This document shows positions 1 to 64,000 of a stretch of 64,000 bases of DNA, piece by piece (position 1 is the stretch's first letter; each line of letters opens with the position of its first letter). The DNA lies in the NCBI GenBank assembly GCA_009379825.1, contig WHTA01000022.1, positions 1 through 64,000 on the forward strand, written 5' to 3'. A model generated the notes under the pieces. The model did not search any database. It saw only the letters and a list, made by a program, of their open reading frames with translations, and had not been told where the DNA came from. Origin of the DNA: Streptosporangiales bacterium (GTDB lineage Bacteria > Actinomycetota > Actinomycetes > Streptosporangiales > WHST01). The position numbers and the translations under genes were made by a program.

Positions 1-61
1 CCACGTGATCGTCGACCACCACATACAGTGCTGTCAGGAGGGTGTTCAGTTCTTTGGTCAC
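1..61 (-). mobile_element. IS982-like transposase, N-terminal fragment at window edge
   Basis: Read on the minus strand from a GTG at 59-61, the first bases of the window encode LNTLLTALYVVVDD in a 20-residue open frame that runs off the edge. This pattern (L-T-LLTALYV-(I/V)DD) is how IS982-family transposases usually begin. The family is a DDE transposase of about 270-300 residues, so over 90 percent lies outside. The element would extend leftwards, with its 5' end and terminal repeat somewhere in 62-140, next to a gene that is cut short at 131. The family call rests on a short peptide and no terminal repeat could be verified. Confidence 0.55.
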
Positions 62-83
62 ACATCGATCTTGAACACCCTCC
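37..83. repeat. 12-bp inverted repeat around the transposase start
   Basis: GGAGGGTGTTCA at 37-48 is the exact reverse complement of TGAACACCCTCC at 72-83, leaving a 23-base loop that contains the GTG start (59-61) of the transposase fragment. In mRNA the arms would pair the leader with codons 4-8. This could damp translation of read-through transcripts, a known strategy of insertion sequences, but here that role is inferred. Confidence 0.6.
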
Positions 84-130
84 GCCCCACGTCTCCGCAG
101 CCGCGCCGACCACACCCTTCAAGGAATCAC

Positions 131-1229
131 TCATCTAGCGACCTGAGCGTCGATGAGCAGCGCGATGGCGGGAGCCGTCAGCAGCGAGTCGCCGCCGGAA
201 CGTCGACAGTGGCGGTTCAGCAGGGTCACGGCCAGGGCGGGGTCGCAGCGCTCTAGGGCCAGCCGCGCGCGGACGAGCAGGCTCGCGTCGCTGTCGTCCC
301 TGCCGATCAGCTGCGCGGCTTCCTCGATACGGCCCTGCAAGAGGTAGAGCTCGGCCAGCTTCGCGGCAGGCGGCACGCACCGGGCCCGATGGCCGGTGCG
401 CCGCAGCACGGATATCGCTGAGCGCAACTCGCGCTCGGCCAGCGACCAGTCGCCCCGGGCGCAGAAGACCTCGGCGCAGCAGACCGCGCAGAAGGCGGTC
501 AGTTGCGGATGGTCGCTCTCGGCCGCGGACCGCTGCACCACGTCGTTCCAGCGTGCGAACCGTTCGACCTCGCCGGACAGCTCAGTGGCCAGGACGAGGT
601 CGCAGCACAGCTGCCCGAGCGTGCGCCGGTCCGCCGCCACCTGTCGCTGCCGCCATGGCCTCGTCGAAACACTGCAGACCGTCGTCGATCCGGCCGACGC
701 TGACCGTCGCGAGCCCGAGCCTGGCCAGTGCCAACACCTCGAGGTCACCGTCCCGGCCGGCACGCGCATACGCGACCGCTTCCCGCGCAGCCGGCTCCTG
801 CACGGCGGGATCGGGGGCGAGGGCGGCCCGGGTCAGCGCGACCCAACCCACCGCATTCGAACCCGACGGTCCGGCCACCAGTGTCTCGGTGCGGGCGAGC
901 CAGCCCGCCGACGCCACCTGATTGCCGATCGCCTCGGCGTACTCTCTGGCCAACCAGACGGCGGCGTGGGCTGCGGCGATATCGTCGCCGAGCCTTCGCC
1001 AAGCCGCATAGGCGTGTTCGCGAGCGGCCAACGCCTCGTCCACCTGGCCGAGCCACCACAGCGCGTCGCTCAGTCCCACGGCAGCGTCAGCCTGATCCGG
1101 CGCCGAGCTCGCACGGCCCAACGCTTCCGTCAGATCGTGCACCGCTTCTTCCCAGCGCCCCGCGGCCAGCGCGGCACGCCCTCGAACGAGCGACGGTGCG
1201 GCGATGGTGGCCACGGTCCAAGCCGGCAT
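131..1229 (-). pseudogene. TPR-rich regulator, frameshifted and lacking its C-terminus
   Basis: Two minus-strand frames join into one helical-repeat protein. The first (from an ATG at 1229, or further up to 1370) carries RGRAALAAGRWEEAV and SDALWWLGQVDEALA, typical TPR helices. Near 640-655 the frame is lost and the homologous reading continues in another frame (TLGQLCCDLVLATELSGEVE to LLIDAQVAR, stop 131-133). Large actinobacterial LuxR/TPR regulators share this repeat pattern and end with a LuxR-type helix-turn-helix, which is absent here. The coding sequence stops abruptly beside the transposase fragment. No Shine-Dalgarno precedes the ATG at 1229. The frameshift could be a sequencing error, but the missing C-terminus is not explained that way. 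Confidence 0.7.
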
Positions 1230-1376
1230 CGGCGTAGCGTGGCGATCGTGCAGCTCAGCGCGCCTCACTGGATCACCATCCTGGTAGCGGCGACTGCCTC
1301 CAGCCTCGTCCACGCGAAGGCGGCGGACCACCGACAGCGCCGGTACGCTCCCCTGACAACCGCCTGACAAGGCGGC

Positions 1377-1829
1377 CTATGTCGACGGGGCTGAGCCGTG
1401 GTCGCGTTCCGTGGGCTGTTCGGGGGCGTCGAGGACGGCGGCGACGGCTTCGACCTCCACGAGCTGGTCCCGGTAACCGAGTACCGTCACGCCGGTCAGC
1501 GTGCTCGGGACGTCGTGCTCGCCGAAGGCGTCCCTGACGACCTGCCACGCCGTGACCAGGTCGTCCTGGCGCGTGGTGGCGACGAGGACGGTGGTCTTGA
1601 CGACGTCGCCGAGTGACGCGCCCGCGTCGGCGAGCGCGACCTCCAGGTTCTCCATGGCCTTCGCGGCCTGGCCGGCGTAGTCGCCGACGGCCGCGGTCGA
1701 CCCGTCCTCGTTCAGCGGACACGAGCCGGCCAGGAAGATGAGCCGGTAGCCGGCGGGCACCGTCGCCGCGTAGGCGTACTCGGTGTCGGCCAGTCGGGGA
1801 GACCGGATGAGGGTCACGGCGCTTGGCAC
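1377..1829 (-). CDS. RidA-family protein (YjgF/YER057c/UK114)
   Basis: 150 residues, the usual size of the trimeric Rid family, which hydrolyses reactive enamine/imine intermediates of amino-acid metabolism. Visible family features are the N-terminal AGSCPLNEDG strand-turn, GDYAGQAAKAMENLEVALADAG and the C-terminal LVEVEAVAAV strand. In archetypal RidA an Arg in a P-A-R segment before that last strand binds the substrate carboxylate. Here the segment reads DVPSTLTGV, so the protein belongs to a Rid subgroup without that Arg and its substrate cannot be assumed. It lies 3 bases after the CoA-binding protein gene on the same strand, so co-transcription is likely. Confidence 0.85.
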   Translation of the reverse strand: MPSAVTLIRSPRLADTEYAYAATVPAGYRLIFLAGSCPLNEDGSTAAVGDYAGQAAKAMENLEVALADAGASLGDVVKTTVLVATTRQDDLVTAWQVVRDAFGEHDVPSTLTGVTVLGYRDQLVEVEAVAAVLDAPEQPTERDHGSAPST

Positions 1830-1832
1830 TGG

Positions 1833-2264
1833 CTACCCTTCCGCAGGCCGGGGGCCGAGCCGGGGCCACTCGACCGCCGGGCAGCGGTCCATCACCATGT
1901 CCAGCCCGGCCGCCCGTACGCGCTCGTAGGCGTCGTGGTCGACGACGCCGAGCTGGAACCACACCGCACACGCGCCGACCGCGACGGCAGCGTCGGCGAC
2001 CACGCCGGCCTGCCCGGAGTTGACGAAGACGTCCACCACGTCGACGGCGAACGGGATCTCGTCGACGCTGCGGTACCCGGGCTCGCCGTGCACGGTCTCC
2101 GCCTTGGGATGCACAGGCACGATGCGCTTGCCCTGCTGCTGCAGGAACCGCGCGACCCCGTACGCGGCCCGGTTCGGCGACGTGGACAGCCCGACGACCG
2201 CCCAGGTGTGGGTGTCCGCGAGCAGCCGCCGGATCGTGGTGTCCGTGTCGTGTCTCGTGTGCAT
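1833..2264 (-). CDS. CoA-binding domain protein (YccU-like)
   Basis: 143 residues from the ATG at 2264, whose ATGA overlaps the stop of the upstream dehydrogenase gene, implying translational coupling. It contains a single Rossmann-type CoA-binding domain. WAVVGLSTSPNRAAYGV matches the nucleotide-binding loop, followed by GKRIVPVHP, the FAVDVVDVFV strand and AVWFQLGV, all characteristic of the YccU/succinyl-CoA-synthetase-alpha-like family. The cellular role of these stand-alone proteins is unknown. An upstream extension of 47 codons is open but overlaps the neighbour and is rich in Arg/Pro, so I rejected it. Confidence 0.85.
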   Translation of the reverse strand: MHTRHDTDTTIRRLLADTHTWAVVGLSTSPNRAAYGVARFLQQQGKRIVPVHPKAETVHGEPGYRSVDEIPFAVDVVDVFVNSGQAGVVADAAVAVGACAVWFQLGVVDHDAYERVRAAGLDMVMDRCPAVEWPRLGPRPAEG

Positions 2265-3583
2265 CACGGGCGGCCGAGTGCGCGGTACTCCCAGCCGGCC
2301 GCCCGCCAGGCCGTCGGGTCGAGCACGTTGCGACCGTCGAGGATGCGGCGGTGCCGGACGAGCGCGGAGAGCTTCGCCGGGTCGACGTCGCGGAACTCGT
2401 GCCACTCGGTGAGCAGCAGCACGACGTCCGCGCCGGCCAGCGCGTCGTCGAACGTGTCGCAGTAGTGCAGCTCCGGGTGGATGCGCTTGGCGTTGGCCAT
2501 CGCCTCAGGGTCGTACACGGACACGTGCGCGTTCTCCCGCGACAGGCTGGACGCCACGTCGAGCGCGGGCGAGTCGCGTACGTCGTCGGAGTCCGGCTTG
2601 AACGCTGCGCCGAGCACCGCGATGTGCTTGCCGCGCGCTACGCCGCCGAGCAGCTCCTTGGCGAGCTTGACGGCGCGGGTGCGGCGCCGCAGGTTGACCG
2701 CGTCGACCTCCTTGAGGAAGCTCACCGACTCCCCGGCGCCGAGCTCCTCGGCGCGCGCGGTGAACGCGCGGATGTCCTTGGGCAGACAGCCGCCGCCGAA
2801 ACCGAGGCCGGAGCGCAGGAACTTGCGCCCGATCCGGTCGTCGTGCGTCAGCGCCTCGGAGAGCCGGGTGACGTCGGCGCCGGTGATCTCGCAGATCTCA
2901 GCCATCGCGTTGATGAACGAGATCTTCGTCGCGAGGAACGAGTTCGCGGCACCCTTCACCAGCTCGGCCGTGGGGTAGTCCATGACGAGGAACGGGGTGT
3001 CCTCGGTGAGCAGCTGCGCGTAGACCTCGCGGACGATCCCGATCGGGCGCTCGTCGGCGACCCCCACCACGATCCGGTCCGGGTGCAGCGTGTCGTGCAC
3101 CGCGAAGCTCTCCCTGAGGAACTCCGGGTTCCACACCAGGTCGACCTCGTCGCCGGCGGGCGCGGTCTCGCGGATGGCCTCGGCCAGCTGCGCCGCCGTC
3201 CCCACCGGGACGGTGGACTTCCCCACGATCACGCAGTGTCGTCGTAGCAGGGGGGCGAGGCCGGTGATGGCGCTCCAGACCTGGCTCAGGTCGGCGTCGT
3301 ACCTACCGGGACGCTGGGGCGTCCCGGTACACAGGAAATGCACGTCGCCGAACTCGGCGACCTCCTCGTAGGAGGTGGTGAACCGCAGTCTGCCGCTGGC
3401 AACATGCTTCTCGAGCAGCTCGGGAAGCTGATCTTCGTAGAACGGCAGGTGCCCCGCGGACAGCTGGGCGACCCGTTCCTCGTCGACGTCGAAACCGAGT
3501 ACTTCGAAGCCGAGTTCCGCCATACATGCCGCGTGGGTAGCGCCGAGATAGCCGCAACCGAGCACGGTAAGTCGTGTGGACAC
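2264..3583 (-). CDS. ugd: UDP-glucose 6-dehydrogenase
   Basis: 439 residues. It oxidises UDP-glucose to UDP-glucuronate with two NAD+, supplying a precursor for surface polysaccharides. Visible are the N-terminal NAD loop LGCGYLGATHAACM, the second-half signature KGAANSFLATKISFINA with the conserved Lys/Asn, the catalytic cysteine in GFGGGCLPKDIRAF and the C-terminal UDP-binding motif AFKPDSDDVRDSPAL. It heads an apparent minus-strand operon with the CoA-binding protein and RidA. Intermolecular use of UDP-GlcA by the glycosyltransferases at 13-23 kb is an inference. Confidence 0.95.
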   Translation of the reverse strand: MSTRLTVLGCGYLGATHAACMAELGFEVLGFDVDEERVAQLSAGHLPFYEDQLPELLEKHVASGRLRFTTSYEEVAEFGDVHFLCTGTPQRPGRYDADLSQVWSAITGLAPLLRRHCVIVGKSTVPVGTAAQLAEAIRETAPAGDEVDLVWNPEFLRESFAVHDTLHPDRIVVGVADERPIGIVREVYAQLLTEDTPFLVMDYPTAELVKGAANSFLATKISFINAMAEICEITGADVTRLSEALTHDDRIGRKFLRSGLGFGGGCLPKDIRAFTARAEELGAGESVSFLKEVDAVNLRRRTRAVKLAKELLGGVARGKHIAVLGAAFKPDSDDVRDSPALDVASSLSRENAHVSVYDPEAMANAKRIHPELHYCDTFDDALAGADVVLLLTEWHEFRDVDPAKLSALVRHRRILDGRNVLDPTAWRAAGWEYRALGRP

Positions 3584-3713
3584 CCCGAAAGTCCTTCCTC
3601 ATCGAGGGAGCGGTCATCCTACCGATATCCCCGGGGTACTCCCCGTGGCCCGCGTCACACGCCAGGCGCCATTGCCTACCATCGAGTAACAAGCCGTTAT
3701 GAGAGGGTACCTC

Positions 3714-4868
3714 GTGAGCACTGAGTTCGATCTGTTCCAGCTGCCGGAGGAGCACCAGATGCTCCGGTCGGCGCTGCGCCAACTGGCCGACGACAAGATC
3801 GCGCCGCGCGCCGCCGAGGTCGACGAGTCGGCGGAGTTCCCGCAGGACGTGTACGGGGCGCTCGTGCAGTCCGGTTTCCACGCACCGCACATCCCCGAGG
3901 AGTACGGCGGCACCGGCGCGGACGCCCTCGCGACGTGCCTGGTGATCGAGGAGGTCGCGCGTGCGTGCGCGACGTCGTCGCTGATCCCTGCTGTGAACAA
4001 GCTGGGCACGTTGCCGCTGCTGCTCGCCGCGTCGGACGAGGTGAAGCAGCGGTACCTGCCGCCGGTCGCCGCCGGCGACGCGATGTTCTCGTACTGCCTG
4101 TCCGAGTCGGAGGCCGGCAGCGACGCGGCGAACATGCGCACCCGCGCAGTACGCGACGGCGACGACTGGGTGCTGAACGGCACCAAGCGGTGGATCACCA
4201 ACGCCGGCGTCTCCGAGTACTACACGGTGCTTGCCGTCACCGACCCCGACAAGGGCGCGCGCGGCATCACCGCGTTCGTCGCGGAGAAGGGCGACGAGGG
4301 GGTGAGTTTCGGCGCACCGGAGAAGAAGCTCGGCATCAGGGGCTCACCGACGCGCGAGGTGTACTTCGACAACGTCCGCCTCCCGTCGTCGCGGATGGTG
4401 GGCGCGGAGGGCGAGGGCTTCAAGATCGCGCTGCGTACGCTCGACCACACGCGGATCACCATCGCCGCGCAGGCACTCGGCATTGCGCAGGGCGCACTCG
4501 ACTACGCGATCGGCTACATCAAGGAACGCAAGCAGTTCGGCCAGGCCGTCGCGGAGTTCCAGGGCGTGCAGTTCATGGTGGCCGACATGGCGATGAAGGT
4601 GTCCGCAGCGCGGGAGCTGACCTACAGCGCAGCCGCAAAGAGCGAACGCGGCGACGCCGACCTCACCCTCGCCGGCGCAACCGCGAAGTGCTACGCCGCC
4701 GACATAGCAATGGACGTCACCACCGACGCCGTCCAACTCCTGGGCGGCTACGGCTACGTCAAGGACTACCCAGTGGAACGCATGATGCGCGACGCAAAGA
4801 TCACCCAGATCTACGAGGGCACCAACCAGGTCCAACGCCTGGTGATCGCCCGGCAGCTGCTGAAGTAG
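3714..4868 (+). CDS. acyl-CoA dehydrogenase
   Basis: 384 residues from the GTG at 3714, chosen because GAGAGGG at 3701-3707 sits 6 bases upstream; an ATG at 3699 lacks one. It is an FAD flavoenzyme that introduces the alpha,beta double bond in acyl-CoA. The FAD/substrate motif FSYCLSESEAGSDAANM, the middle-domain WVLNGTKRWITNAG and the C-terminal YGYVKDYPVERMMRDAKI followed by YEGTNQVQR (catalytic Glu) are all intact. The final 73 bases are repeated at 5789-5860 downstream of a foreign-looking segment. The last 250 bases use codons such as ATA, CCA and CAA more than the rest, compatible with recombination at this end. Confidence 0.95.
   Translation: MSTEFDLFQLPEEHQMLRSALRQLADDKIAPRAAEVDESAEFPQDVYGALVQSGFHAPHIPEEYGGTGADALATCLVIEEVARACATSSLIPAVNKLGTLPLLLAASDEVKQRYLPPVAAGDAMFSYCLSESEAGSDAANMRTRAVRDGDDWVLNGTKRWITNAGVSEYYTVLAVTDPDKGARGITAFVAEKGDEGVSFGAPEKKLGIRGSPTREVYFDNVRLPSSRMVGAEGEGFKIALRTLDHTRITIAAQALGIAQGALDYAIGYIKERKQFGQAVAEFQGVQFMVADMAMKVSAARELTYSAAAKSERGDADLTLAGATAKCYAADIAMDVTTDAVQLLGGYGYVKDYPVERMMRDAKITQIYEGTNQVQRLVIARQLLK
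4796..4868 (+). repeat. direct repeat copy 1: 3' end of the acyl-CoA dehydrogenase gene
   Basis: This is the last 73 bases of the dehydrogenase gene. Bases 4807-4850 are identical over 44 nt to 5799-5842. The final five codons differ from copy 2 at five positions, all synonymous (Arg CGG/AGA, Gln CAG/CAA, Leu CTG/CTA, Leu CTG/CTC). Copy 2 therefore descends from a protein-coding allele rather than from simple slippage. Confidence 0.9.
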
Positions 4869-4924
4869 GTGTTTTCGCAGGTCAGGCCGGAACTGTGCGA
4901 GTCCGCAGCCAAGGAGCACGGAGT

Positions 4925-4950
4925 CGCGGGAGCCGGTAGCGGCTCCCGCG
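4925..4950 (+). terminator. hairpin after the acyl-CoA dehydrogenase gene
   Basis: CGCGGGAGCC at 4925-4934 pairs perfectly with GGCTCCCGCG at 4941-4950 around a 6-base loop, 57 bases after the stop codon. No T-tract follows, as is common for terminators in GC-rich actinomycetes. Confidence 0.5.
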
Positions 4951-5053
4951 TCTCGCGCTGTTGCCGCTGCCAGGCTCGGCATCCCGACGCTGGCAGCGTC
5001 GTCGTTCGCCGAGGCGGCACCCGTGCGCAGTCCGAAACAAGCTGCGGTAGTGA

Positions 5054-5260
5054 CCGTCGAGCATGCCCCGGGCGCTCGCCGCTGGCGGAGCCGTCGCCGA
5101 GGCATGCCGGCTCGCCGAGACCGCGTACGACACGGGTCAGCGGTACGGCTCTGAACGTGTGCGGCAGGCCGTCCGCGACCTCCGCGCCGAGCTACCATCC
5201 AACCGCGTCACGACCGCGCTCGACGAGCGGTTGCACGCGACCTATCGGGGGCAGGCGTGA
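5054..5260 (+). pseudogene. C-terminal remnant of an XRE/TPR-type regulator
   Basis: The frame reads EACRLAETAYDTGQRYGSER then VRQAVRDLRAELP and ALDERLHATYRGQA. This is the pattern of the last TPR-like helices of large actinobacterial XRE-family regulators. The upstream part, including the DNA-binding domain, is missing: an in-frame stop lies at 5051-5053 and no helix-turn-helix is visible in the 180 bases before it. Its TGA (5258-5260) overlaps the GTG (5257-5259) of the next gene, the coupling expected of an intact operon, so the pair probably entered together and then decayed. Confidence 0.55.
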
Positions 5261-5733
5261 GAGCCGCCATCAGTGGACATCGGGGCTTCCCGCTGATACC
5301 GAGCGGCTCGTCGACGCCGAGATCCGTGACCGGCTTGCCAGTGAACCGGTGCACGAACTGGTCGGCCTGTCGTGCCTCGCCGATGGCGCCGACCAGCTCT
5401 TCGCGCGCGCCGTGCTCGACGTCCGCGGCACCCTGGAGGTGATCGTGCCCCGCCGAGCAGTACCGCGACGGCCTCCCCGCCGAGTGCTGGGCGACCTACG
5501 ACGAGCTGCTCGCCCAGGCGGCGCGCGTCCGCGAGCTTGACCACGTCGAATCGACCGAGCAGTCGCACATGGACGCCAGCCGGACCATGCTCGAAGGCGC
5601 CGATAAGCTCTACGCGGTGTGGGACGGCAAGCCCGCCCGTGGCTATGGCGGCACCGCCGACGTCGTCGCACTCGCCCGCGACCTCGGCGTCAACGTGCAG
5701 GTCATCTGGCCGGACGGTTCCAGCCGCGGTTAG
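5257..5733 (+). pseudogene. SLOG-fold (YpsA-like) protein with two frameshifts
   Basis: Joining three reading stretches restores one protein of about 158 residues: VRAAISGHRG (from GTG 5257), then LPADTERLVDAEIRDRLASE through LVGLSCLADGADQLFARAVL, then AEQYRDGLPAECWATYDELL through YAVWDGKPARGYGGTADVV to the stop at 5731. The breaks are a lost base in the GGGG run at 5282-5285 and an extra C in the CCCC run at 5448-5451. The glycine-rich SGHRG start, the CLADGADQ centre and the WDGKPA-GYGGTADVV end fit SLOG/YpsA-type Rossmann proteins, thought to bind nucleotide-derived ligands. The two indels compensate in frame but scramble about 55 codons. Confidence 0.65.
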
Positions 5734-5788
5734 GTGCCGTCGTGTTCCGTCTCGGTTCCGTCAGAGGGCGTAGGCGAATGTGTACGTA

Positions 5789-5860
5789 AAAGATCACCAG
5801 ATCTACGAGGGCACCAACCAGGTCCAACGCCTGGTGATCGCCAGACAACTACTCAAGTAG
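5789..5860 (+). repeat. direct repeat copy 2: orphan acyl-CoA dehydrogenase 3' end
   Basis: 72 bases matching 4796-4868 with one C missing at 5798/5799, which breaks the frame, and five synonymous differences in the last five codons. It is followed by a TAG at 5858-5860 in the same relative place as in copy 1. Nothing of the rest of the gene precedes it. Confidence 0.9.
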
Positions 5861-5871
5861 GGCGTCGCACA

Positions 5872-5904
5872 AGGTGTGGGCGGCGGTGACCGCCGCTCAC
5901 ACCT
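5872..5904. terminator. strong bidirectional terminator hairpin
   Basis: AGGTGTGGGCGGCGG (5872-5886) pairs with CCGCCGCTCACACCT (5890-5904) through 15 pairs, one of them G-T, around the loop TGA. It stands 12 bases after the orphan dehydrogenase stop and 36 bases from the 3' end of the convergent gene at 5941, so it probably served the original dehydrogenase gene before the insertion and still serves the minus-strand gene. Confidence 0.75.
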
Positions 5905-5940
5905 GACGTACTGCTGTCGTGAGAGCGTCAGCCGTTCCGG

Positions 5941-6723
5941 TCAGCGGAGGCTGACGGTGGTGCCCTCGGAGAGCCCGAACACTCCCGCATGCAGCTCGAT
6001 GCGGTCGGCCTTGGCGTTCTTCGGCATGTCGAAGACGAGCTTGCCCTTCACTGAGTTGCCGGGGTTGATGTCCTGCAGGAACGCGTCGGACTCCAGGTAC
6101 ATCTGGGCCTCGGCGGTGCTGAACTCGCGCCCCTTGCCGTCGAACAGGGTCTGGTTGGACGCGTCGAACATCTCGGCCTTGTTGCCGTTGTTCTTCGCCG
6201 TGACGTGGACGATGACGAACCTGCCCTGCGCGTCCTCGCCGTACGCGCCGCCGATGCTGGCGGCGGTCGTCACGTCCGTGACGGTGAAGGCGAAGTCGCC
6301 GTCCTTGACGGTGTCGCCGATGCCGGCCGCGGGCTTGGCGTCGTCCTTGGCCGCGCTCTTGCTCGGCACCGACGTCGGCAGGTCGCTGGGGTCGGTGGTG
6401 GCAACCGCGTACATGACGGAGCTGTAGACGACGGTGGCGAGGATGACGGACGCGAGGCCGAGGATCGATGTCACGAGGCCGCCCATGGCGGCACCACCGT
6501 TGGTAGCGACACCTCGCTTGGCGCGGCCGCGACCCAGGACGCCGGTCACGATGCCGAGGACCGACGTGATGTACGCGCCGAAGCCCACGAACGGGATCCA
6601 GGCGCCGACCAGGGACAGGATGCCCATCACGAGGCTGGTGGTGCCCAGGCCGTTCTTCGGCTGCGGATGCGACGGAACCGGCGGCATGGTGGGCGGAACC
6701 TGCTGAGGTGGTGTTGCGGTCAT
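5941..6723 (-). CDS. DUF4190 + DUF4352 membrane lipoprotein-like protein
   Basis: 260 residues. A Pro-rich N-terminus (1-22) is followed by two hydrophobic segments (about 27-55 and 75-105) with the glycine-rich DUF4190 pattern TSLVMGILSLVGAWIPFVG and GGLVTSILGLASVILATVV. An extracytoplasmic domain from about 135 has GDTVKDGDFAFTVTDV, RFVIVHVTAKNNGNKAE and VKGKLVFDMP, the hallmarks of the beta-sandwich DUF4352. Such proteins are common in actinomycetes and of unknown function. The DUF4352 part should face outside the cell. Two smaller DUF4190 proteins are encoded at 19.0-19.9 kb. Confidence 0.85.
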   Translation of the reverse strand: MTATPPQQVPPTMPPVPSHPQPKNGLGTTSLVMGILSLVGAWIPFVGFGAYITSVLGIVTGVLGRGRAKRGVATNGGAAMGGLVTSILGLASVILATVVYSSVMYAVATTDPSDLPTSVPSKSAAKDDAKPAAGIGDTVKDGDFAFTVTDVTTAASIGGAYGEDAQGRFVIVHVTAKNNGNKAEMFDASNQTLFDGKGREFSTAEAQMYLESDAFLQDINPGNSVKGKLVFDMPKNAKADRIELHAGVFGLSEGTTVSLR

Positions 6724-6746
6724 TGCTACGCTTTCTTCTGCAGTAG

Positions 6747-6802
6747 GGGGCGTGTCCGACCTAGGCTTTGGACGGCATTCGGTCGGGTGCGCCCCGTTTT
6801 TT
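6747..6802 (+). terminator. plus-strand intrinsic terminator between two minus-strand genes
   Basis: GGGGCG (6747-6752) and CCGACC (6756-6761) pair with GGTCGG (6781-6786) and CGCCCC (6790-6795), separated by a 3x3 internal loop, and TTTTTT follows at 6797-6802. The T-run defines a plus-strand terminator, yet both neighbouring genes are on the minus strand. Confidence 0.45.
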
Positions 6803-6811
6803 GACCTCGGA

Positions 6812-7063
6812 TCACTCCTGCGTGTGCAGGCCGAGGAACCACTCGGCAGGGATGCCGGTGACGTGTTGTAGCGCGCGCGCCGTCTCGACGACGTCGGACG
6901 GGTTGCTGTACGCCGACTCCCACGACCCGATGGTCTGCGGGGACATCGAGACGCCGAGATGGTCGCTCAGCTGGTGCGCGAGCTCAGCCTGCGACATGTG
7001 CAGCTCACGGCGAGCTTTGCGGACGCGGTCCCCGAACGTCCACTGGGGAATCGGATGGTTCAT
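6812..7063 (-). CDS. small XRE-family DNA-binding protein
   Basis: 83 residues, essentially one helix-turn-helix domain. GDRVRKARRELHMSQAELA is helix 1-2 and SPQTIGSWESAYSNPSD is the recognition-helix region with the typical W-E-x-G/A pattern. The tail TGIPAEWFLGLH is common in prophage-type repressors. The gene is isolated: the downstream gene is a membrane protein and the upstream 240 bases hold no recognised gene. An AT-rich stretch just upstream (7064-7102) has AGCTAT at 7074-7079 and ATAGCT at 7097-7102, possible half-sites for autoregulation. Confidence 0.8.
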   Translation of the reverse strand: MNHPIPQWTFGDRVRKARRELHMSQAELAHQLSDHLGVSMSPQTIGSWESAYSNPSDVVETARALQHVTGIPAEWFLGLHTQE

Positions 7064-7303
7064 ATGAGGAATTAGCTATACCTATGTAGCCCGTCAATAG
7101 CTCTGGATGGAAGTCATGACCAAAGTCCCTAGTCATGCCTGTCCAAGGAGCGGAGTCGTCGCGGTGCGCGGCCGCGCGCACATCCCCGGGCTACGGTCGT
7201 CCGCGCCGGCAGCTACGTCTTCGTCGCCCATGTCGGTCGCTGGTGCTGTGGTCCGGTTCGGTGGTTGCGCCTTTCATGCGCACCGAGCTCGATGTGTCGG
7301 CAG
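7064..7303. other. intergenic stretch without a recognised gene
   Basis: The first 40 bases are unusually AT-rich for this genome and contain TAGCTATA (7073-7080) and the pair AGTCATG (two copies in 7111-7137). The remainder has open frames on both strands but no codon bias, ribosome site or recognisable motif. Confidence 0.4.
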
Positions 7304-7783
7304 TCATTCCGCTGCGGGGGTGGCGCCTGCGGTGGCGTCGGGGCGGACGGCGCGGCGGATGCGGTGCAGGGCGTCGAGGAGTGCGTCGAGTTGGTCGGGG
7401 GTCAGTTGGCCGGTGAGGTAGCGCTCGATCGCGGCGAGTAGGTCGGGCAGGAGCTGCTCGAGGCGGGCGAGGCCGGTGTCGGTGAGGACGGCCGCCCAGC
7501 CACGCCGGTCGCCGGGGCTGCGGGTGCGGCGGACCAGCTCCCCGCGCTCGAGCCGGTCGACGATGCGGGTGATGCCGCTTGTCGACAGTCCGGTCTGGGC
7601 GGCGAGGTCGCCCAGCCGCAGCTGCTGGTCGGGCGACCTGGCGATCCGGATCAGGGCGTCGAAGTCGATGCCCGTCAGCCCGTGCCGGAAGTGCACCTCG
7701 TTCAGCCGCGCCGTCAGCCCGCCGTGCGTCTCGACGAGCAGGCCGACGGCGGTGAGGCGGGGGTCGTCGAAGCCGCTGTGCAT
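7304..7783 (-). CDS. MarR-family transcriptional regulator
   Basis: 159 residues forming a winged helix. RLGDLAAQTGLSTSGITRIV is the helix-turn-helix and LVRRTRSPGDRRGWAAVLT is the wing with the D-R-R motif typical of MarR, flanked by dimerisation helices. It is divergent from the flavin reductase gene at 7881 and likely controls it. The 97-base interval contains AAGACTAGTTCTT (7828-7840), an imperfect palindrome that would suit a MarR dimer. Confidence 0.9.
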   Translation of the reverse strand: MHSGFDDPRLTAVGLLVETHGGLTARLNEVHFRHGLTGIDFDALIRIARSPDQQLRLGDLAAQTGLSTSGITRIVDRLERGELVRRTRSPGDRRGWAAVLTDTGLARLEQLLPDLLAAIERYLTGQLTPDQLDALLDALHRIRRAVRPDATAGATPAAE

Positions 7784-7803
7784 GCGGGCAGTCTAGCCGA
7801 TAG

Positions 7804-7840
7804 TTGACGCGCGGAACATCCTCATGTAAGACTAGTTCTT
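7804..7840 (+). promoter_or_regulatory. candidate promoter and MarR operator
   Basis: TTGACG at 7804-7809 is followed after 17 bases by TAAGAC at 7827-7832, a weak -35/-10 pair. The imperfect palindrome AAGACTAGTTCTT (7828-7840) overlaps the -10, a position where MarR binding would repress. Confidence 0.35.
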
Positions 7841-7880
7841 GGCACAAGGAAATTCCTCGCAACAACTACTTGGAGGAGCC

Positions 7881-8441
7881 ATGGCCGCAGAGACGACGAT
7901 CCTGACGCTGCTCGGCAGCCTGCGCCGCCAGTCCGTGAACGGCCGGCTGCTCGACCTCGCCGCCGGCTACGCGCCGGACGGCACCAGGTTCACGCGCTGG
8001 GCGGGGCTGCGAGACCTGCCGCCGTTCAGCGAGGACGACGAGGCCGACCCCGGCCACGCCGTGTTCGAGTTGCGGGACGTCATCGCCGCCGCCGACGCCG
8101 TGCTCATCGCCACGCCGGAGTACAACGGGTCGCTGCCCGGGCAGCTGAAGAACGCGCTCGACTGGGCGTCCCGGCCGCGCGGTGCAGCGGCGCTCGACGG
8201 CAAGCCGGTCACCGTCATCGGCGCCAGCCCGAGCCCGGGCGGCACGGCGAGCGCGCAGGAGCACGCGCGGGTCGTGTTGACCAGGAGCGGTGCCCGACCG
8301 GTGGGCGAAGGCCTGCGGGTGCCGCACGCCTACGACGTGCTCGGCGCGCCGGTTGCCGGGTGGCTGGCCAGCGGCCTGACCGCGGTGCTGGCCGAGCTGA
8401 CCGACGCCGCGACGGCCGGCTCGCGCGCGCTGGTCGCATAG
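7881..8441 (+). CDS. NADPH-dependent FMN reductase
   Basis: 186 residues from the ATG at 7881, which has GGAGGAG 3 bases before it. Flavodoxin-like fold: LLGSLRRQSVNGRLL binds the flavin phosphate, and TPEYNGSLPGQLKNALDWAS is the diagnostic loop of the family. These enzymes reduce FMN, quinones or azo compounds with NAD(P)H. The next gene begins 10 bases downstream, so both are probably in one operon under the divergent MarR protein, pointing to an oxidative or electrophile response. Confidence 0.9.
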   Translation: MAAETTILTLLGSLRRQSVNGRLLDLAAGYAPDGTRFTRWAGLRDLPPFSEDDEADPGHAVFELRDVIAAADAVLIATPEYNGSLPGQLKNALDWASRPRGAAALDGKPVTVIGASPSPGGTASAQEHARVVLTRSGARPVGEGLRVPHAYDVLGAPVAGWLASGLTAVLAELTDAATAGSRALVA

Positions 8442-8451
8442 GAGTCCCGCC

Positions 8452-9381
8452 ATGCATACCTACGACCCGTCCGTTGCGTTGGTCGTCGTGGACATGCAGA
8501 ACGCCTTCGTGCACCCGCAAGGCGCGCTGTACGTGGCCGGCGCCGCCGAGCTGGTGTCGGCGCTCAACGCCGAGATCGCGGCCGCCACGTCGGCGGGCGC
8601 GCCGGTCGTCTACACCCAGGACTACCGGCCGATCGACGGCGCCGCCCGCGCCGAGTGGCAGGTGCAGCTCTACCCGGGGCTGCGGCAGGCCGGCGAGGTG
8701 GTCGTGAAGGGTCCGGGCGCGACCGGCGGCTTCTCCGACTTCGTCCTCGACCAGGACCCGGAGACCGGCAGCAGCCGGCTCGACCGCGTGCTGCGCGATG
8801 CGGGAGTGCGCAGCCTCGTCGTCACCGGTCTCGCCGCGGACGTGTGCGTCAAGCAGACGGCGCTCGACGCCCGGCGGCTCGGCTACCAGGTCAGCATGCC
8901 GCTGCCGCTGAGCAGGTTCGCACACGCGCACCCGGATGGGGACGCGGCCGCGGTCGCCGAGCTGACCGCCGTGGGCGTGGCCGTAGAACAGGACAGGAGT
9001 GAAGCGATGTGGACCAGTGCCGAACGCGCGTACCTGGCCGGTGAACACCTCGGCCGGCTCGCGACCGTCGCGCCGTCCGGGCCGCAGGTGCGGCCCGTCG
9101 GCTACCGGGTCAACGACGAGCTGGGCACGGTGGACGTCGGTGGTATCCGGCTGTCCAGTACGAGGAAATGGCGCAACGTCGAGGCCGACGGCCGGGTGGC
9201 GCTCGTGGTGGACGACGTCGGTGCCGGCGCCGAGTTCACGCCGCGCGGCGTGGAGATCCGCGGCCACGCGACGGCGGTGGTGGCCGGCGGTGAGGAGCTG
9301 ATCAGGATCGCGCCGACCAGGATCATCTCCTGGGGTCTCGAATCCGACGGCTGCACGCCCCGCGGGCGCACCGTCGGCTGA
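8452..9381 (+). CDS. isochorismatase/nicotinamidase fused to a PPOX F420-type domain
   Basis: One uninterrupted frame of 309 residues. Residues 1 to about 180 are an isochorismatase-fold amidase: catalytic Asp in VVVDMQNAF, Lys in VVKGPGATGG and Cys in GLAADVCVKQTALDA, the nicotinamidase triad. Residues 186-309 start with MWTSAERAYLAGEHLGRLAT and match the N-terminus of PPOX-class split-barrel oxidoreductases, many of which use F420. The ATG of the second part (9007) is preceded by AGGAG with proper spacing, so a separate downstream product is possible. The PPOX part is complete in length (about 124 residues). The F420 genes at 23-26 kb would supply the cofactor. Confidence 0.75.
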   Translation: MHTYDPSVALVVVDMQNAFVHPQGALYVAGAAELVSALNAEIAAATSAGAPVVYTQDYRPIDGAARAEWQVQLYPGLRQAGEVVVKGPGATGGFSDFVLDQDPETGSSRLDRVLRDAGVRSLVVTGLAADVCVKQTALDARRLGYQVSMPLPLSRFAHAHPDGDAAAVAELTAVGVAVEQDRSEAMWTSAERAYLAGEHLGRLATVAPSGPQVRPVGYRVNDELGTVDVGGIRLSSTRKWRNVEADGRVALVVDDVGAGAEFTPRGVEIRGHATAVVAGGEELIRIAPTRIISWGLESDGCTPRGRTVG

Positions 9382-9382
9382 G

Positions 9383-10189
9383 TCAGACGGCGACCGGCGC
9401 GGTGATCTTCGGGTGGTGTTGGTAGTCGACGATCTCCATGTCCTCGTACGTGTAGTCGAACAGGGATGCCGCCGGGCGCAGGCGCAGCTGTGGGAACGGG
9501 TACGGCTCGCGCGACAGCTGCTCCTTCGCCTGGGCGACGTGGTTGTCGTAGAGGTGGCAGTCGCCGCCGGTCCAGACGAAGTCGCCTACGTCCAGGCCCA
9601 CCTGGGCGGCGACCATGTGGGTGAGCAGCGAGTAGCTGGCGATGTTGAACGGCACGCCGAGGAAGATGTCCGCGCTGCGCTGGTACAGCTGGCACGACAG
9701 CCGGCCGTCGGCGACGTAGAACTGGAACAGCAGGTGGCACGGGGGCAGCGCCATCTTCGACAGCTCGGCGACGTTCCACGCCGACACGACCATCCGGCGC
9801 GAGTCCGGGTTGGTGCGCAGCGTGTGCAGCAGCTCGGTGATCTGGTCGACGTGGTCACCTGACGGGGTCGGCCAGGAGCGCCACTGCACGCCGTAGATCG
9901 GGCCGAGCTCGCCGTTCTGGCCCGCCCACTCGTCCCAGATGGTGACGCCGTGCTCCTGCAGCCAGCGGGCGTTGTCGTCGCCGCGCAGGAACCACAGCAG
10001 CTCGTAGGCCACCGACTTGAAGTGCACCCGCTTGGTGGTGATCAGCGGGAACCCGCGGTCGAGCGGAAACCGCATCTGGTGGCCGAACACGCTACGGGTG
10101 CCGGTGCCGGTGCGGTCCGCCTTCGGGGCGCCGTGCTCGAGGACGTGCCTGAGTAGGCCTTCGTACGCGGTATGAATTTCGCCAGCCAC
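9383..10189 (-). CDS. thyA: thymidylate synthase
   Basis: 268 residues from the GTG at 10189; an in-frame codon at 10213 is possible but collides with the divergent gene. Converts dUMP and methylene-THF to dTMP. Signature elements: [17 protein letters not shown], the catalytic cysteine in [40 protein letters not shown] and DCHLYDNH. The sequence is full length and looks functional. The stop lies two bases from the convergent fused gene. Confidence 0.95.
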
Positions 10190-10219
10190 AGCCCCGACCC
10201 TAGCTGAGACCATGGGCCG

Positions 10220-10723
10220 ATGGATGAGTGTGCGGAGTGCGGGTTCCGTTACGCCGACCTGCCGGTCGCGCGGATCGCCGACGTCATGGGGTCGTTCGGT
10301 GCGCGCTACGCGGAACGGCTGTCCGGCGTCGACGAGTCACACCTGCGCCGGCGTCCCGCGCCGCAGGTGTGGTCGGCGCTCGAGTACGCCTGCCACGTCC
10401 GCGACGTGCTGCTCGTGCAGCGCGACCGCGCGCTGTGCGCGCTCGTCGAGGACCGGCCGGACTTCCCGCGCATGCACCGCGACGAGCGGGTACTGCTCGC
10501 GGGGTACGCCGACGAGACACCGGGTGACGTGCTGGGCCAGCTCGCCATGGCCGGGCAGCTGATCGCCCGGGTGTTCCGCGGGTTGACGGCGGAGCAGTTC
10601 GCGCGGCTGTTGGTCTACAACTACCCGGAGCCGGCCGAGCACGACGTGGCCTGGCTCGGCCGGCACGCGGTGCACGAGGGCGAGCACCACCTCGGCGACG
10701 TCGAGCAGGTACTCGGCAGGTGA
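10220..10723 (+). CDS. DinB-superfamily protein
   Basis: 167 residues. Four-helix-bundle family with metal-binding histidines: [14 protein letters not shown] provides the first His, [13 protein letters not shown] the C-terminal pair. A short N-terminal CAECGF motif precedes the bundle and is found in some actinobacterial members. Metal-dependent DinB/YfiT-like proteins include thiol (mycothiol, bacillithiol) transferases, so a detoxification role is possible but unproven. The start ATG at 10220 is close to the divergent thyA start. Confidence 0.8.
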
Positions 10724-10729
10724 CCGCCG

Positions 10730-11284
10730 CTACCGCCGGACGACCGCGAGCACGCCGGTAGCGACGGAAGGCGGCGGCCGGAACGCGCGGCGCGGCAGCC
10801 GCCGCTCGACGTGGAACCGGTAGCGCCGCCGCCAGCGCCGTACGCGCGGGCGGCCGTCGGTCGCCTCGCCGAGCCGCACTGCCAGGTGCCACGGCACGAC
10901 CAGGTCCGCGCGGCGCAACGGGCTGTCGCGGTCGTCGAGCAGCCGGCCGAGCATGGTCATCGCGATGCTGAACGGCAGGTTCGCCACCACCCGGTACGGG
11001 CGGCGCGGCAGTGGCACCGTGCGGATGTCGCCTTCGACGACCCGCACGTGCGCGGCGTCGGCGTACCGGCGTTCCAGCCGCCGCGCCAGCCGCGGCGACC
11101 GTTCGATCGCCAGTACCCGGGCGCCGGTACGCGCCAGCGGTGCGGTCAGCGCGCCGGTGCCGGCACCGAGGTCGAGCACCAGGTCGCCGGGCCCGGTCCC
11201 GGACGTGCGAACAATCTCAGCGGCGATCTCCGGCACGAGGAGATGCAGCCCGTCGGGGTTGCATGCACGGCGTTCCCCGGACAC
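10730..11284 (-). CDS. Erm/KsgA-type rRNA adenine methyltransferase family protein
   Basis: 184 residues from a GTG at 11284. SAM-binding motif I VLDLGAGTGALTAPLA, the acidic end of motif II (VLAIERSPRLARRL), EGDIRT, and motif IV VVANLPFSI (the N-L-P-F target-adenine motif) are all present. Erm proteins dimethylate A2058 of 23S rRNA and give macrolide resistance, but at this length it is short and its C-terminal domain is reduced, so the substrate is open. The GTG has no convincing Shine-Dalgarno. A 31-codon frame with a strong one overlaps the start, so expression may depend on that leader, or the true N-terminus may be joined by a frameshift. Confidence 0.75.
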   Translation of the reverse strand: MSGERRACNPDGLHLLVPEIAAEIVRTSGTGPGDLVLDLGAGTGALTAPLARTGARVLAIERSPRLARRLERRYADAAHVRVVEGDIRTVPLPRRPYRVVANLPFSIAMTMLGRLLDDRDSPLRRADLVVPWHLAVRLGEATDGRPRVRRWRRRYRFHVERRLPRRAFRPPPSVATGVLAVVRR

Positions 11285-11312
11285 GGAAGACCCGGATCAT
11301 GACGCTGCCCAT
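11217..11312 (-). CDS. possible 31-residue leader peptide of the Erm-like gene
   Basis: An ATG at 11312 follows GAGGAGGAG with 6-base spacing, the best ribosome site in this neighbourhood. It opens a frame MGSVMIRVFRVRG ending at 11217, which overlaps the first 68 bases of the methyltransferase gene in a different frame. Many erm genes are controlled by short leader peptides on which antibiotic-bound ribosomes stall. Alternatively this is the real N-terminus cut off by a one-base indel. The sequence alone cannot decide. Confidence 0.4.
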   Translation of the reverse strand: MGSVMIRVFRVRGTPCMQPRRAASPRAGDRR

Positions 11313-11457
11313 GTGTGCTCCTCCTCGGGTGGACGGCAGCCACGGTAGGCGCCGAGCGCGCTTCGGCGCACCCGGTTTTCCGCGTCGCCCGGGCCGACAC
11401 GCCGGCCGCGCCTGGCATTCGGTGTATCCCGCCCGCGACCGGGATACTCGGGTGATC

Positions 11458-12921
11458 ATGTCGGATCGGACTGGGGGATCCGGGGGGCAATTCGAGAAGC
11501 GGCGGACGAGCAGAACGGGCGCAGCGCCTGGCCGTACGTACGGCAGGCCACGCTCGGCCGCACCGAAGCGCGGAGACGTCGCGTTCCGGCGTGCGCTCGT
11601 GGTGACGCTTCTTTCCGTTGTCGCTCCGGGCAGTGGACATCTCGCCCTACGGCACCATCGCGTCGGGCGCGTGGCGTTGCGCACCTACCTCGTGCTCGTC
11701 GTGCTCGCCGTGCTCGCGGCCCTCTTCGTGCCGCGGTCGGCCTGGCTCGCGATGGCGTTCAAGCCGTGGTTGCTGGCGTTCGTGCAGGGGCTCGCCGTGA
11801 TCGTCGGCGCGTTGTGGGCGGGCGTGGTGATGCACGCCTTCTGGCTGACCCGGCCGCGCCAGATCACCTCGCCGCGGCGCAGCATCGCCATGGTGCTGGC
11901 GCTCGTGCTGTGCCTCGGCATCTTCGCGCCGTTCGGTGTCGCATCGCGCTACGCGGCCGTGCAGCGCGACCTGGTGACGAGCATGTTCCCCGACTCGGAG
12001 AAACACGGCCCGAAGGGCCGGATCAACGTCCTGCTCGCCGGCGGCGACGCGGGCGCCGACCGGGTCGGCACCCGCACAGACACGATGATCGTCGCCAGCA
12101 TCGACCTCGCCACCGGACGGACGGCGCTCATCAGCCTGCCGCGCAACCTGGAGCAGGTGCCGATGCCGGGGAAGCTGCAGAAGCGCTTCCCGAACGGCTT
12201 CAACGACCTACTGAACGCGGTATACGGATACGGGGAAGCGCACCCGGACGCCGTGCCGGGCAACGACCGGCCGGGGCCGGAACTGCTCAAGAAGACCATC
12301 GGCGACGTCCTCGATTTGCCCATCCATTACTACCTCATGGTGAATCTCAAAGGATTCACGAAGATCATCGACGCGCTCGGCGGCGTCACGGTCACCGTGC
12401 GGGACCGGCTGCCGATCGGTGGCGGCACGCATCCCATCACCGGCTACATCGAGCCTGGCAGGCAGAAGCTGACCGGCGAGAAGGCGCTGTGGTACGCGCG
12501 CTCGCGGGCGGCGTCCAGCGACTACGACCGGATGACCAGACAGCGCTGCCTGTTGGGTGCGCTCACCGAGCAGGCCGACCCGGCGACGGTGCTCGCGCGA
12601 TATCAACAGCTCGCCGCGGCGAGCAAACAGCTGTTCGAGACCGACATCCCGCAGAACGTGCTCAGCGAGCTGAGCGGGGTGGCGGAGAAGACGAAGAGGC
12701 ACCGGCTGAAGAGCGTCACCTTCACGCCGCCGCTGATCGACACCGGCGACCCCGACTGGGACCTGATCGAGCGCAAGACCGAAGCCACCATCAAGGCCTC
12801 GATGAAGAACAGGAAGAAACCCCGCGGCCAGGCGTCGAAGGTCTCGAGCAAACGCACCACGGGTGCGGCGCCGACCGCGTCACCCACAGGTGCGGTCTCG
12901 GTGGATTCTGCCTGCCGGTAA
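11458..12921 (+). CDS. LytR-CpsA-Psr (LCP) glycopolymer ligase
   Basis: 487 residues from the ATG at 11458. A basic cytoplasmic N-terminus (1-45) is followed by four hydrophobic segments (about 46-160), more than the single anchor of classical LCP proteins, then the extracellular LCP domain. It has the pyrophosphate/lipid-binding residues in TRTDTMIVASID, LISLPRNLE, DALGGVTV and EKALWYARSRAASSDYDRM. LCP enzymes transfer undecaprenyl-linked polymers to peptidoglycan. The glycosyltransferase, CDP-alcohol transferase and ABC exporter genes just downstream fit this role. It ends in a Lys- and Ser/Thr-rich tail. Confidence 0.92.
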   Translation: MSDRTGGSGGQFEKRRTSRTGAAPGRTYGRPRSAAPKRGDVAFRRALVVTLLSVVAPGSGHLALRHHRVGRVALRTYLVLVVLAVLAALFVPRSAWLAMAFKPWLLAFVQGLAVIVGALWAGVVMHAFWLTRPRQITSPRRSIAMVLALVLCLGIFAPFGVASRYAAVQRDLVTSMFPDSEKHGPKGRINVLLAGGDAGADRVGTRTDTMIVASIDLATGRTALISLPRNLEQVPMPGKLQKRFPNGFNDLLNAVYGYGEAHPDAVPGNDRPGPELLKKTIGDVLDLPIHYYLMVNLKGFTKIIDALGGVTVTVRDRLPIGGGTHPITGYIEPGRQKLTGEKALWYARSRAASSDYDRMTRQRCLLGALTEQADPATVLARYQQLAAASKQLFETDIPQNVLSELSGVAEKTKRHRLKSVTFTPPLIDTGDPDWDLIERKTEATIKASMKNRKKPRGQASKVSSKRTTGAAPTASPTGAVSVDSACR

Positions 12922-13120
12922 ACGGAACCCGCCTGCTGCTCGTCACGTCGGTGTCGGAAACCGCGTCCCGACAGGCGCGGTCCGGTCGGGAGGCGAGCAT
13001 GACGCAGGCGGCTGACATCTACTGGCAGTCAACGGCTGCTGGCAGTACGTACGACTCGTCGCGTGTCGCGCTGACGTCCGACCGGTGAACGGTGAATCCT
13101 CTGCATATCGGCATAGGGAG

Positions 13121-13300
13121 ATGACGGTTGTGATGGCGATGCGGCGAAGCCCCTGTCATCGCGAGGTGTGTTGCGGCGGCCCGGCGCGGGTCTGGTGCCC
13201 CAAGTGTGGTGCCAGCTACCAGGCCGACGACCCGCGGTTGATCGTCGAGGGCGGCAGCCAGCCGGCCGAGCGGTCCGAGATCCTCTCCACCAGCTCCTAG
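13121..13300 (+). CDS. possible small Cys-rich protein
   Basis: A 59-residue frame starting at the ATG at 13121. It contains CHREVCCGG and WCPKCGASYQADDP, spacing reminiscent of a small zinc-binding knuckle. AGGGAG precedes the start but too closely, and a second ATG at 13133 is as likely. It lies in the 419-base interval between the LCP gene and the glycosyltransferase gene, in which I see nothing else. I do not recognise a family. Confidence 0.3.
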   Translation: MTVVMAMRRSPCHREVCCGGPARVWCPKCGASYQADDPRLIVEGGSQPAERSEILSTSS

Positions 13301-13340
13301 TCATCGGCGTTCCGCCGCTGCGTGTATGGTGAGCGGCGCC

Positions 13341-14360
13341 ATGGACGAACACACGACAGCTCAGCTGTGGCCAGAGGTTTCCGTCGTCATGCCCGTACTC
13401 AACGAGGAACGGCACCTCCGGGAGGCGGTCGCGGGCATCCTCGCCCAGGACTACCCCGGTGAGCTCGAGCTGGTGCTCGCTCTCGGCCCGTCGAAGGACC
13501 GTACCGACGAGGTGGCCCAGGAGCTCGCCGCGGAGAACCCGCGGATCACCGCCGTCGACAACCCGCCAGGGTTCACCCCGCACGGGCTGAACGCCGCGAT
13601 CAAGGCGGCGAAGCACGACATCATCGTGCGGGTCGACGGCCACTCCGTACTCCCGACGGACTACGTACGCGTGGCCGTCGACGTGCTGACCGAGACCGGC
13701 GCGGACAACGTCGGCGGCCTGATGGCCGCGGAGGGCACGACGGACTTCCAGCGCGCGGTGGCCAGCGCTATGACGTCGAGGATCGGCGTCGGCGCGACCC
13801 AGTTCCACACCGGCGGCGAGGACGGCCCGGCGGAGACCGTCTACCTCGGCGTGTTCCGCCGCGCCGCGCTCGACCGGGTGGGCGGCTACGACGAGTACTT
13901 CCACCGCGCCCAGGACTGGGAGATGAACCACCGGATCAGGGAGACCGGCGGTCTGGTGTGGTTCACCTCCCGGCTGCAGGTCGGCTACCGCCCGCGGTCC
14001 ACCTTCCGTGCGCTCGCGAAGCAGTACTTCGACACCGGCGCCTGGCGCTGGCGGGTGATGGTGCGCCACCCGGAGACGGTGTCGCTGCGCTACCTCGCCC
14101 CGCCGGCCGCCGTCGCCGGCACCGCGCTCGCCTTCGGGCTCGCGGTCGCCGGCAAGCGGTGGGCGCTGGTGCTGCCCGGCGGGTACCTCGCCGCCGTCAC
14201 CGCGGGTGCCGCGGTGACCGGGAGCGGCCTGACGCCGCGGGCGCGGGCGATGCTGCCGGCCGTCTACGCCACCATGCACCACGCCTGGGGAGCCGGCTTC
14301 CTCAAGGGCGTGGCGAAGTCGGTCGCGGGCCGGGTCCGCGGCGCGCGTCCCGAGGCCTGA
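13341..14360 (+). CDS. family 2 glycosyltransferase
   Basis: 339 residues from the ATG at 13341 with GGTGAG 7 bases upstream. GT-A fold: VSVVMPVLNEERHLREAV at the N-terminus, VRVDGHSVLP as the nucleotide-sugar Asp site, AQDWEMNHRI as the acidic catalytic region. Two to three hydrophobic segments at the C-terminus (about 255-325) anchor it to the membrane. Similar proteins extend succinoglycan-like or wall glycans. It is convergent with the CDP-alcohol phosphotransferase gene, whose 3' end is 4 bases away. Confidence 0.9.
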   Translation: MDEHTTAQLWPEVSVVMPVLNEERHLREAVAGILAQDYPGELELVLALGPSKDRTDEVAQELAAENPRITAVDNPPGFTPHGLNAAIKAAKHDIIVRVDGHSVLPTDYVRVAVDVLTETGADNVGGLMAAEGTTDFQRAVASAMTSRIGVGATQFHTGGEDGPAETVYLGVFRRAALDRVGGYDEYFHRAQDWEMNHRIRETGGLVWFTSRLQVGYRPRSTFRALAKQYFDTGAWRWRVMVRHPETVSLRYLAPPAAVAGTALAFGLAVAGKRWALVLPGGYLAAVTAGAAVTGSGLTPRARAMLPAVYATMHHAWGAGFLKGVAKSVAGRVRGARPEA

Positions 14361-14364
14361 GCCG

Positions 14365-15312
14365 CTACGAGACGCGGTCGTCCGCTGTGTCGTCGGTGGG
14401 CGGCGGGGGAGTCTGCGCGGCCACCATCCGGTCGAACTCGCGCACCTGCAGCCACAGCTGGTAGACCAGCAGCCCCTCGAACAGCAGCAACAGCACGGCC
14501 GAGCCGATGATCACCGAGGCCACGAACCCGGTCAGCGGCCCGACGATGCAGACGAACATCTCGTACTCGACGCCGCTCCACAGGTGGGTGCGGATCCGGT
14601 GTCGGCGCAGCGTACGGCGCACCCGGTCGTAGAAACCGAACTTCTTCCTGAACCCCTGCTGCAGGTCGATGGCGTCGCCCTGCTCGACCAGCCGGTCCGG
14701 GTCGAGCTGGGGGTCGGCGAGCATCATGTCCTCGACGAACTTCGGGCTGTCGCCGGCCGCCTGCTGCAGCTCGACGGTCTTGGCGCGCATCTCGCGGCGA
14801 AGGTCCTGGGCCTGCGCCGCGTTGATGTACCTGAAGCCCTCGACCGCGATGGCGCCCAACCCCAAGATCAGGTAAAAGGCCTCGCCGGTGTGCAGGTACT
14901 GCCCGACCACCAGGGTGATCATGCAGAGGAAGATGCGCACCCGGTCGACGACGAAGTCGAGCCACTTGCCCCAGGTGGTGCCGGTGCCCTTCAGCCGGGC
15001 GATCTTGCCGTCCAGGCAGTCCACCAGGAAGGCCAGGTGGAACAGCACACCGCCGAGCGCGAGCAGCCACCTGTTCCCGGTGAGGAAGGCGGCGGCCGAG
15101 CCGAGGCCGAGGACGAACGCCACCAGGCTGAGCTGGTTCGGTGTGACGTTCGTCCTGTTCGCCAGCAGCTTGACCAGCGGCGCCGCGAGCGGGTCGACGA
15201 AGAACACCGTCCACCACGAGTCGCGCGTCTTCAACGTGCCACGGACGTCGGCTGCCGTGAACCTGCCGGGCATCGTCGTCGAGATCCTCTCGTCCGCTGC
15301 TGGTCGGTCCAC
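14365..15312 (-). CDS. CDP-alcohol phosphatidyltransferase-family membrane enzyme
   Basis: 315 residues with several transmembrane helices. The family signature D-G-x2-A-R-x8-G-x3-D-x3-D is intact in VDCLDGKIARLKG followed by TWGKWLDFVVDRV. These enzymes move a phospho-alcohol from a CDP-alcohol to an acceptor. Canonical phospholipid synthases are about 200 residues; the extra soluble region here (about 165-235, from RREMRAKTVEL to RRTLRRH) suggests a specialised substrate, perhaps CDP-polyol or CDP-inositol-type donors for a surface polymer. It is divergent from the ABC exporter operon. Confidence 0.88.
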   Translation of the reverse strand: MDRPAADERISTTMPGRFTAADVRGTLKTRDSWWTVFFVDPLAAPLVKLLANRTNVTPNQLSLVAFVLGLGSAAAFLTGNRWLLALGGVLFHLAFLVDCLDGKIARLKGTGTTWGKWLDFVVDRVRIFLCMITLVVGQYLHTGEAFYLILGLGAIAVEGFRYINAAQAQDLRREMRAKTVELQQAAGDSPKFVEDMMLADPQLDPDRLVEQGDAIDLQQGFRKKFGFYDRVRRTLRRHRIRTHLWSGVEYEMFVCIVGPLTGFVASVIIGSAVLLLLFEGLLVYQLWLQVREFDRMVAAQTPPPPTDDTADDRVS

Positions 15313-15394
15313 CGTACTCGCGTCCCTGAGAAGTGGCTGGTGGTAGGGCTATCCTCGCGGTGATGCTGGTAACGAGCCAGTGAATGGTGTGCAA

Positions 15395-15422
15395 CACATC
15401 GGCGAGGCGACTCGCCGATGTG
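15395..15422. other. 12-bp hairpin in the leader of the exporter operon
   Basis: CACATCGGCGAG (15395-15406) pairs perfectly with CTCGCCGATGTG (15411-15422) around a GCGA tetraloop. It lies in the 229-base divergent interval, about 120 bases before the ABC permease start. It might be an operator, an attenuator or a leader structure. Confidence 0.55.
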
Positions 15423-15541
15423 GGGGCGCGTCGAGGAGTGTGGCCTAGGCCGTCGATAATGGGACGGTCCACGCCCGTGTCGGGCCGCCTCCCGTAGTTC
15501 CAGGTGCGCCGTCGCGCGGCGACCTGGGAAGGAGTTAGTTG

Positions 15542-16342
15542 ATGACCGGACGGGTCGAGACGTTGGCCCTACGCGGGCGCGTCCTCGGACTGTTGGTTAT
15601 CCGCGACCTCAAGGTCCGGTATGTCGGCTCGGTACTGGGGTACCTGTGGACGGTCCTCGAGCCGCTGATGATGGCCGGAGTCTACTTCGTCGTCTTCCAG
15701 ATCATCATCGGGCGCGACGTCGGCGAGGAGCCGTACATCGTGTTCCTGTTGGCCGCCATGCTGCCCTGGCAGTGGGCGAACGGCGTGATCCACGAGGCGT
15801 CCAAGGCGCTGACGGGGGAGGCGAAGCTGGTGCGGTCTGCCGGCTTACCCCGGCAGATCTGGGTGCTGCGGGTGGTCGGCTCGAAGTTCCTCGAGTACAT
15901 GTTCGCGCTGCCGATCCTTGCCGCGTTCATCATCGTGATGCCGGACGCCCGCCACGTCAGCTGGCACGTCATCATCGACTATCCGCTGGCCATCCTCATC
16001 CAGGCGACGCTGATCCTCGGTATCGCGCTCGCGCTGGCGCCGCTTTCGGTGCTCTACCGGGACATGATCCGGATCGTGCGGGTGGTGACGCGGCTGCTGT
16101 TCTACTTCTCGCCGATCATCTACAGCGCGAGCATCATCCAGGACCGGATGAAGGGCCTCTACGAGTTCTTCGCGTACAACCCGTTCGTCGGCATCTTCGA
16201 GCTTTACCGCAGGCCGATCTTCCCCGACGCGTTCCTAGGCTGGCAGCCGGTGCTGATCTCGGCCGGGGTCGCGATCGTGTTTCTCGGCATCGGCATGTGG
16301 GTCTTCCGCAGGCTCGAGGGTACGGTGCTGAAGGAGATCTAG
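15542..16342 (+). CDS. ABC-2 type polysaccharide exporter, permease (TagG/Wzm-like)
   Basis: 266 residues from the ATG at 15542 with GGAG 7 bases upstream. Six predicted membrane helices follow an amphipathic N-terminus with LLVIRDLKVRYVGSVLGYLW, the characteristic R-D-x-K-x-R-Y motif of TagG/Wzm permeases. The helices include LMMAGVYFVVFQIII and a C-terminal VLISAGVAIVFLGIG. With the ATPase encoded 38 bases downstream it would export an undecaprenyl-linked polymer. Confidence 0.92.
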   Translation: MTGRVETLALRGRVLGLLVIRDLKVRYVGSVLGYLWTVLEPLMMAGVYFVVFQIIIGRDVGEEPYIVFLLAAMLPWQWANGVIHEASKALTGEAKLVRSAGLPRQIWVLRVVGSKFLEYMFALPILAAFIIVMPDARHVSWHVIIDYPLAILIQATLILGIALALAPLSVLYRDMIRIVRVVTRLLFYFSPIIYSASIIQDRMKGLYEFFAYNPFVGIFELYRRPIFPDAFLGWQPVLISAGVAIVFLGIGMWVFRRLEGTVLKEI

Positions 16343-16380
16343 GACGTGCGATCAGCGACGCGAGGAGTGCGGGGGCGCGA

Positions 16381-17154
16381 ATGGCCAACGTGATCTCCGC
16401 ACGTGATCTCGGCATTCGGTTCAACCGCAACCGGCGGCGGAATGCCAGGATCAGGGACCTGCTGTTCCGGGGGAAGTCGACCCAGATCTCCAGGGAGGAG
16501 TTCTGGGCGCTGCGGCACGTCACCTTCGACGTGGAGGAGGGCGAGGCCGTCGGCCTGGTCGGCGCCAACGGGCACGGCAAGAGCACCCTGCTCCGGCTGA
16601 TCGCCGGCGTGATGCTGCCGGACGAGGGCAAGGTGACGGTCCGGCAGGGCGTGGCACCGCTGATCGAGATTACCGGCGGCTTCGTCGGCGACCTCACCGC
16701 CAGGGAGAACGTGTACCTGGTCGGTGGCCTGCACGGCCTGTCCAAGAAGGCCGTCGACCGCAGGTTCGACGAGATCGTCGATTTCGCCGAGGTGGGCAAG
16801 TTCCTCGACACGCCGTTCAGGCACTTCTCCAGCGGGATGAAGGTGCGGCTGGCGTTCTCGGTCGTGACCAGCGTGGACGAGCCGATCGTGCTGGTCGACG
16901 AGGTGCTCGCCGTCGGCGACCGCCAGTTCAGGCGGAAGTGCTTCGGCCGGATGCAGGAGATGCTGTCCGGCGGCAAGACCCTGTTCTTCGTCTCGCACAA
17001 CGAGAACCAACTGCGCAAGTACTGCGACCGCGGCCTCTACCTCAGGCACGGCGAGCTGGTGAAGGACGGCCCGATCGAGGACGTGATCGAGGCGTACGGC
17101 AACGACACCGGCGTCGAGGAGTCCGCCGACCTCGCCGAAGACGGGGGCGACTAA
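16381..17154 (+). CDS. ABC exporter ATPase (TagH/Wzt-like)
   Basis: 257 residues. Walker A GANGHGKSTLL, signature FSSGMKVRLAFSV, Walker B IVLVDEVLAVGD and switch His in VSHNEN are all intact. FWALRHVTFDVEEGEAVGLVG and IEITGGFVGDLTARENVYL are typical of polysaccharide/teichoic-acid exporters. It lacks the extra C-terminal sugar-binding domain of some Wzt proteins, so export is probably independent of a terminal modification. Start at ATG 16381; GAGGAG lies further upstream than usual. Confidence 0.93.
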   Translation: MANVISARDLGIRFNRNRRRNARIRDLLFRGKSTQISREEFWALRHVTFDVEEGEAVGLVGANGHGKSTLLRLIAGVMLPDEGKVTVRQGVAPLIEITGGFVGDLTARENVYLVGGLHGLSKKAVDRRFDEIVDFAEVGKFLDTPFRHFSSGMKVRLAFSVVTSVDEPIVLVDEVLAVGDRQFRRKCFGRMQEMLSGGKTLFFVSHNENQLRKYCDRGLYLRHGELVKDGPIEDVIEAYGNDTGVEESADLAEDGGD

Positions 17155-17206
17155 CCTCTTCGCACCCGGGGACTTCCGACTGAGGACGAAAGGGATCGCC
17201 ATCAGC

Positions 17207-17971
17207 GTGCGCGAGGCGTCGCCTGCCGAGATCCGCAAGATCGCCCAGCCACCTGGGCTGCTCGATCGGCGCAGCGGCGAACACTGGGTCGGCCGGCTGT
17301 ACATGCGCAAACTCTCGCCGTACCTGACGTGGGTGCTGGTGCGGACGCCGATCACCCCGAACCAGGCGACCGGTCTGATGATCGTCACCGGCGTCGGCGG
17401 CGGCGCGGTGCTCGCGATCCCCGGCCTGTGGTCGGCGGTGCTCGCGGCGGTGCTGATCCAGATCTACCTGCTGCTCGACTGCGCCGACGGCGAGCTGGCG
17501 AGGCTCACCGGCCGCACCAGCATCGTGGGCGTCTACCTCGACCGCGTCGGCCACTACCTCGCCGAGGCGGCGCTGCTCGTCGGGCTCGGCATCCGCGCCC
17601 AGGACGGGTTCGCCGGCGGGTGGGCGCAGCTCGGCGTGCTCGGTGCGCTCGGCGCCATCCTCATCAAGTCGGAGACCGACCTGGTCGACGTCGCCCGCGC
17701 CCGCGCCGGGCAGCCGGCCACCACCGAGGCGGCCGCGGAGATGCGCAGCAGCACCGTCGGCAAGCTCAGGAAGATCGCGTCGGCGTTCCTTCTGCATCGG
17801 CTGATCCAGGGCGCGGAGCTGTCGCTCGTGGCCGTGCTCGCCGCCGCGTACGACGCCATCACCGGCGGGCTCACCGGCTCCCGGGTGCTCGTGGTCGCGT
17901 GTGCCGTGGTCGCGGGCATGTTCGTCGTGCTGCACCTGGCGAGTGTGCTGTTGAGTCGGAGGCTGCGGTGA
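17207..17971 (+). CDS. second CDP-alcohol phosphatidyltransferase-family protein
   Basis: 254 residues from a GTG at 17207 with AAAGGGA upstream. The signature reads LDCADGELARLTG then SIVGVYLDRVGHYLAEA, so the last Asp of the D-x3-D pair is His (D-R-V-G-H), a deviation from canonical members. Membrane helices flank it. It is encoded within the exporter operon between the ATPase and a glycosyltransferase, overlapping the latter by GTGA. It probably adds a phospho-alcohol to the exported polymer. The altered motif may mean a different donor or loss of activity. Confidence 0.85.
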   Translation: MREASPAEIRKIAQPPGLLDRRSGEHWVGRLYMRKLSPYLTWVLVRTPITPNQATGLMIVTGVGGGAVLAIPGLWSAVLAAVLIQIYLLLDCADGELARLTGRTSIVGVYLDRVGHYLAEAALLVGLGIRAQDGFAGGWAQLGVLGALGAILIKSETDLVDVARARAGQPATTEAAAEMRSSTVGKLRKIASAFLLHRLIQGAELSLVAVLAAAYDAITGGLTGSRVLVVACAVVAGMFVVLHLASVLLSRRLR

Positions 17972-18822
17972 AGCTGTCCTGTGTCGTCCTCACCATGGGC
18001 AACCGCCCGGAGGAGCTGCGCCGCGCGCTCGACAGCGTACGGGCACAGCGCGGGGAGCCGATCGAGATCGTGGTGGTCGGCAACGGCGCGGACGTGCCGG
18101 ACCTGGACGACGACGTCACGTACCTGCGGCTGCCGGAGAACGTCGGCCTCCCCGAGGGCCGCAACCGCGGCGCGGACAAGACGACCGGCGACGTCGTGCT
18201 GTTCCTCGACGACGACGGCTGGTACCCGACCGACGACCTGGCCGAGTGGGTGCGCGCGCGGTTCGCGACCGACCCGCGCCTCGGGGTGCTGTCGTTCCGC
18301 ATCGTCGACGAGGACGGCAACAGCGCTCGGCGGCACGTGCCGCGGCTGCGCGCCGGCGACCCGCTGCGGTCCGGGGCGGTCACCACGTTCCTCGGCGGTG
18401 CGAGCGCGATCCGGCGCGAGACCATCGACCGCATCGGCGGGCTGCCCGGCGACTTCTTCTGGGCGCACGAGGAGACCGACTTCGCCTGGCGTGCCCTGGA
18501 CGCCGGCTACGGCATCGAGTACGACGCCAGGGCGGTGATGGCGCACCCCCGCACCAGCCCCGCACGACACGCGAACTACTACCGGATGAACGCGCGCAAC
18601 CGGGTCTGGCTGGCGAAGCGGAACCTGCCGGTGCCGCTTGCCGTGGCCTACGTCGGCGACTGGCTGGCGCTGACCGTGGTGCGGGAGCGGTCGATGACCG
18701 CGCTGCGGCCGTGGTTCAGGGGCTTCGCCGAGGGGCTGCGCACCCCGGCCGGCCGGCGCCGGCCGATGCGCTGGCGTACGGCCTGGCGGATGGCTAAGCT
18801 CGGCCGACCACCCGTGGTGTGA
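17968..18822 (+). CDS. family 2 glycosyltransferase
   Basis: 284 residues from the GTG at 17968 (GTGA overlap with the preceding stop, GGAG upstream). GT-A features: CVVLTMGNRPEELRRALDS, VGNGADVPD, VVLFLDDDGWYP as the metal-binding DDD, and FWAHEETDFAWRALD as the catalytic acidic motif. No strong transmembrane segment is visible. It is the last gene of the exporter operon and is followed by a strong hairpin terminator. Confidence 0.92.
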   Translation: MKLSCVVLTMGNRPEELRRALDSVRAQRGEPIEIVVVGNGADVPDLDDDVTYLRLPENVGLPEGRNRGADKTTGDVVLFLDDDGWYPTDDLAEWVRARFATDPRLGVLSFRIVDEDGNSARRHVPRLRAGDPLRSGAVTTFLGGASAIRRETIDRIGGLPGDFFWAHEETDFAWRALDAGYGIEYDARAVMAHPRTSPARHANYYRMNARNRVWLAKRNLPVPLAVAYVGDWLALTVVRERSMTALRPWFRGFAEGLRTPAGRRRPMRWRTAWRMAKLGRPPVV

Positions 18823-18833
18823 CCCCCAGGCTG

Positions 18834-18866
18834 CGTTCCACCCGCGCCAGTGGCGCGGGTGGAACG
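18834..18866 (+). terminator. terminator of the exporter operon
   Basis: A 15-bp perfect stem (18834-18848 with 18852-18866, CGTTCCACCCGCGCC and its complement) with an AGT loop begins 12 bases after the glycosyltransferase stop codon. Confidence 0.75.
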
Positions 18867-18973
18867 TGGTGATTCCATGGCACGTCCAGACGACCGGATG
18901 ATCGGTGCCAACGAATCCCGCCGTACCGACGTCTCAGCCAAGTGACTGCACAGCCGCGAGGGGGAGCTCGACA

Positions 18974-19399
18974 ATGACCCAACAGCCCGGGTGGGCCAGC
19001 CCGCAGGGCCAGCCCGCACAGCAGCAGCCCGGCCAGCCCTACGACCCGGCCGGGCAGGGGTACGGCTACGGCCAGCCCCAGTACGGGCAGCCCGCCTACG
19101 GCCAGCCGGCGTACGGCCAGCAGCCGGCCTACGGGCAGCCGATGTACATGTACCCGCCGTCGCGGGGCACGAACACCATGGCGATCGTCGCGCTGGTACT
19201 CGCGCTGACCATCGCGCCAGGCGGCATCATCTGCGGCTTCATCGCCAGGAAGCAGATCCGCGAGACCGGCGAGGAAGGCGACGGGATGGCGCTTGCCGGC
19301 CTGATCATCGGCGCGGTCGTCACCGGCCTGTTCGCGCTGTACATCCTGTTCTACGTGGTGATGATGATCGTGATGTTCGCCAGCGTAGGCCTGTCGTAG
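18974..19399 (+). CDS. DUF4190 membrane protein with YGQP repeats
   Basis: 141 residues from the ATG at 18974, 9 bases after a GGGGGAG site. The N-terminal half is a low-complexity Gly/Pro/Gln/Tyr region with repeated YGQPAYGQP. The second half is a DUF4190 domain: TMAIVALVLALTIAPGGIICG, the short loop FIARKQIRETGEEGDGMA, and a second helix GLIIGAVVTGLFALYILF. Function unknown; the loop with R-K-x-I-x-x-T is conserved in the next gene. Confidence 0.8.
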   Translation: MTQQPGWASPQGQPAQQQPGQPYDPAGQGYGYGQPQYGQPAYGQPAYGQQPAYGQPMYMYPPSRGTNTMAIVALVLALTIAPGGIICGFIARKQIRETGEEGDGMALAGLIIGAVVTGLFALYILFYVVMMIVMFASVGLS

Positions 19400-19486
19400 C
19401 CCTGCGCGGTCACGGGAAGTCACTCCCACACATCGAGGACCGGCGAGCGCGTACAGTAGGCAGCGCATTCGGGTGGGAGCAGGGAG

Positions 19487-19957
19487 ATGACACAGCAGCC
19501 AGGGATGGGCGACCCGGAGTACGGCGGGCCGGGTTACGAGCAGGTGCCGTACGGCCAGCAGCAGGCTCCGTACGGCCAACAGCCGGTGCCGTACGGCTAT
19601 CCGCAGCAGCCTTACGGGCAGGTCGTCCCGCACCAGCAGGTCGGCCCGCCGGTCGTGATGCAGCCGATGATGGCGCAGGTCAAGCCGAAGACGAACGGCC
19701 TGGCCGTCGCGTCCATGGTGATCGCGCTCGTCGGCCTCATCCTGGTCTACTTCGCATGGATCGCGCAGATCGTCGCGCTGATCCTCGGTCTCGTCGCAAA
19801 GAAGCGGATCAAGGAGACCGGCGAGGGTGGCAACGGGATGGCGACCGCGGGGATCGTGATCGCCGCCATCATCCTCGGCATCCAGGTCGTCGGAGCCATC
19901 GTCCTCATCCTCGCCTTCGGTGGCATGGGCCTGCTCGGCCTCGGCGCCAGCTCCTGA
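19487..19957 (+). CDS. DUF4190 membrane protein, paralogue of the preceding gene
   Basis: 156 residues starting with MTQQPG like its neighbour. The tail of YGQQ/PYGQ repeats differs in detail, while the membrane half is the same: VASMVIALVGLILVYFAWIA, loop VAKKRIKETGEGGNGMATAG, and a second helix. The pair arose by duplication. They sit between two glycan gene groups without obvious functional link. Confidence 0.8.
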   Translation: MTQQPGMGDPEYGGPGYEQVPYGQQQAPYGQQPVPYGYPQQPYGQVVPHQQVGPPVVMQPMMAQVKPKTNGLAVASMVIALVGLILVYFAWIAQIVALILGLVAKKRIKETGEGGNGMATAGIVIAAIILGIQVVGAIVLILAFGGMGLLGLGASS

Positions 19958-20105
19958 CCGCCGCCCCTTCATTCCTTCGACGCGCCGCCGTGCGAATGAG
20001 GTAACCGGGAGACGGTAGTGTCCCGTGACACGTTCTCTATCTATGGGGCGTAGTCTTCGGCGAAGAACTGTTGGTGCCCGAGCGAGCGGCGGAGGCGAGG
20101 CGCAG

Positions 20106-21221
20106 GTGTCACCTCGTGTACTGATCGACGGTACTGATCGCGGGGGCGTCAATCGGTACGTAGACGGTTTGGTTCGAGCGCTCGACCGAGCGGGCGCGGA
20201 CATCGGAGTAGCGTGTCAGCGCTCCGACGCGGACCGGTACGGGCGGATGGCGCCCTCGGCGGCGATCATGATGGGGCCGACGGCGATCGCGCACCGGCCA
20301 GCGCGGCTGGCGTGGGAGCAGACCGGCCTGCCGGTGCTCGCGGACACGTTCGGCGCCGAGATCATCCACGCGCCGTTCTACACGATGCCCGTACGAGCCG
20401 GGCGGCCCGTCGTCGTCACCGTGCACGACGTCACGGTGTTCACGTCCCCCGACCTGATCACGCCGGTGAAGGCGACGTTCCTGCGGTCTGCGGTCCGCAC
20501 CGCCGTGCGCCGCGCGAGACGGATCATCGTGCCGTCCAAGGCAACCCGCGACGAGCTCGTCGAGCACCTGTCCGCCGACCCCACCCAGATCGACGTCGCG
20601 TATCACGGGGTCGACCACGACCTGTTCCGCCGGCCGGAACCGCACGAGTGCGAGCGGGTGTCGAACCGGCTCGGCCTGCACGGCCAGCCGTACATCGCGT
20701 TCCTCGGCGGGTTCGAGCCGCGGAAGAACGTGCCCGACCTGATCCGGGGCTGGGTGCGTGCGGTCGCCGACCGCGACGACCCGCCGGCCCTGGTGCTCGC
20801 CGGCAGCCGCGGCAACGATGACGCGGTCGACGACGCCGTGGCCGAGGTGCCCGAGCACCTGCGGCTGGTGCGTCCCGGGTTCCTCAGGTACGTCGACCTG
20901 CCGGCGTACCTCGGCGGCGCGGTCGTGGTCGCGTTCCCAAGCCACGGCGAGGGTTTCGGCCTCCCGGTGCTCGAGGCGATGGCGTGCGCCGCGCCGGTGC
21001 TCACCACCCACCGCACGTCGCTGCCCGAGGTGGGCGGCGGCGCCGTGGCGTACACCGAGCCGGACGCCGACAGCATCGCCGCCGGCCTGACCGAGCTCCT
21101 CGACGACGGCGACCGGCGGCAGGCGCTGGCCGACGCCGGCTACGAGCGGTCGCAGGAGTTCACCTGGCAGACGTCCGCGGAGACGCACCTGGAGAGCTAC
21201 CGCAGGGCCGTGAGCGACTGA
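20106..21221 (+). CDS. family 4 glycosyltransferase
   Basis: 371 residues from the GTG at 20106, chosen because GGAGGCGAGG lies just upstream and homologues begin RVLIDGT. GT-B fold: VLIDGTDRGGVNRYVDGL at the acceptor side, VTVHDVTVFT, IAFLGGFEPRKNVPDLIRGW, and the donor-binding E-x7-E in HGEGFGLPVLEAMAC. Group 1 enzymes of this kind often use GDP-mannose, which suits the manC gene 4 bases downstream. Confidence 0.92.
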   Translation: MSPRVLIDGTDRGGVNRYVDGLVRALDRAGADIGVACQRSDADRYGRMAPSAAIMMGPTAIAHRPARLAWEQTGLPVLADTFGAEIIHAPFYTMPVRAGRPVVVTVHDVTVFTSPDLITPVKATFLRSAVRTAVRRARRIIVPSKATRDELVEHLSADPTQIDVAYHGVDHDLFRRPEPHECERVSNRLGLHGQPYIAFLGGFEPRKNVPDLIRGWVRAVADRDDPPALVLAGSRGNDDAVDDAVAEVPEHLRLVRPGFLRYVDLPAYLGGAVVVAFPSHGEGFGLPVLEAMACAAPVLTTHRTSLPEVGGGAVAYTEPDADSIAAGLTELLDDGDRRQALADAGYERSQEFTWQTSAETHLESYRRAVSD

Positions 21222-21225
21222 GCCC

Positions 21226-22326
21226 ATGTCCGGTGAGCAGCGCGCGTTCTACGCGGTCGTGCCGGCGGGCGGCTCTGGCACCAGGCTCTGGCCGCTGAGC
21301 CGCAAGGACGAGCCGAAGTACCTGCACGCGTTGGCCGGCGGCGACAGGTCGCTGCTGCAGGCCACCATGGACCGGCTCGCACCGGTGACGGCCGGCGAGC
21401 GGATGTTCGTGGTCACCGGCGCCGCGCACCAACCCAAGGTGGTCGCGCAGCTGCCCGAGCTGCCGCCGGGCAACGTGCTCGTGGAGCCTGCGCCGAAGAA
21501 CTCCGCTCCCGCGATCGGGCTGGCCGCTGCGGTCATCGCACAGCGCGACCCGGCTGCCGTGATGGGTTCGTTCGCCGCGGACCACGTGGTGCCGCGGCCG
21601 GAGGCGTTCGTGTCGGCCGTGCGTGACGCGATCGCCGTCGCCGAGCAGGGCTACCTGGTGACCGTCGGCATCGCGCCGACCTACGCCGCGACCGGCTTCG
21701 GCTGGATCCAGCGCGGTGCGGAGCTGCCCGGCGGACTCGGCGAGCACGTCGCCGAGTTCACCGAGAAGCCGCCTGCGGAGGTCGCCGAGCGGTACCTCGC
21801 GAGCGGCCGCAGCCTGTGGAACGCGTCCATGTTCGTCTGGTCGGTCGCGACGTTCCTCGACGAGCTGTGTACGCAGCTGCCCGAGCTGCACGACGGGCTG
21901 CGCCGGATCGCGAAGGCCTGGGACACACCACAGCGCAGCGAAGTGCTCGGCGAGGTGTGGCCCACCCTCGCCGCGGAGGCCGTGGACGACGGCGTGCTCG
22001 TCGGTGCCGCGCAGCGCGGCCGGGTGGCGGTGGTGCCCGGCGACTTCGAGTGGCACGACATCGGCGACTGGAACGGGCTGGCCGACCTGCTGCCAGGCGA
22101 CGCGGCCGGCAACGTCGGGCTCGGCACCGGCGAGCGGCTCTCTGTCGACGACAGCGGCACCGTGGTCGCCGCGGCCGGTGGCCGGCTGGTGGCCACGTTG
22201 GGCCTGACCGACCTGGTCGTCGTGGACACCCCGGACGCCGTGCTCGTGGCGCCGAGGAGCCGGGCGCAGGAGGTGCGGCGGTTGGTGGAGGAGCTGACCC
22301 GCCGTGGTGACACTGCGCACCTGTGA
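21226..22326 (+). CDS. manC: mannose-1-phosphate guanylyltransferase
   Basis: 366 residues. Makes GDP-mannose from GTP and mannose-1-phosphate. Pyrophosphorylase signature AGGSGTRLWPLSRKDEPKYL, the substrate motif FAADHVV, FTEKPPAEVAERYL and WNASMFVWSVATFL are all present. It lacks the C-terminal isomerase domain of bifunctional enzymes, consistent with separate manA and manB genes at 35-40 kb. Its last 23 bases overlap the next gene. Confidence 0.93.
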   Translation: MSGEQRAFYAVVPAGGSGTRLWPLSRKDEPKYLHALAGGDRSLLQATMDRLAPVTAGERMFVVTGAAHQPKVVAQLPELPPGNVLVEPAPKNSAPAIGLAAAVIAQRDPAAVMGSFAADHVVPRPEAFVSAVRDAIAVAEQGYLVTVGIAPTYAATGFGWIQRGAELPGGLGEHVAEFTEKPPAEVAERYLASGRSLWNASMFVWSVATFLDELCTQLPELHDGLRRIAKAWDTPQRSEVLGEVWPTLAAEAVDDGVLVGAAQRGRVAVVPGDFEWHDIGDWNGLADLLPGDAAGNVGLGTGERLSVDDSGTVVAAAGGRLVATLGLTDLVVVDTPDAVLVAPRSRAQEVRRLVEELTRRGDTAHL

Positions 22327-23236
22327 GAGCCGCCGCTGGCGGCCCGCGGCGCCGGTGGACGTCGCGTTCTCGCTCTCGGTGCACCGCAGGGGGCGCGGCG
22401 ACCCGGCGTACCGCCGTACGCCGGACGGCGCCGTGTGGCGCGCGGTACGAACCCCGGCCGGCCCCGGCACCCTGCGCGTCTGCGCGGCGCCGAGCACGGC
22501 GGAGGTGACGGCGCAGGCGTGGGGCGCGGGTGCGCAGTGGCTGCTCGACCGGCTGCCCGCGATGCTGGGCGCGGACGACGACCTGGCCGGCTTCACACCG
22601 GTGCACCCGCCGGTGCGCGACGCCGCACTGCGCCGGTCCGGGTTCCGGGTCGGCCGCACGGAACGGGTGCTCGAGGCGCTCGTGCCTGCGATCCTCGAGC
22701 AGAAGGTGACCGGCATGGAGGCGCACCGGTCGTGGCGGGAGCTGTTGCGCAGGTTCGGTACGCCGGCGCCAGGGCCGGCGGAGACCGTGCAGTGGATGCG
22801 GGTGCCGCCGCAGCCGTCGGCTTGGGTCGAGCTGCCGAGCTGGGAGTGGCACCGCGCCGGCGTCGACCCGCGCCGCGCCAGGACGATCAGGGTCGCGGCG
22901 TCCGCGGCGAACCGGCTGGAGGAGACGGTGGCGCTCGGCGGCGAGGTCGCGGCTCGCCGGTTGCGGTCGCTGCCCGGGGTGGGGCAGTGGACGGTCGCGG
23001 AGGTACGGCAGCGTGCCCACGGCGACGCCGACGCGGTCTCCGTCGGCGACCTGCACGTGCCGGGGATCATCGGCTGGGCGCTCGCCGGCGAGGTCGTCGA
23101 CGACGACGGGATGCTCGCCCTGCTCGAGCCGTACGCGGGCCACAGGTACCGCGTACAGCGGCTGCTGGAGACACCCGGCGTCGGGCCGCCCCGACGTGCC
23201 CCGCGGTTCGCGCCGCGGGACTACCGGGCGCTGTGA
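22304..23236 (+). CDS. AlkA-like DNA-3-methyladenine glycosylase
   Basis: 310 residues, GTG at 22304 or 22307 with GTGGAGGAG upstream, inside the end of manC. The helix-hairpin-helix glycosylase motif is LRSLPGVGQWTVAEVRQRA, followed by the catalytic Asp in AVSVGDLHVPGIIG, and LEQKVTGMEAHRSW is the preceding helix. The N-terminal 100 residues form the AlkA-type beta domain. It would remove alkylated bases. Its link to manC is probably only translational coupling. Confidence 0.88.
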   Translation: MVTLRTCESRRWRPAAPVDVAFSLSVHRRGRGDPAYRRTPDGAVWRAVRTPAGPGTLRVCAAPSTAEVTAQAWGAGAQWLLDRLPAMLGADDDLAGFTPVHPPVRDAALRRSGFRVGRTERVLEALVPAILEQKVTGMEAHRSWRELLRRFGTPAPGPAETVQWMRVPPQPSAWVELPSWEWHRAGVDPRRARTIRVAASAANRLEETVALGGEVAARRLRSLPGVGQWTVAEVRQRAHGDADAVSVGDLHVPGIIGWALAGEVVDDDGMLALLEPYAGHRYRVQRLLETPGVGPPRRAPRFAPRDYRAL

Positions 23237-23243
23237 GCGCCTC

Positions 23244-24512
23244 TCAGCGGGTGGCGAGGAAGTCGTCAGGGTCGCGGTCGCGCGGCGGCAGCGTCGCCAA
23301 CGGCTGGCCGACGGCGACGGCGCCGACCGGGTGCCAGGCCGGCGGCAGCTCCAACGCCGTCCTGGTCGCGTCCGGGCAGTAGAGCGTGCTGGCGATCCAC
23401 GCCGAGCCGAGCCGTTCCACCGTCAGTGCGACCAGCAGGTTCTGCACGGCCGCGCCGCCGGCGAGGGTGAGCAGCTCGCGCTCCTCCTGCGGCAGCTCGT
23501 CGCGGCCGGTGAGGCACGGCACGAGCAGCGTCGGTGCGTTGCGGAGCACCTCGATGCTGTCCGCGCGCTGCGTGCTGCCCTGCGGGTCCACCCAGTGGTC
23601 CTCGAGCGCGCGGATCAGCCGCTTCCGCGCCTCCTCGGTCTCGACCAGCACGAACTGCCACGGCGTCTGCCCGTGAGGCGCCGGTGCGGTGACCGCCGCG
23701 GCGACCGCCCGCAGCACCGTGGCGCGGTCCACGGGATCGCCGGTGAGGTCGCGGACGGTGCGCCTTGCGGGCAGCACGTCGCGGGCGCCGAGGGAGAACA
23801 TGTCCATGTCCGCGGGCCGTACCAGCGCCGCCACACCGGGGCCGTCAGCGAGCGTGACGTGCGCGGACAACCCGCGTACCACCGCGACGGGCACGCCCGC
23901 GGCCTTCGCCTTCACCAGGTCGCCGGCGGCCGCGACCTCGTCGGCGACGGCGATCTCCGTGACCTTCAGCTCGCGCCCGTACATGTCCGTGCGGCCGCGG
24001 TGGTCGTCCACCACGGTGAGACCGGCCGCGCCTACGGCGACGTCGGTCTGGCCCACCCGCCACGGCCGGCCGAAGGTATCCGAGATCACCACAGCGACGA
24101 CCACCCCCAGCCGGGCGCGCAGCTCGGCGCGGAGCTCGCGCGCCGACGCGTCCGGGTCGCGGGGGAGCAGCACCAGGGTGCCCTCGGGTGTGTTCGACTC
24201 GTCGATGCCGGCCGCGGCGAGCACGAAGCCCTGGGTGGTCTGGACGATCTTCGTCTCCCCGCGGCGGGCGACCACGCGCACGGTCTCCGCCTCGATCGCC
24301 TCGGCGCGCAGCTGCTCGGGGTCGTAGCCGGGGCCGGCGTGCAGCACCCGGCCGGCTGCCTTGCTCACCACCTTGCTGGTCACCACGACCACGTCACCGT
24401 CGCGCAGGCCGGGCTCGGCCGCAGCGATGTGCGCGGCGAGGTCGTCACCCGGCTGGATGTCGGGGAACCCGGCAAGGCCCCACACCTCGAGCCTGCTCTG
24501 CCTACTGCTCAT
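23244..24512 (-). CDS. fbiB: F420:gamma-glutamyl ligase / nitroreductase-domain protein
   Basis: 422 residues in two domains. Residues 1 to about 240 are the CofE ligase (GDVVVVTSKVVSKAAGRVL, VISDTFGRPWRVGQTDVAVG, GRTDMYGRELKVTEIAVADE). From about 250 is an FMN-binding nitroreductase-like domain (APHGQTPWQFVLVE, QNLLVALTVERLGSAWI). In F420 biosynthesis FbiB reduces dehydro-F420-0 and adds glutamates. Its ATG at 24512 overlaps the stop of a 41-codon frame that itself overlaps fbiA. Confidence 0.95.
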   Translation of the reverse strand: MSSRQSRLEVWGLAGFPDIQPGDDLAAHIAAAEPGLRDGDVVVVTSKVVSKAAGRVLHAGPGYDPEQLRAEAIEAETVRVVARRGETKIVQTTQGFVLAAAGIDESNTPEGTLVLLPRDPDASARELRAELRARLGVVVAVVISDTFGRPWRVGQTDVAVGAAGLTVVDDHRGRTDMYGRELKVTEIAVADEVAAAGDLVKAKAAGVPVAVVRGLSAHVTLADGPGVAALVRPADMDMFSLGARDVLPARRTVRDLTGDPVDRATVLRAVAAAVTAPAPHGQTPWQFVLVETEEARKRLIRALEDHWVDPQGSTQRADSIEVLRNAPTLLVPCLTGRDELPQEERELLTLAGGAAVQNLLVALTVERLGSAWIASTLYCPDATRTALELPPAWHPVGAVAVGQPLATLPPRDRDPDDFLATR

Positions 24513-24634
24513 CCGTTCCTCCGCGACCGCTTCGAGCGCCGTCCTCCGGCAGGTGCCGCGGCGGCGCGACCTATGCCCGAGGCCGCAATGCGGCCCCTAC
24601 CTCCGGCCAGCTCCTCAGCTCGTTCGCGACTCAT
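24509..24634 (-). CDS. 41-residue basic frame linking fbiA and fbiB
   Basis: The ATG at 24634 overlaps the fbiA stop (ATGA) and its TGA (24511-24509) overlaps the fbiB start (ATGA). It encodes MSRERAEELAGGRGRIA followed by an Ala/Gly/Arg-rich tail ending SKRSRRNG. It fills the 118-base gap exactly. It may be a real small protein or a coupling device that hands ribosomes from fbiA to fbiB. No family is recognised and the composition is low-complexity, so it could also be accidental. Confidence 0.4.
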   Translation of the reverse strand: MSRERAEELAGGRGRIAASGIGRAAAAPAGGRRSKRSRRNG

Positions 24635-25593
24635 CCGATCTCCTCTGCGAGCGCGAGAGCGTCCGCGGCCATCCGGCCGGCCGCCGGCACGTCGCGCATG
24701 ACCAGCGGCACGGCGTGGCACCTGATGCCGGCCGCCTCCACCTGCTCGACGGCGTCCTTGTCGGTCTCGTCCACCAGCCAGCCGTCGAGCAGGCCGGGGC
24801 CGTAGAACTCCGCCACCCCCGCGGCGGTGGACGTCGCGCCGACCGCGGCGAGCACCTTGTCGGCCATGCCGCGCAGCGGCCGGCCGCCGATCACCGGGGA
24901 CAGGCCGACGACGGGGACGCCTGCCTCCGCGATCGCCGGCCGGATGCCGGGTACGGCCAGGATGGTGCCGATCGACACGACCGGGTTGCTCGGCGGCAGC
25001 AGCACGACGTCGCAGCTCTCGACCGCCTCACGCACGCCTGGTGCGGGCGCGGCGTGCTCGGCGCCCACCGGCACGAGGCCGAGCGCCTCCGGCTCCGCGT
25101 GCATCCGCACCCAGTACTCCTGGAAGTGCACCGCGCGCCGTCCGGACTCCGCCTCCGGGTCGGCGATCACGACGTGCGTCTCGACCGGGTCGTCGGTCAT
25201 CGGCAGCAGCCGGACGTCGAGCTGCCAGCGTGCGCACAGCGTCGCGGTGACCGCGGACAGCGGCTGCCCCTCGGCCAGCAGCTGGCTACGCCTGATGTGG
25301 GTGGCGAAGTCGCGGTCGCCGAGGCCGAACCACTGCGGCTGTGCGCCGTACGCGGCGAGGTCCTCCTGCACCGCGAACGTCTCCGCCGTGCGTCCCCAGC
25401 CCTGCTCCTCGTCGATGCCACCGCCGAGGGTGTACATCACCGTGTCGAGGTCGGGGCAGACCCGGAGGCCGAAGAGCGTAATGTCATCGCCGGTATTACC
25501 GATGACCGTAATGTCCGCCTGGGGGGCGGCGTGCCGGAGGCCGCGGAGGAAACGAGCTCCTCCCACGCCTCCCGCGAGAACGACGATGCGCAT
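24631..25593 (-). CDS. fbiA: 2-phospho-L-lactate / PEP transferase
   Basis: 320 residues, CofD/FbiA family. Transfers the activated phosphoenolpyruvate or phospholactate moiety to the deazaflavin Fo during F420 synthesis. Diagnostic N-terminus VVLAGGVGGARFLRGL, GNTGDDITLFGLRVCPDLDT, and LLPPSNPVVSIGTILAVPG. It is divergent from whiB and is the first gene of the fbiA-fbiB unit. Confidence 0.95.
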   Translation of the reverse strand: MRIVVLAGGVGGARFLRGLRHAAPQADITVIGNTGDDITLFGLRVCPDLDTVMYTLGGGIDEEQGWGRTAETFAVQEDLAAYGAQPQWFGLGDRDFATHIRRSQLLAEGQPLSAVTATLCARWQLDVRLLPMTDDPVETHVVIADPEAESGRRAVHFQEYWVRMHAEPEALGLVPVGAEHAAPAPGVREAVESCDVVLLPPSNPVVSIGTILAVPGIRPAIAEAGVPVVGLSPVIGGRPLRGMADKVLAAVGATSTAAGVAEFYGPGLLDGWLVDETDKDAVEQVEAAGIRCHAVPLVMRDVPAAGRMAADALALAEEIG

Positions 25594-25678
25594 GTGCGAA
25601 GCCTGACAGATGCCGGATTCGCGGCATTACCACGGGCACATTACGAGTGGCGAGATGGGTCCTATAGCACGCCTCAGC

Positions 25679-25708
25679 TTGACGTATCGGTACCGACGCG
25701 CGTGTAAT
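25679..25708 (+). promoter_or_regulatory. promoter of the whiB gene
   Basis: TTGACG (25679-25684) and TGTAAT (25703-25708) are separated by 18 bases. Each matches five of six consensus bases of a housekeeping sigma-70 promoter. The start codon is 66 bases downstream of the -10. Confidence 0.6.
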
Positions 25709-25774
25709 TACATGAGTGTCGTTCCCGTGCCGGGGGGTGCGGCGGGCGTACGACCGGGTCGAGGAGGGTCTGTT

Positions 25775-26032
25775 GTGTCCGAGCGGAACTGGCTATCAGG
25801 GGACAGTGGCGAGGAGCTCGAATGGCAGGAGCGCGCGCTGTGCGCGCAGACCGACCCGGAAGCGTTCTTCCCCGAGAAGGGGGGCTCCACCCGGGAGGCG
25901 AAGAAGGTCTGCCTCGTTTGCGAGGTCAGGCAGGAGTGCCTGGAATACGCGTTGCAGCACGATGAGCGGTTCGGCATCTGGGGCGGGATGTCCGAGCGGG
26001 AGCGCAGGAAGCTGCGCCGCCGCGCCGTGTAG
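25775..26032 (+). CDS. whiB: WhiB-family regulator of the WhmD/WhiB2 type
   Basis: 85 residues from the GTG at 25775 with GAGGAGGG 6 bases upstream. Iron-sulphur cluster cysteines C23, C46, C49 and C55 in LCAQTDPEAFF and KKVCLVCEVRQECLEYAL, then the G-[IV]-W-G-G turn (FGIWGGMSERERRKLRRR) and a basic DNA-binding tail. The sequence ALCAQTDPEAFFPEKGGS resembles WhmD/WhiB, the WhiB class controlling septation and sporulation. It is divergent from fbiA, with its own promoter. Confidence 0.92.
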   Translation: MSERNWLSGDSGEELEWQERALCAQTDPEAFFPEKGGSTREAKKVCLVCEVRQECLEYALQHDERFGIWGGMSERERRKLRRRAV

Positions 26033-26045
26033 GCGCCCCCTGCTC

Positions 26046-26105
26046 GGTGAGCGTTGCTCACCTTCGCCGAATACCGCGGTATTGACCCGGGGGCCGAGCC
26101 CCCGG
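26046..26105. terminator. cluster of three inverted repeats after whiB
   Basis: GGTGAGC/GCTCACC (26046-26052, 26056-26062, loop GTT), the 14-bp perfect palindrome AATACCGCGGTATT (26070-26083) and CCGGGGGC/GCCCCCGG (26087-26094, 26098-26105, loop CGA). The first and third look like terminators of whiB. The central AT-containing palindrome looks more like a protein-binding site. Confidence 0.55.
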
Positions 26106-26268
26106 ACCCCCACGTTCCCTGGTCGTTGTGGAACGGACTTCCCGCGGGGCGGCGCCCTGGCTTGGTTAGGTCCACCGGGCGTCGACTAGTCTTTCGCCCG
26201 TCGTCGTTTGGTGTCGCAAGGCGCCGAACTTGTCCGCTGGCCGCCCCGGGAAGCAGCTCTTACGCCCA

Positions 26269-29200
26269 GTGACCACACAGGCGAAGCCAACTCACTTCGT
26301 CACCGCCGTGCTCGTCGTGCACGACGGTGCTCGATGGCTGCCGGAGACCATCGCGGCGCTGGCCGCCCAGACCCGGGTGCCGGACGTCATCCGCGTGGTC
26401 GACACCGGCAGTACCGACGCGAGCGGTGAGATCCTGGCCGAGGCCGTCGGCGCCGACCAGGTCATCCAGCTGCCGCGCAAGGCCGGCTTCGGTGAGGCCG
26501 TCGCCGCCGCGCTCGCGCGGCCCGAGGTCGTCCGCCGCGGTCGGCGCGCGATGCCCCGCCCCGACGACGCGGTCTCGTGGATCTGGTTGCTGCACGACGA
26601 CTCCGCGCCCGCGCCGGACGCGCTCGCGAACCTGCTCGCCACCGCCGACTCGCCGGCCAACCCCCGCGCAGGCATGCCCGGCGTGCTCGGCTGCAAGCAA
26701 CGCGACTGGTACGACCACAAGGTCCTGCTCAACGTCGGGGTCACCACCGACCTCGGCGGGCGCAGGGAGACGGGCATCGACCGGGGTGAGTACGACCAGG
26801 GGCAGTACGACGAGAAGAACGAGGTGCTGGCCGTCGACTCGGCCGGCATGCTGGTGCGGCGCGACGTCTGGGAGTACCTCGGCGGCTTCGACCCGCTGAT
26901 CCCGCTCTACCGCGACGACGTCGACTTCTGCTGGCGGGCCACCAGGGCGGGCATCCCGGTGTCCGTCGTGCCGAGCGCGGTCGTCCACCACGCGGAGGCC
27001 GCGTCGCGGCACCGCCGCACGGTGCAGGCGACGGCCAGCCACGCGCGGCTGGCGGACCGCAGGCACGGCATGTACTCGCTTGCGGTGAACCTCCCGCTCG
27101 GCCTGGCGGCGGTCGCGCTGCTGCGCAACGTGGTGACGTCCGTGCTGCGTGCCGTCGGCTGGCTGCTGGCCAAACAGGTCGGGAACGCGCTGGACGAGCT
27201 CGCCGCGGTGATCCTCGTCAGCCTGCGCCCCGACATGGTGCTGCGCGGCCGGGCCAAGCGCCGCAAGCTGAAGCGGCCGTGGCGGCAGATAAGGACGCTC
27301 ATGCCGCCGCGCGGCGCGGCGATCCGCCGCGTCGGCGAACGGATCTCCGCGTTCACCGCAGGCGCGGTGTCCGACACCGGCAGGCACAGCAGCGCCATCA
27401 CCGACCCGGCGGACGACGACGAGGACTTCCACGCCATCGAGGCACCGAGCCTCACCAAGCGCGCGCTCTCGCACCCTGGGCTGCTCCTGGTCGTGGCGCT
27501 GACGGTGGTGGCGGTGATCGCCGCAAGGGACGTGCTCGGCGTCACCCTCGGCGGCGGCGCGCTGCTGCCGGCGCCGGACAGTGCGGTCGACCTGTGGCGC
27601 GCCTACTTCGAGGCCTGGCACCCGATCGGCCTCGGCGGCACCACCACGGCGCCGCCGTACCTCGCGGTGCTCGCCCTGCTGTCCACGCTGTTCTTCGGCC
27701 AGCCGTGGCTCGCCGTGAACGTGCTGCTGATCGGCTGCGTGCCGCTGGCCGGTTGGGCCGCGTACCTCGCCGCCGGCCGGCTCGGCACCGACCGCGCGGT
27801 GCGGGTGTGGGTCGCGGCCGCGTACGCCCTGCTGCCGGTAGCGACCGGGTCGATCGCCGCCGGCCGGCTGGGTACGGCCGTCGCGTTCGTCGTGCTCCCG
27901 CTGATCGCGTACTTCGGCTCCCGGGTGCTCTCGCCGCCCAGCCGCGGCGCGCTGCGCCCCGCGTGGGCGTGCGCGCTGCTGCTGTCCGTCGGTATCGCGT
28001 TCGCGCCGCTGCTGTGGCCGATCGCGCTCGTCCTCGCCGCAGTCGCCGGTGGGCTGATGTGGCGCAAGCGCGCGGTGCTCTCCGGCCTGATCCTCACCGT
28101 CCTGCTGCCGTTCGTGCTGCTGTTCCCGTGGTCGTTCACGGTCGTCAGCAGTCCGAGCATGCTGCTGCTCGACACCGGCTACCACCCGGCGTCGCTCGCC
28201 TCGACCCGGTTGCAGCCGCTGGCCATGCTGCTGCTGCACCCCGGCGGTCCCGGCCAGTATCCGGTGTGGATCTCCGGCGGCCTGCTGCTCGGCGCGCTCG
28301 CGGCGCTTCTACGGCGCCGTACGTCGCCTGTGGTGATCGCCGGCTGGGTGGTCGCGTTCGTCGGTCTCGCCTTCGGGTTCGTGCTGAGCCGGGTGGCCAT
28401 CACCGAGCCGGAGAGCGCGTTCGGCGTGGTCGCCTGGCCGGGTATCGCCATCGCCGTGATCGGCGTCGGCATGCTGGTGGCGATCGGCGCGGCCGCGCAG
28501 GACGCGCCCGAGCGGCTGTTCAAGTTCGGCTTCGGCTGGCGGCAGCTGGGCCTCGTCGCGCTCGTGGTGATCACCGGTGTCGTGCCGTTGTTCGCCGCCA
28601 CCTGGTGGGTGGCCAACGGGGTGGACGGCCCGCTGCACGTCGTCCGCAACGAGGTCATGCCGAAGTACCTGGCCGCGCAGAGCGACGTGCCCAGCCGGCC
28701 CCGCACGCTGATCCTCAGGGAGACCCACGGCCGGGTCGAGTACACGGTGGTCCGCGGACGCGCACCGCGCCTCGGCGACGAGCTGCTGCAGCCGCCGAAG
28801 GCCACCAGGCAGCGGCTCAACCGGCTCGTCGAGGACCTGGTGTCCGGTCGCTCCGCGGACGTCGCGACCCGGCTGCAGCCGTACGGCATCAGGAACGTGC
28901 TCGTCGCCGGTCCGGTGGACAACCAGCTGGCCCTGCGCCTCGACGGCGAGAAGGGCCTGGTGCGGCAGTCCGCCACGAACGAGTTCGCGCTGTGGCAGGC
29001 CACCACCACGCCGGCCAGGTTGCGGCTGCTCGACCGGGACGGCACGGTCACGCCGCTCGGGGCGTCCAGCCAGGTGGCGACGAAGGTCCGCGTCCCGTCC
29101 GGCGCCGAAGGCCGGCTGCTGGTGCTGACCGACGCGGCGTCGTCCGGCTGGCGGGCGAGCATCGACGGGCAGGAGCTGCAGCCCCGCAAGGTGGACGGCT

Positions 29201-29835
29201 GGGCGCAGGCGTTCGTCGTGCCGAGTACCGGTGGCCAGCTGGAGCTGACGTTCTCCGACACGGCACGGCGGCTGCAGCTGGCCGTGCAGGGCCTCGCGGT
29301 GCTCGTCGTGTTCGTGCTAGCCCTACCCGCGGCGCGCCGGGAGGAAGCCGACGCCGAGCTGGAGCGCCGTGCGGCCGCCCGGCGCGAGGACGCGGCCGAG
29401 CTGCGGCCGCGGCTGCCCAGGGCGGCCCTGGAGATCCCCGTCGACCACGACACCGGCCCGCAGGCCGGGGTCCGCCAGGACCAGCCCGTCGCCGAGCACC
29501 AGGGGGCCCACCCGGCGCCCGACTGGCGCTACGGGCAGCAGCCACCGCAGCAGGGCTACGGGCAGCAGCAGGCGTACCCGCCTGTGCAGCAACCGCAGCC
29601 ACCGCAGCAGGGCTACGGGCAGCAGCAGGCGTACCCGCCTGTGCAGCAACCGCAGCCACCGCAGCAGGGCTACGGGCAGCAGCAGGCGTACCCGCCTGTG
29701 CAGCAACCGCAGCCACCGCAGCAAGGCTACGGGCAGCAGCAGGCGTACCCGCCGGCACAACAACCGCAGCAACCGCAGCAGTGGCCGCAGCCGCCGGGCT
29801 CCGAGCACTATCGCGGAACGAGGAACGACTGGTGA
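26269..29835 (+). CDS. giant glycosyltransferase-2 / polytopic membrane protein
   Basis: 1188 residues from a GTG at 26269; a TTG at 26230 is also possible. Residues 1 to about 260 are a GT-A domain: FVTAVLVVHDGARWLPETI, IWLLHDDSAPAPDALANL (DxD), and LYRDDVDFCWRATRAG (acidic motif). A membrane segment near 285 and a cytoplasmic linker lead into some ten or more helices (about 400-790) and then an extracellular domain. The C-terminus is a Gln/Pro tail with four 19-residue repeats. This architecture is conserved next to WhiB and FbiA in actinobacteria and resembles arabinan/mannan-type envelope transferases. The donor is unknown. It overlaps the next gene by GTGA. Confidence 0.88.
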   Translation: MTTQAKPTHFVTAVLVVHDGARWLPETIAALAAQTRVPDVIRVVDTGSTDASGEILAEAVGADQVIQLPRKAGFGEAVAAALARPEVVRRGRRAMPRPDDAVSWIWLLHDDSAPAPDALANLLATADSPANPRAGMPGVLGCKQRDWYDHKVLLNVGVTTDLGGRRETGIDRGEYDQGQYDEKNEVLAVDSAGMLVRRDVWEYLGGFDPLIPLYRDDVDFCWRATRAGIPVSVVPSAVVHHAEAASRHRRTVQATASHARLADRRHGMYSLAVNLPLGLAAVALLRNVVTSVLRAVGWLLAKQVGNALDELAAVILVSLRPDMVLRGRAKRRKLKRPWRQIRTLMPPRGAAIRRVGERISAFTAGAVSDTGRHSSAITDPADDDEDFHAIEAPSLTKRALSHPGLLLVVALTVVAVIAARDVLGVTLGGGALLPAPDSAVDLWRAYFEAWHPIGLGGTTTAPPYLAVLALLSTLFFGQPWLAVNVLLIGCVPLAGWAAYLAAGRLGTDRAVRVWVAAAYALLPVATGSIAAGRLGTAVAFVVLPLIAYFGSRVLSPPSRGALRPAWACALLLSVGIAFAPLLWPIALVLAAVAGGLMWRKRAVLSGLILTVLLPFVLLFPWSFTVVSSPSMLLLDTGYHPASLASTRLQPLAMLLLHPGGPGQYPVWISGGLLLGALAALLRRRTSPVVIAGWVVAFVGLAFGFVLSRVAITEPESAFGVVAWPGIAIAVIGVGMLVAIGAAAQDAPERLFKFGFGWRQLGLVALVVITGVVPLFAATWWVANGVDGPLHVVRNEVMPKYLAAQSDVPSRPRTLILRETHGRVEYTVVRGRAPRLGDELLQPPKATRQRLNRLVEDLVSGRSADVATRLQPYGIRNVLVAGPVDNQLALRLDGEKGLVRQSATNEFALWQATTTPARLRLLDRDGTVTPLGASSQVATKVRVPSGAEGRLLVLTDAASSGWRASIDGQELQPRKVDGWAQAFVVPSTGGQLELTFSDTARRLQLAVQGLAVLVVFVLALPAARREEADAELERRAAARREDAAELRPRLPRAALEIPVDHDTGPQAGVRQDQPVAEHQGAHPAPDWRYGQQPPQQGYGQQQAYPPVQQPQPPQQGYGQQQAYPPVQQPQPPQQGYGQQQAYPPVQQPQPPQQGYGQQQAYPPAQQPQQPQQWPQPPGSEHYRGTRNDW
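29545..29772 (+). repeat. four 57-bp in-frame tandem repeats
   Basis: Units start at 29545, 29602, 29659 and 29716, each encoding PQQGYGQQQAYPPVQQPQP; the fourth is slightly degenerate. DNA identity between units is near perfect, showing recent duplication or homogenisation. Copy number is likely variable between strains. Confidence 0.92.
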
Positions 29836-31487
29836 AATCGCATGGACGCGGCCGCCGCCGCAGCGGTCGCCGTCGCGCCGGCGGTGCGCCGGCGACACCT
29901 CCCCCGCAGCAGCCGCCGGGCGGGCCGCCACCGCAACAGCCGCCGGGCGGCGCGGAGCAGCCGCCACCGCCCGAGCGACCGGCCGCACCCTCGGCGGGTG
30001 GCCGTACCGTGGCACGGTCCAACCGGCGGCAGCGCCAGCAGGGCGGCGGCCGGCTGCGGCTCTTCGTGCCCATCCCGCTCCTCGTCACGGTGGCCCTGCT
30101 CGCCGTGGTGGTCGGCGTCGGCGAGCTCACCCTGCCCGACGAGCGGTCCCAGGTCACCGGCCTGAAGCCCGCGCACGCGGCGGTCTCCGCGGCCCGGGTG
30201 GTCTGCCCCGACGCGACCGGCGGCGACGTGGCGGCCGTCGCGCCGGACCGGGGCAAGGGCGAGGTGGCGGTCGGCGAGATCGACTCGTCCACGTCCACCC
30301 CCGTGGAGTCGCTGGGCACGGCGCCCGGTCGCGCCGTGCTGCAGCCGGAGAACGACGGCGGGGTGGTGGTCGGCGCGAAGGGCGCGACCGCGCCCGGGTT
30401 CGAGGCGGAGCAGTACCGCAGGAAGGACGACGGCAAGGACCGCGGCATGGCCGACGTCCGCTGCGCCACGCCGTCGAACAACTGGTGGTTCGCCGGCCCG
30501 CCGACGACCGGCGGCGCGTCCTCCGAGCTGTACCTGAGCAACATCGACAGCGCGGCCGCGACCGTGGACGTGCTCGTCTACGGCCCCGACGGCCCGGTCG
30601 ACCCGAACGTCGGGCGCGGCATCAGCGTCGACCCGGGGGAGCAGCGGGTGGTTAGTGTCACCGAGCTCGCCCCAGAGCTGCCGGTCAGCGCAGTGCGCGT
30701 GGTCGCCAAGACCGGCCGCGTCGCCGCCTCCGTCCGCAGCGAGGTGAAGGACGGCGGCACCTCGTACGGCGCCTCGTGGGTGCCGCCCGCCACGCCGAAG
30801 TCCGGCAACCTGATCGTGCCGGCGCTCCCCCCGGGCGCCGGCGACCGGAAGCTGGTGCTGTTCACGCCAAGCGGCGAAGACTCGACCGTGCACCTGCGGC
30901 TGTCCACGTCGGACGGCTCGTTCGCGCCGGCCGGCAAGGACCGGGTGGACCTGCCCGCGCAGCAGGCCATCTCCGTCGACCTCAGCGAGATGATGACCAA
31001 GTCGGTGACCGCCCTACAGGTCAATGCACAGGTGCCGCTGGTCGGTGCGGTCGTCGCGGCGGAGGGCGGCTCGGGCGAGGACGGCGACCTCGCCTACTCC
31101 GCCACTTCGCCGTCGCTCGGCTCGGGCGGCATCGCCGCCATGGTGCCGGCAGGGAACCTCAACGCCGCCATGGCGCTGACCGCACCGACAAGGGACGCCG
31201 AGGTTGAGGTGCGCACGCTCACCGACGACGGCCCGTCGGACCCGAAGCGGGTGCGCATAGGCGCCGGCAAGACCGAGGCGGTCAAGCTCCGGGCACCGAA
31301 GGGTGCGGAGAACTACGGCGTGCTCGTCAGCCCGCAGGAGGGCAGTGGTCCGGTGTACGGGGCGCGGCTGCTCACCGCGTCGCCCGACGAGGGGCCGCTG
31401 CTGACCTCGCTGGCGCTGCGGCCCGGCGTCCGTGAGGTGACGCTGCCACCGGTGGTGCCGGAGATCGGAGCCGGCGTACCGCGCTGA
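29832..31487 (+). CDS. DUF5719-family secreted/membrane protein
   Basis: 551 residues from a GTG at 29832 overlapping the previous stop (GTGA). A basic and Pro-rich cytoplasmic tail (1-75) precedes one transmembrane segment (IPLLVTVALLAVVVGVGEL, about 77-100). A long extracellular part follows of repeated beta strands, with NNWWFAGPPTTGGASSELYL as the conserved family element and VVCPD and VRCATP as the only cysteines (a likely disulphide). Its constant pairing with the giant GT2/membrane protein suggests that the two act together in envelope glycan assembly, but no activity is known. Confidence 0.85.
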   Translation: MKSHGRGRRRSGRRRAGGAPATPPPQQPPGGPPPQQPPGGAEQPPPPERPAAPSAGGRTVARSNRRQRQQGGGRLRLFVPIPLLVTVALLAVVVGVGELTLPDERSQVTGLKPAHAAVSAARVVCPDATGGDVAAVAPDRGKGEVAVGEIDSSTSTPVESLGTAPGRAVLQPENDGGVVVGAKGATAPGFEAEQYRRKDDGKDRGMADVRCATPSNNWWFAGPPTTGGASSELYLSNIDSAAATVDVLVYGPDGPVDPNVGRGISVDPGEQRVVSVTELAPELPVSAVRVVAKTGRVAASVRSEVKDGGTSYGASWVPPATPKSGNLIVPALPPGAGDRKLVLFTPSGEDSTVHLRLSTSDGSFAPAGKDRVDLPAQQAISVDLSEMMTKSVTALQVNAQVPLVGAVVAAEGGSGEDGDLAYSATSPSLGSGGIAAMVPAGNLNAAMALTAPTRDAEVEVRTLTDDGPSDPKRVRIGAGKTEAVKLRAPKGAENYGVLVSPQEGSGPVYGARLLTASPDEGPLLTSLALRPGVREVTLPPVVPEIGAGVPR

Positions 31488-31604
31488 TCGCCGCCGCAGA
31501 AAACCGGCCAGAAAAAAAATTCCCTTAGCACCGAACCGATCCGCCTTGGGGTCCGTCACATCCGGCATACGACATGAACGTCAGGTAGTGATGGAGGCGT
31601 GACG

Positions 31605-31751
31605 ATGGGTACCAGAATGCGGCTCGCGAAGGTCGGGGTGGGCGTCTGGCTGTTCGTCGCGGTGGTTGCGGCACTCGCGTACGTGCTGCCGCAGGCGATG
31701 CTGGACATGTTCCCAGCGATGATCGCGTACCTGATTGGCGCACTGGGCTAG
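31605..31751 (+). CDS. 48-residue single-helix membrane protein
   Basis: Starts at the ATG at 31605, 7 bases after GGAGG, and encodes MGTRMRLAKVGVGVWLFVAV with one hydrophobic stretch (about 11-28), then LPQAMLDMFPAMIAYLIGAL, a second weak one. A 117-base AT-rich leader with AAAAAAAA at 31513-31520 precedes it and a perfect terminator follows. The ribosome site, stop and terminator all fit a real gene. I recognise no family. Confidence 0.6.
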   Translation: MGTRMRLAKVGVGVWLFVAVVAALAYVLPQAMLDMFPAMIAYLIGALG

Positions 31752-31806
31752 GACGGCACAGGGGGCTGTTCGTCCGGTCCAGGACCCGGGGGCACCGGGG
31801 GACGGC

Positions 31807-31841
31807 AAACGCCGGCGTGAGCGATGCTCACGCCGGCGTTT
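31807..31841. terminator. perfect 16-bp bidirectional terminator
   Basis: AAACGCCGGCGTGAGC (31807-31822) pairs perfectly with GCTCACGCCGGCGTTT (31826-31841) around GAT. It has a T-run end on each strand, between the convergent small membrane protein gene and VOC protein gene. Confidence 0.9.
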
Positions 31842-31847
31842 CGCATG

Positions 31848-32258
31848 TCACCGCGGGAACTGCACGATCCTGAAATGGTTGCCGAACGGGTCGCGGCCCC
31901 CGCAGTCGATGCCGTACGGGCGCTCCGTGGGCTCGTCGGTGAACTCCACGCCGCGCTCCTTGAGCGTCTGGTAGGTCTTCCTGCAGTCGTCGGTGGTGAA
32001 CCCGACGTTGAAGCCGCTCGCGCCCTTCGTGATCAGCTCCCTGATCTGCTCGGCCGCGTTCTCGTCGGTCGAGGGCGGGCCCGGCTTCTCCAGCAGGATC
32101 TGACGGCCGGGCTCGCCCGGCACGCTGACGGTGAGCCAGCGCATGTCCCCGAGGTCCTGGTCGGCGCTGACTTCCAGGCCGAGCTTGTTGACGTAGAAGT
32201 CGAGCGCCTCGTCCTGGTCGAGTACGAAGATGTGGGAGATGTTGATGGTCTTCAGCAT
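31848..32258 (-). CDS. VOC-superfamily (glyoxalase/bleomycin-resistance-like) protein
   Basis: 136 residues from the ATG at 32258. Two beta-alpha-beta-beta-beta modules: ISHIFVLDQDEALDFYVNKLGLE with a metal-type His, and GFNVGFTTDDCRKTYQTLKERGVEF, then IDCGGRDPFGNHFRIVQF with the D-P-x-G-N motif. Metal-dependent members include glyoxalase and dioxygenases. The substrate cannot be told. It is encoded 28 bases after an AraC-type gene and probably shares its transcript. Confidence 0.88.
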   Translation of the reverse strand: MLKTINISHIFVLDQDEALDFYVNKLGLEVSADQDLGDMRWLTVSVPGEPGRQILLEKPGPPSTDENAAEQIRELITKGASGFNVGFTTDDCRKTYQTLKERGVEFTDEPTERPYGIDCGGRDPFGNHFRIVQFPR

Positions 32259-32285
32259 GCTCGCCACGCTACGCCGGTGCACAGC

Positions 32286-32717
32286 TCAGGGCTTATCCGA
32301 AACTGCGCGCTTCTGCCGTGGCCGGTTCCACGCCTTGACGAAGCAGGTGGGTGCGCTCGCCGGCGGCACCGCCGTCTCGCGGTACTTCGCCCGGTACGCC
32401 GAAGGTGACTCGCCGACGATCTCGCGGAACGTCCGGCTGAACGTGCCGACGCTGGTGAACCCGACGGCGAGGCAGATGTCCGTCACGCTCGTGTCGGTCT
32501 CCCTGAGCATGGCCATCGACCGCTCCACCCGGCGGCGCTGTAGGTACCGGTGCGGCGTCTCGCCGAACGTGGCGCGGAAGGTGCGGATGAAGTGCGCCGG
32601 CGAGGTGTGGGCGATCGCGGCGAGCGCGGGGATGTCCAGCGGCTGGGCGTAGGCGCGGTCCATCGCGTCGCGGGCGCGCAGCATCCGCCTGTTGGTCTCC
32701 TCCACCGCGCGGCTCAC
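32286..32717 (-). CDS. AraC-family regulator, DNA-binding domain only
   Basis: 143 residues from a GTG at 32717 whose GTGA overlaps the stop of the deformylase gene and which follows GGGAGCGGAG. It carries the two AraC helix-turn-helix units: LDIPALAAIAHTSPAHFIRT and VTDICLAVGFTSVGTFSRTF, ending in PSAYRAKYRE. There is no N-terminal ligand domain. The neighbouring VOC gene is the likely target. Short AraC proteins next to VOC genes are a recurrent arrangement. Confidence 0.88.
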   Translation of the reverse strand: MSRAVEETNRRMLRARDAMDRAYAQPLDIPALAAIAHTSPAHFIRTFRATFGETPHRYLQRRRVERSMAMLRETDTSVTDICLAVGFTSVGTFSRTFREIVGESPSAYRAKYRETAVPPASAPTCFVKAWNRPRQKRAVSDKP

Positions 32718-33232
32718 CTCCGCTCCCGGTCGAGGATCGGACCGGCTCGCAGCGCCTTCGCGCGCAGCCGGCGGGGCAGCAGGTCGACGTAGACCGTGCC
32801 GTCGAGGTGGTCGACCTCGTGCTGCAGGCAACGGGCGAAGTACGCGGGGTCGTCCTCCTCGCCGGTGGGCCGGACGGCGATCAGGTCGCCGTTCACATCG
32901 TGGCCACGGACCTCGACGGCGGCCGCGCGGGCGAGCGGGTACTGGTGGCCGGGCAGCGACAGGCAGCCCTCTTCCGTGGTGACCGGGGTTTCGTCGAGCA
33001 CGGTGAGTTCCGGGTTCGCCACGCAGCCCTTGGTGCCGTCGTACATGTCGTAGACGAACAGCCGCAGCGGCACGCCGATCTGGGGCGCGGCGAGACCGAC
33101 CCCCGGTGCCTTGCGCATGGTCTGCATCATGTCCTTGACCAGCTTCCGCAGGGCCTTGTCGAAGTCGACGACCGGCTGGGCGTGGTCACGTAGCACTGGG
33201 TCACCGAGCATCCTGATCGGGCGGACGGTCAC
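32714..33232 (-). CDS. def: peptide deformylase
   Basis: 172 residues from a GTG at 33232, with GAGGGG 6 bases upstream. Removes the N-formyl group of nascent proteins. Motif 1 GVGLAAPQIG, motif 2 EGCLSLPG (metal-binding Cys) and motif 3 CLQHEVDHLDG (H-E-x-x-H) are intact, so it should be active. A slightly longer open frame upstream would overlap the divergent permease gene and is not used. Confidence 0.95.
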   Translation of the reverse strand: MTVRPIRMLGDPVLRDHAQPVVDFDKALRKLVKDMMQTMRKAPGVGLAAPQIGVPLRLFVYDMYDGTKGCVANPELTVLDETPVTTEEGCLSLPGHQYPLARAAAVEVRGHDVNGDLIAVRPTGEEDDPAYFARCLQHEVDHLDGTVYVDLLPRRLRAKALRAGPILDRERR

Positions 33233-33251
33233 GAATTCCCCTCTGAAGTTG

Positions 33252-33268
33252 TTGCGAGATATTTGCAA
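33252..33268. promoter_or_regulatory. predicted Nur (nickel uptake regulator) box
   Basis: TTGCGA, five bases, TTGCAA at 33252-33268 fits the tTGCaa-N5-ttGCAA consensus of the Fur-family nickel sensor Nur known from Streptomyces, with one mismatch. It lies 43 bases before the Ni/Co permease start and 20 bases before the divergent def start, so repression by Ni-bound Nur of the permease, and perhaps of def, is predicted. Confidence 0.65.
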
Positions 33269-33311
33269 TAGAGTAGTCTCGACTCGATTGTCCCAGTGCC
33301 CCAGGAGCGCC

Positions 33312-34433
33312 ATGAGTGCCGTCAGTGACCAGGAACGCCCGCCGGCGCCTTCCGCTGCCGCGTTGGGGCGCCGCGGGTGGGCGTCGCTGGCCGGGATGGC
33401 GGCGTTCATCCTGCTGCTGCACGTGGTCGGTTGGGGCACGCTGCTCGGCCTCGTGGTGCCGGAGCAGTACCAGGTGGGCTCGTCGCAGGTGTTCGGGGTC
33501 GGCCTCGGCGTCACCGCGTACGTGCTCGGGATGCGGCACGCGTTCGACGCCGACCACATCGCGGCGATCGACAACACCACGAGGAAGCTGATGGCCGAGG
33601 GTCGGCGGCCGGTCTCCGTCGGCTTCTGGTTCTCGCTCGGCCACTCCTCGGTGGTCTTCGGGCTGTGCCTGCTGCTGGCCTTCGGCGTCAAGGCGCTGGT
33701 CGGCCAGGTGGCGAACGACGCGTCCACGCTGCAGCAGGTCACCGGCGTGGTCGGCACCGCCGTGTCCGGGGTCTTCCTCCTGGTCATCGGTGTGATCAAC
33801 CTGTTCGTGCTGCGCAACATCCTGGCCGTGTTCCGCGACATGCGCAGCGGCTCGTACGACGAGGCCGCGCTGGAGCACCAGCTCAACAACCGCGGCTTCG
33901 TGAACCGGCTGCTCGGTGGCCTGACGAAGGCGATCCGCAGGCCGTGGCACATGTACCCGACCGGGTTCCTGTTCGGCCTCGGCTTCGACACCGCGACGGA
34001 GATCAGCCTGCTCGTGCTCGCCGGCGGCGCGGCGGCGTTCGACCTGCCGTGGTACGCGCTGCTGACCCTGCCGGTGCTGTTCGCCGCGGGGATGAGCCTG
34101 CTCGACACCGCGGACGGCTGCTTCATGAACTTCGCATACGGGTGGGCGCTGGCCAAACCGGTGCGGAAGGTCTACTACAACCTGACCGTCACCGGGCTGT
34201 CCGTCGCCGTCGCGATCGGCATCGGCGGGATCGAGATCGTCTCCATCCTCGTGGAGAAGCTCGGCATCGAGTCCGGGCCGATCGCCGCGGTCGGGGGCCT
34301 GAACCTGGACCACGTGGGGTACGTCATCGTCGGGTTGTTCGTCGTCACCTGGTTGGTCGCCCTGGCCGTCTGGAAGCTCGGCCGGGTGGAGGAGCGCTGG
34401 ACCACGGGTACGCCCACGCACGAGGCCGAGTAG
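33312..34433 (+). CDS. NiCoT-family nickel/cobalt permease
   Basis: 373 residues from the ATG at 33312 (AGGAG upstream). Eight membrane helices. The NiCoT signature RHAFDADHIAAIDNTTRK in helix 2, LGHSSVVFGL, and LGFDTATEISLL are all present. It imports Ni2+ and/or Co2+ with high affinity. The Nur-like box upstream argues for nickel. No nickel enzyme is encoded in this window. Confidence 0.93.
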   Translation: MSAVSDQERPPAPSAAALGRRGWASLAGMAAFILLLHVVGWGTLLGLVVPEQYQVGSSQVFGVGLGVTAYVLGMRHAFDADHIAAIDNTTRKLMAEGRRPVSVGFWFSLGHSSVVFGLCLLLAFGVKALVGQVANDASTLQQVTGVVGTAVSGVFLLVIGVINLFVLRNILAVFRDMRSGSYDEAALEHQLNNRGFVNRLLGGLTKAIRRPWHMYPTGFLFGLGFDTATEISLLVLAGGAAAFDLPWYALLTLPVLFAAGMSLLDTADGCFMNFAYGWALAKPVRKVYYNLTVTGLSVAVAIGIGGIEIVSILVEKLGIESGPIAAVGGLNLDHVGYVIVGLFVVTWLVALAVWKLGRVEERWTTGTPTHEAE

Positions 34434-34441
34434 CCGGCCGC

Positions 34442-34894
34442 TCAGCTCTCGTCGTAGCGGGGGTCGACCTCCTCCGGGGCCAGGCCGAGCACCTGGGCGA
34501 CCTCCTCCACGCAGATGTTGTGGACGACGGTCGCGAGCTCCTCAGGGGCGCATCGCGCCTCGATCGGTCGGCGGTAGAGGACGATGCGGGTGCGCCGCAG
34601 CCGGCCGCCGGTGACCATCCGGGCCAACGGGATCGGCTCGTCCAGCCACTCGCCCGAGGTGTCGCCGCCGGGCGGGGGCGGCACCTCCTCGACCGCGAAG
34701 TCGAGCTGCGCGATCTCCTGCGGCCAGCGGCGCTCCAGCCGCTCGACCGCGTCCAGTACGTAGTCGTCGAACTGCTGTGCCCTGCTGCGGTGCAACGGCA
34801 CGTCGACCGGCACGAGCGGGCCGCGCAGCCCGCGGCCGTGCCGGTCCCTGCGCCGCGGCCGCCTGCGGTGCGGGCGGGGTCGAAACGTCGTCAC
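34442..34894 (-). CDS. metallopeptidase-like (DUF1025 zincin) protein, active site degenerate
   Basis: 150 residues. An Arg-rich N-terminus is followed by a fold resembling the small zincin family of the Thermus/Acidothermus type: FDDYVLDAVERLERRWP, IVLYRRPIEARC, then VVHNICVEEVAQVLGL. In active members the last helix carries H-E-x-x-H. Here it reads H-N-x-x-V, so zinc binding and peptidase activity are probably lost. It is divergent from the DUF3499 gene. The same degenerate form is common in actinobacteria next to DUF3499, so it is not a recent mutation. Confidence 0.7.
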   Translation of the reverse strand: MTTFRPRPHRRRPRRRDRHGRGLRGPLVPVDVPLHRSRAQQFDDYVLDAVERLERRWPQEIAQLDFAVEEVPPPPGGDTSGEWLDEPIPLARMVTGGRLRRTRIVLYRRPIEARCAPEELATVVHNICVEEVAQVLGLAPEEVDPRYDES

Positions 34895-34962
34895 CGGGTG
34901 AGGCTACCGGGTGTCAGCGTGGCGCCGCGGAGAATGCCGACCGATCACGGTACGGTTCGGCC

Positions 34963-35331
34963 GTGAGCTCTGTACGCCGTCAGTGCTCCCGCAACGCCTG
35001 CCAGAACCCGGCGATTGCCACACTGACCTACGTATACGCGGACCAGACCGCTGTGGTCGGTCCGCTTGCTACGTATGCAGAACCGCACTGCTACGACCTC
35101 TGCGCCGACCACGCGGACCGGTTGACCGCGCCCAAGGGCTGGGAGCTGGTGCGGCTCGCGCCCGACCCGTCGTCGCTGCAGCCGAGCAACGACGACCTGG
35201 TCGCGCTCGCCGAGGCGGTCAGGGAGGCGGCCAGGCCGCCCACGCCCGGCGTGGCCGAGCCGGTCGGCCAGGGCGTCGAGGTGGGCAGGAAGGGCCACCT
35301 CCGCGTGGTCCGGTCGACCCGGTCCGGCTAG
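34963..35331 (+). CDS. DUF3499 protein (two Cys-rich zinc-site motifs)
   Basis: 122 residues from a GTG at 34963. CSRNACQNPAIATLTYVYAD carries the first Cys pair and HCYDLCADHADRLTAPKGWE the second Cys/His cluster, a likely zinc site. No function is established for this actinobacteria-specific family. TACGGT at 34951-34956 ends 6 bases before the GTG and no ribosome site is present, so translation of a leaderless mRNA is likely. Confidence 0.88.
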   Translation: MSSVRRQCSRNACQNPAIATLTYVYADQTAVVGPLATYAEPHCYDLCADHADRLTAPKGWELVRLAPDPSSLQPSNDDLVALAEAVREAARPPTPGVAEPVGQGVEVGRKGHLRVVRSTRSG

Positions 35332-35356
35332 CCTCCCGGGGCAGGAGGGGTTGCCG

Positions 35357-36715
35357 GTGTCGAGTGGCCAGCTTGCCGAGATCTTCAAGGCGTACGACGT
35401 CCGCGGCGTCGTACCCGACCAGTGGGACGCCACCGCCGCCAGGCGGATCGGCGCCGCGTTCGCGACTGTCGTCGAGGCGGCGGGCGTGGTCGTCGGCCAC
35501 GACATGCGGCCGTCGTCGCCCGAGCTGGCCGCCGCGTTCGCCGAGGGCGCGGCCGCGGCCGGTGCGGACGTGACGTCGATCGGGCTGGCCTCCACGGACA
35601 TGCTGTACTTCGCCAGCGGGCGGCTCGACCTGCCGGGCGCGATGTTCACCGCGAGCCACAACCCGGCGCGCTACAACGGCATCAAGTTCTGCCGGTCGGG
35701 GGCGAGACCGATCAGCCAGGCGACCGGACTGACGGAGATCAGGGAGCTCGCCGAGGGCGGCGGCCCTGCGCCGGCACCCCGCGCGGGCACCGTGGCCACC
35801 GACGACCAGCTGACGGCGTACGCCGAGTTCCTGCGCAGCCTGGTGCCGCTGCACGATGTGCGGCCGCTGCGGGTCGCCGTCGACGCCGCCAACGGGATGG
35901 CCGGCCACACCGCACCCGCGGTGTTCGCGGGCACCCCGGTCGAGGTCCTCCCGCTGTACTTCGAGCTGGACGGCACGTTCCCCAACCACGAGGCGAACCC
36001 GCTGGAACCGGCGAACCTGCGCGACCTGCAGGCGTTCGTGCGCGAGACCGGGGCCGACTGCGGGCTCGCCTTCGACGGTGACGCCGACCGGTGTTTCGTC
36101 GTCGACGAGCACGGCGAGTCGGTGTCGCCGTCCGCGCTCACCGCCCTCATCGCCGTGCGGGAGCTCGCCCGCGAGCCCGGCGCCAGGGTGATCCACAACC
36201 TGATCACCAGCAAGGCGGTGCCCGAGCTCGTACGTGCACACGGCGGCGAGCCGGTACGCACCCGGGTCGGGCACTCGTTCATCAAGGCCGAGATGGCGAA
36301 GACGCAGGCGGTGTTCGGCGGCGAGCACTCCGCGCACTACTACTTCCGCGACTTCTGGTACGCCGACTCCGGGATGCTCGCGGCCCTGCACCTGCTCGCC
36401 GCGCTCGGCCGGTCGTCCGGCGGGCTCGCGCAGCTGCTCGCCGAGTACGCCAGGTACGCCGGCTCCGGTGAGGTGAACAGCGAGGTCGCCGACCCGGCGG
36501 CGGCGCTGGAGCGGGTGGAGCGGGCGTACGCCGGCCAGCCGGACGTCACCATCGACCACCTCGACGGCGTGACGGTGTCCAGTGCGGACTGGTGGTTCAA
36601 CGTCCGGCCGTCGAACACGGAACCGCTCGTGCGGCTCAACGTGGAGGCCGCCGACGGGGCGCGGCTGAGCCGGCTGCGCGACGAGGTGCTGGCCGTGATC
36701 CGCCACGACCCGTGA
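35357..36715 (+). CDS. manB: phosphomannomutase / phosphoglucomutase
   Basis: 452 residues from the GTG at 35357, six bases after AGGAGGGG. The phosphoserine loop TASHNPARYNGIKF, metal loop FDGDADRCFVVDE, sugar-binding GEHSAHYYF and C-terminal phosphate loop RPSNTEPLVRLN are intact. Interconverts mannose-6-P and mannose-1-P for GDP-mannose synthesis. With manA, 2.4 kb downstream, and manC at 21 kb, the whole path is encoded in the window. Confidence 0.95.
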   Translation: MSSGQLAEIFKAYDVRGVVPDQWDATAARRIGAAFATVVEAAGVVVGHDMRPSSPELAAAFAEGAAAAGADVTSIGLASTDMLYFASGRLDLPGAMFTASHNPARYNGIKFCRSGARPISQATGLTEIRELAEGGGPAPAPRAGTVATDDQLTAYAEFLRSLVPLHDVRPLRVAVDAANGMAGHTAPAVFAGTPVEVLPLYFELDGTFPNHEANPLEPANLRDLQAFVRETGADCGLAFDGDADRCFVVDEHGESVSPSALTALIAVRELAREPGARVIHNLITSKAVPELVRAHGGEPVRTRVGHSFIKAEMAKTQAVFGGEHSAHYYFRDFWYADSGMLAALHLLAALGRSSGGLAQLLAEYARYAGSGEVNSEVADPAAALERVERAYAGQPDVTIDHLDGVTVSSADWWFNVRPSNTEPLVRLNVEAADGARLSRLRDEVLAVIRHDP

Positions 36716-36756
36716 GGGCGGTAACGTGTGCGCGACGAGGCGGAAAGGACATCATC

Positions 36757-36930
36757 GTGACGCTCGACCCGTGGCTGCTCGAGGTACTCGCGTGCCCGGC
36801 GTGCAAGGCGTCCCTGCGGCCGGTGTCCGACGCCGACGAGCTGGCCTGCACGAGCGACGCCTGCGGGCTGGTCTACCCGATCAGGGACGACGTGCCGGTG
36901 CTGTTGGTCGAGGAGGCACGCAAGCCGTGA
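36757..36930 (+). CDS. Trm112-family zinc protein
   Basis: 57 residues from a GTG at 36757 (GGAAAGGA upstream). Two zinc-binding pairs: LACPACKASL and CTSDACGLVYP, then PIRDDVPVLLVEEA. In eukaryotes and archaea Trm112 activates methyltransferases. The bacterial protein (YcaR-like) is uncharacterised. It is encoded between manB and the SIS isomerase, a typical actinobacterial position. Confidence 0.9.
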   Translation: MTLDPWLLEVLACPACKASLRPVSDADELACTSDACGLVYPIRDDVPVLLVEEARKP

Positions 36931-36943
36931 GCGCTCGGTGGGC

Positions 36944-38086
36944 ATGATGCAGATCGACGAGGACGTGCTCGACGACCAGGACCGGCTCACCGAAGCCGAC
37001 ACCGGCGAGATGCTGCGGGTGGTGGCCGGGGCCGGTGCGCAGATCCGGGAGGCGTCCACGCTGACGCTCGAGGCCGGCGTCGACAAGCTGGCGAACGAGG
37101 CGCCGTCGCGCAGCTGCGTGCTCACCGGGATCGGTAGCTCGGCGACGCCGGTGGGACTGGTACGTGCGGTCGTCGGCGTCGACTCGCCGCTGCCGCTCGT
37201 CACCCATCCCGGTGGCCGGCTGCCGCGCTGGGTCGGCCCGCTCGACACGGTCTTCGCCGTTTCCCGTTCCGGCACCGCGGTCGAGACGCTCGAGGCGGTC
37301 GAGGACGCCGGGCGCAGGGGCTGCGGGCTGGTCGTCGTCGCGCGGCCGGAGTCGCCGCTGGAGGAGCTGGCCAGGCGGTTCCGCGGCCTGTTCGTGCCGG
37401 CCGACCGTACGCCGCGGCACACCCGCGCGAGCCTGTGGCACCTTTCTGTGCCGCTGCTGATGGCGGCCGACCGGCTCGGTGTCACCAGCGTGCCCGGCGA
37501 GATCATCGCGACCACCGCGGACATCCTGGACCGGGTGGCGGAGGCGTGCCGGCCCACCTGTGAGTCGTTCGTCAACCCGGCCAAGGAGCTCGCCCTGGCC
37601 CTCGCCGGCGACCTCCCGGTTGTGTGGGGCAGCGGCGAGGTCGGTGCGTTCGCCGCGGAACGGTTCGTACGGCAGCTCTCCTCGAACGCCAAGTACCCGG
37701 GCGTGCAGGCGCGGCTGCGTGAGGTGGCGCACGGCGGCATCGCGCTGCTCGACGGCCCGTTCGCGCGACGTCCCGAGACCGAGCTGTTCCGCGACCGCGT
37801 CGACGACGCGGACGGCAGCGAGCAGCCGCGGATCAGGTTGGTGTTGCTGCGCGACGACGCCGAGCCGGAAGACGACCGGCAGCGCCGCGCCGCCGCTGGC
37901 GTGCTCGCCGACGCTCGCGGCGTACCGGTGCACGAGGTGGCGGCCGAGGGCCTGCACCCGTTGGAACGGCTCGCCAGCCTCGTCGGGCACACCGACTTCG
38001 CGTCCGTGTACCTCGCGCTGTGTCTGGGTGTCGACCCGACGCCCACCCGTGCAGTGCTGGAGTTGAAGGACCGCGTACGGCAGTGA
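36944..38086 (+). CDS. SIS-domain phosphosugar isomerase-like protein
   Basis: 380 residues from the ATG at 36944; GTG 36938 is an alternative. First SIS module: CVLTGIGSSATPVGLVRAVV and VFAVSRSGTAVETLEAVEDA. Second half: VVWGSGEVGAFAAERFVRQL, then SNAKYPGVQARLREVAHGG, the PGI/PMI-type C-terminal domain. Related enzymes isomerise glucose-6-P and mannose-6-P with fructose-6-P. The position between manB and manA supports a sugar-phosphate role, though catalytic Glu/His residues could not be assigned with certainty. Confidence 0.82.
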   Translation: MMQIDEDVLDDQDRLTEADTGEMLRVVAGAGAQIREASTLTLEAGVDKLANEAPSRSCVLTGIGSSATPVGLVRAVVGVDSPLPLVTHPGGRLPRWVGPLDTVFAVSRSGTAVETLEAVEDAGRRGCGLVVVARPESPLEELARRFRGLFVPADRTPRHTRASLWHLSVPLLMAADRLGVTSVPGEIIATTADILDRVAEACRPTCESFVNPAKELALALAGDLPVVWGSGEVGAFAAERFVRQLSSNAKYPGVQARLREVAHGGIALLDGPFARRPETELFRDRVDDADGSEQPRIRLVLLRDDAEPEDDRQRRAAAGVLADARGVPVHEVAAEGLHPLERLASLVGHTDFASVYLALCLGVDPTPTRAVLELKDRVRQ

Positions 38087-38134
38087 TGTCGTGCGGTCGT
38101 CGGAGTTCTGGTTAGACGCAAGGAGCAGAGACAG

Positions 38135-39094
38135 GTGGCAGCTGGCGGCGGCACTAAGGCGATCCTCGCGGCGCTGGGGGCGAACCTGGGGATCGCGATC
38201 GCGAAGTTCATCGCGGCGGGGGTCACCGGTTCGGCATCGATGCTGGCCGAGGGAATCCACTCGTGCGCCGACTCGGGGAACCAGGCACTGCTGCTGCTCG
38301 GCGGCAAGCGGGCGAAGCGCGATGCGAGCGAGCAGCACCCGTTCGGCTACGGCCGGGAGCGGTACATCTACGCGTTCGTGGTGTCCATCGTGCTGTTCTC
38401 CGTCGGCGGGCTGTTCGCGCTCTACGAGGGGTACCACAAGATCCACGAGGCGCTGGAGCACCCGGAGGAAGGGCTCTCGCACTGGTACTGGGCGGTCGGT
38501 GTCCTCGTCATCGGTATCGTGCTGGAGGGGTTCTCCTTCCGCACCGCCATCGTCGAGGCGAACAAGGAGCGCGGCGGTGCGAGTTGGGTCGAGTACATCA
38601 GGCGAGCGAAGGCGCCGGAGCTGCCCGTGGTGCTGTTGGAGGACCTCGGCGCGCTCGTCGGTCTGGTCCTCGCGCTGCTCGGCGTGGGGCTCGCGGTGGT
38701 CACCGGCAACCCGATCTACGACGGCATCGGCACCCTGTGCATCGGCGTGCTGTTGGTGGTGATCGCCGTGGTGCTGGCGATCGAGACGAAGAGCCTGTTG
38801 CTCGGCGAGTCGGCGCGCAGCGACCAGGTGCGGGCGATCCGGCAGGCGGTCGAGGCCGAGGAGCCGGTCGAGCGGGTGATCCACCTGCGCACGCTGCACC
38901 TCGGCCCGGACGAGCTGCTGGTCGCCATAAAGATCGCCGTGTCGTCTCGCGACACCGCCGACGACATCGCGCACGCGATCGACAGCGCCGAGCGGAGGAT
39001 CCGCGAAGTCGTGCCGTTGCACACGATCATCTACATCGAGCCCGACCTCTACCGGGAGTCCGTCGCCGGGTCTGCGGGTGAGGGCGTGCGGTGA
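38135..39094 (+). CDS. cation diffusion facilitator transporter
   Basis: 319 residues from a GTG at 38135 with AAGGAG upstream. Six transmembrane segments; metal site HxxxD in MLAEGIHSCADSGNQALLLL, the HPFGYGRERYIYAF loop, the second ED site in VLLEDLGALVGLVLALL, and a cytoplasmic ferredoxin-like domain at the C-terminus. It exports Zn2+ or similar cations with proton exchange. Stop overlaps the manA start. Confidence 0.92.
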   Translation: MAAGGGTKAILAALGANLGIAIAKFIAAGVTGSASMLAEGIHSCADSGNQALLLLGGKRAKRDASEQHPFGYGRERYIYAFVVSIVLFSVGGLFALYEGYHKIHEALEHPEEGLSHWYWAVGVLVIGIVLEGFSFRTAIVEANKERGGASWVEYIRRAKAPELPVVLLEDLGALVGLVLALLGVGLAVVTGNPIYDGIGTLCIGVLLVVIAVVLAIETKSLLLGESARSDQVRAIRQAVEAEEPVERVIHLRTLHLGPDELLVAIKIAVSSRDTADDIAHAIDSAERRIREVVPLHTIIYIEPDLYRESVAGSAGEGVR

Positions 39095-40263
39095 TCCTCG
39101 CGCTGACCAACCAGGTCCAGCCGTACGCGTGGGGCTCGCACACGGTCATCCCTGAGTTGCTCGGCGAACCGAGCCCTTCCGCCGATCCGCAGGCGGAGCT
39201 GTGGCTCGGTGCGCATCCGCGGGGGCCGTCCCTGGTCGGCGACCGGTCCCTCGCGGACGTCATCGCGGCGGAGCCTGGCGCGACGCTCGGCGGGCAGGTG
39301 GTGGCCGAGTTCGGCGGCCGGCTGCCGTTCCTGCTGAAGGTGCTCGCCGCCGAACACCCGCTGTCCATCCAGGTGCACCCGTCGGCCGAGCAGGCGCGGG
39401 CCGGGTTCGCGGCCGAGGAGGCGCGCGGCGTGCCGAGGGACGCACCGTACCGCAACTACGCCGACGACTGGCCCAAGCCGGAGCTGATCTGTGCGCTGAC
39501 CGAGTTCGACGCGCTGTGCGGCTGCCGCGACGTGGCGCAGGCGCGGGAGCTGTTCGAGGAGCTGGTGGCCGCAGGTGCGGCCGGGCTGCGCCCGTACGTC
39601 GAGGCGTTGCGCGACGCCACCGACGTCGGCGCGGTGATCGGCCGGCTGCTCCGGCTGAGCCGGGCGGACGCCGGCGCGCTTGTGACGGAGGTGGCCGCGG
39701 CGAGCGTGGCCGCGCGGCCGCGGCCCGAGTTCGGCTGGACGACCAGGCTCGCCGCGCAGTACCCGGCGGACGCCGGTGTCGTCGTCGCCCTGCTGCTGAA
39801 CTACGTACGGCTGGCGCCCGGCGAGGCGCTCTACCTGCCCGCGGGGAACATGCACGCGTACCTGCGGGGCGCGAGCGTGGAGCTGATGGCCAGCTCCGAC
39901 AACGTCATCCGCGGCGGGCTCACCGCGAAGCACGTCGACGTCCCCGAGCTGCTGCAGGTGCTGGACGCCAGCAGCTGGCACGCCGGCACGATCAGCGGCG
40001 AGCGGCACGGCGCCGAGTGGGTGTACCCGACCGGCGCCCGGCACTTCCAGCTGTCCCGCGTCGAGCTCGACGGGGCGCAGGCGACGGTCGGCGGCGGCGT
40101 CCCGCAGATCCTGCTCTGCACGGCGGGCCAGGTGTCGTTGCGGGCCGCGGACGGGCACATGACGTTAACCCGGGGTTGCGCTGCGTTCGTCGGCGCGGAG
40201 ACGCCTGCACTGGACGTCGAGGGCCGCGGCCGGCTGTTCCGCGCCTGCACGCCGCTGACCTGA
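39091..40263 (+). CDS. manA: mannose-6-phosphate isomerase, type I
   Basis: 390 residues, GTG at 39091 overlapping the preceding stop. Zinc-binding motifs QVHPSAEQA, KPELICALTEFDALCG and the cupin motif LPAGNMHAYLRGASVELMA are present, also VQPYAWGSHTVIPELLG. Converts fructose-6-P to mannose-6-P and starts GDP-mannose synthesis. Confidence 0.95.
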   Translation: MILALTNQVQPYAWGSHTVIPELLGEPSPSADPQAELWLGAHPRGPSLVGDRSLADVIAAEPGATLGGQVVAEFGGRLPFLLKVLAAEHPLSIQVHPSAEQARAGFAAEEARGVPRDAPYRNYADDWPKPELICALTEFDALCGCRDVAQARELFEELVAAGAAGLRPYVEALRDATDVGAVIGRLLRLSRADAGALVTEVAAASVAARPRPEFGWTTRLAAQYPADAGVVVALLLNYVRLAPGEALYLPAGNMHAYLRGASVELMASSDNVIRGGLTAKHVDVPELLQVLDASSWHAGTISGERHGAEWVYPTGARHFQLSRVELDGAQATVGGGVPQILLCTAGQVSLRAADGHMTLTRGCAAFVGAETPALDVEGRGRLFRACTPLT

Positions 40264-40377
40264 CCGTATCCGGGTGGTCGTCGCAGCGCACGGCGGCGTG
40301 CGTAGGTCACGAGGTGGCAACGAGGGGCACAACGCGCGGCCGGGCCGGTACCGTACCGCCGGGGAGGAAATGCGGAG

Positions 40378-41700
40378 ATGAGCAGTTTCGATCTGTGGCC
40401 GTTCGAGGACGTGCGTTCGGTTGGTCGACGCGGCGAGCTCGAGATCCTGGTCGGTACCGCGCCGGACGGGCCGCCGGTGACCATCGTCCGGGTGGCGCCA
40501 GAGGCGGCCAGTGACGCCGGCTTGCGGCGTCGCTTCAAGGACGCCGTCGAGGCGGCGACGAGGCAGGCCGGTGCCGACGATCCACCGATCCTCTGGGCCG
40601 ACACGGCCACCCTCGTGCCGTGGGCGGCCACCTACGACGACCGGATGCAGCGCGGCGCCGACCTGATCGGCGGCATCTTCGCGTCCGGCGCGTCCGGCGC
40701 GTCCGGTGCGGGTGGTGCGGGTGCCGCCGCTGCGCCGAGCCTGGGGGTCGCGTCCGGTGGGCCGCCGGCGGGCCCGTCGGGGGAGAAGAGCATCCCCGCG
40801 CTCGACGGGCCGGAGGCGGCCGGGCCGTATCCTGGTGCAGGGGTGCCACCGACCGCGCACGCCATGCCGCAGGGGCCAGGCGCGCCCCCGTTCCCGCCGC
40901 CACCGCCGCCGGGCGGCCAGCCGCCTGGCCCGCCGGGGGACGGCCCCGCGAAGCGGGGCTCCCGGGCGCCGTTGTTCATCGCACTCGGCGTCGGCGGGCT
41001 GGTGCTCGTGCTGCTGCTCGGCACCGGTATCTCGCTCGGCCTCACCCGGGAACGCGACCCGCTCAGCGAGCCGGGCACGAAGCCGCCGGCCTCGTCCAGC
41101 ACCGGTACGCACACGGTGCAGTTCTCGCCCGGACCGTCGACCTCGTCGGCTACGCCCAGCGCCAGCCCGACGACGACGAAGCCGACGTTGAAGTCCCGCC
41201 AGCCGGTCTCCGTCTACGGACCGACCTGGAAGAAGGGCGACAAGACGTTCACCATGTCGTTCGGCCAGCTCGGTTGGTCGTTCCGCGCCCCGGGCGACTA
41301 CGACTGCCTGGTCGTCGAGGACAAGGCGCGCAAGCTGCGGATCAACTGCCTGAAGCTCGGGGCGAAGAAGCGGGAGGAGCGCAGGTTGCTGATCGTGGAC
41401 CGCAAGTGCACCGGCAGCTCGTGCAGCGCCGCCGAGCGGAGGACGTGCGAGACCGACATCTGGGGCACCAAGCTGTCCGACAAGATGCGCAACAAGGACA
41501 AGCACACCAAGTACACGTACGGCACCGGCAGGAACAAGAAGACCAAGCAGCGGCTGTTCTACGAGTACATGGGGTACTACTACAAGGACGACGAAGGCAA
41601 CAGGAACCGTCACGTCCTCGTCTACGGCGACTCGCCGAAGGGTGACTTCGCGACCCAGATCCAGAAGACGATCAACGACATCCGCACCCAAGCCGGCTGA
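40378..41700 (+). CDS. membrane protein with kinase N-lobe-like cytoplasmic region, copy 1
   Basis: 440 residues, GGGGAGG upstream. The N-terminal part (about 5-95: LWPFEDVRSVGRRGELEILV, DGPPVTIVRVAPEA, RRRFKDAVEA, LVPWAATYDD) resembles the beginning of actinobacterial Ser/Thr kinases (glycine loop, strand 3, helix C, hinge). It lacks the strand-3 Lys and any catalytic lobe. A Gly/Pro/Ser linker, one transmembrane helix (about 198-221), a Ser/Thr-rich spacer and an extracellular domain follow. The latter has GDYDCLVV, INCLKL and CTGSSCS cysteines shared with copy 2. Function unknown; the resemblance is by eye. Confidence 0.7.
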   Translation: MSSFDLWPFEDVRSVGRRGELEILVGTAPDGPPVTIVRVAPEAASDAGLRRRFKDAVEAATRQAGADDPPILWADTATLVPWAATYDDRMQRGADLIGGIFASGASGASGAGGAGAAAAPSLGVASGGPPAGPSGEKSIPALDGPEAAGPYPGAGVPPTAHAMPQGPGAPPFPPPPPPGGQPPGPPGDGPAKRGSRAPLFIALGVGGLVLVLLLGTGISLGLTRERDPLSEPGTKPPASSSTGTHTVQFSPGPSTSSATPSASPTTTKPTLKSRQPVSVYGPTWKKGDKTFTMSFGQLGWSFRAPGDYDCLVVEDKARKLRINCLKLGAKKREERRLLIVDRKCTGSSCSAAERRTCETDIWGTKLSDKMRNKDKHTKYTYGTGRNKKTKQRLFYEYMGYYYKDDEGNRNRHVLVYGDSPKGDFATQIQKTINDIRTQAG

Positions 41701-41886
41701 GCTGGCGGGCGGGTCGATACGGTGCGTGGCGACGACGCGCGTTGGCCGACCTGTGGTGCGCAATCGCCGGTATGTGCTGAGAGACTGGACACGCGCTAGT
41801 GGCCGCCGCGGGCGTCGCGCAGGTCGGGCAGAGCCGGCTGGCGCGCCCTGGGCCGGGTCAGCCCAGGCCGCGGGAGAGGAGGGGGC

Positions 41887-43023
41887 GTGTCTGCGGACGA
41901 CCTGTGGCCGTTCACCGACGTACGCACCGCCGACCGGCGCGGTGACCTGCTCGTACTCGAGGGCACGGCGCCCGACGGTGCCCCGGTGACCATCACCCGG
42001 CTGGCGCCGTCCGCGGCTACCGACCCGGAGATGCACCGGCGGTTCCACGACGCGGTCGAGGAGGCCAGTCGGTGCATCGGCCCCACCGATCCGCGCATCG
42101 CCTGGTGGGACACGGCGACGCTCTCGCCGTGGGCCGCGACCTACGACGACCCGCACCACCGCGGCGCCGAGATGATCGGCGCGCTGCTCGACCCGCAGTC
42201 CGCGCTGCCGCAGCCGGTCGTGCAGCCGGCCGCCGAGACCGCCCCCGAGCCGGTGCTCGCGACGTTGGGTCGCACCGAAGGCCCGTCCGGGCTGCAGCGC
42301 CGGCTGCCGCTGCTCGTCGGCACGGTCGCCGGCGTCGCCGTGCTCGTGCTGGCGTTGGGCATCACCGGGTTCGTCACCCGCGACCAGCCCACCGCGGGCC
42401 CGACGGCGGGACAGTCCTCGAGTCCCGCACCCTCGTACACTTCGCCGAGCATGCCGACCGCCACCGACACCGACGGCCCTACCGGCTCGAGCCGGCCGAC
42501 GGCGACGAGCAGGCCGACGCTGCGGAAGGTCGAGCCGAAGTCGGTGTACGGCCCCACCTGGAAGCGCACCGACAGCACGCTCACGGTGGACCTCGCCGGG
42601 CTCGACTACGCGTTCCGCGTCGCGAACGACTACGACTGCTTCCTCGCCGGCACCACCTCGGAGGCGACCCACGTACGGTGCCTGAAGCTGCTCGCGTCGG
42701 AGAAGAAGATGCGCAACCTGACGCTCACCAACCGCGACTGTATGGGCAACAGGTGCGAACGCTCCCAGGTGCGGCTGTTCGAGGCACTGCTCGAGGGCAA
42801 CGAGCACGTGGAGTGGAAGCGCAAGGACAAGACCACCAGGTACTTCGTCACCAGGTACGTCAACCCGATGAACGGCGAGCGCTACTTCAAGTTCTTCCTC
42901 AGCCACGTGTACGAGGACGGCAACGAGGCCAAGCACGTCGGCGTGGTCGGCGAGGCGCCGGTGGGCAAGTTCGCCAAGGAGATCCAGAAGACCGTCAACG
43001 ACGTCCGCACCCAGTCCGGCTAG
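41887..43023 (+). CDS. membrane protein with kinase N-lobe-like cytoplasmic region, copy 2
   Basis: 378 residues from a GTG at 41887 with GAGGAGG upstream. It repeats the plan of the preceding gene: LWPFTDVRTADRRGDLLVLE, DGAPVTITRLAPSA, HRRFHDAVEEAS, LSPWAATYDD, a transmembrane helix (about 139-162), a Ser/Thr spacer and a C-terminal domain starting VYGPTWK. Conserved cysteines are in NDYDCFLAG, VRCLKL and CMGNRCERS. The linker is much shorter than in copy 1. Both copies end in KTxNDIRTQ[AS]G, so they arose by tandem duplication and then diverged. Confidence 0.7.
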   Translation: MSADDLWPFTDVRTADRRGDLLVLEGTAPDGAPVTITRLAPSAATDPEMHRRFHDAVEEASRCIGPTDPRIAWWDTATLSPWAATYDDPHHRGAEMIGALLDPQSALPQPVVQPAAETAPEPVLATLGRTEGPSGLQRRLPLLVGTVAGVAVLVLALGITGFVTRDQPTAGPTAGQSSSPAPSYTSPSMPTATDTDGPTGSSRPTATSRPTLRKVEPKSVYGPTWKRTDSTLTVDLAGLDYAFRVANDYDCFLAGTTSEATHVRCLKLLASEKKMRNLTLTNRDCMGNRCERSQVRLFEALLEGNEHVEWKRKDKTTRYFVTRYVNPMNGERYFKFFLSHVYEDGNEAKHVGVVGEAPVGKFAKEIQKTVNDVRTQSG

Positions 43024-43040
43024 GGGGCTCGCGCGGAGCC

Positions 43041-43078
43041 CGCGGAAACCTTGACAGTTCCGTGGTAAGGTTTCCGCG
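43041..43078. promoter_or_regulatory. 12-bp palindrome abutting the merR start: operator and leaderless promoter
   Basis: CGCGGAAACCTT (43041-43052) and AAGGTTTCCGCG (43067-43078) are perfect complements with a 14-base spacer, ending directly before the ATG at 43079. TAAGGT at 43066-43071 fits TANNNT and ends 7 bases before that ATG, as in leaderless promoters. A TTGACA at 43051-43056 lies in the spacer and would be too close to act as -35 for that box. Confidence 0.65.
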
Positions 43079-44886
<1,808 letters not shown>

Positions 44887-44902
44887 GCAGATGACCGGTG
44901 CC

Positions 44903-44938
44903 GGGGCCGCGTCGGAGCGAGAGCTCCGGCGCGGCCCC
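44903..44938 (+). terminator. terminator after ahcY
   Basis: GGGGCCGCGTCGGAGC (44903-44918) pairs with GCTCCGGCGCGGCCCC (44923-44938), 16 pairs including one T-G, around GAGA, and separates ahcY from its paralogue. Confidence 0.75.
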
Positions 44939-44967
44939 GCGCCAGCTCGACGGCAAGGACGGTGGGC

Positions 44968-46245
44968 ATGGCCAAGCGACGCACTCCCGCGTACCAGGTC
45001 GCCGATCTCGATCTGGCGCCGTTCGGCGTGCGCAGGATCGAGTGGGCGGCCCGGGCCATGCCGGTGCTCGGCCAGGTGCGCGCGCGGTTCACCGCCGAGC
45101 GCCCGCTCGACGGGGTTCGTATTGCCGCCTGCCTGCACGTGACGGCGGAGACGGCCAACCTGCTGCGGTCGCTGGCCGCCGGCGGTGCCGACGTCGCGCT
45201 GTGCGCGGCCAACCCGCTGTCCACGCAGGACGACACCGCGGCCGCGCTCGTGCACGACTACGGGCTCGACGTGTACGCGGAAGCCGGCGTGGACCGTGAG
45301 CAGTACTACGAGCACATCAGCGCGGTGCTCGACGGCAAGCCCGACCTGGTGCTCGACGACGGCTGCGACCTGACGAGCACCCTGCACGCCCATCGGCCCG
45401 AGCTGCTCGGCCAGGTGCGCGGCGGGTGCGAGGGCACCACCACGGGAGTGGTGCGGTTGCGGCGGATGGCGGCGGCCGGCGCGTTGCGCATCCCCATGCT
45501 CGCCGTCAACGACACCCGCACCAAGCGAATGTTCGACAACAGGTACGGCACCGGCCAGTCCACCGTCGACGCGATCATGCGTGCGACCAACATGCTGTTC
45601 GCCGGCCGCACGGTCGTCGTCGCCGGCTTCGGGTACTGCGGTCGCGGCGTCGCCGAGCGCGCCAGAGGGCTCGGCGCGCACGTCATCGTCACGGAGATCG
45701 ACCCGGTGCAAGCGCTCGACGCCGCCATGCAGGGCTTCGCCGTGGAGCCGATGCAGGAAGCCGCGGCCAAGGGCGACGTCTTCGTCACGGTCACCGGCAA
45801 CAGGGACGTCGTCACGAGGAACCACTTCGCCGCCATGAAGGACGGCGCGGTGCTGGCCAACTGCGGGCACTTCGACGTGGAGATCGACGTCAAGGGCCTG
45901 CGCGAGGACGCCGTCGACGTGGTGTCGGAGGTGCGCCCGAACGTGGACGAGTACGTCCTCGACGACGGCCGCCGGCTGCTGCTGCTCACCGAGGGTCGGC
46001 TGGCCAACCTCGGCGCGGCCGAGGGCCACCCGGCGTCGGTGATGGACCTGTCGTTCGCCGACCAGGCGCTGGCTACCGCGTGGCTCGCGGAGCACGTCGA
46101 CGACCTCGACGCCGGCGTGTACGACGTGCCGGACGAGATCGGCAAGGACGTCGCCGCGCTCGCGCTCGACGCGCTCGGCGTACGTATCGACGCGCTCTCC
46201 GACGGGCAGCGTGCCTACCTGAACTCCTGGGAGCACGGCTCCTGA
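44968..46245 (+). CDS. second S-adenosylhomocysteine hydrolase-like enzyme, short archaeal/Thermotoga type
   Basis: 425 residues from the ATG at 44968, about 50 shorter than ahcY upstream. ACLHVTAETANLLRSL, LVLDDGCDLTSTLHAH, CEGTTTGVVRLRRM, VNDTRTKRMFDNRYGTGQS (Lys, Asp, Asn) and VVVAGFGYCGRGVAERA (NAD) are present, so catalysis is plausible. It ends QRAYLNSWEHGS and has no KPDHYRY tail, as in archaeal and Thermotoga enzymes. Some such enzymes prefer S-inosylhomocysteine, so a substrate differing from ahcY is possible. It has no promoter of its own that I could recognise. Confidence 0.88.
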   Translation: MAKRRTPAYQVADLDLAPFGVRRIEWAARAMPVLGQVRARFTAERPLDGVRIAACLHVTAETANLLRSLAAGGADVALCAANPLSTQDDTAAALVHDYGLDVYAEAGVDREQYYEHISAVLDGKPDLVLDDGCDLTSTLHAHRPELLGQVRGGCEGTTTGVVRLRRMAAAGALRIPMLAVNDTRTKRMFDNRYGTGQSTVDAIMRATNMLFAGRTVVVAGFGYCGRGVAERARGLGAHVIVTEIDPVQALDAAMQGFAVEPMQEAAAKGDVFVTVTGNRDVVTRNHFAAMKDGAVLANCGHFDVEIDVKGLREDAVDVVSEVRPNVDEYVLDDGRRLLLLTEGRLANLGAAEGHPASVMDLSFADQALATAWLAEHVDDLDAGVYDVPDEIGKDVAALALDALGVRIDALSDGQRAYLNSWEHGS

Positions 46246-46248
46246 GGG

Positions 46249-47004
46249 TCAGCTGCCGTCGACGGGGGCGTCGGACGGTGTGCTCGCTTCCCACAGCACG
46301 TCGAACATGTTGCCGTGCAGAGCGGCGAACTCCTCGCTGTCGATGATCAGGCCGAAGCTCTCCTGCCTGGACGAGATCAGCGCGACCGAGCCGCCGCTGA
46401 CGATGGTGGTCATGGTGAACACGCGACCTGCGGGCGCGTACCGCGCGACCCGGAAGCGGCTCGGGTCGGTGGGCCAGCCGAAGTCCGACTCCTTCTCCCG
46501 TGACCTGATCACGTGCAGCCACAGCCCGCGCTGCCTGCGGCCCTCGATGTACTCGTTCATCGCCGCCTCGCCCGGCACGTTGAGCAGGTCGACCATGGAG
46601 AGGATCCCGCGCAGCGGCGACGGCCAGTTCAGCGTCTCGAACAGCACGGACCTGATGCCGTCGGCACCCTCGAAGTAGCGCACCCGCGGGCGTACTCCCG
46701 CCTTGTCGTGGATCGCCTGCAGCTGCGGGACGACGGCGTCGAGCATCCGGCCGTGCTCGCGCCACTCGTCGACCAGCCGCTGCGGGTCGGTGGCCAGCAA
46801 CACGTGCCTGCCGGAGCTGCGGGTCTCGGCGAACGAGAGCAGGCCGCGGTGGGCGAGTCGCTTCGCGATGTCGTACGCGTTGGTGCGGCTGACGCCCGCG
46901 TGCTCGGCGGCCTCGGCGACGGTCGGCTTGCCCCGCTCGAGTACCGCGAGGTAGAAGCGGGCGTCCTTCGGCTCGATACCGAGCTGTACGAGCTGCTCCC
47001 ACAT
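46249..47004 (-). CDS. TrmB-like transcriptional regulator
   Basis: 251 residues from the ATG at 47004 with AGGAG 8 bases upstream. The N-terminal winged helix reads LGIEPKDARFYLAVLERGKP, TVAEAAEHAGVSRTNAYDIA, RLAHRGLLSF, the TrmB pattern. A coiled-coil stretch (DPQRLVDEWREHGRMLDAVV) follows, then an effector-like C-terminal domain FEGADGIRSVLFETL to SGGSVALISS. It is divergent from the nitrilase and MFS genes; repeated TGTCGA palindromes between them are its probable sites. The stop is three bases from the convergent AhcY paralogue. Confidence 0.85.
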   Translation of the reverse strand: MWEQLVQLGIEPKDARFYLAVLERGKPTVAEAAEHAGVSRTNAYDIAKRLAHRGLLSFAETRSSGRHVLLATDPQRLVDEWREHGRMLDAVVPQLQAIHDKAGVRPRVRYFEGADGIRSVLFETLNWPSPLRGILSMVDLLNVPGEAAMNEYIEGRRQRGLWLHVIRSREKESDFGWPTDPSRFRVARYAPAGRVFTMTTIVSGGSVALISSRQESFGLIIDSEEFAALHGNMFDVLWEASTPSDAPVDGS

Positions 47005-47014
47005 GCCCGGCTCC

Positions 47015-47133
47015 TGTGTCGAAAACAGACGACACATTAGCGTATCGGTCGCGCATATTGACAGCAACTGCACTCTAGGAGAACGCTTGCTGTCGACGAG
47101 GACATGGGCGTTGCTTGTCGAAACGTCTCGACA
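47015..47133. promoter_or_regulatory. TGTCGA-type operator cluster for the TrmB-like regulator
   Basis: TGTGTCG-N8-CGACACA (47015-47036), TGTCGAC (47091-47097, containing the GTCGAC palindrome) and TGTCGA-N6-TCGACA (47116-47133) fall in the divergent interval, the last 13 bases before the nitrilase start. The shared half-site points to one dimeric regulator bound at three places. Confidence 0.6.
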
Positions 47134-47146
47134 GAGGGATCTGCGC

Positions 47147-48145
47147 ATGACACGTGGTGACGAGTATCCGAAGCTCCGGGTGGCCGCCGTACAGGCAGCA
47201 CCGGTGTTCCTGGACAGAGAAGCGACGATCGACAAGGTCGATGAGCTCACCGCGGAGGCGGTGGCCGGCGGTGCGGAACTCGTGGTGTTCGGCGAGAGCT
47301 TCGTGCCCGCCTTCCCCATCTGGAACGGTGTGTTGCCGCCCGTCGACCAGCACGACCTGCACGAGCGGCTGTTCCGTAACGCGGTGCTCGTGCCAGGCCC
47401 GGACGTGCAGCGGCTGGGCGACATCGCGGCCAGGCACGGTGTCGTGCTGTCGGTGGGGATCACGGAGAAACCCGCGCACAGCATGGGCACGCTGTGGAAC
47501 AGCAACCTGCTCTTCGACCGCAACGGCCGGCCGGTCAACCACAGGCGCAAGCTGGTGGCGACCTGGTACGAGCGGCTCACCTGGTCGGCAGGCGACGCAC
47601 ACGACCTCGGCGTGGCCGGGCTCGACGGGCTCAACGTCGGTGCCCTCATCTGCGGCGAGAACACCAACACGCTGGCCAGGTTCACGCTGCTCGCGCAGGG
47701 CGAGCGGCTGCACCTCGCGAGCTACCCGCCGTCGTGGCCGTTCGACCGCCGCGAGCACGGCCAGGAGTACGACCTCACCGAGGCGATCAAGGTGCGCAGC
47801 GTCGCCCACTCGTTCGAGGGCAAGGTGTTCACCGTGGTCGCGGCCACGGCACTCGACGACGACGGGGTGGACCAGGTCGCGGGCGGCGACGGGGAGATCG
47901 CCAAGCTGCTGTGGGCCAACCCGACCGCGTCGCTGATCGTCGGGCCGCGGGGCGAGATACTCGCCGGGCCGCTGCTCGGCGACACCGGCATCCTGTACGC
48001 GGACGTCGACCTGGGCGCGTCGATCGTGCCGAAGCAGATCCACGACATCGTCGGCACGTACAACAGGTTCGACGTGTTCCAGCTCTCCGTGAACACCACC
48101 CGGCTGGAGCCGGTGCACCTGCACGAGGACGAGAGCACGCGATGA
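47147..48145 (+). CDS. nitrilase-family carbon-nitrogen hydrolase
   Basis: 332 residues from the ATG at 47147 with GAGGGA 8 bases upstream. The catalytic triad is visible: Glu in VVFGESFVPAFPIWNG, Lys in NHRRKLVATWYERLTW, Cys in VGALICGENTNTLARFTLL. The sequences FVPAFPIWNG and the Cys-Gly-Glu-Asn motif are those of true nitrilases rather than amidases, and the W-residue after Lys favours nitrile substrates. The ATGA overlap with the MFS gene predicts uptake of the nitrile or of its acid product's precursor by that transporter. Confidence 0.9.
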   Translation: MTRGDEYPKLRVAAVQAAPVFLDREATIDKVDELTAEAVAGGAELVVFGESFVPAFPIWNGVLPPVDQHDLHERLFRNAVLVPGPDVQRLGDIAARHGVVLSVGITEKPAHSMGTLWNSNLLFDRNGRPVNHRRKLVATWYERLTWSAGDAHDLGVAGLDGLNVGALICGENTNTLARFTLLAQGERLHLASYPPSWPFDRREHGQEYDLTEAIKVRSVAHSFEGKVFTVVAATALDDDGVDQVAGGDGEIAKLLWANPTASLIVGPRGEILAGPLLGDTGILYADVDLGASIVPKQIHDIVGTYNRFDVFQLSVNTTRLEPVHLHEDESTR

Positions 48146-49473
48146 GCGCCTCGCCGAACACCACGGGTGTCACCGAGCCGACCGCCGAACAGCGCACTGC
48201 CGGCAGGCGGGCCCTGCGCGCGGCCGTGGCCGGTTTCTTCGTCGACATGTACGACGTCTACCTGCCGGTGATCGTGCTGGCCCCGGCGATCGCGTACTTC
48301 TCGTCGACCAGCATGTCGACGGTCGCCCAGGCGACGTTGACGTACGCCATCTTCGCCGCCTCGTTGATCGGGCGGCCACTGGGGGCGTTGATCTTCGGTC
48401 CGATGGGCGACCGGATCGGCCGGCGGCGTACGACCATCATCGTCGCGGCGGGCTTCACCATATGTACGGGCCTGATCGCCGTGCTGCCCGGTTACGCGAC
48501 GATCGGTGCGCTGGCTCCCGCGCTGCTGGTGCTGCTCCGGCTGCTCGACGGCGTCTTCCTCGGTGGCGAGTACACGGCGGCGAACCCGCTCGCCATGGAG
48601 TACGCACCCACCGCCCGTCGCGGCCTGTACGGGTCGCTGTTGAACATCGGCTACCCGACCGCGCTCGCCGTCATCACCGTGGTGACCATGGTGACGTTGC
48701 GGTTGTTCCCCGCGGGTGCCGCAGACTCGCCGTACGCCATGTGGGGCTGGCGCATCCCGTTCGTCATCGGGTTCGTGTTCTCCGGGCTGCTGTTCCTCTA
48801 CTACGTGCGTGCCGTGCCCGAGTCGCGGTTGTGGGCCAGCCAGGGTGGCACCTCGCGGCCGCTGCGTACGTTGTTCGCCGGCAGCAACCTGCGCCACCTG
48901 GCCCGCGCGGCCGTCGTCGGCACGGGTGCCTGGCTGACGCTCAACGCCGTCGTCGGCGTGTTCAGCTCGCACTTCACCGGGCTCGGTGCCTCTGCGGGCG
49001 CGGTCAACTGGGCGATCCTCACTGGTGCCGTCTGCTCCATCGCGGCGTTCCCATGTGTGGGCATGCTGGGGCAGCGGTTCGGGCGGCGCCGGTTGTTCGT
49101 CGTGCTCGGTGGCGTCAACGTGGTCGCCGGGCCTGCGGTGCTCGCGCTCGCCATCGCGTACGGGCCAGGGTCGCCCGCCCTGCTGGTGTTGTTGGGTGCG
49201 GCCGCGTTCCTGTGCACTACACCGGTCTGGGCCGTCATCACCGCGTTCCTCACCGAGCTGTTCCCGACCAGCGTGCGGGCTTCTGGCTACGGCATCGCGT
49301 ACAGCCTGCCGAGCATCGTGCCGGCGTTCTACTCGTGGTACATGCTCGGGCTTGGGACCGTCGTGCCGTACGAGTACACGCCCGTGGTGCTGCTGGCGAT
49401 CGGCGGTCTGTTCCTGATCGGCGGCGCGCTGTTGACCGCGGACCGGCGGCACGTGGACCTCAGCGAGGCGTGA
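48142..49473 (+). CDS. MFS transporter, metabolite:H+ symporter-like
   Basis: 443 residues, start ATG at 48142 overlapping the nitrilase stop. Twelve membrane segments. The MFS motif DRIGRRRTTIIVAAGF lies between helices 2 and 3, R-x-G-R-R repeated in GQRFGRRRLFVVLGG, and LLRLLDGVFLGGEYTAANPL in helix 4 fits the metabolite:H+ symporter branch. It probably imports a carboxylate or nitrile related to the nitrilase. 3' end overlaps the convergent RDD gene by 14 bases. Confidence 0.88.
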   Translation: MSASPNTTGVTEPTAEQRTAGRRALRAAVAGFFVDMYDVYLPVIVLAPAIAYFSSTSMSTVAQATLTYAIFAASLIGRPLGALIFGPMGDRIGRRRTTIIVAAGFTICTGLIAVLPGYATIGALAPALLVLLRLLDGVFLGGEYTAANPLAMEYAPTARRGLYGSLLNIGYPTALAVITVVTMVTLRLFPAGAADSPYAMWGWRIPFVIGFVFSGLLFLYYVRAVPESRLWASQGGTSRPLRTLFAGSNLRHLARAAVVGTGAWLTLNAVVGVFSSHFTGLGASAGAVNWAILTGAVCSIAAFPCVGMLGQRFGRRRLFVVLGGVNVVAGPAVLALAIAYGPGSPALLVLLGAAAFLCTTPVWAVITAFLTELFPTSVRASGYGIAYSLPSIVPAFYSWYMLGLGTVVPYEYTPVVLLAIGGLFLIGGALLTADRRHVDLSEA

Positions 49474-50221
49474 CCGGGCTCCAGCCAGGCTGCAGCCTGA
49501 TCGCCTCCCGCCGGCGGCGCTCGGCGAGCACGGCGGCGAGGTAGACGTACGGCGGCAGGTGCGGCGGCGGTGGTGGCGTCACCCGGGCGGACACCTGGCC
49601 GGCGATCCGCCGGCCGAGGCGCTCCGCCTGGTCGGGGGTGAAGTCCTCGAACCGGGTCAGGTACTGCCTGGCGGCGAGCGCGAGCTCGTCCGGCAGTGCC
49701 GCCAGCTCCAGCGTCGCGGCCCAGTGCTCCGTGCCCGGTGGCATGTCGATCAGCTGCCGGCGGCGTCCGGGTGCGCGCTCGGCGATCACTATGGTGCCGG
49801 TGAACGCGTCGCCGAGGCGCTTGCCGCGGTGGCTGACGAACGAGGAGAGCACCGCGAGCAGCCCGGCTGTCGCCCAGAACTCCAGGAAGCCGGTCAGCGC
49901 GCGGAACAGCGCCTGCCGGAACGAGATCGGGCCACCGTCGTCGCGTACGGTGCGCAGCCCCAGCGCCGCCTTGCCGACGGTCTTGCCGCGCCACAGCGTC
50001 TCGCTCGCGGTCGGGTAGCCGACGATGACGGCCACCATGAGGGTGATGAGCAGCGCCTGGCCCGCGGCCTCGTCGAGTGCCGGCTCGGGCATCCAGTAGA
50101 CGATCGCGAACAACACCGACAGCTGGATGAGCATGTCGATGGTCTTGGCCACCGCGCGGCTGCCCACCTTCGCGACCCGGATGTCGAGTACGACAGCCTC
50201 GCCGGTCACCAGCTCGGACAC
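49460..50221 (-). CDS. RDD-family membrane protein
   Basis: 253 residues from a GTG at 50221 (GAGGAGG closely upstream). Two to three membrane helices with the family Arg/Asp-Asp pattern: VGSRAVAKTIDMLIQLSVLF, WRGKTVGKAALGLRTVRDD, KRLGDAFTGTIVIAER. A cytoplasmic Pro-rich tail follows. RDD proteins accompany SpoIIM and MoxR/DUF58 genes in actinomycetes. Function unknown; roles in transport or ion exchange have been suggested for some members. Confidence 0.88.
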   Translation of the reverse strand: MSELVTGEAVVLDIRVAKVGSRAVAKTIDMLIQLSVLFAIVYWMPEPALDEAAGQALLITLMVAVIVGYPTASETLWRGKTVGKAALGLRTVRDDGGPISFRQALFRALTGFLEFWATAGLLAVLSSFVSHRGKRLGDAFTGTIVIAERAPGRRRQLIDMPPGTEHWAATLELAALPDELALAARQYLTRFEDFTPDQAERLGRRIAGQVSARVTPPPPPHLPPYVYLAAVLAERRRREAIRLQPGWSPVTPR

Positions 50222-50325
50222 TCGACCTCCTCGCACGCCTACTCGACAGAGGCTACTGCCAACCCGCCGGCCGGTGGGGCGGGCGGCAGCCACATCGGTC
50301 AGCGCGGAAAGGCTACTGTGCTGAC

Positions 50326-51327
50326 GTGGACTTGGACGTGTTCGTGGCGGTGCACAACGACGAGTGGCGTCGGCTGGAGGACCTGCTGAAGCGCCGGCGC
50401 AGGCTCACCGGCGCCGAGGCCGACGAGCTGGTCGAGCTGTACGAGCACGTGAGCACCCACCTCTCCGTGGTCAGGTCGACCGCGCCCGACCCTGGGCTGA
50501 TCACCAGGCTCTCCACGCTGGTCGCCCGGGCCCGGTCGGCGATCACCGGTGCGCACACGCCGGCATGGCGCGACATCGCCAGGTTCGTGCTCGTGGTGTT
50601 CCCTGCCGTGACGTACCGCTACCGCTGGTGGCTGCTGTTCACCAGCCTCGGTTCAGTACTGGTCTCCGTGGTGGTCGCCGGCTGGCTGGTGAGCCACCCG
50701 CAGCTGCTCACCGAGATCGCCCCGCCTGACGTCCTCGAGGAGTACGCGGAGAAGGACTTCGCCGCGTATTACGGCGAGCACCCGGCGAGCAGCTTCGCCA
50801 GCCGGGTGTGGACGAACAACGTGTGGGTCGCCGCGCAGGCGCTGGCGTTCGGCGTGCTGCTCGGGATCCCGACGGTCATCGTGCTCGTGCAGAACATGGC
50901 CAGCCTCGGGGTGTCCGCGGCGATCATGACCACGTACGGGCAGGCCGACGTGTTCTTCGGCCTGATCACCCCGCACGGCCTGCTCGAGCTGACCGCCGTG
51001 TTCCTCGCCGGCGCGGCCGGGTTGAAGCTCGGCTGGTCGATCATCGACCCGGGCCCGCGCCGCCGGCTGGAGGCGCTCGCCAGCGAGGGCCGCGCCGCGG
51101 TCAGCATCACGCTCGGCCTGGTCGGGGTGCTGCTGGTGTCCGGGATCGTGGAGGCGTTCGTGACCCCGTCGCCGCTGCCCACCTGGGCGCGGATAGCCAT
51201 CGGCGTCTTCGTCGAGGTGGCGTTCCTGGTGTACGTGTTCACGCTGGGCAGGCGCGCCGTGCAGGCCGGCGAGACCGGCGACCTGCTCCGCGAACAGCGG
51301 GAGGACGTGCTGCCGTCCGCGGGCTAG
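50326..51327 (+). CDS. SpoIIM-family (stage II sporulation M) membrane protein
   Basis: 333 residues. A charged cytoplasmic N-terminus (VHNDEWRRLEDLLKRRRRL) with an alpha-helical region is followed by five or six membrane segments (WLLFTSLGSVLVSVVVAGWL, then VAAQALAFGVLLGIPTVIVL). SpoIIM of Bacillus supports septal peptidoglycan remodelling at engulfment. In actinomycetes the family is conserved with the MoxR/DUF58 cluster and is not sporulation-specific. TACTGT at 50314-50319 sits 6 bases before the GTG with no ribosome site, suggesting a leaderless mRNA. Confidence 0.88.
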   Translation: MDLDVFVAVHNDEWRRLEDLLKRRRRLTGAEADELVELYEHVSTHLSVVRSTAPDPGLITRLSTLVARARSAITGAHTPAWRDIARFVLVVFPAVTYRYRWWLLFTSLGSVLVSVVVAGWLVSHPQLLTEIAPPDVLEEYAEKDFAAYYGEHPASSFASRVWTNNVWVAAQALAFGVLLGIPTVIVLVQNMASLGVSAAIMTTYGQADVFFGLITPHGLLELTAVFLAGAAGLKLGWSIIDPGPRRRLEALASEGRAAVSITLGLVGVLLVSGIVEAFVTPSPLPTWARIAIGVFVEVAFLVYVFTLGRRAVQAGETGDLLREQREDVLPSAG

Positions 51328-51366
51328 CGTGGACGGGTACCGACCGGGCGCGTGGAGGAGGCGGAC

Positions 51367-52302
51367 GTGGCACAGTTCGCGCAGGAGACGAGCAAGCGCG
51401 GTGAGTGGGTCAGGCAGGCGAACAGGTTCACCGACCGGATCACCGCCGACGGCTCCACCGACTGGCCGGTGACCACCGGCAGGTACCGGTTGGTGGTGTC
51501 GCTGGCGTGCCCGTGGGCGCACCGGTCGGTGATCGTCCGGCGGCTGCTCGGCCTGGAGGACGCGATCGGGCTGGCCGTCGTCGACCCGATCAGGGACGAG
51601 CGGGGCTGGCGGTTCACCCTGGACTCCGACGGGCGCGACCCGGTGCTCGGCATCGAGTTCCTTGCGGAGGCGTACCACGCGACCGACCCGGACTTCACCG
51701 GCCGGGTGACGGTGCCCGCCGTCGTCGACACGGTGACCGGGCGGGTGGTCACGAACGACTTCCCGCAGATCACCCTCGACCTCGAGGAGCAGTGGCGCGG
51801 CCTGCAGAGCGGGGACGCGCCTGACCTGTACCCGGCACACCTGCGCGCGGAGATCGACGAGGTCAACGCCGTCGTGTACGCCGAGGTGAACAACGGCGTC
51901 TACCGGTGCGGGTTCGCGGCGTCACAGCAGGCGTACGACGAGGCGTACGACACGCTGTTCCGGCGGCTGGACTGGCTGGCCGAGCGACTGACCGGGCAGC
52001 GCTACCTCTGCGGTGACCGCATCACCGAGGCGGACGTCCGGCTGTTCACCACGCTGGTGCGCTTCGACGCCGTCTACCACGGGCACTTCAAGTGCAACAG
52101 GAACAAGCTCGCCGAGATGCCCGTGCTGTGGGCGTACGCCCGCGACCTGTTCCAGACGCCGGGGTTCGGCGACACCGTCGACTTCGACCACATCAAGCGG
52201 CACTACTACAGCACGCACCCGACCCTGAACCCCAGCGGCATCGTGCCGAAGGGCCCGGAGCAGGACTGGTCGGCGCCGCACCACCGCGAGCAGCTCGGCT
52301 GA
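51367..52302 (+). CDS. Xi-class glutathionyl-hydroquinone reductase-like GST
   Basis: 311 residues from a GTG at 51367 with GGAGGAGG upstream. The active-site SLACPWAHRSVIVRRLLG has the Cys-Pro-Trp of Xi-class enzymes, and NDFPQITLDLEEQWRGL, CGDRITEADVRLFTTLVRFD and a C-terminal HYYSTHPTLNPSGIVPKGP are their usual features. These reduce glutathionyl- or mycothiolyl-hydroquinones. Actinomycetes mainly use mycothiol, so the physiological thiol is probably mycothiol. The start was preferred over an upstream GTG because the ribosome site fits it. Confidence 0.9.
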   Translation: MAQFAQETSKRGEWVRQANRFTDRITADGSTDWPVTTGRYRLVVSLACPWAHRSVIVRRLLGLEDAIGLAVVDPIRDERGWRFTLDSDGRDPVLGIEFLAEAYHATDPDFTGRVTVPAVVDTVTGRVVTNDFPQITLDLEEQWRGLQSGDAPDLYPAHLRAEIDEVNAVVYAEVNNGVYRCGFAASQQAYDEAYDTLFRRLDWLAERLTGQRYLCGDRITEADVRLFTTLVRFDAVYHGHFKCNRNKLAEMPVLWAYARDLFQTPGFGDTVDFDHIKRHYYSTHPTLNPSGIVPKGPEQDWSAPHHREQLG

Positions 52303-52427
52303 AATCCGGTTGCGGCGGGGTGCCCCCCGGCATAGCGTGAGTGTGCCCGATTCGCTGGCGAGAGGACATGGACAGTGCTCCAGCAGGTCTGAGATGCCGT
52401 ACGCACCACCAGACCCAGGGAGCCGTC

Positions 52428-54022
52428 ATGTCCGCTTCGATCAACCTTTCCGCCGGCCTGGCCGGACGGCACGCCCGTCTGCACCGACCTCGACCTCGGC
52501 CGTAGGGCCTGGACGCACCGGCCTGGTCGGCCTGAACGGGTCGGGGAAGTCCACCCTGCTGCGGCTGTTCGCGGGCGCGCTGCGCCCGGGCGCGGGGTCG
52601 GTGTCCGTCGGCGGGCGCGTCGGCTACCTGCGCCAGGACCTCACCCTCGCCCGACACCTGCGCGCCGAGGAGGTGCTCGGTGTCAGCGGCGTGCGTGCCG
52701 CGCTCGCGGCGATCGAGCACGGCCAGGTGGACGACGAGACGTTCGCTGCGGTCGGCGACGACTGGGACGCCGAGGAACGGGTCCGCGCGACGCTCGACCG
52801 GCTCGGGCTCGGGCACGTCGAGCTGGACCGCACCGTCGGCACGCTGTCCGGCGGCGAGGTGGTGCTGCTCGGGCTCGCCGCACAGCTGCTGCGCAACCCG
52901 GACGTGCTGCTCCTCGACGAGCCGACGAACAACCTTGACCTGCGCGGCCGGCAGGTGGTGTACGAGACCGTCGAGTCGTGGCGCGGAGTGCTCGGCGTGG
53001 TGACGCACGACCGGCAGCTGCTCGAGCTGGTCGACCGCATCGCCGAGCTGCGCGACGGCGAGGTGCGTTGGTACGGCGGCAACCTCACTGCGTACGAGGA
53101 AGCCCTCGCCGTCGAGCAGGACGCCGCGGAGCGCACGGTGAAGACGGCCGAGTCGGACCTGCGCAGGCAACGGCGGGAGCTGGCCGAGGCCCGGATCAAG
53201 CTCGACCGGCGGCAGCGGTACGGCCAGAAGATGTGGGACACCAAGCGTGAGCCCAAGGTGGTGATGGGGGAGCGCAAGCGGCAGGCCCAGGTGGCCGCGG
53301 GCAAGCACAGGAACATGCACCTGGCGAAGGTCGACGAGGCGCGCGAGTGGTTGACCGACGCCGAGCAGGCGGTGCGCGACGACGACCAGATCCGCGTCGA
53401 GCTGCCGCAGACGTCGGTGCCCGCCACCCGCGAGGTGCTGCGGCTGACGGACGTGCGGTTGGTGTCCGGCGCCCGTGCGGCACTCGACGTCCGCGGCCCG
53501 GGACGGATCGCCCTCGTCGGTGCGAACGGGGCGGGCAAGACCACGCTGTTGCGTACCGTCGCGGGGCTGGCCGAGCCGCGGGAGGGACGCGTGCGCCGGA
53601 TGGTGCCGCTGCGCTATCTGCCGCAGCGGCTGGACGTACTCGACGACGAGCTGAGCGTCGCCGCGAACGTCGCACGGTTTGCGCCGGCGGCGTCGAACAA
53701 CGAGATCCGCGCCCGGCTGGCGCGGTTCCTGTTCCGCGGTGCGCGGGCCGACCAGCCGGCGGGCACGCTGTCCGGCGGCGAGCGGTTCCGCGCCACGCTC
53801 GCCGCGCTGCTGCTCGCCGAACCGGCACCACAGCTGTTCCTGCTCGACGAGCCGACGAACAACCTCGACCTGGCCAGCGTCAGGCAGCTGACCCAGGCCC
53901 TGCACGCGTACGCAGGTGCGCTCGTGGTCGCGAGCCACGACCTGCCGTTCCTCCGTACCATCGGTGTGACCCGCTGGCTCGAGCTGGACGGCGACCAGCT
54001 CACCGAGTCCGCGCCGCGCTGA
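52428..54022 (+). pseudogene. ABC-F protein with disrupted N-terminus
   Basis: The normal start is the ATG at 52428 (AGGGAG 6 bases upstream) beginning MSASINLS. The reading moves first to WPDGTPVCTDLDL (frame of 52459) and then to AVGPGRTGLVGLNGSGKST (frame of 52499), two single-base shifts in about 80 bases. Afterwards an intact body has Walker A GLNGSGKSTLL, LSGGEVVLLGLAAQLL, LLLDEPTNNLDL, the linker with EARIKLDRRQRYGQKMWDT and a second ATPase unit (GANGAGKTTLL, TLSGGERFRATL). An unshifted frame opens at 52394 with unrelated residues. ABC-F proteins protect ribosomes from antibiotics. Sequencing error or true decay cannot be told apart. Confidence 0.7.
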
Positions 54023-54036
54023 CGGGAGGGTGTCAC

Positions 54037-54858
54037 GTGCACGTCACCGCGCTCGCGGTCTACCCGGTGAAGTCGACGCGTGGGCTGTGGTCGGAGTCGG
54101 CGACCGTGCAGCCGTGGGGGCTCGCGGGTGACCGGCGGTGGGCGGTCGTCGACGAGCGCGGCGGCAAGGTCACGGCCCGCACCCACGAGCGGCTGCTGCA
54201 CGTGACGGCTACCCCGGCCGCCGGTGACGACCTCGTGCTCACCGCAGACGGGATGCCGCCGCTGGCCGTGGCCGCCCCGGTTTCCGGTGCACGGGCCGCG
54301 GTGGACTTCAGCGGGCTCGACCAGGCGACGCTCGCCGGTCCCGCGGCCGACGGCTGGCTGTCCGAGGTACTCGACGCGAAGGTCCGCCTGGTGTGGCTGG
54401 ACGACCCGCGCCGCCGGCCGGTGGCGGACCGGCACGGCGGGCTGCCTGGCGACAGCGTGAACCTCGCCGACACCGGGCCGTTGCTGTTGACTACCGTGCC
54501 GTCGCTGCGTCGGCTGGACGAGTGGGTCGACGCGACCGCCGCGGAACGCGACGAGCCTTCGGTCGCGCCGCTTGCCATGGCGCGGTTCCGTCCCAACGTC
54601 GTCGTCGACGGCGCGGCACCGTTCGCCGAGGACGACTGGACCAGTGTGTGTATCGGCGACGTGCCGTTCCGGGTGTCGGAGGCGTGCGACCGGTGCGTGC
54701 TGCCGACCATCGACCCGGTCACGCTGCGGCGGAGCAAGGAGCCCACCCGCACGCTGGCCAGGCACCGGCGGTGGGCCGGCCAGGTGTGGTTCGGCGTGCG
54801 CCTAGTGCCGCTGGACGGCGGGGTGCTCCGCGTCGGCGACCAGGTGACCGTCGGCTGA
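54037..54858 (+). CDS. MOSC domain protein (molybdenum cofactor sulfurase-like)
   Basis: 273 residues from the GTG at 54037 with GGGAGGG 6 bases upstream. The N-terminal beta-barrel domain starts TALAVYPVKSTRGLWSES and GLAGDRRWAVVDERGG. The MOSC domain contains RFRPNVVVDGAAPFAEDDW and the conserved Cys in VSEACDRCVLPTIDPVTL, which binds the cofactor. Members carry sulfur for molybdoenzymes or reduce N-hydroxylated compounds (YcbX, mARC). No molybdoenzyme is encoded nearby. Confidence 0.9.
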   Translation: MHVTALAVYPVKSTRGLWSESATVQPWGLAGDRRWAVVDERGGKVTARTHERLLHVTATPAAGDDLVLTADGMPPLAVAAPVSGARAAVDFSGLDQATLAGPAADGWLSEVLDAKVRLVWLDDPRRRPVADRHGGLPGDSVNLADTGPLLLTTVPSLRRLDEWVDATAAERDEPSVAPLAMARFRPNVVVDGAAPFAEDDWTSVCIGDVPFRVSEACDRCVLPTIDPVTLRRSKEPTRTLARHRRWAGQVWFGVRLVPLDGGVLRVGDQVTVG

Positions 54859-54878
54859 CGGCCGGCCATCATGGAGGG

Positions 54879-55562
54879 ATGCGGGCCGACACGGGGTGGC
54901 CGACGACGGCCGACGAGCTGATCGCGGTGCAGCGGCAGCTCGCCGCGGCCGGGCCGCCGCGCTGGCAGGCACCCGCGGAGCCGGTGGTGGGCGGCTGTTT
55001 CGTCTGCTTCCCGCGCGGGTACTACGGCAGCGGTGCGGCGGGTGACCCGGCCTGGACGGCCGCCGTGTGCGTCCGTGCGGGACGGCGTCTCGGCGCCGCG
55101 GTCGTAGGCGGTCACGCCGCCGGGCCGTACGTGCCCGGGCTACTCGCGCTGCGGATGGGCGCGCTGCTGGACGAGGCGGTACGTGCGCTGCCGGCGTGGC
55201 CGGACGTGTTGCTCGTCGACGGCACGGGGCTCGACCACCCGCGGCGGGCCGGGCTCGCGGTGCACCTCGGTGCCGTCCTCGACGTCGCGACGGTCGGCGT
55301 CACGCACCGACCGCTGGTGGCCACCGGCGACTGGCCGGCGCCCGAGCGCGGCGCCCGCAGTGCGCTGCGCCTCGACGGCACGGTCGTGGGCTACTGGGTT
55401 CGTACCCGCTCCGGCCGTCGTCCGCTGGCCGCGCACGCCGCCTGGCGCACCGCCCCCGACCAGGCAGCGGCGACGGTCCTCGCCGCGGCCACCCACCGCA
55501 CGCCGACCCCGCTGCGCGAGGCCCGCCGCCTGGCCCGCACAGCCCGCGAAGACGCGCAGTGA
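54879..55562 (+). CDS. endonuclease V-like protein lacking catalytic acids
   Basis: 227 residues. The EndoV fold is recognisable in PYVPGLLALRMGALLDEAV, VLLVDGTGLDHPRRAGLAV and VATVGVTHRPL. In active enzymes the first strand has G-x-D-V (catalytic Asp) and the P-Y-x-P-G-L-L-x-x-R-E motif ends in a catalytic Glu. Here they read GGCFVCFPRG and LALRM, so both are lost, and Lys of the A-K motif is His. It therefore is probably a catalytically dead or repurposed EndoV. Start at ATG 54879, with GGAGGG touching it. Confidence 0.7.
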   Translation: MRADTGWPTTADELIAVQRQLAAAGPPRWQAPAEPVVGGCFVCFPRGYYGSGAAGDPAWTAAVCVRAGRRLGAAVVGGHAAGPYVPGLLALRMGALLDEAVRALPAWPDVLLVDGTGLDHPRRAGLAVHLGAVLDVATVGVTHRPLVATGDWPAPERGARSALRLDGTVVGYWVRTRSGRRPLAAHAAWRTAPDQAAATVLAAATHRTPTPLREARRLARTAREDAQ

Positions 55563-55611
55563 CCGGTGCGGCCAGGACGGCGAGTGTCGCACCGAGACGC
55601 GCCCGACTCGC

Positions 55612-55956
55612 TCATTTCCGCCTCCCTGCGTTCGCGCGGTTGTAGTCCAGTGCGACGTCGAGCCAGAAGGACAAGTCGTCGTCACTCTCGATCGACTGGG
55701 CGGATACTGCGATCCAGCCCGGGCCCATGGTCCGTCCGGCTCCCATCTCGGCCTGCGTGGCGCCGGGCCGCGTGGTGAGCTCGTGGTGTCGTTCGGCGGC
55801 GACGCGGACCAGCAGGTCACCGCCGCTGAGAGCGCTGGCGACCATCTTGCCGTTCACCATGAACGATCGACCGCCGAACATCGCCACCTCACGCGTCGAC
55901 GGTTCCTCGGCAAGCAGGGTGCGGACGCGTTCGATCAACTCGGCTTGTCGGGTCAT
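55612..55956 (-). CDS. TfoX/Sxy N-terminal domain protein
   Basis: 114 residues, one TfoX N-terminal domain: VREVAMFGGRSFMVNGKMVA style beta strand pair (actual TREVAMFGGRSFMVNGKMVA), then LLVRVAAERHHELTTRPG. In gamma-proteobacteria TfoX activates competence genes. Stand-alone N-terminal domains in actinobacteria are of unknown role. It is 14 bases from the SnoaL-like gene on the same strand. Confidence 0.88.
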   Translation of the reverse strand: MTRQAELIERVRTLLAEEPSTREVAMFGGRSFMVNGKMVASALSGGDLLVRVAAERHHELTTRPGATQAEMGAGRTMGPGWIAVSAQSIESDDDLSFWLDVALDYNRANAGRRK

Positions 55957-55969
55957 CGTCGGCTCCTGC

Positions 55970-56341
55970 TCACGCTTCGGCGGGTGGGCCGAAGGAGAGA
56001 CGGTCGAAGATGAGGACGCTTTCGATGATCTTGCCGTCGCGGACGGTGAAGCACTCAGCAGCCGGAGCCTTCGTCGTCGCAGCAGTCTGGGGGTAGTAGA
56101 ACAGTGCGACGCGATCCTCGTCGGTGAAGTCGGCGATGTCGGCCAGGCCGGTCAGAGCAGGCGCGAAGCCGGCAATGAAGTCGCGGTAGGTGTCCTTACC
56201 GGTGAGGTCGACTCCCGGCGCGCGGCAGACTATGTCGTCGGCAACTCGGTCCATGGCGCGGTCGATGTCGCCGCTTGTCCATGCCCGGTGGTAGTCATGC
56301 ACGGTCTGGTACGCGGATGGCTGTGCCACGGGGTACTCCAT
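55970..56341 (-). CDS. SnoaL-like (NTF2-fold) protein
   Basis: 123 residues from the ATG at 56341. AYQTVHDYHRAWTSGDIDRA and APGVDLTGKDTYRDFIAGFA followed by ALFYYPQTA and CFTVRDGKIIESVLIFDRL show the cone-shaped alpha+beta NTF2 fold typical of SnoaL-like ketosteroid isomerase relatives. No catalytic residues can be assigned. It is encoded after the SRPBCC gene with a gap of 7 bases. Confidence 0.82.
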   Translation of the reverse strand: MEYPVAQPSAYQTVHDYHRAWTSGDIDRAMDRVADDIVCRAPGVDLTGKDTYRDFIAGFAPALTGLADIADFTDEDRVALFYYPQTAATTKAPAAECFTVRDGKIIESVLIFDRLSFGPPAEA

Positions 56342-56348
56342 TCGTTGG

Positions 56349-56804
56349 TCATCGTTTGTCCGTTCCAGCCGCCGAGGGGCGCCAGTGGTCGGGTCCGGCG
56401 TCGCCGCCGGTGGCGGCGATGGCCAGTCGTGGCAGGAAGTGCGCCCAGCCGTCGGCATGCCCGGCCAGCTCGGGCTCGGGTAGGCCGGAGTGAACCAGCT
56501 CGATCCTCGTACCGCCCCCGACGGCGGTGAGCCGGAACTCGACCGTAGATGCGCCCGCGGGCAGATCGGCACTTCCGGCGACACCCCAGGACACGACTAC
56601 GCGCGTGGGGCGTTCGACATGCAGGTACCGGCCCCAGATCGGGTAGCCGGCGATGTCGACAGCGAACACGCCTCCCGGATGCGGTTCGAGGTCGGCGTGC
56701 ATACCCATCCACGCCGTCATGCCCGCCTCAGTGGTCAGGTAGCCGAAGACCGTCTCCGGTGGTGCGGCAATCTCGATCGAGGTCTGGTACTCAGCCACGG
56801 TCAC
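56349..56804 (-). CDS. SRPBCC (AHSA1-like) ligand-binding protein
   Basis: 151 residues. IEIAAPPETVFGYLTTEAGM and ADLEPHPGGVFAVDIAGYPI, WGVAGSADLPAGASTVEFRL, TRIELVHSGLP and GWAHFLPRLA form the START/Bet v1-like fold with an internal cavity. It overlaps the ArsR gene upstream by 14 bases. ArsR-SRPBCC pairs are common in actinomycetes, and the SRPBCC protein may bind the compound sensed. Confidence 0.88.
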   Translation of the reverse strand: MTVAEYQTSIEIAAPPETVFGYLTTEAGMTAWMGMHADLEPHPGGVFAVDIAGYPIWGRYLHVERPTRVVVSWGVAGSADLPAGASTVEFRLTAVGGGTRIELVHSGLPEPELAGHADGWAHFLPRLAIAATGGDAGPDHWRPSAAGTDKR

Positions 56805-57126
56805 TCTCCCCGCCGGCTTCGACGGCCGCCTTGAGCGCCGAGAGCTTGCTCGGCCAAAAGCCGTCCAGGTAGGAGCGCACGGCCGCCAGCCCGTCGGTGT
56901 TCACCGCGAACAGGTGCCGCGTGCCGTCCCGCGTCCCAGTGGCCAACCCAGCCGCACGGAGCACGCCGAGGTGGTGGGAGGTCGTCTGCTGTGACAGACC
57001 AACCTCTTCGGCGATGGACCCCACCGGCCGCGGATCGGACCGGATCGCGCTCAAGATCGCCCGACGATTCGCATCGGCCAGCGCACGCAGCGCGAAGTCG
57101 AGATCAGAAGCAGGTTCAGCACCCAT
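56791..57126 (-). CDS. ArsR-family repressor
   Basis: 111 residues; start ATG at 57126 (AAAGGACA upstream), with a GTG one codon before. LRALADANRRAILSAIRSD, GSIAEEVGLSQQTTSHHLGV (recognition helix), LRAAGLATGTRDGTRHLFAV form the winged helix. No cysteine pair for metals is visible, so it senses an organic ligand or another signal. The 22-bp palindrome 32 bases upstream is its likely operator. Confidence 0.9.
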   Translation of the reverse strand: MGAEPASDLDFALRALADANRRAILSAIRSDPRPVGSIAEEVGLSQQTTSHHLGVLRAAGLATGTRDGTRHLFAVNTDGLAAVRSYLDGFWPSKLSALKAAVEAGGESDRG

Positions 57127-57157
57127 CACTGTCCTTTCGGTCGGCTGTCCCCACTAT

Positions 57158-57179
57158 AGTACAAACATTCATTTGTACT
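57158..57179. promoter_or_regulatory. ArsR operator palindrome
   Basis: AGTACAAA (57158-57165) and TTTGTACT (57172-57179) are perfect complements with a 6-base spacer, AT-rich within GC-rich DNA. On the minus strand TATAGT, a -10-like box, overlaps its promoter-proximal edge, so binding would block transcription of arsR-SRPBCC. Confidence 0.7.
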
Positions 57180-57225
57180 CATGGCTATGGGTCATCTGTC
57201 GAGATCGAGGCCGTGATCCGCTCGG

Positions 57226-58287
57226 CTAGGGGAGCAGGGAGACCTTGACCGACCGGGTGCCGTCGCCGACCAGGGTGAGGCCTTCGCGGAAGTCGGCCAG
57301 CGGGAGCTGGTGGCTGCAGATGCGGTCCATCGGCAGGGTGCCGGCCGCCAGCATCCGGATCGCCGCCGGCCAGCAGTGCGGGCCGAGGTGTGCGCCGCGG
57401 ACGTCGAGCTCCTTGTCGTCGCTGATGATGCTCCAGTCCACCGTCACGTCCGCGCCGAAGACGCCGTACTCGACGAAGGTGCCGAGCTTGCGCAGCAGGG
57501 CCAGGCCCTGCTGGACGGCCGACGGGTGGCCGGTGCCCTCCAGGTACACGTCGGCGCCGTAGCCGTCGGTCAGGTCGCGCACGGCGGCGGGGACGTCGTC
57601 GCTGCGCGGGTTCAGCGCCAGGTCCGCGCCGCACAGCCGGGCCAGCTCCAGCCGGTCGTCGGCGAGGTCGAGGGCGACGACGTGCGCCGGCGACTTCGCC
57701 TTCGCCCCGGCGACCATGCCGAGGCCGATGGGTCCGCAACCGGCGACGACCACGACGTCGCCGAAGCCGATGGTGGCCCGCTCCACCGCGTGCAGTGCGC
57801 ACGAAAGCGGCTCGGCGAACGCCGCGTGCGCCGCCGGCAGGCCGGGCGCGACCTTGTGCACGAGCGCGTTCGCCGGGAACACCAGGTACGGCGCCATCGC
57901 GCCCGGGGTACGCAACCGGAACCCGTAGATGTCGTGCTTGGCGCACATCCAGTACTGGCCGCGCAGGCAGTACCGGCACGCCCAGCACGGCACGATCTGC
58001 TCCGACACCACCCGGTCGCCGACGTCGACCTGCCAGCGCTCGCGGGCCCGGTCGTCCAGCTCCACGACGGTGCCGACGAACTCGTGCCCGGGCACCACAG
58101 GCGTCTCGACGTACGCGGGCCTGCTGCCGTCACCCCAGAACTTCGTCGCGCCGTGGAAGCACTTCACGTCGCTGGCGCAGATGCCGACCGCCTCGACCTG
58201 GACGAGCGCCTCGCCGGGGCCAGGGCGCGGTACCGGCACGTCGTCCAGCCGGTAGTCGTTCGGTCCGTGACACACCACTGCCTGCAT
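57226..58287 (-). CDS. zinc-dependent medium-chain alcohol dehydrogenase
   Basis: 353 residues. Catalytic zinc Cys in GICASDVKCFHG and His-Glu in VVPGHEFVG; the structural zinc quartet lies in VPCWACRYCLRGQYWMC; NAD loop VVAGCGPIGLGMVAG, with Asp of LDLADDRLELA indicating NAD(H). The region YVETPVVPGHEF resembles polyol/threitol-erythritol-type dehydrogenases, but the substrate is undetermined. AAGGGGCGAG precedes the ATG. Confidence 0.9.
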   Translation of the reverse strand: MQAVVCHGPNDYRLDDVPVPRPGPGEALVQVEAVGICASDVKCFHGATKFWGDGSRPAYVETPVVPGHEFVGTVVELDDRARERWQVDVGDRVVSEQIVPCWACRYCLRGQYWMCAKHDIYGFRLRTPGAMAPYLVFPANALVHKVAPGLPAAHAAFAEPLSCALHAVERATIGFGDVVVVAGCGPIGLGMVAGAKAKSPAHVVALDLADDRLELARLCGADLALNPRSDDVPAAVRDLTDGYGADVYLEGTGHPSAVQQGLALLRKLGTFVEYGVFGADVTVDWSIISDDKELDVRGAHLGPHCWPAAIRMLAAGTLPMDRICSHQLPLADFREGLTLVGDGTRSVKVSLLP

Positions 58288-58310
58288 CCGACTCGCCCCT
58301 TCGCGTCCGG

Positions 58311-59798
58311 CTACTTGGGTGTCGCCGTGCCCTGCTGCTCCTTCTTCGGGGTGTAGGCGCGGATGGCGTACGGCGTGATCGACGTGGTGCTGACCTCGAT
58401 GAGCGTCTTGCCGGAGGAGAGGAAGACGCTGCTCGCGATCGTCTCCGGGTGGTCGGCGACGTACGTGCCTTCGGCCAGCTCACCGGTCTCCGGGTCCACG
58501 GTGGTGAGCTTCGTGTAGCCCCAGCTGCCCGGCCTGGTGATGTACACCCGGGCGGGCCCGTCCGGCTCGTCGCTGAAGACCATCCGGCCGTGGAAGTCGC
58601 GGCCGTCCTTGATCTTGCCGAGGTCGGTGCTCCACAGCCGCTCGCCGGTCTCCAGGCTGATGCCGAGGACCACCCGGCTGCCCAGTGGGCTCTCCTGGTC
58701 GGCCACCTTCGCCATCCCGATCAACGTGTCCCCGGCGACGACGAACGGGGTGTTGATGGTCAGTGCCTTGTCCACGTTGCCGAGCTGGTACTCGTCCGGG
58801 TCCAGCGTGCCGCCGTCGCCGGTGGCGCGGAACTCGGCCAGCTGCTCGCCGTCCTTCTCGTCGACGATCTGGAACTTGAACTTGTCGCGCTGGTCGTTGA
58901 TCATCAGCACCGGTGGCGAGGCCTGGAAGATCTGCGGCGGCGCATAGTTGCCCTTGTTGGGCAGCTTGTCCAGCCAGTTGGTCTCGCCGGTGTCGGGGTC
59001 GATGGACACCACGAGGTCTGCGGAGTCGCTGGTTTCCTTCTCCGCACAGTCGACGATGCCGAGCAGCCGTTTGGTGGTCGCCTGCACCTCGCCCGGTTGG
59101 CAGTCCGGGTTGTCCGGGGCGATGCGCCAGCGCTCGCCGCCGCTCTTCGCGTCCAGGGCGCGCACACCCTCGGCGGTGGCGACGACGACCTTGCGCTTGA
59201 GCACGGCGATCGACTTGATCAGCGTCGACTCGTCCTGCTGCGGCTCGAGCTCCGTGCCCCACAGCGTCGTGCCGTCGGAGGCGTCGATCGCCTGCAGCTC
59301 TGGACAGCTGCCGGCGCTGGTGCCGATGCCGTACGCGATGATGCCGCCGGCCGCCCGCGGCGAGACGGCGCACAGGTGCCGGTCCTCCGGGATCGTCACC
59401 TGCCAGCGCTGCTCACCGTCGGCGATGTCGTACGCGGTGATCGAGTAGATGTCCACCCGCACGACGGTGTCGCCGACCACGAACACGTCGACCGGCTTCA
59501 CGGCGTCGAGCTGGCTGGGCTTCGGCGTGCGCCACGCGACCTCGTACGCGGCCGCGGGTGCTTTGGGCGGTTTCTTGCGCGTCTTCTCCTCGCTCTTGCC
59601 GTTCCCACCCCCAGGGGCGACGACGACGAGGGCGATGACGACCAACAGCGCGAGCACGCCACCCCCGGCGAGCAGGCCGATCAGCACCCCCTTGCGGCGC
59701 TTCCCCGGCTGCTGCGCGTCCCGTTCCCCTTCGTCCGGCGGTCCTTGCTCATGCGGTGGTTGCCAGCCATGACGCGAGTCATCATGGCCCTGGGACAT
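58311..59798 (-). CDS. PQQ-like beta-propeller membrane protein
   Basis: 495 residues from the ATG at 59798 (GAGG 6 bases upstream). A cytoplasmic, Gln/Gly/Pro-rich N-terminus (1-36), one transmembrane helix (about 37-64, VLIGLLAGGGVLALLVVIAL) and then an extracellular propeller with repeated blades: ITAYDIADGEQRWQVTIPED, VRALDAKSGGERWRIAPDN, SIDPDTGETNWLDKLP, GISLETGERLWSTDLG. Beta-propellers of this kind bind ligands or partner proteins. It has no enzyme domain. The DUF58 gene upstream is separated by a terminator. Confidence 0.85.
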   Translation of the reverse strand: MSQGHDDSRHGWQPPHEQGPPDEGERDAQQPGKRRKGVLIGLLAGGGVLALLVVIALVVVAPGGGNGKSEEKTRKKPPKAPAAAYEVAWRTPKPSQLDAVKPVDVFVVGDTVVRVDIYSITAYDIADGEQRWQVTIPEDRHLCAVSPRAAGGIIAYGIGTSAGSCPELQAIDASDGTTLWGTELEPQQDESTLIKSIAVLKRKVVVATAEGVRALDAKSGGERWRIAPDNPDCQPGEVQATTKRLLGIVDCAEKETSDSADLVVSIDPDTGETNWLDKLPNKGNYAPPQIFQASPPVLMINDQRDKFKFQIVDEKDGEQLAEFRATGDGGTLDPDEYQLGNVDKALTINTPFVVAGDTLIGMAKVADQESPLGSRVVLGISLETGERLWSTDLGKIKDGRDFHGRMVFSDEPDGPARVYITRPGSWGYTKLTTVDPETGELAEGTYVADHPETIASSVFLSSGKTLIEVSTTSITPYAIRAYTPKKEQQGTATPK

Positions 59799-59887
59799 CT
59801 CCGACCTCATTCGCTAGCTAAGCTCCCCCCAGCGCGAACATATCGCAGTAGAGCGGTATGACAGGGTACGGGTGTTACCGCCGTGCC

Positions 59888-59911
59888 CACCAGGCATTTG
59901 TCTGCCTGGTG
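59888..59911 (-). terminator. terminator of the DUF58-MoxR operon
   Basis: CACCAGGCA (59888-59896) pairs with TGCCTGGTG (59903-59911) around a 6-base loop, 4 bases beyond the DUF58 stop codon on the minus strand. Confidence 0.6.
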
Positions 59912-59914
59912 ACG

Positions 59915-61210
59915 TCAGAGCAGGCCGCTGGCCTTCAGCGCGATGTAGCGGTCCGCGAGCGCGGACGCGATCTCCCCAGGCGGCGCGTCCACCACCTCGA
60001 CCCCGTGCCTGCGCAACAGTGCGCTGACGTGCCGGCGGCGTTCGCTGGTCCGTTCCGCGGACGCGGCCTCGTACACGGCGGGTGCGTCACCGCGGCGTGC
60101 CGCCATCTCCTCCACCCCGGGGTCCGCGACGGCGGCGACCAGCACCAGGTGCTTGGCGGCGAGCAGCGGCAGCCGGGGGATGAGGCCGCCTTCGAGCGCG
60201 CTCGCCGACAGGTCGGTGAGCAGGACGACGAGGCTGCGCTGCCGCGCCTTCTCCAGCGCGAGCGCGGTGACCCCGACCGGGTCGATCTCCACCAGCTGCG
60301 ACTCGAGCGGCGCCATCGCCTCGACGACGGCGTGCATGATCTTCGCCTTCGACGCGTGCCTCACCTGCGCGCGGATCTCCTGGTCGAAGGCGAGGAAGTC
60401 CACCCGGTCACCGACCCGCGACGCGAGCGCGGTGAGCAGCAGCGCGGCGTCCATGGACGCGTCCAGGCGCGGGATGTCGCCGACCCGGCCGGCGGAGGTG
60501 CGCCCGGTGTCGAGCACGATGAGGATCCTGCGGTCGCGCTCCGGCCGCCAGGTGCGCACGACCACGTCGGCGCGGCGCGCGGTGGCCCGCCAGTCGATGG
60601 ACCTGACGTCGTCGCCGTCCACGTACTGCCGCAGCGAGTCGAACTCCGTGCCCTGGCCGCGGATCCGGGCGGCCTGCCGGCCGTCCACCTCGCGCAGCTT
60701 CGCCAGCTTCGCCGGCAGGTGCCGGCGGCTGGGGAACGCGGGCAGCACCCGGACGTTCCACGGCACCCGGTGCGAGCCCTGGCGGGCGGCGAGGCCCAGC
60801 GGGCCGTACGAACGGAGGGTGATCCTGGCCGGCCCCTGGTCGCCGCGCCTGACCGGGTCGAGGACGGTGTCGTACCTGCGCCGCTCCCCGCCGGGGACGT
60901 CGAGGCGGTGCCGGCGCGGCGTGCTGCCGGCGCTCGGCGGCCACGCGTCGCGGAGCAGCCCGTGTACGCGGCGCCTGCCCGGGTTCTCCACCGTCAGCGT
61001 CACGGTGGCCGTCTGGTCCAGCCGGCAGGAGGTGTCGCCGGCGCGCGACAGCCGCAGGTTGGCGACGCTGCCCGCCAGCCAGAGGTCGACGCACACCAGG
61101 ACGACCAGCAGCCCCCACGCAGCCAGCAGCACCCACCAGCCGCCGGGCACGACGAGGACGAGCGCGGCGCCGATCAGCGCGGCGAGTGCGAGCCTTCCGG
61201 TGACGGCCAT
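59915..61210 (-). CDS. DUF58 protein
   Basis: 431 residues. Two N-terminal membrane helices (LALAALIGAALVLVVPGGWW, VLLAAWGLLVVLVCVD), then a beta-rich region and the DUF58/von Willebrand-like core: FDSLRQYVDGDDVRSIDWRA, RRADVVVRTWRPERDRRILI, VLDTGRTS (MIDAS-like Asp). DUF58 proteins are encoded beside MoxR ATPases, which probably act on them as chaperones. Four bases separate it from the MoxR gene upstream. Confidence 0.92.
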   Translation of the reverse strand: MAVTGRLALAALIGAALVLVVPGGWWVLLAAWGLLVVLVCVDLWLAGSVANLRLSRAGDTSCRLDQTATVTLTVENPGRRRVHGLLRDAWPPSAGSTPRRHRLDVPGGERRRYDTVLDPVRRGDQGPARITLRSYGPLGLAARQGSHRVPWNVRVLPAFPSRRHLPAKLAKLREVDGRQAARIRGQGTEFDSLRQYVDGDDVRSIDWRATARRADVVVRTWRPERDRRILIVLDTGRTSAGRVGDIPRLDASMDAALLLTALASRVGDRVDFLAFDQEIRAQVRHASKAKIMHAVVEAMAPLESQLVEIDPVGVTALALEKARQRSLVVLLTDLSASALEGGLIPRLPLLAAKHLVLVAAVADPGVEEMAARRGDAPAVYEAASAERTSERRRHVSALLRRHGVEVVDAPPGEIASALADRYIALKASGLL

Positions 61211-61214
61211 GTGG

Positions 61215-63041
61215 TCAGCGTGGCACCGGCACGGTGGCGAGGATCCCGTCGAGCACGCTGTCGCTCGTGATGCCCTCCAGCTCGGCCTCCGGCCGCAGCT
61301 GCACGCGGTGCCGCAGCGTCGGCCGCGCCAGCGACTTCACGTCGTCGGGGGAGACGTAGTCGCGCCCGGCCAGCCACGCCCAGGCCCGGCTCGCCGCGAG
61401 CAGGGCGGTCGCGCCGCGCGGCGACGCGCCGAGCTGCAGCGAAGGCGACTGCCTGGTGGCGCGGCACACGTCCACCACGTAGCCGATCACCTCCGGCCTG
61501 GTGGTGATCCTGCGTACCTCGCGCTGGCCGGCGGCCAGCTCGGCCGGGCCGGCGATGCGCTCCAGGCCAGCGGCGTCCAGGTCGCGCGGGTCGAACCCGG
61601 CCGCATGCCTGGAGATGACGTCGACCTCCTCGGCCCGGCTGGGCAACGCGACGTTGAGCTTCAGCAGGAAGCGGTCGAGCTGCGCCTCAGGCAGCGGGTA
61701 GGTGCCCTCGTACTCGACGGGGTTCTGGGTGGCCGCGACGAGGAACGGCATCGGCAGCGGCCGCGGGCTCCCCTCGACGGTGACCTGCCGCTCCTCCATC
61801 GCCTCGAGCAGCGCCGCCTGCGTCTTCGGCGGGGTCCGGTTGATCTCGTCCGCCAGCAGCAGGTTGGTGAAGACCGGCCCCTCACGGAACTCGAACTCCG
61901 CGGTGTTCGTGTCGTAGACAAGCGAGCCGGTGACGTCGCCTGGCATCAGGTCGGGGGTGAACTGCACCCGCTTCATGTCCAGCTCCAAGGTGCCGGCCAG
62001 CGCCCGCACCAGCAGCGTCTTCGCGACACCGGGGACGCCCTCCAGCAGCACGTGGCCCTGGCACAGCAGCGCGATCATCACGCCGGTGATGACCGACTCC
62101 TGCCCGACGATCACCTTGCCGATCTCGCTACGCACCGAGCTGAGCGCCGTCCACTCCGGCCCGGGCGCCGGCGGTTGCGCCGCGCCCGGCCAGCCCGGCC
62201 CCGGTTGCGCCTGCATGCCTTGCTGCGGCCCCGGCTGCGCCTGCATGCCTTGCTGCGGCCCTGGCTGCGCCTGCATGCCTTGCTGCGGCCCTGGCCCACC
62301 CGGCGGAGGCCCACCCGGCACCGGCTGCGGCCCTGGCCCACCCGGCGGTGGCCCACCTGCCGGCGGCGGGCCACCTGCCGGCGGCGGGACAGGCTGCGGC
62401 CCCGGCCCACCCGGCGGCATGGGCGCACCGCCCGGCGCCGGCGGCATGGGTGCGCCCGGCGGCGGGACGGGCTGCGGCCCTGGGCCGTCCGGCACCGGCT
62501 GCGGCCCGGTGTCGCCCGGCGGCACGGGACTGCCCGGCGGCGCGGGACTGCCCGGCGGCGCGGGTCTGCCCGGCGGTGGGGCTGCCTGGTCACCGGGTGC
62601 GGCCTGGCCCGGCCCGGTGTCGCCTGGCGGCGCGGGACTGCCCGGCGGCACGGGTCTGCCTGGCGGCACGGGACTGTCCGGCGGTGGGGCTGCCTGGTCA
62701 CCGGGTACGGCCCGGCCCGGCGCGGGGGCGGAGTCGAACGCCGGGCCGCCGGCCGGTGGTGGCGGTGCGTACCCGGCGGGGTCCTGGTGCACCGTCGTCG
62801 GCTCGTAGAAGGGGTTACCCGGCGGTGCGGCCTGGTCCGCCTCGGCCGCCGGCCAGGCCTGCTGGGCGGGCGCGCGCGTCGGCTCGGCGGGCTGGTCCGG
62901 CCCGAAGTGCACGGTCGGCCGCTCCGTCGCCGACGACGCGTGCTCCTGGTCCTGCGGGGAGTGCTGCTCGGTCGCCGGCCAGGCTGGTTCCTGGTCCGGC
63001 TGATCCTGGGCGTTCTGGTCGCTTGGCTCCTGCGGGTTCAT
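61215..63041 (-). CDS. MoxR-family AAA+ ATPase with a long Pro/Gly-rich N-terminus
   Basis: 608 residues from the ATG at 63041 (GGAGGAG 10 bases upstream). Residues from about 290 are the ATPase: VIVGQESVITGVMIALLCQG, Walker A LLEGVPGVAKTLLVRALAG, Walker B LLLADEINRTPPKTQAALLE, sensor MPFLVAATQNPVEYEGTYPL, and Arg finger region LPEAQLDRFLLKLNVALPS. The first 280 residues are low-complexity PPG/PQPV segments with three GPQQGMQAQP repeats, far longer than the usual short N-terminus of MoxR. The extension may be disordered and serve in protein-protein contact. It forms an operon with DUF58 downstream and DUF4350 upstream. Confidence 0.9.
   Translation of the reverse strand: MNPQEPSDQNAQDQPDQEPAWPATEQHSPQDQEHASSATERPTVHFGPDQPAEPTRAPAQQAWPAAEADQAAPPGNPFYEPTTVHQDPAGYAPPPPAGGPAFDSAPAPGRAVPGDQAAPPPDSPVPPGRPVPPGSPAPPGDTGPGQAAPGDQAAPPPGRPAPPGSPAPPGSPVPPGDTGPQPVPDGPGPQPVPPPGAPMPPAPGGAPMPPGGPGPQPVPPPAGGPPPAGGPPPGGPGPQPVPGGPPPGGPGPQQGMQAQPGPQQGMQAQPGPQQGMQAQPGPGWPGAAQPPAPGPEWTALSSVRSEIGKVIVGQESVITGVMIALLCQGHVLLEGVPGVAKTLLVRALAGTLELDMKRVQFTPDLMPGDVTGSLVYDTNTAEFEFREGPVFTNLLLADEINRTPPKTQAALLEAMEERQVTVEGSPRPLPMPFLVAATQNPVEYEGTYPLPEAQLDRFLLKLNVALPSRAEEVDVISRHAAGFDPRDLDAAGLERIAGPAELAAGQREVRRITTRPEVIGYVVDVCRATRQSPSLQLGASPRGATALLAASRAWAWLAGRDYVSPDDVKSLARPTLRHRVQLRPEAELEGITSDSVLDGILATVPVPR
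62203..62292 (-). repeat. three 30-bp tandem repeats in the MoxR gene
   Basis: Units at 62203-62232, 62233-62262 and 62263-62292 encode GPQQGMQAQP each with only one or two base differences. Confidence 0.9.
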
Positions 63042-63218
63042 CCGCGGCCGTCTCCTCCCACCCCGCCGGTCGCAGGCACGGGGTCGTGTGTGTTGGTGGG
63101 TCTGTGGGTCATGAGGAGGCCTTCCGCGTGAGCATCGCAGCGAACGTACGGTCCGCAAGTCCCCAGATCACCGTAGGTGAGCGAGGAGCGGAGCGCGGGA
63201 GGTCGACGGGATGCACTG

Positions 63219-64000
63219 TCACGAGCGGCGTACCTCCCCTTCCAGGGTGTCCAGGTCGTCGGCGAGTCGTACCAACGCGGCGTCGTCGGGTGGGGCGCCG
63301 CCGTAGAGCAGGCTGCCGACCTCCGCCGGGTTGCGCTGCACCCGCGCCGCGACGGCCGCGACCACCGCGTCCGGTGAGCTGTCGCGCGGCAGCCGCAGCG
63401 GCGCACGTATCTTCGCGATCGTGCCACGCCGCAACGAGTCCGCGGCACGTTCCCGCGCCCGAAGCGTTCGGTACAACCGGGCACGGCCCTCCGTGGTCTC
63501 GGTGGCACGTACGAGCACCGGCAACCGTTCCGACACCACCGGCCCCAGCCGCCGACCGCGGGCCAGCGCGTACAGCAGGATGGCGACGATCGTCCCGAAC
63601 GCGGCGATCCTCGTGACGTCAGGCAGCAACGAGGTCAGCGACCCGGTGGGTTCGAAGTCGGACGACTGCGGGTTGGGCAGCAGCCAGATCAGGTCCTCGT
63701 TCGCGCCCAACAGGTTCATGGCGAACGCGGCGTTGCCTGCGCTGGTGAGGCCGCCGTTCTGGAACGGGTACGAGGACGAGACCACGGTGATCGTCCGCGA
63801 GCCGTCGCGCAGCTGCACGAGGTGGGCGCCGTCCTCGGCCGGGTAACACGTCATCGCCTCCGCGCCGGGTGCCACGTCGTAGACGTCCGAGTTGCCGATG
63901 TCGACGGTGCCGGCCCGCTGGGCCGCGGCCAGCGGACAGTCGGGCGCGACCTCCGTCGTCCCGCCTGCGCCCGCTGTCTGGACGTCGCCGGTGACGTCGG
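63219..64000 (-). CDS. DUF4350 protein, 5' end outside the window
   Basis: The visible 260 residues include CPLAAAQRAGTVDIGNSDVY, CYPAEDGAHLVQLRDGSRTI and VVSSSYPFQNGGLTSAGNAA (the DUF4350 domain). A membrane helix (VTRIAAFGTIVAILLYALAR) and a cytoplasmic tail RARLYRTLRARERAADSLRR to LEGEVRRS follow. It precedes MoxR and DUF58 in what appears to be one operon on the minus strand. The gene continues beyond position 64000, so its start cannot be judged. Confidence 0.85.
   Translation of the reverse strand, partial: DVTGDVQTAGAGGTTEVAPDCPLAAAQRAGTVDIGNSDVYDVAPGAEAMTCYPAEDGAHLVQLRDGSRTITVVSSSYPFQNGGLTSAGNAAFAMNLLGANEDLIWLLPNPQSSDFEPTGSLTSLLPDVTRIAAFGTIVAILLYALARGRRLGPVVSERLPVLVRATETTEGRARLYRTLRARERAADSLRRGTIAKIRAPLRLPRDSSPDAVVAAVAARVQRNPAEVGSLLYGGAPPDDAALVRLADDLDTLEGEVRRS

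Follow-up and report, generated by a model that had tools for sequence, protein, structure and literature searches.

A single open reading frame of 309 codons plus stop joins, in an actinobacterial genome, a PncA-like cysteine hydrolase that has lost its metal site to a part of the PPOX/F420 type (Table 1). It lies within a stretch of 64,000 nucleotides from Streptosporangiales bacterium (GCA_009379825.1, contig WHTA01000022.1), which is referred to as the window. On balance, we favor the explanation that the frame arose by a recent fusion in a single lineage within a MarR-linked redox operon, that it yields two products and that these serve to reduce and hydrolyze an electrophilic or heteroaromatic compound. 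The open frame, its domains, the lost metal site, a separate PncA-type gene, the gene order and the operon of a congener are observed and form the basis of this explanation; the regulation, the dual initiation, the substrate class, the mutational event and the youth of the fusion we infer. If expressed, the fusion would link a hydrolase of the amide type with a probable F420 reductase and might hint at substrates of MSMEG_5819-type reductases and of the metal-less PncA branch, which are both poorly characterized. Moreover, it would offer a good example of gene fusion at an early stage, at which the start signals of the downstream gene are still intact.

Table 1. Features of the fusion locus, in window coordinates.
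Feature	Position	Strand	Remark
Divergent MarR-family regulator gene	7304..7783	-	
20-nt block TTGACGCGCGGAACATCCTC, candidate promoter/operator	7804..7823	+	18/20 identical upstream of the G001 operon
NADPH-dependent FMN reductase gene (PF03358)	7881..8441	+	likely start ATG 7881
Ribosome-site core AGGAG	8440..8444	+	7 nt before the hydrolase ATG (8452)
Fused ORF, 309 aa plus stop	8452..9381	+	open frame, Pfam and NCBIfam matches
Metal-less PncA-like cysteine hydrolase part, residues 1-185	8452..9006	+	D14, K86 and C132 present, metal-binding His absent
Short joint of about six codons, residues 180-185	8989..9006	+	from hydrolase end to PPOX Met
Retained ribosome-site core AGGAG	8995..8999	+	7 nt before ATG 9007
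Out-of-frame TGA	9000..9002	+	
PPOX/F420 part, MSMEG_5819 subfamily, 124 aa plus stop	9007..9381	+	own ATG

The first-pass annotation, made from the letters of the DNA, had described an in-frame fusion of a nicotinamidase-like enzyme and a PPOX/F420 domain, and the open frame together with matches to both domains confirms this. The isochorismatase domain (PF00857) covers residues 9-150 with 84.7 bits (Pfam cut-off 27), which places the first part in this superfamily. PNPOx_N matches residues 191-281 (41.9 bits, Pfam cut-off 28.1) and PPOX_MSMEG_5819 (TIGR04023) residues 188-296 (121.3 bits, NCBIfam cut-off 85.6), placing the second part in the MSMEG_5819 subfamily, which NCBIfam lists as PPOX class F420-dependent oxidoreductase. 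The third-position GC content is coding-like on either side of the joint (0.93 and 0.90). That both parts retain their key motifs, as also stated, holds for the catalytic triad Asp-Lys-Cys of the hydrolase, formed by D14, K86 and C132 in alignment with conserved columns, but not for the nicotinamidase metal site, which is lost. The PPOX part keeps 21 of the 24 columns that are conserved at 90% in 25 relatives. An AlphaFold2 model of the fusion (33 rows) reached a mean pLDDT of 87.5 and a pTM of 0.70, with low blocks at residues 91-100 (63) and 101-110 (69); the underlying alignment (A3) combined five of the 25 PPOX rows with 27 hydrolase rows, all trimmed by 8 residues, of which 25 came from the metal-site family. 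For the PPOX part alone no PDB sequence match was found at E ≤ 1.

The hydrolase of locus L034, the nearest in its branch, stops at the residue aligned with position 180, and alignments of related PPOX proteins begin at residue 186 or 187, so that the joint comprises only about six codons. The PPOX ATG (9007-9009) is in frame and forms part of the arrangement AGGAG-N7-ATG, whose core and spacing recur at the hydrolase start. Core, ATG and overlapping out-of-frame TGA were all recovered where the earlier reading had seen them. The 44 coding-like frames of the window contain 175 internal in-frame ATGs, of which only three, that at 9007 included, follow such a core, and the ribosome site at 9007 thereby exceeds the usual chance expectation for a domain border. 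With the ribosome site and the ATG of PPOX both intact, the locus is expected to give two products, and initiation probably occurs at both 8452 and 9007, which would give the 309-aa fusion and a free PPOX protein of 124 aa. The TGA at 9000-9002 may be the original stop codon of the hydrolase; equally possible is that a substitution removed a stop in the present frame.

The fusion is known from one genome. In 61 near genomes, queried with the fused protein, no match spanned both domains in a single open frame, and none of eight fetched near-genome matches that cross or approach the junction contained both. A search of 345 genomes of the order (E ≤ 1e-28) yielded no second fusion among the top candidates per genome, and as only these were scored, a diverged fusion could be missed. 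On plasmids, 71 records match the fused protein, of which none covers 80% of the query, and a nucleotide search gave no match. A scan of genome contigs with the fused protein returned 16 loci. At L013 and L017, hydrolase and PPOX are separate genes. Furthermore, none of 58 hydrolase loci (the best 30 each of the class and phylum searches, with short flanks) continues into PPOX, and 27 other PPOX loci lack a hydrolase domain. The window protein shares the subfamily match and the conserved columns with MSMEG_5819-type PPOX proteins of the FDOR group and differs from them by its N-terminal hydrolase. Altogether 162 loci were examined, with a hydrolase match in 114 and a PPOX match in 42; both domains occur in six, all of them copies of the window locus. 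The comparison with other genomes that had been recommended in the first-pass annotation thus returned no second case, and its suggestion of a young fusion with dual initiation fits with this result, with the related operon of the congener G001, which lacks the hydrolase, and with the intact start signals of the PPOX gene. In a literature search with most subscription journals outside its coverage, no title or abstract opening was found that describes the fusion.

An Actinomadura locus (L051) matching residues 7-248 was considered as a second fusion and rejected, as its partner domain is a glyoxalase. Here, a single ORF (L051:3962-4960) combines an isochorismatase domain (137.3 bits) with a glyoxalase domain (72.6 bits). 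As in the window protein, an isochorismatase domain is thus followed by a C-terminal second enzyme domain in one ORF, but the hydrolase belongs to another branch (30% identical) and the partner is of the glyoxalase type instead of PPOX. A frame resembling this isochorismatase-glyoxalase fusion is present at L050.

It is conceivable, though rather unlikely, that the fusion is real but of little weight, i.e., that a stop codon was lost neutrally, most PPOX protein still results from initiation at ATG 9007, with the long form being minor or tolerated. The intact PPOX start signals, the short joint and the occurrence in a single genome would all suit such a history, as would the long branch of the window row in the PPOX tree (1.0 compared to a median of 0.2), which could mean relaxed constraint. 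The conserved PPOX columns and the hydrolase triad are kept, however, and both parts therefore look maintained. Unlikely, and less probable than neutral stop loss, is that two ordinary separate genes were joined through an error of assembly or sequencing near 8989-9000. The out-of-frame TGA lies at the expected stop position and overlaps the ribosome site, the genome is a draft of 169 contigs, and no relative searched carries the fusion; against a slip, no single-base run between 8960 and 9030 exceeds 3 nt, which does not favor a base-count error, and the frame is correct as far as about residue 180 and then from residue 186 onward, confining any error to about 12 nt.

The hydrolase part has its closest sequences in PncA-like proteins of the phylum, with identities of up to 53%, and such matches are common: at E ≤ 1e-17 they occur in 48 of 394 genomes of the class and in 73 of 396 of the phylum, counts that include the genome of the window. 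According to one study, nicotinamidases bind their metal by one Asp, two invariant His and a fourth residue (PMC5531466). In the fused protein D57 is kept, the His at position 59 is replaced by Arg and the other two His fall within a deleted loop, so that the PncA metal site is absent. Of the 65 columns that are conserved at 95% in 25 metal-site PncA-like proteins, the window protein retains 39, including the triad; among the 26 lost columns are three His, of which one lies in the WP-HC segment. With the nicotinamidase equivalog model NF008623 the score is 75.4 bits (cut-off 174), although the reach of this model to actinobacterial PncA may be limited. The identical loss of the metal site was found in L034 (genome G159, same order) and in L067 (G662, same class), and the three proteins form one clade with support of 99/97. 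As judged from sequence, the hydrolase falls into a rare branch of the actinobacterial PncA family that lacks the metal site and of which three members were found. A profile of the three matches two of 342 genomes of the order, namely those of the window and G159; in the class it matches 48 of 394 genomes at E ≤ 1e-30, and only G662 (7.6e-102) and the window (2.0e-93) stand apart, the next match being at 5.0e-48. As all three members built the profile, this shows their rarity only.

The genome holds six isochorismatase-domain loci, the window's included. A separate PncA-type ORF, in whose translation the metal-site motif can be read, directly follows an ORF with a nicotinate phosphoribosyltransferase domain (87.3 bits, cut-off 32.6), and the fused hydrolase is probably not the nicotinamidase of the cell. 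These data do not uphold the proposal of a coupling between NAD-related amide hydrolysis and F420 chemistry. A bifunctional NAD-salvage enzyme, i.e., a true nicotinamidase tied to F420 chemistry, would accord with the PncA-like relatives, the triad and the nicotinamidases among the best Foldseek matches, but is very improbable given the lost metal-binding His, the low score of the nicotinamidase model, the separate PncA-type gene and the redox genes next to the fusion. Foldseek listed 50 solved chains for the fusion model, all of the isochorismatase fold, with nicotinamidases and RutB first. The fold and the Asp-Lys-Cys triad are common to PncA (PF00857; e.g., PDB 3pl1 and 1ilw), the closest sequence family, from which the hydrolase differs by the features of its metal site and by the equivalog score. 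RutB and biuret hydrolase, likewise cysteine hydrolases of PF00857 with the same fold and triad type, are not known to use a nicotinamidase-type metal site; the window hydrolase matches their models weakly (47.0 of 377.95 bits for RutB, 32.8 of 370 for BiuH). For genes annotated as nicotinamidase, the metal ligands are worth checking.

For the PPOX part, the genome encodes the F420 biosynthesis protein CofD at 24661-25587(-) of the window, about 15 kb from the fusion (390 bits, cut-off 257.45), which makes F420 a plausible cofactor, although the protein might bind FMN instead. FDOR enzymes are F420H2-dependent reductases that are often promiscuous and have quinones among their substrates, as described in two publications (PMC8498797, PMC5449967). 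The other close PPOX gene of the genome (L002, 50%) has a MarR-like match (35%) nearby.

In the window, the fusion follows the divergent MarR gene and the FMN reductase gene. In G001, two MarR genes on the minus strand are followed by DoxX-like, FMN reductase and PPOX genes on the plus strand, the PPOX frame beginning right past the stop of the FMN reductase with no hydrolase gene in between. Identities between the two loci amount to 57% and 54% for MarR, 50% for the FMN reductase and 48% for PPOX. A shared block, TTGAC(G/A)CGCGGAAC(A/T)TCCTC, precedes the first plus-strand gene in both, i.e., the FMN reductase in the window and the DoxX-like gene in G001. With a pattern built from the block and two additional G001 sites, one occurrence was found in G000 and three in G001, always at the operon locus, and none in G002 or G159; recovery of its source sites is circular, so that the information lies in the absence of other sites. 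Common descent of the two operons is suggested by gene order, by the similarity of MarR and FMN reductase and by the promoter block, but is not proven, since the PPOX tree places the window row, on its long branch, away from the PPOX of G001; the G001 operon also differs by its leading DoxX-like gene and its second MarR gene. Forcing the PPOX parts of window and G001 together costs 10.4 log units, and this constraint is not rejected (p-AU 0.089). The hydrolase gene may have been either gained in the window lineage or lost in G001.

Around the two tandem MarR genes of G001, TTGACRYGSGGAAMW occurs in three copies (L150:4296-4310, 4851-4865 and 4927-4941), a number reached by none of 200 shuffles, and it is a candidate MarR operator. 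As such an operator CTTGNNNCAAG at 7838-7848 was dropped, since 19 of 100 shuffles contain one and L150 has no exact copy. A consensus scan of 7700-8000 revealed no sigma-70-type promoter and a search of 7770-7900 no inverted repeats. In L067, the end of a frame resembling FMN reductase (39% over 67 aa) overlaps with the hydrolase start, and L034 has a divergent MarR gene (37% identical). In these three cases, the window included, the metal-less hydrolase thus accompanies redox genes or small repressors. The FMN-reductase-like frame (L067:911-1473) has stops near its 5′ end and may therefore be a pseudogene.

In the favored explanation, a recent fusion giving two products, the divergent MarR protein probably controls through 7784-7880 an operon that would comprise the FMN reductase together with a PPOX/F420-type reductase. 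In the window lineage, a gene for a metal-less PncA-like cysteine hydrolase would have been placed between the two, and, lacking a stop, it would be read in frame into PPOX after the joint. The likely role would be the reduction and hydrolysis of an electrophilic or heteroaromatic compound, with the hydrolase using Asp-Lys-Cys chemistry without the metal of nicotinamidases; judged by the company of genes, this might perhaps be a detoxification. A more specific proposal is speculative and improbable as a whole: the F420-dependent reductase domain would reduce an electrophilic heteroaromatic or quinone-type compound, the fused hydrolase would cleave an amide, imide or lactam thereby made labile, and the metal-less PncA branch would represent a small unrecognized hydrolase subfamily that is found alongside FMN reductases and regulators of the MarR or TetR type.

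Next to the fusion lies a thymidylate synthase gene, thyA (9383-10213, minus strand). As a syntenic anchor it failed, since two congeners, G001 (97% complete) and G002 (77%), gave no match; a weak match was found in G003. Further downstream, a 184-aa protein (10730-11284, minus strand) matches the family of rRNA adenine dimethylases (66.2 bits, cut-off 24).
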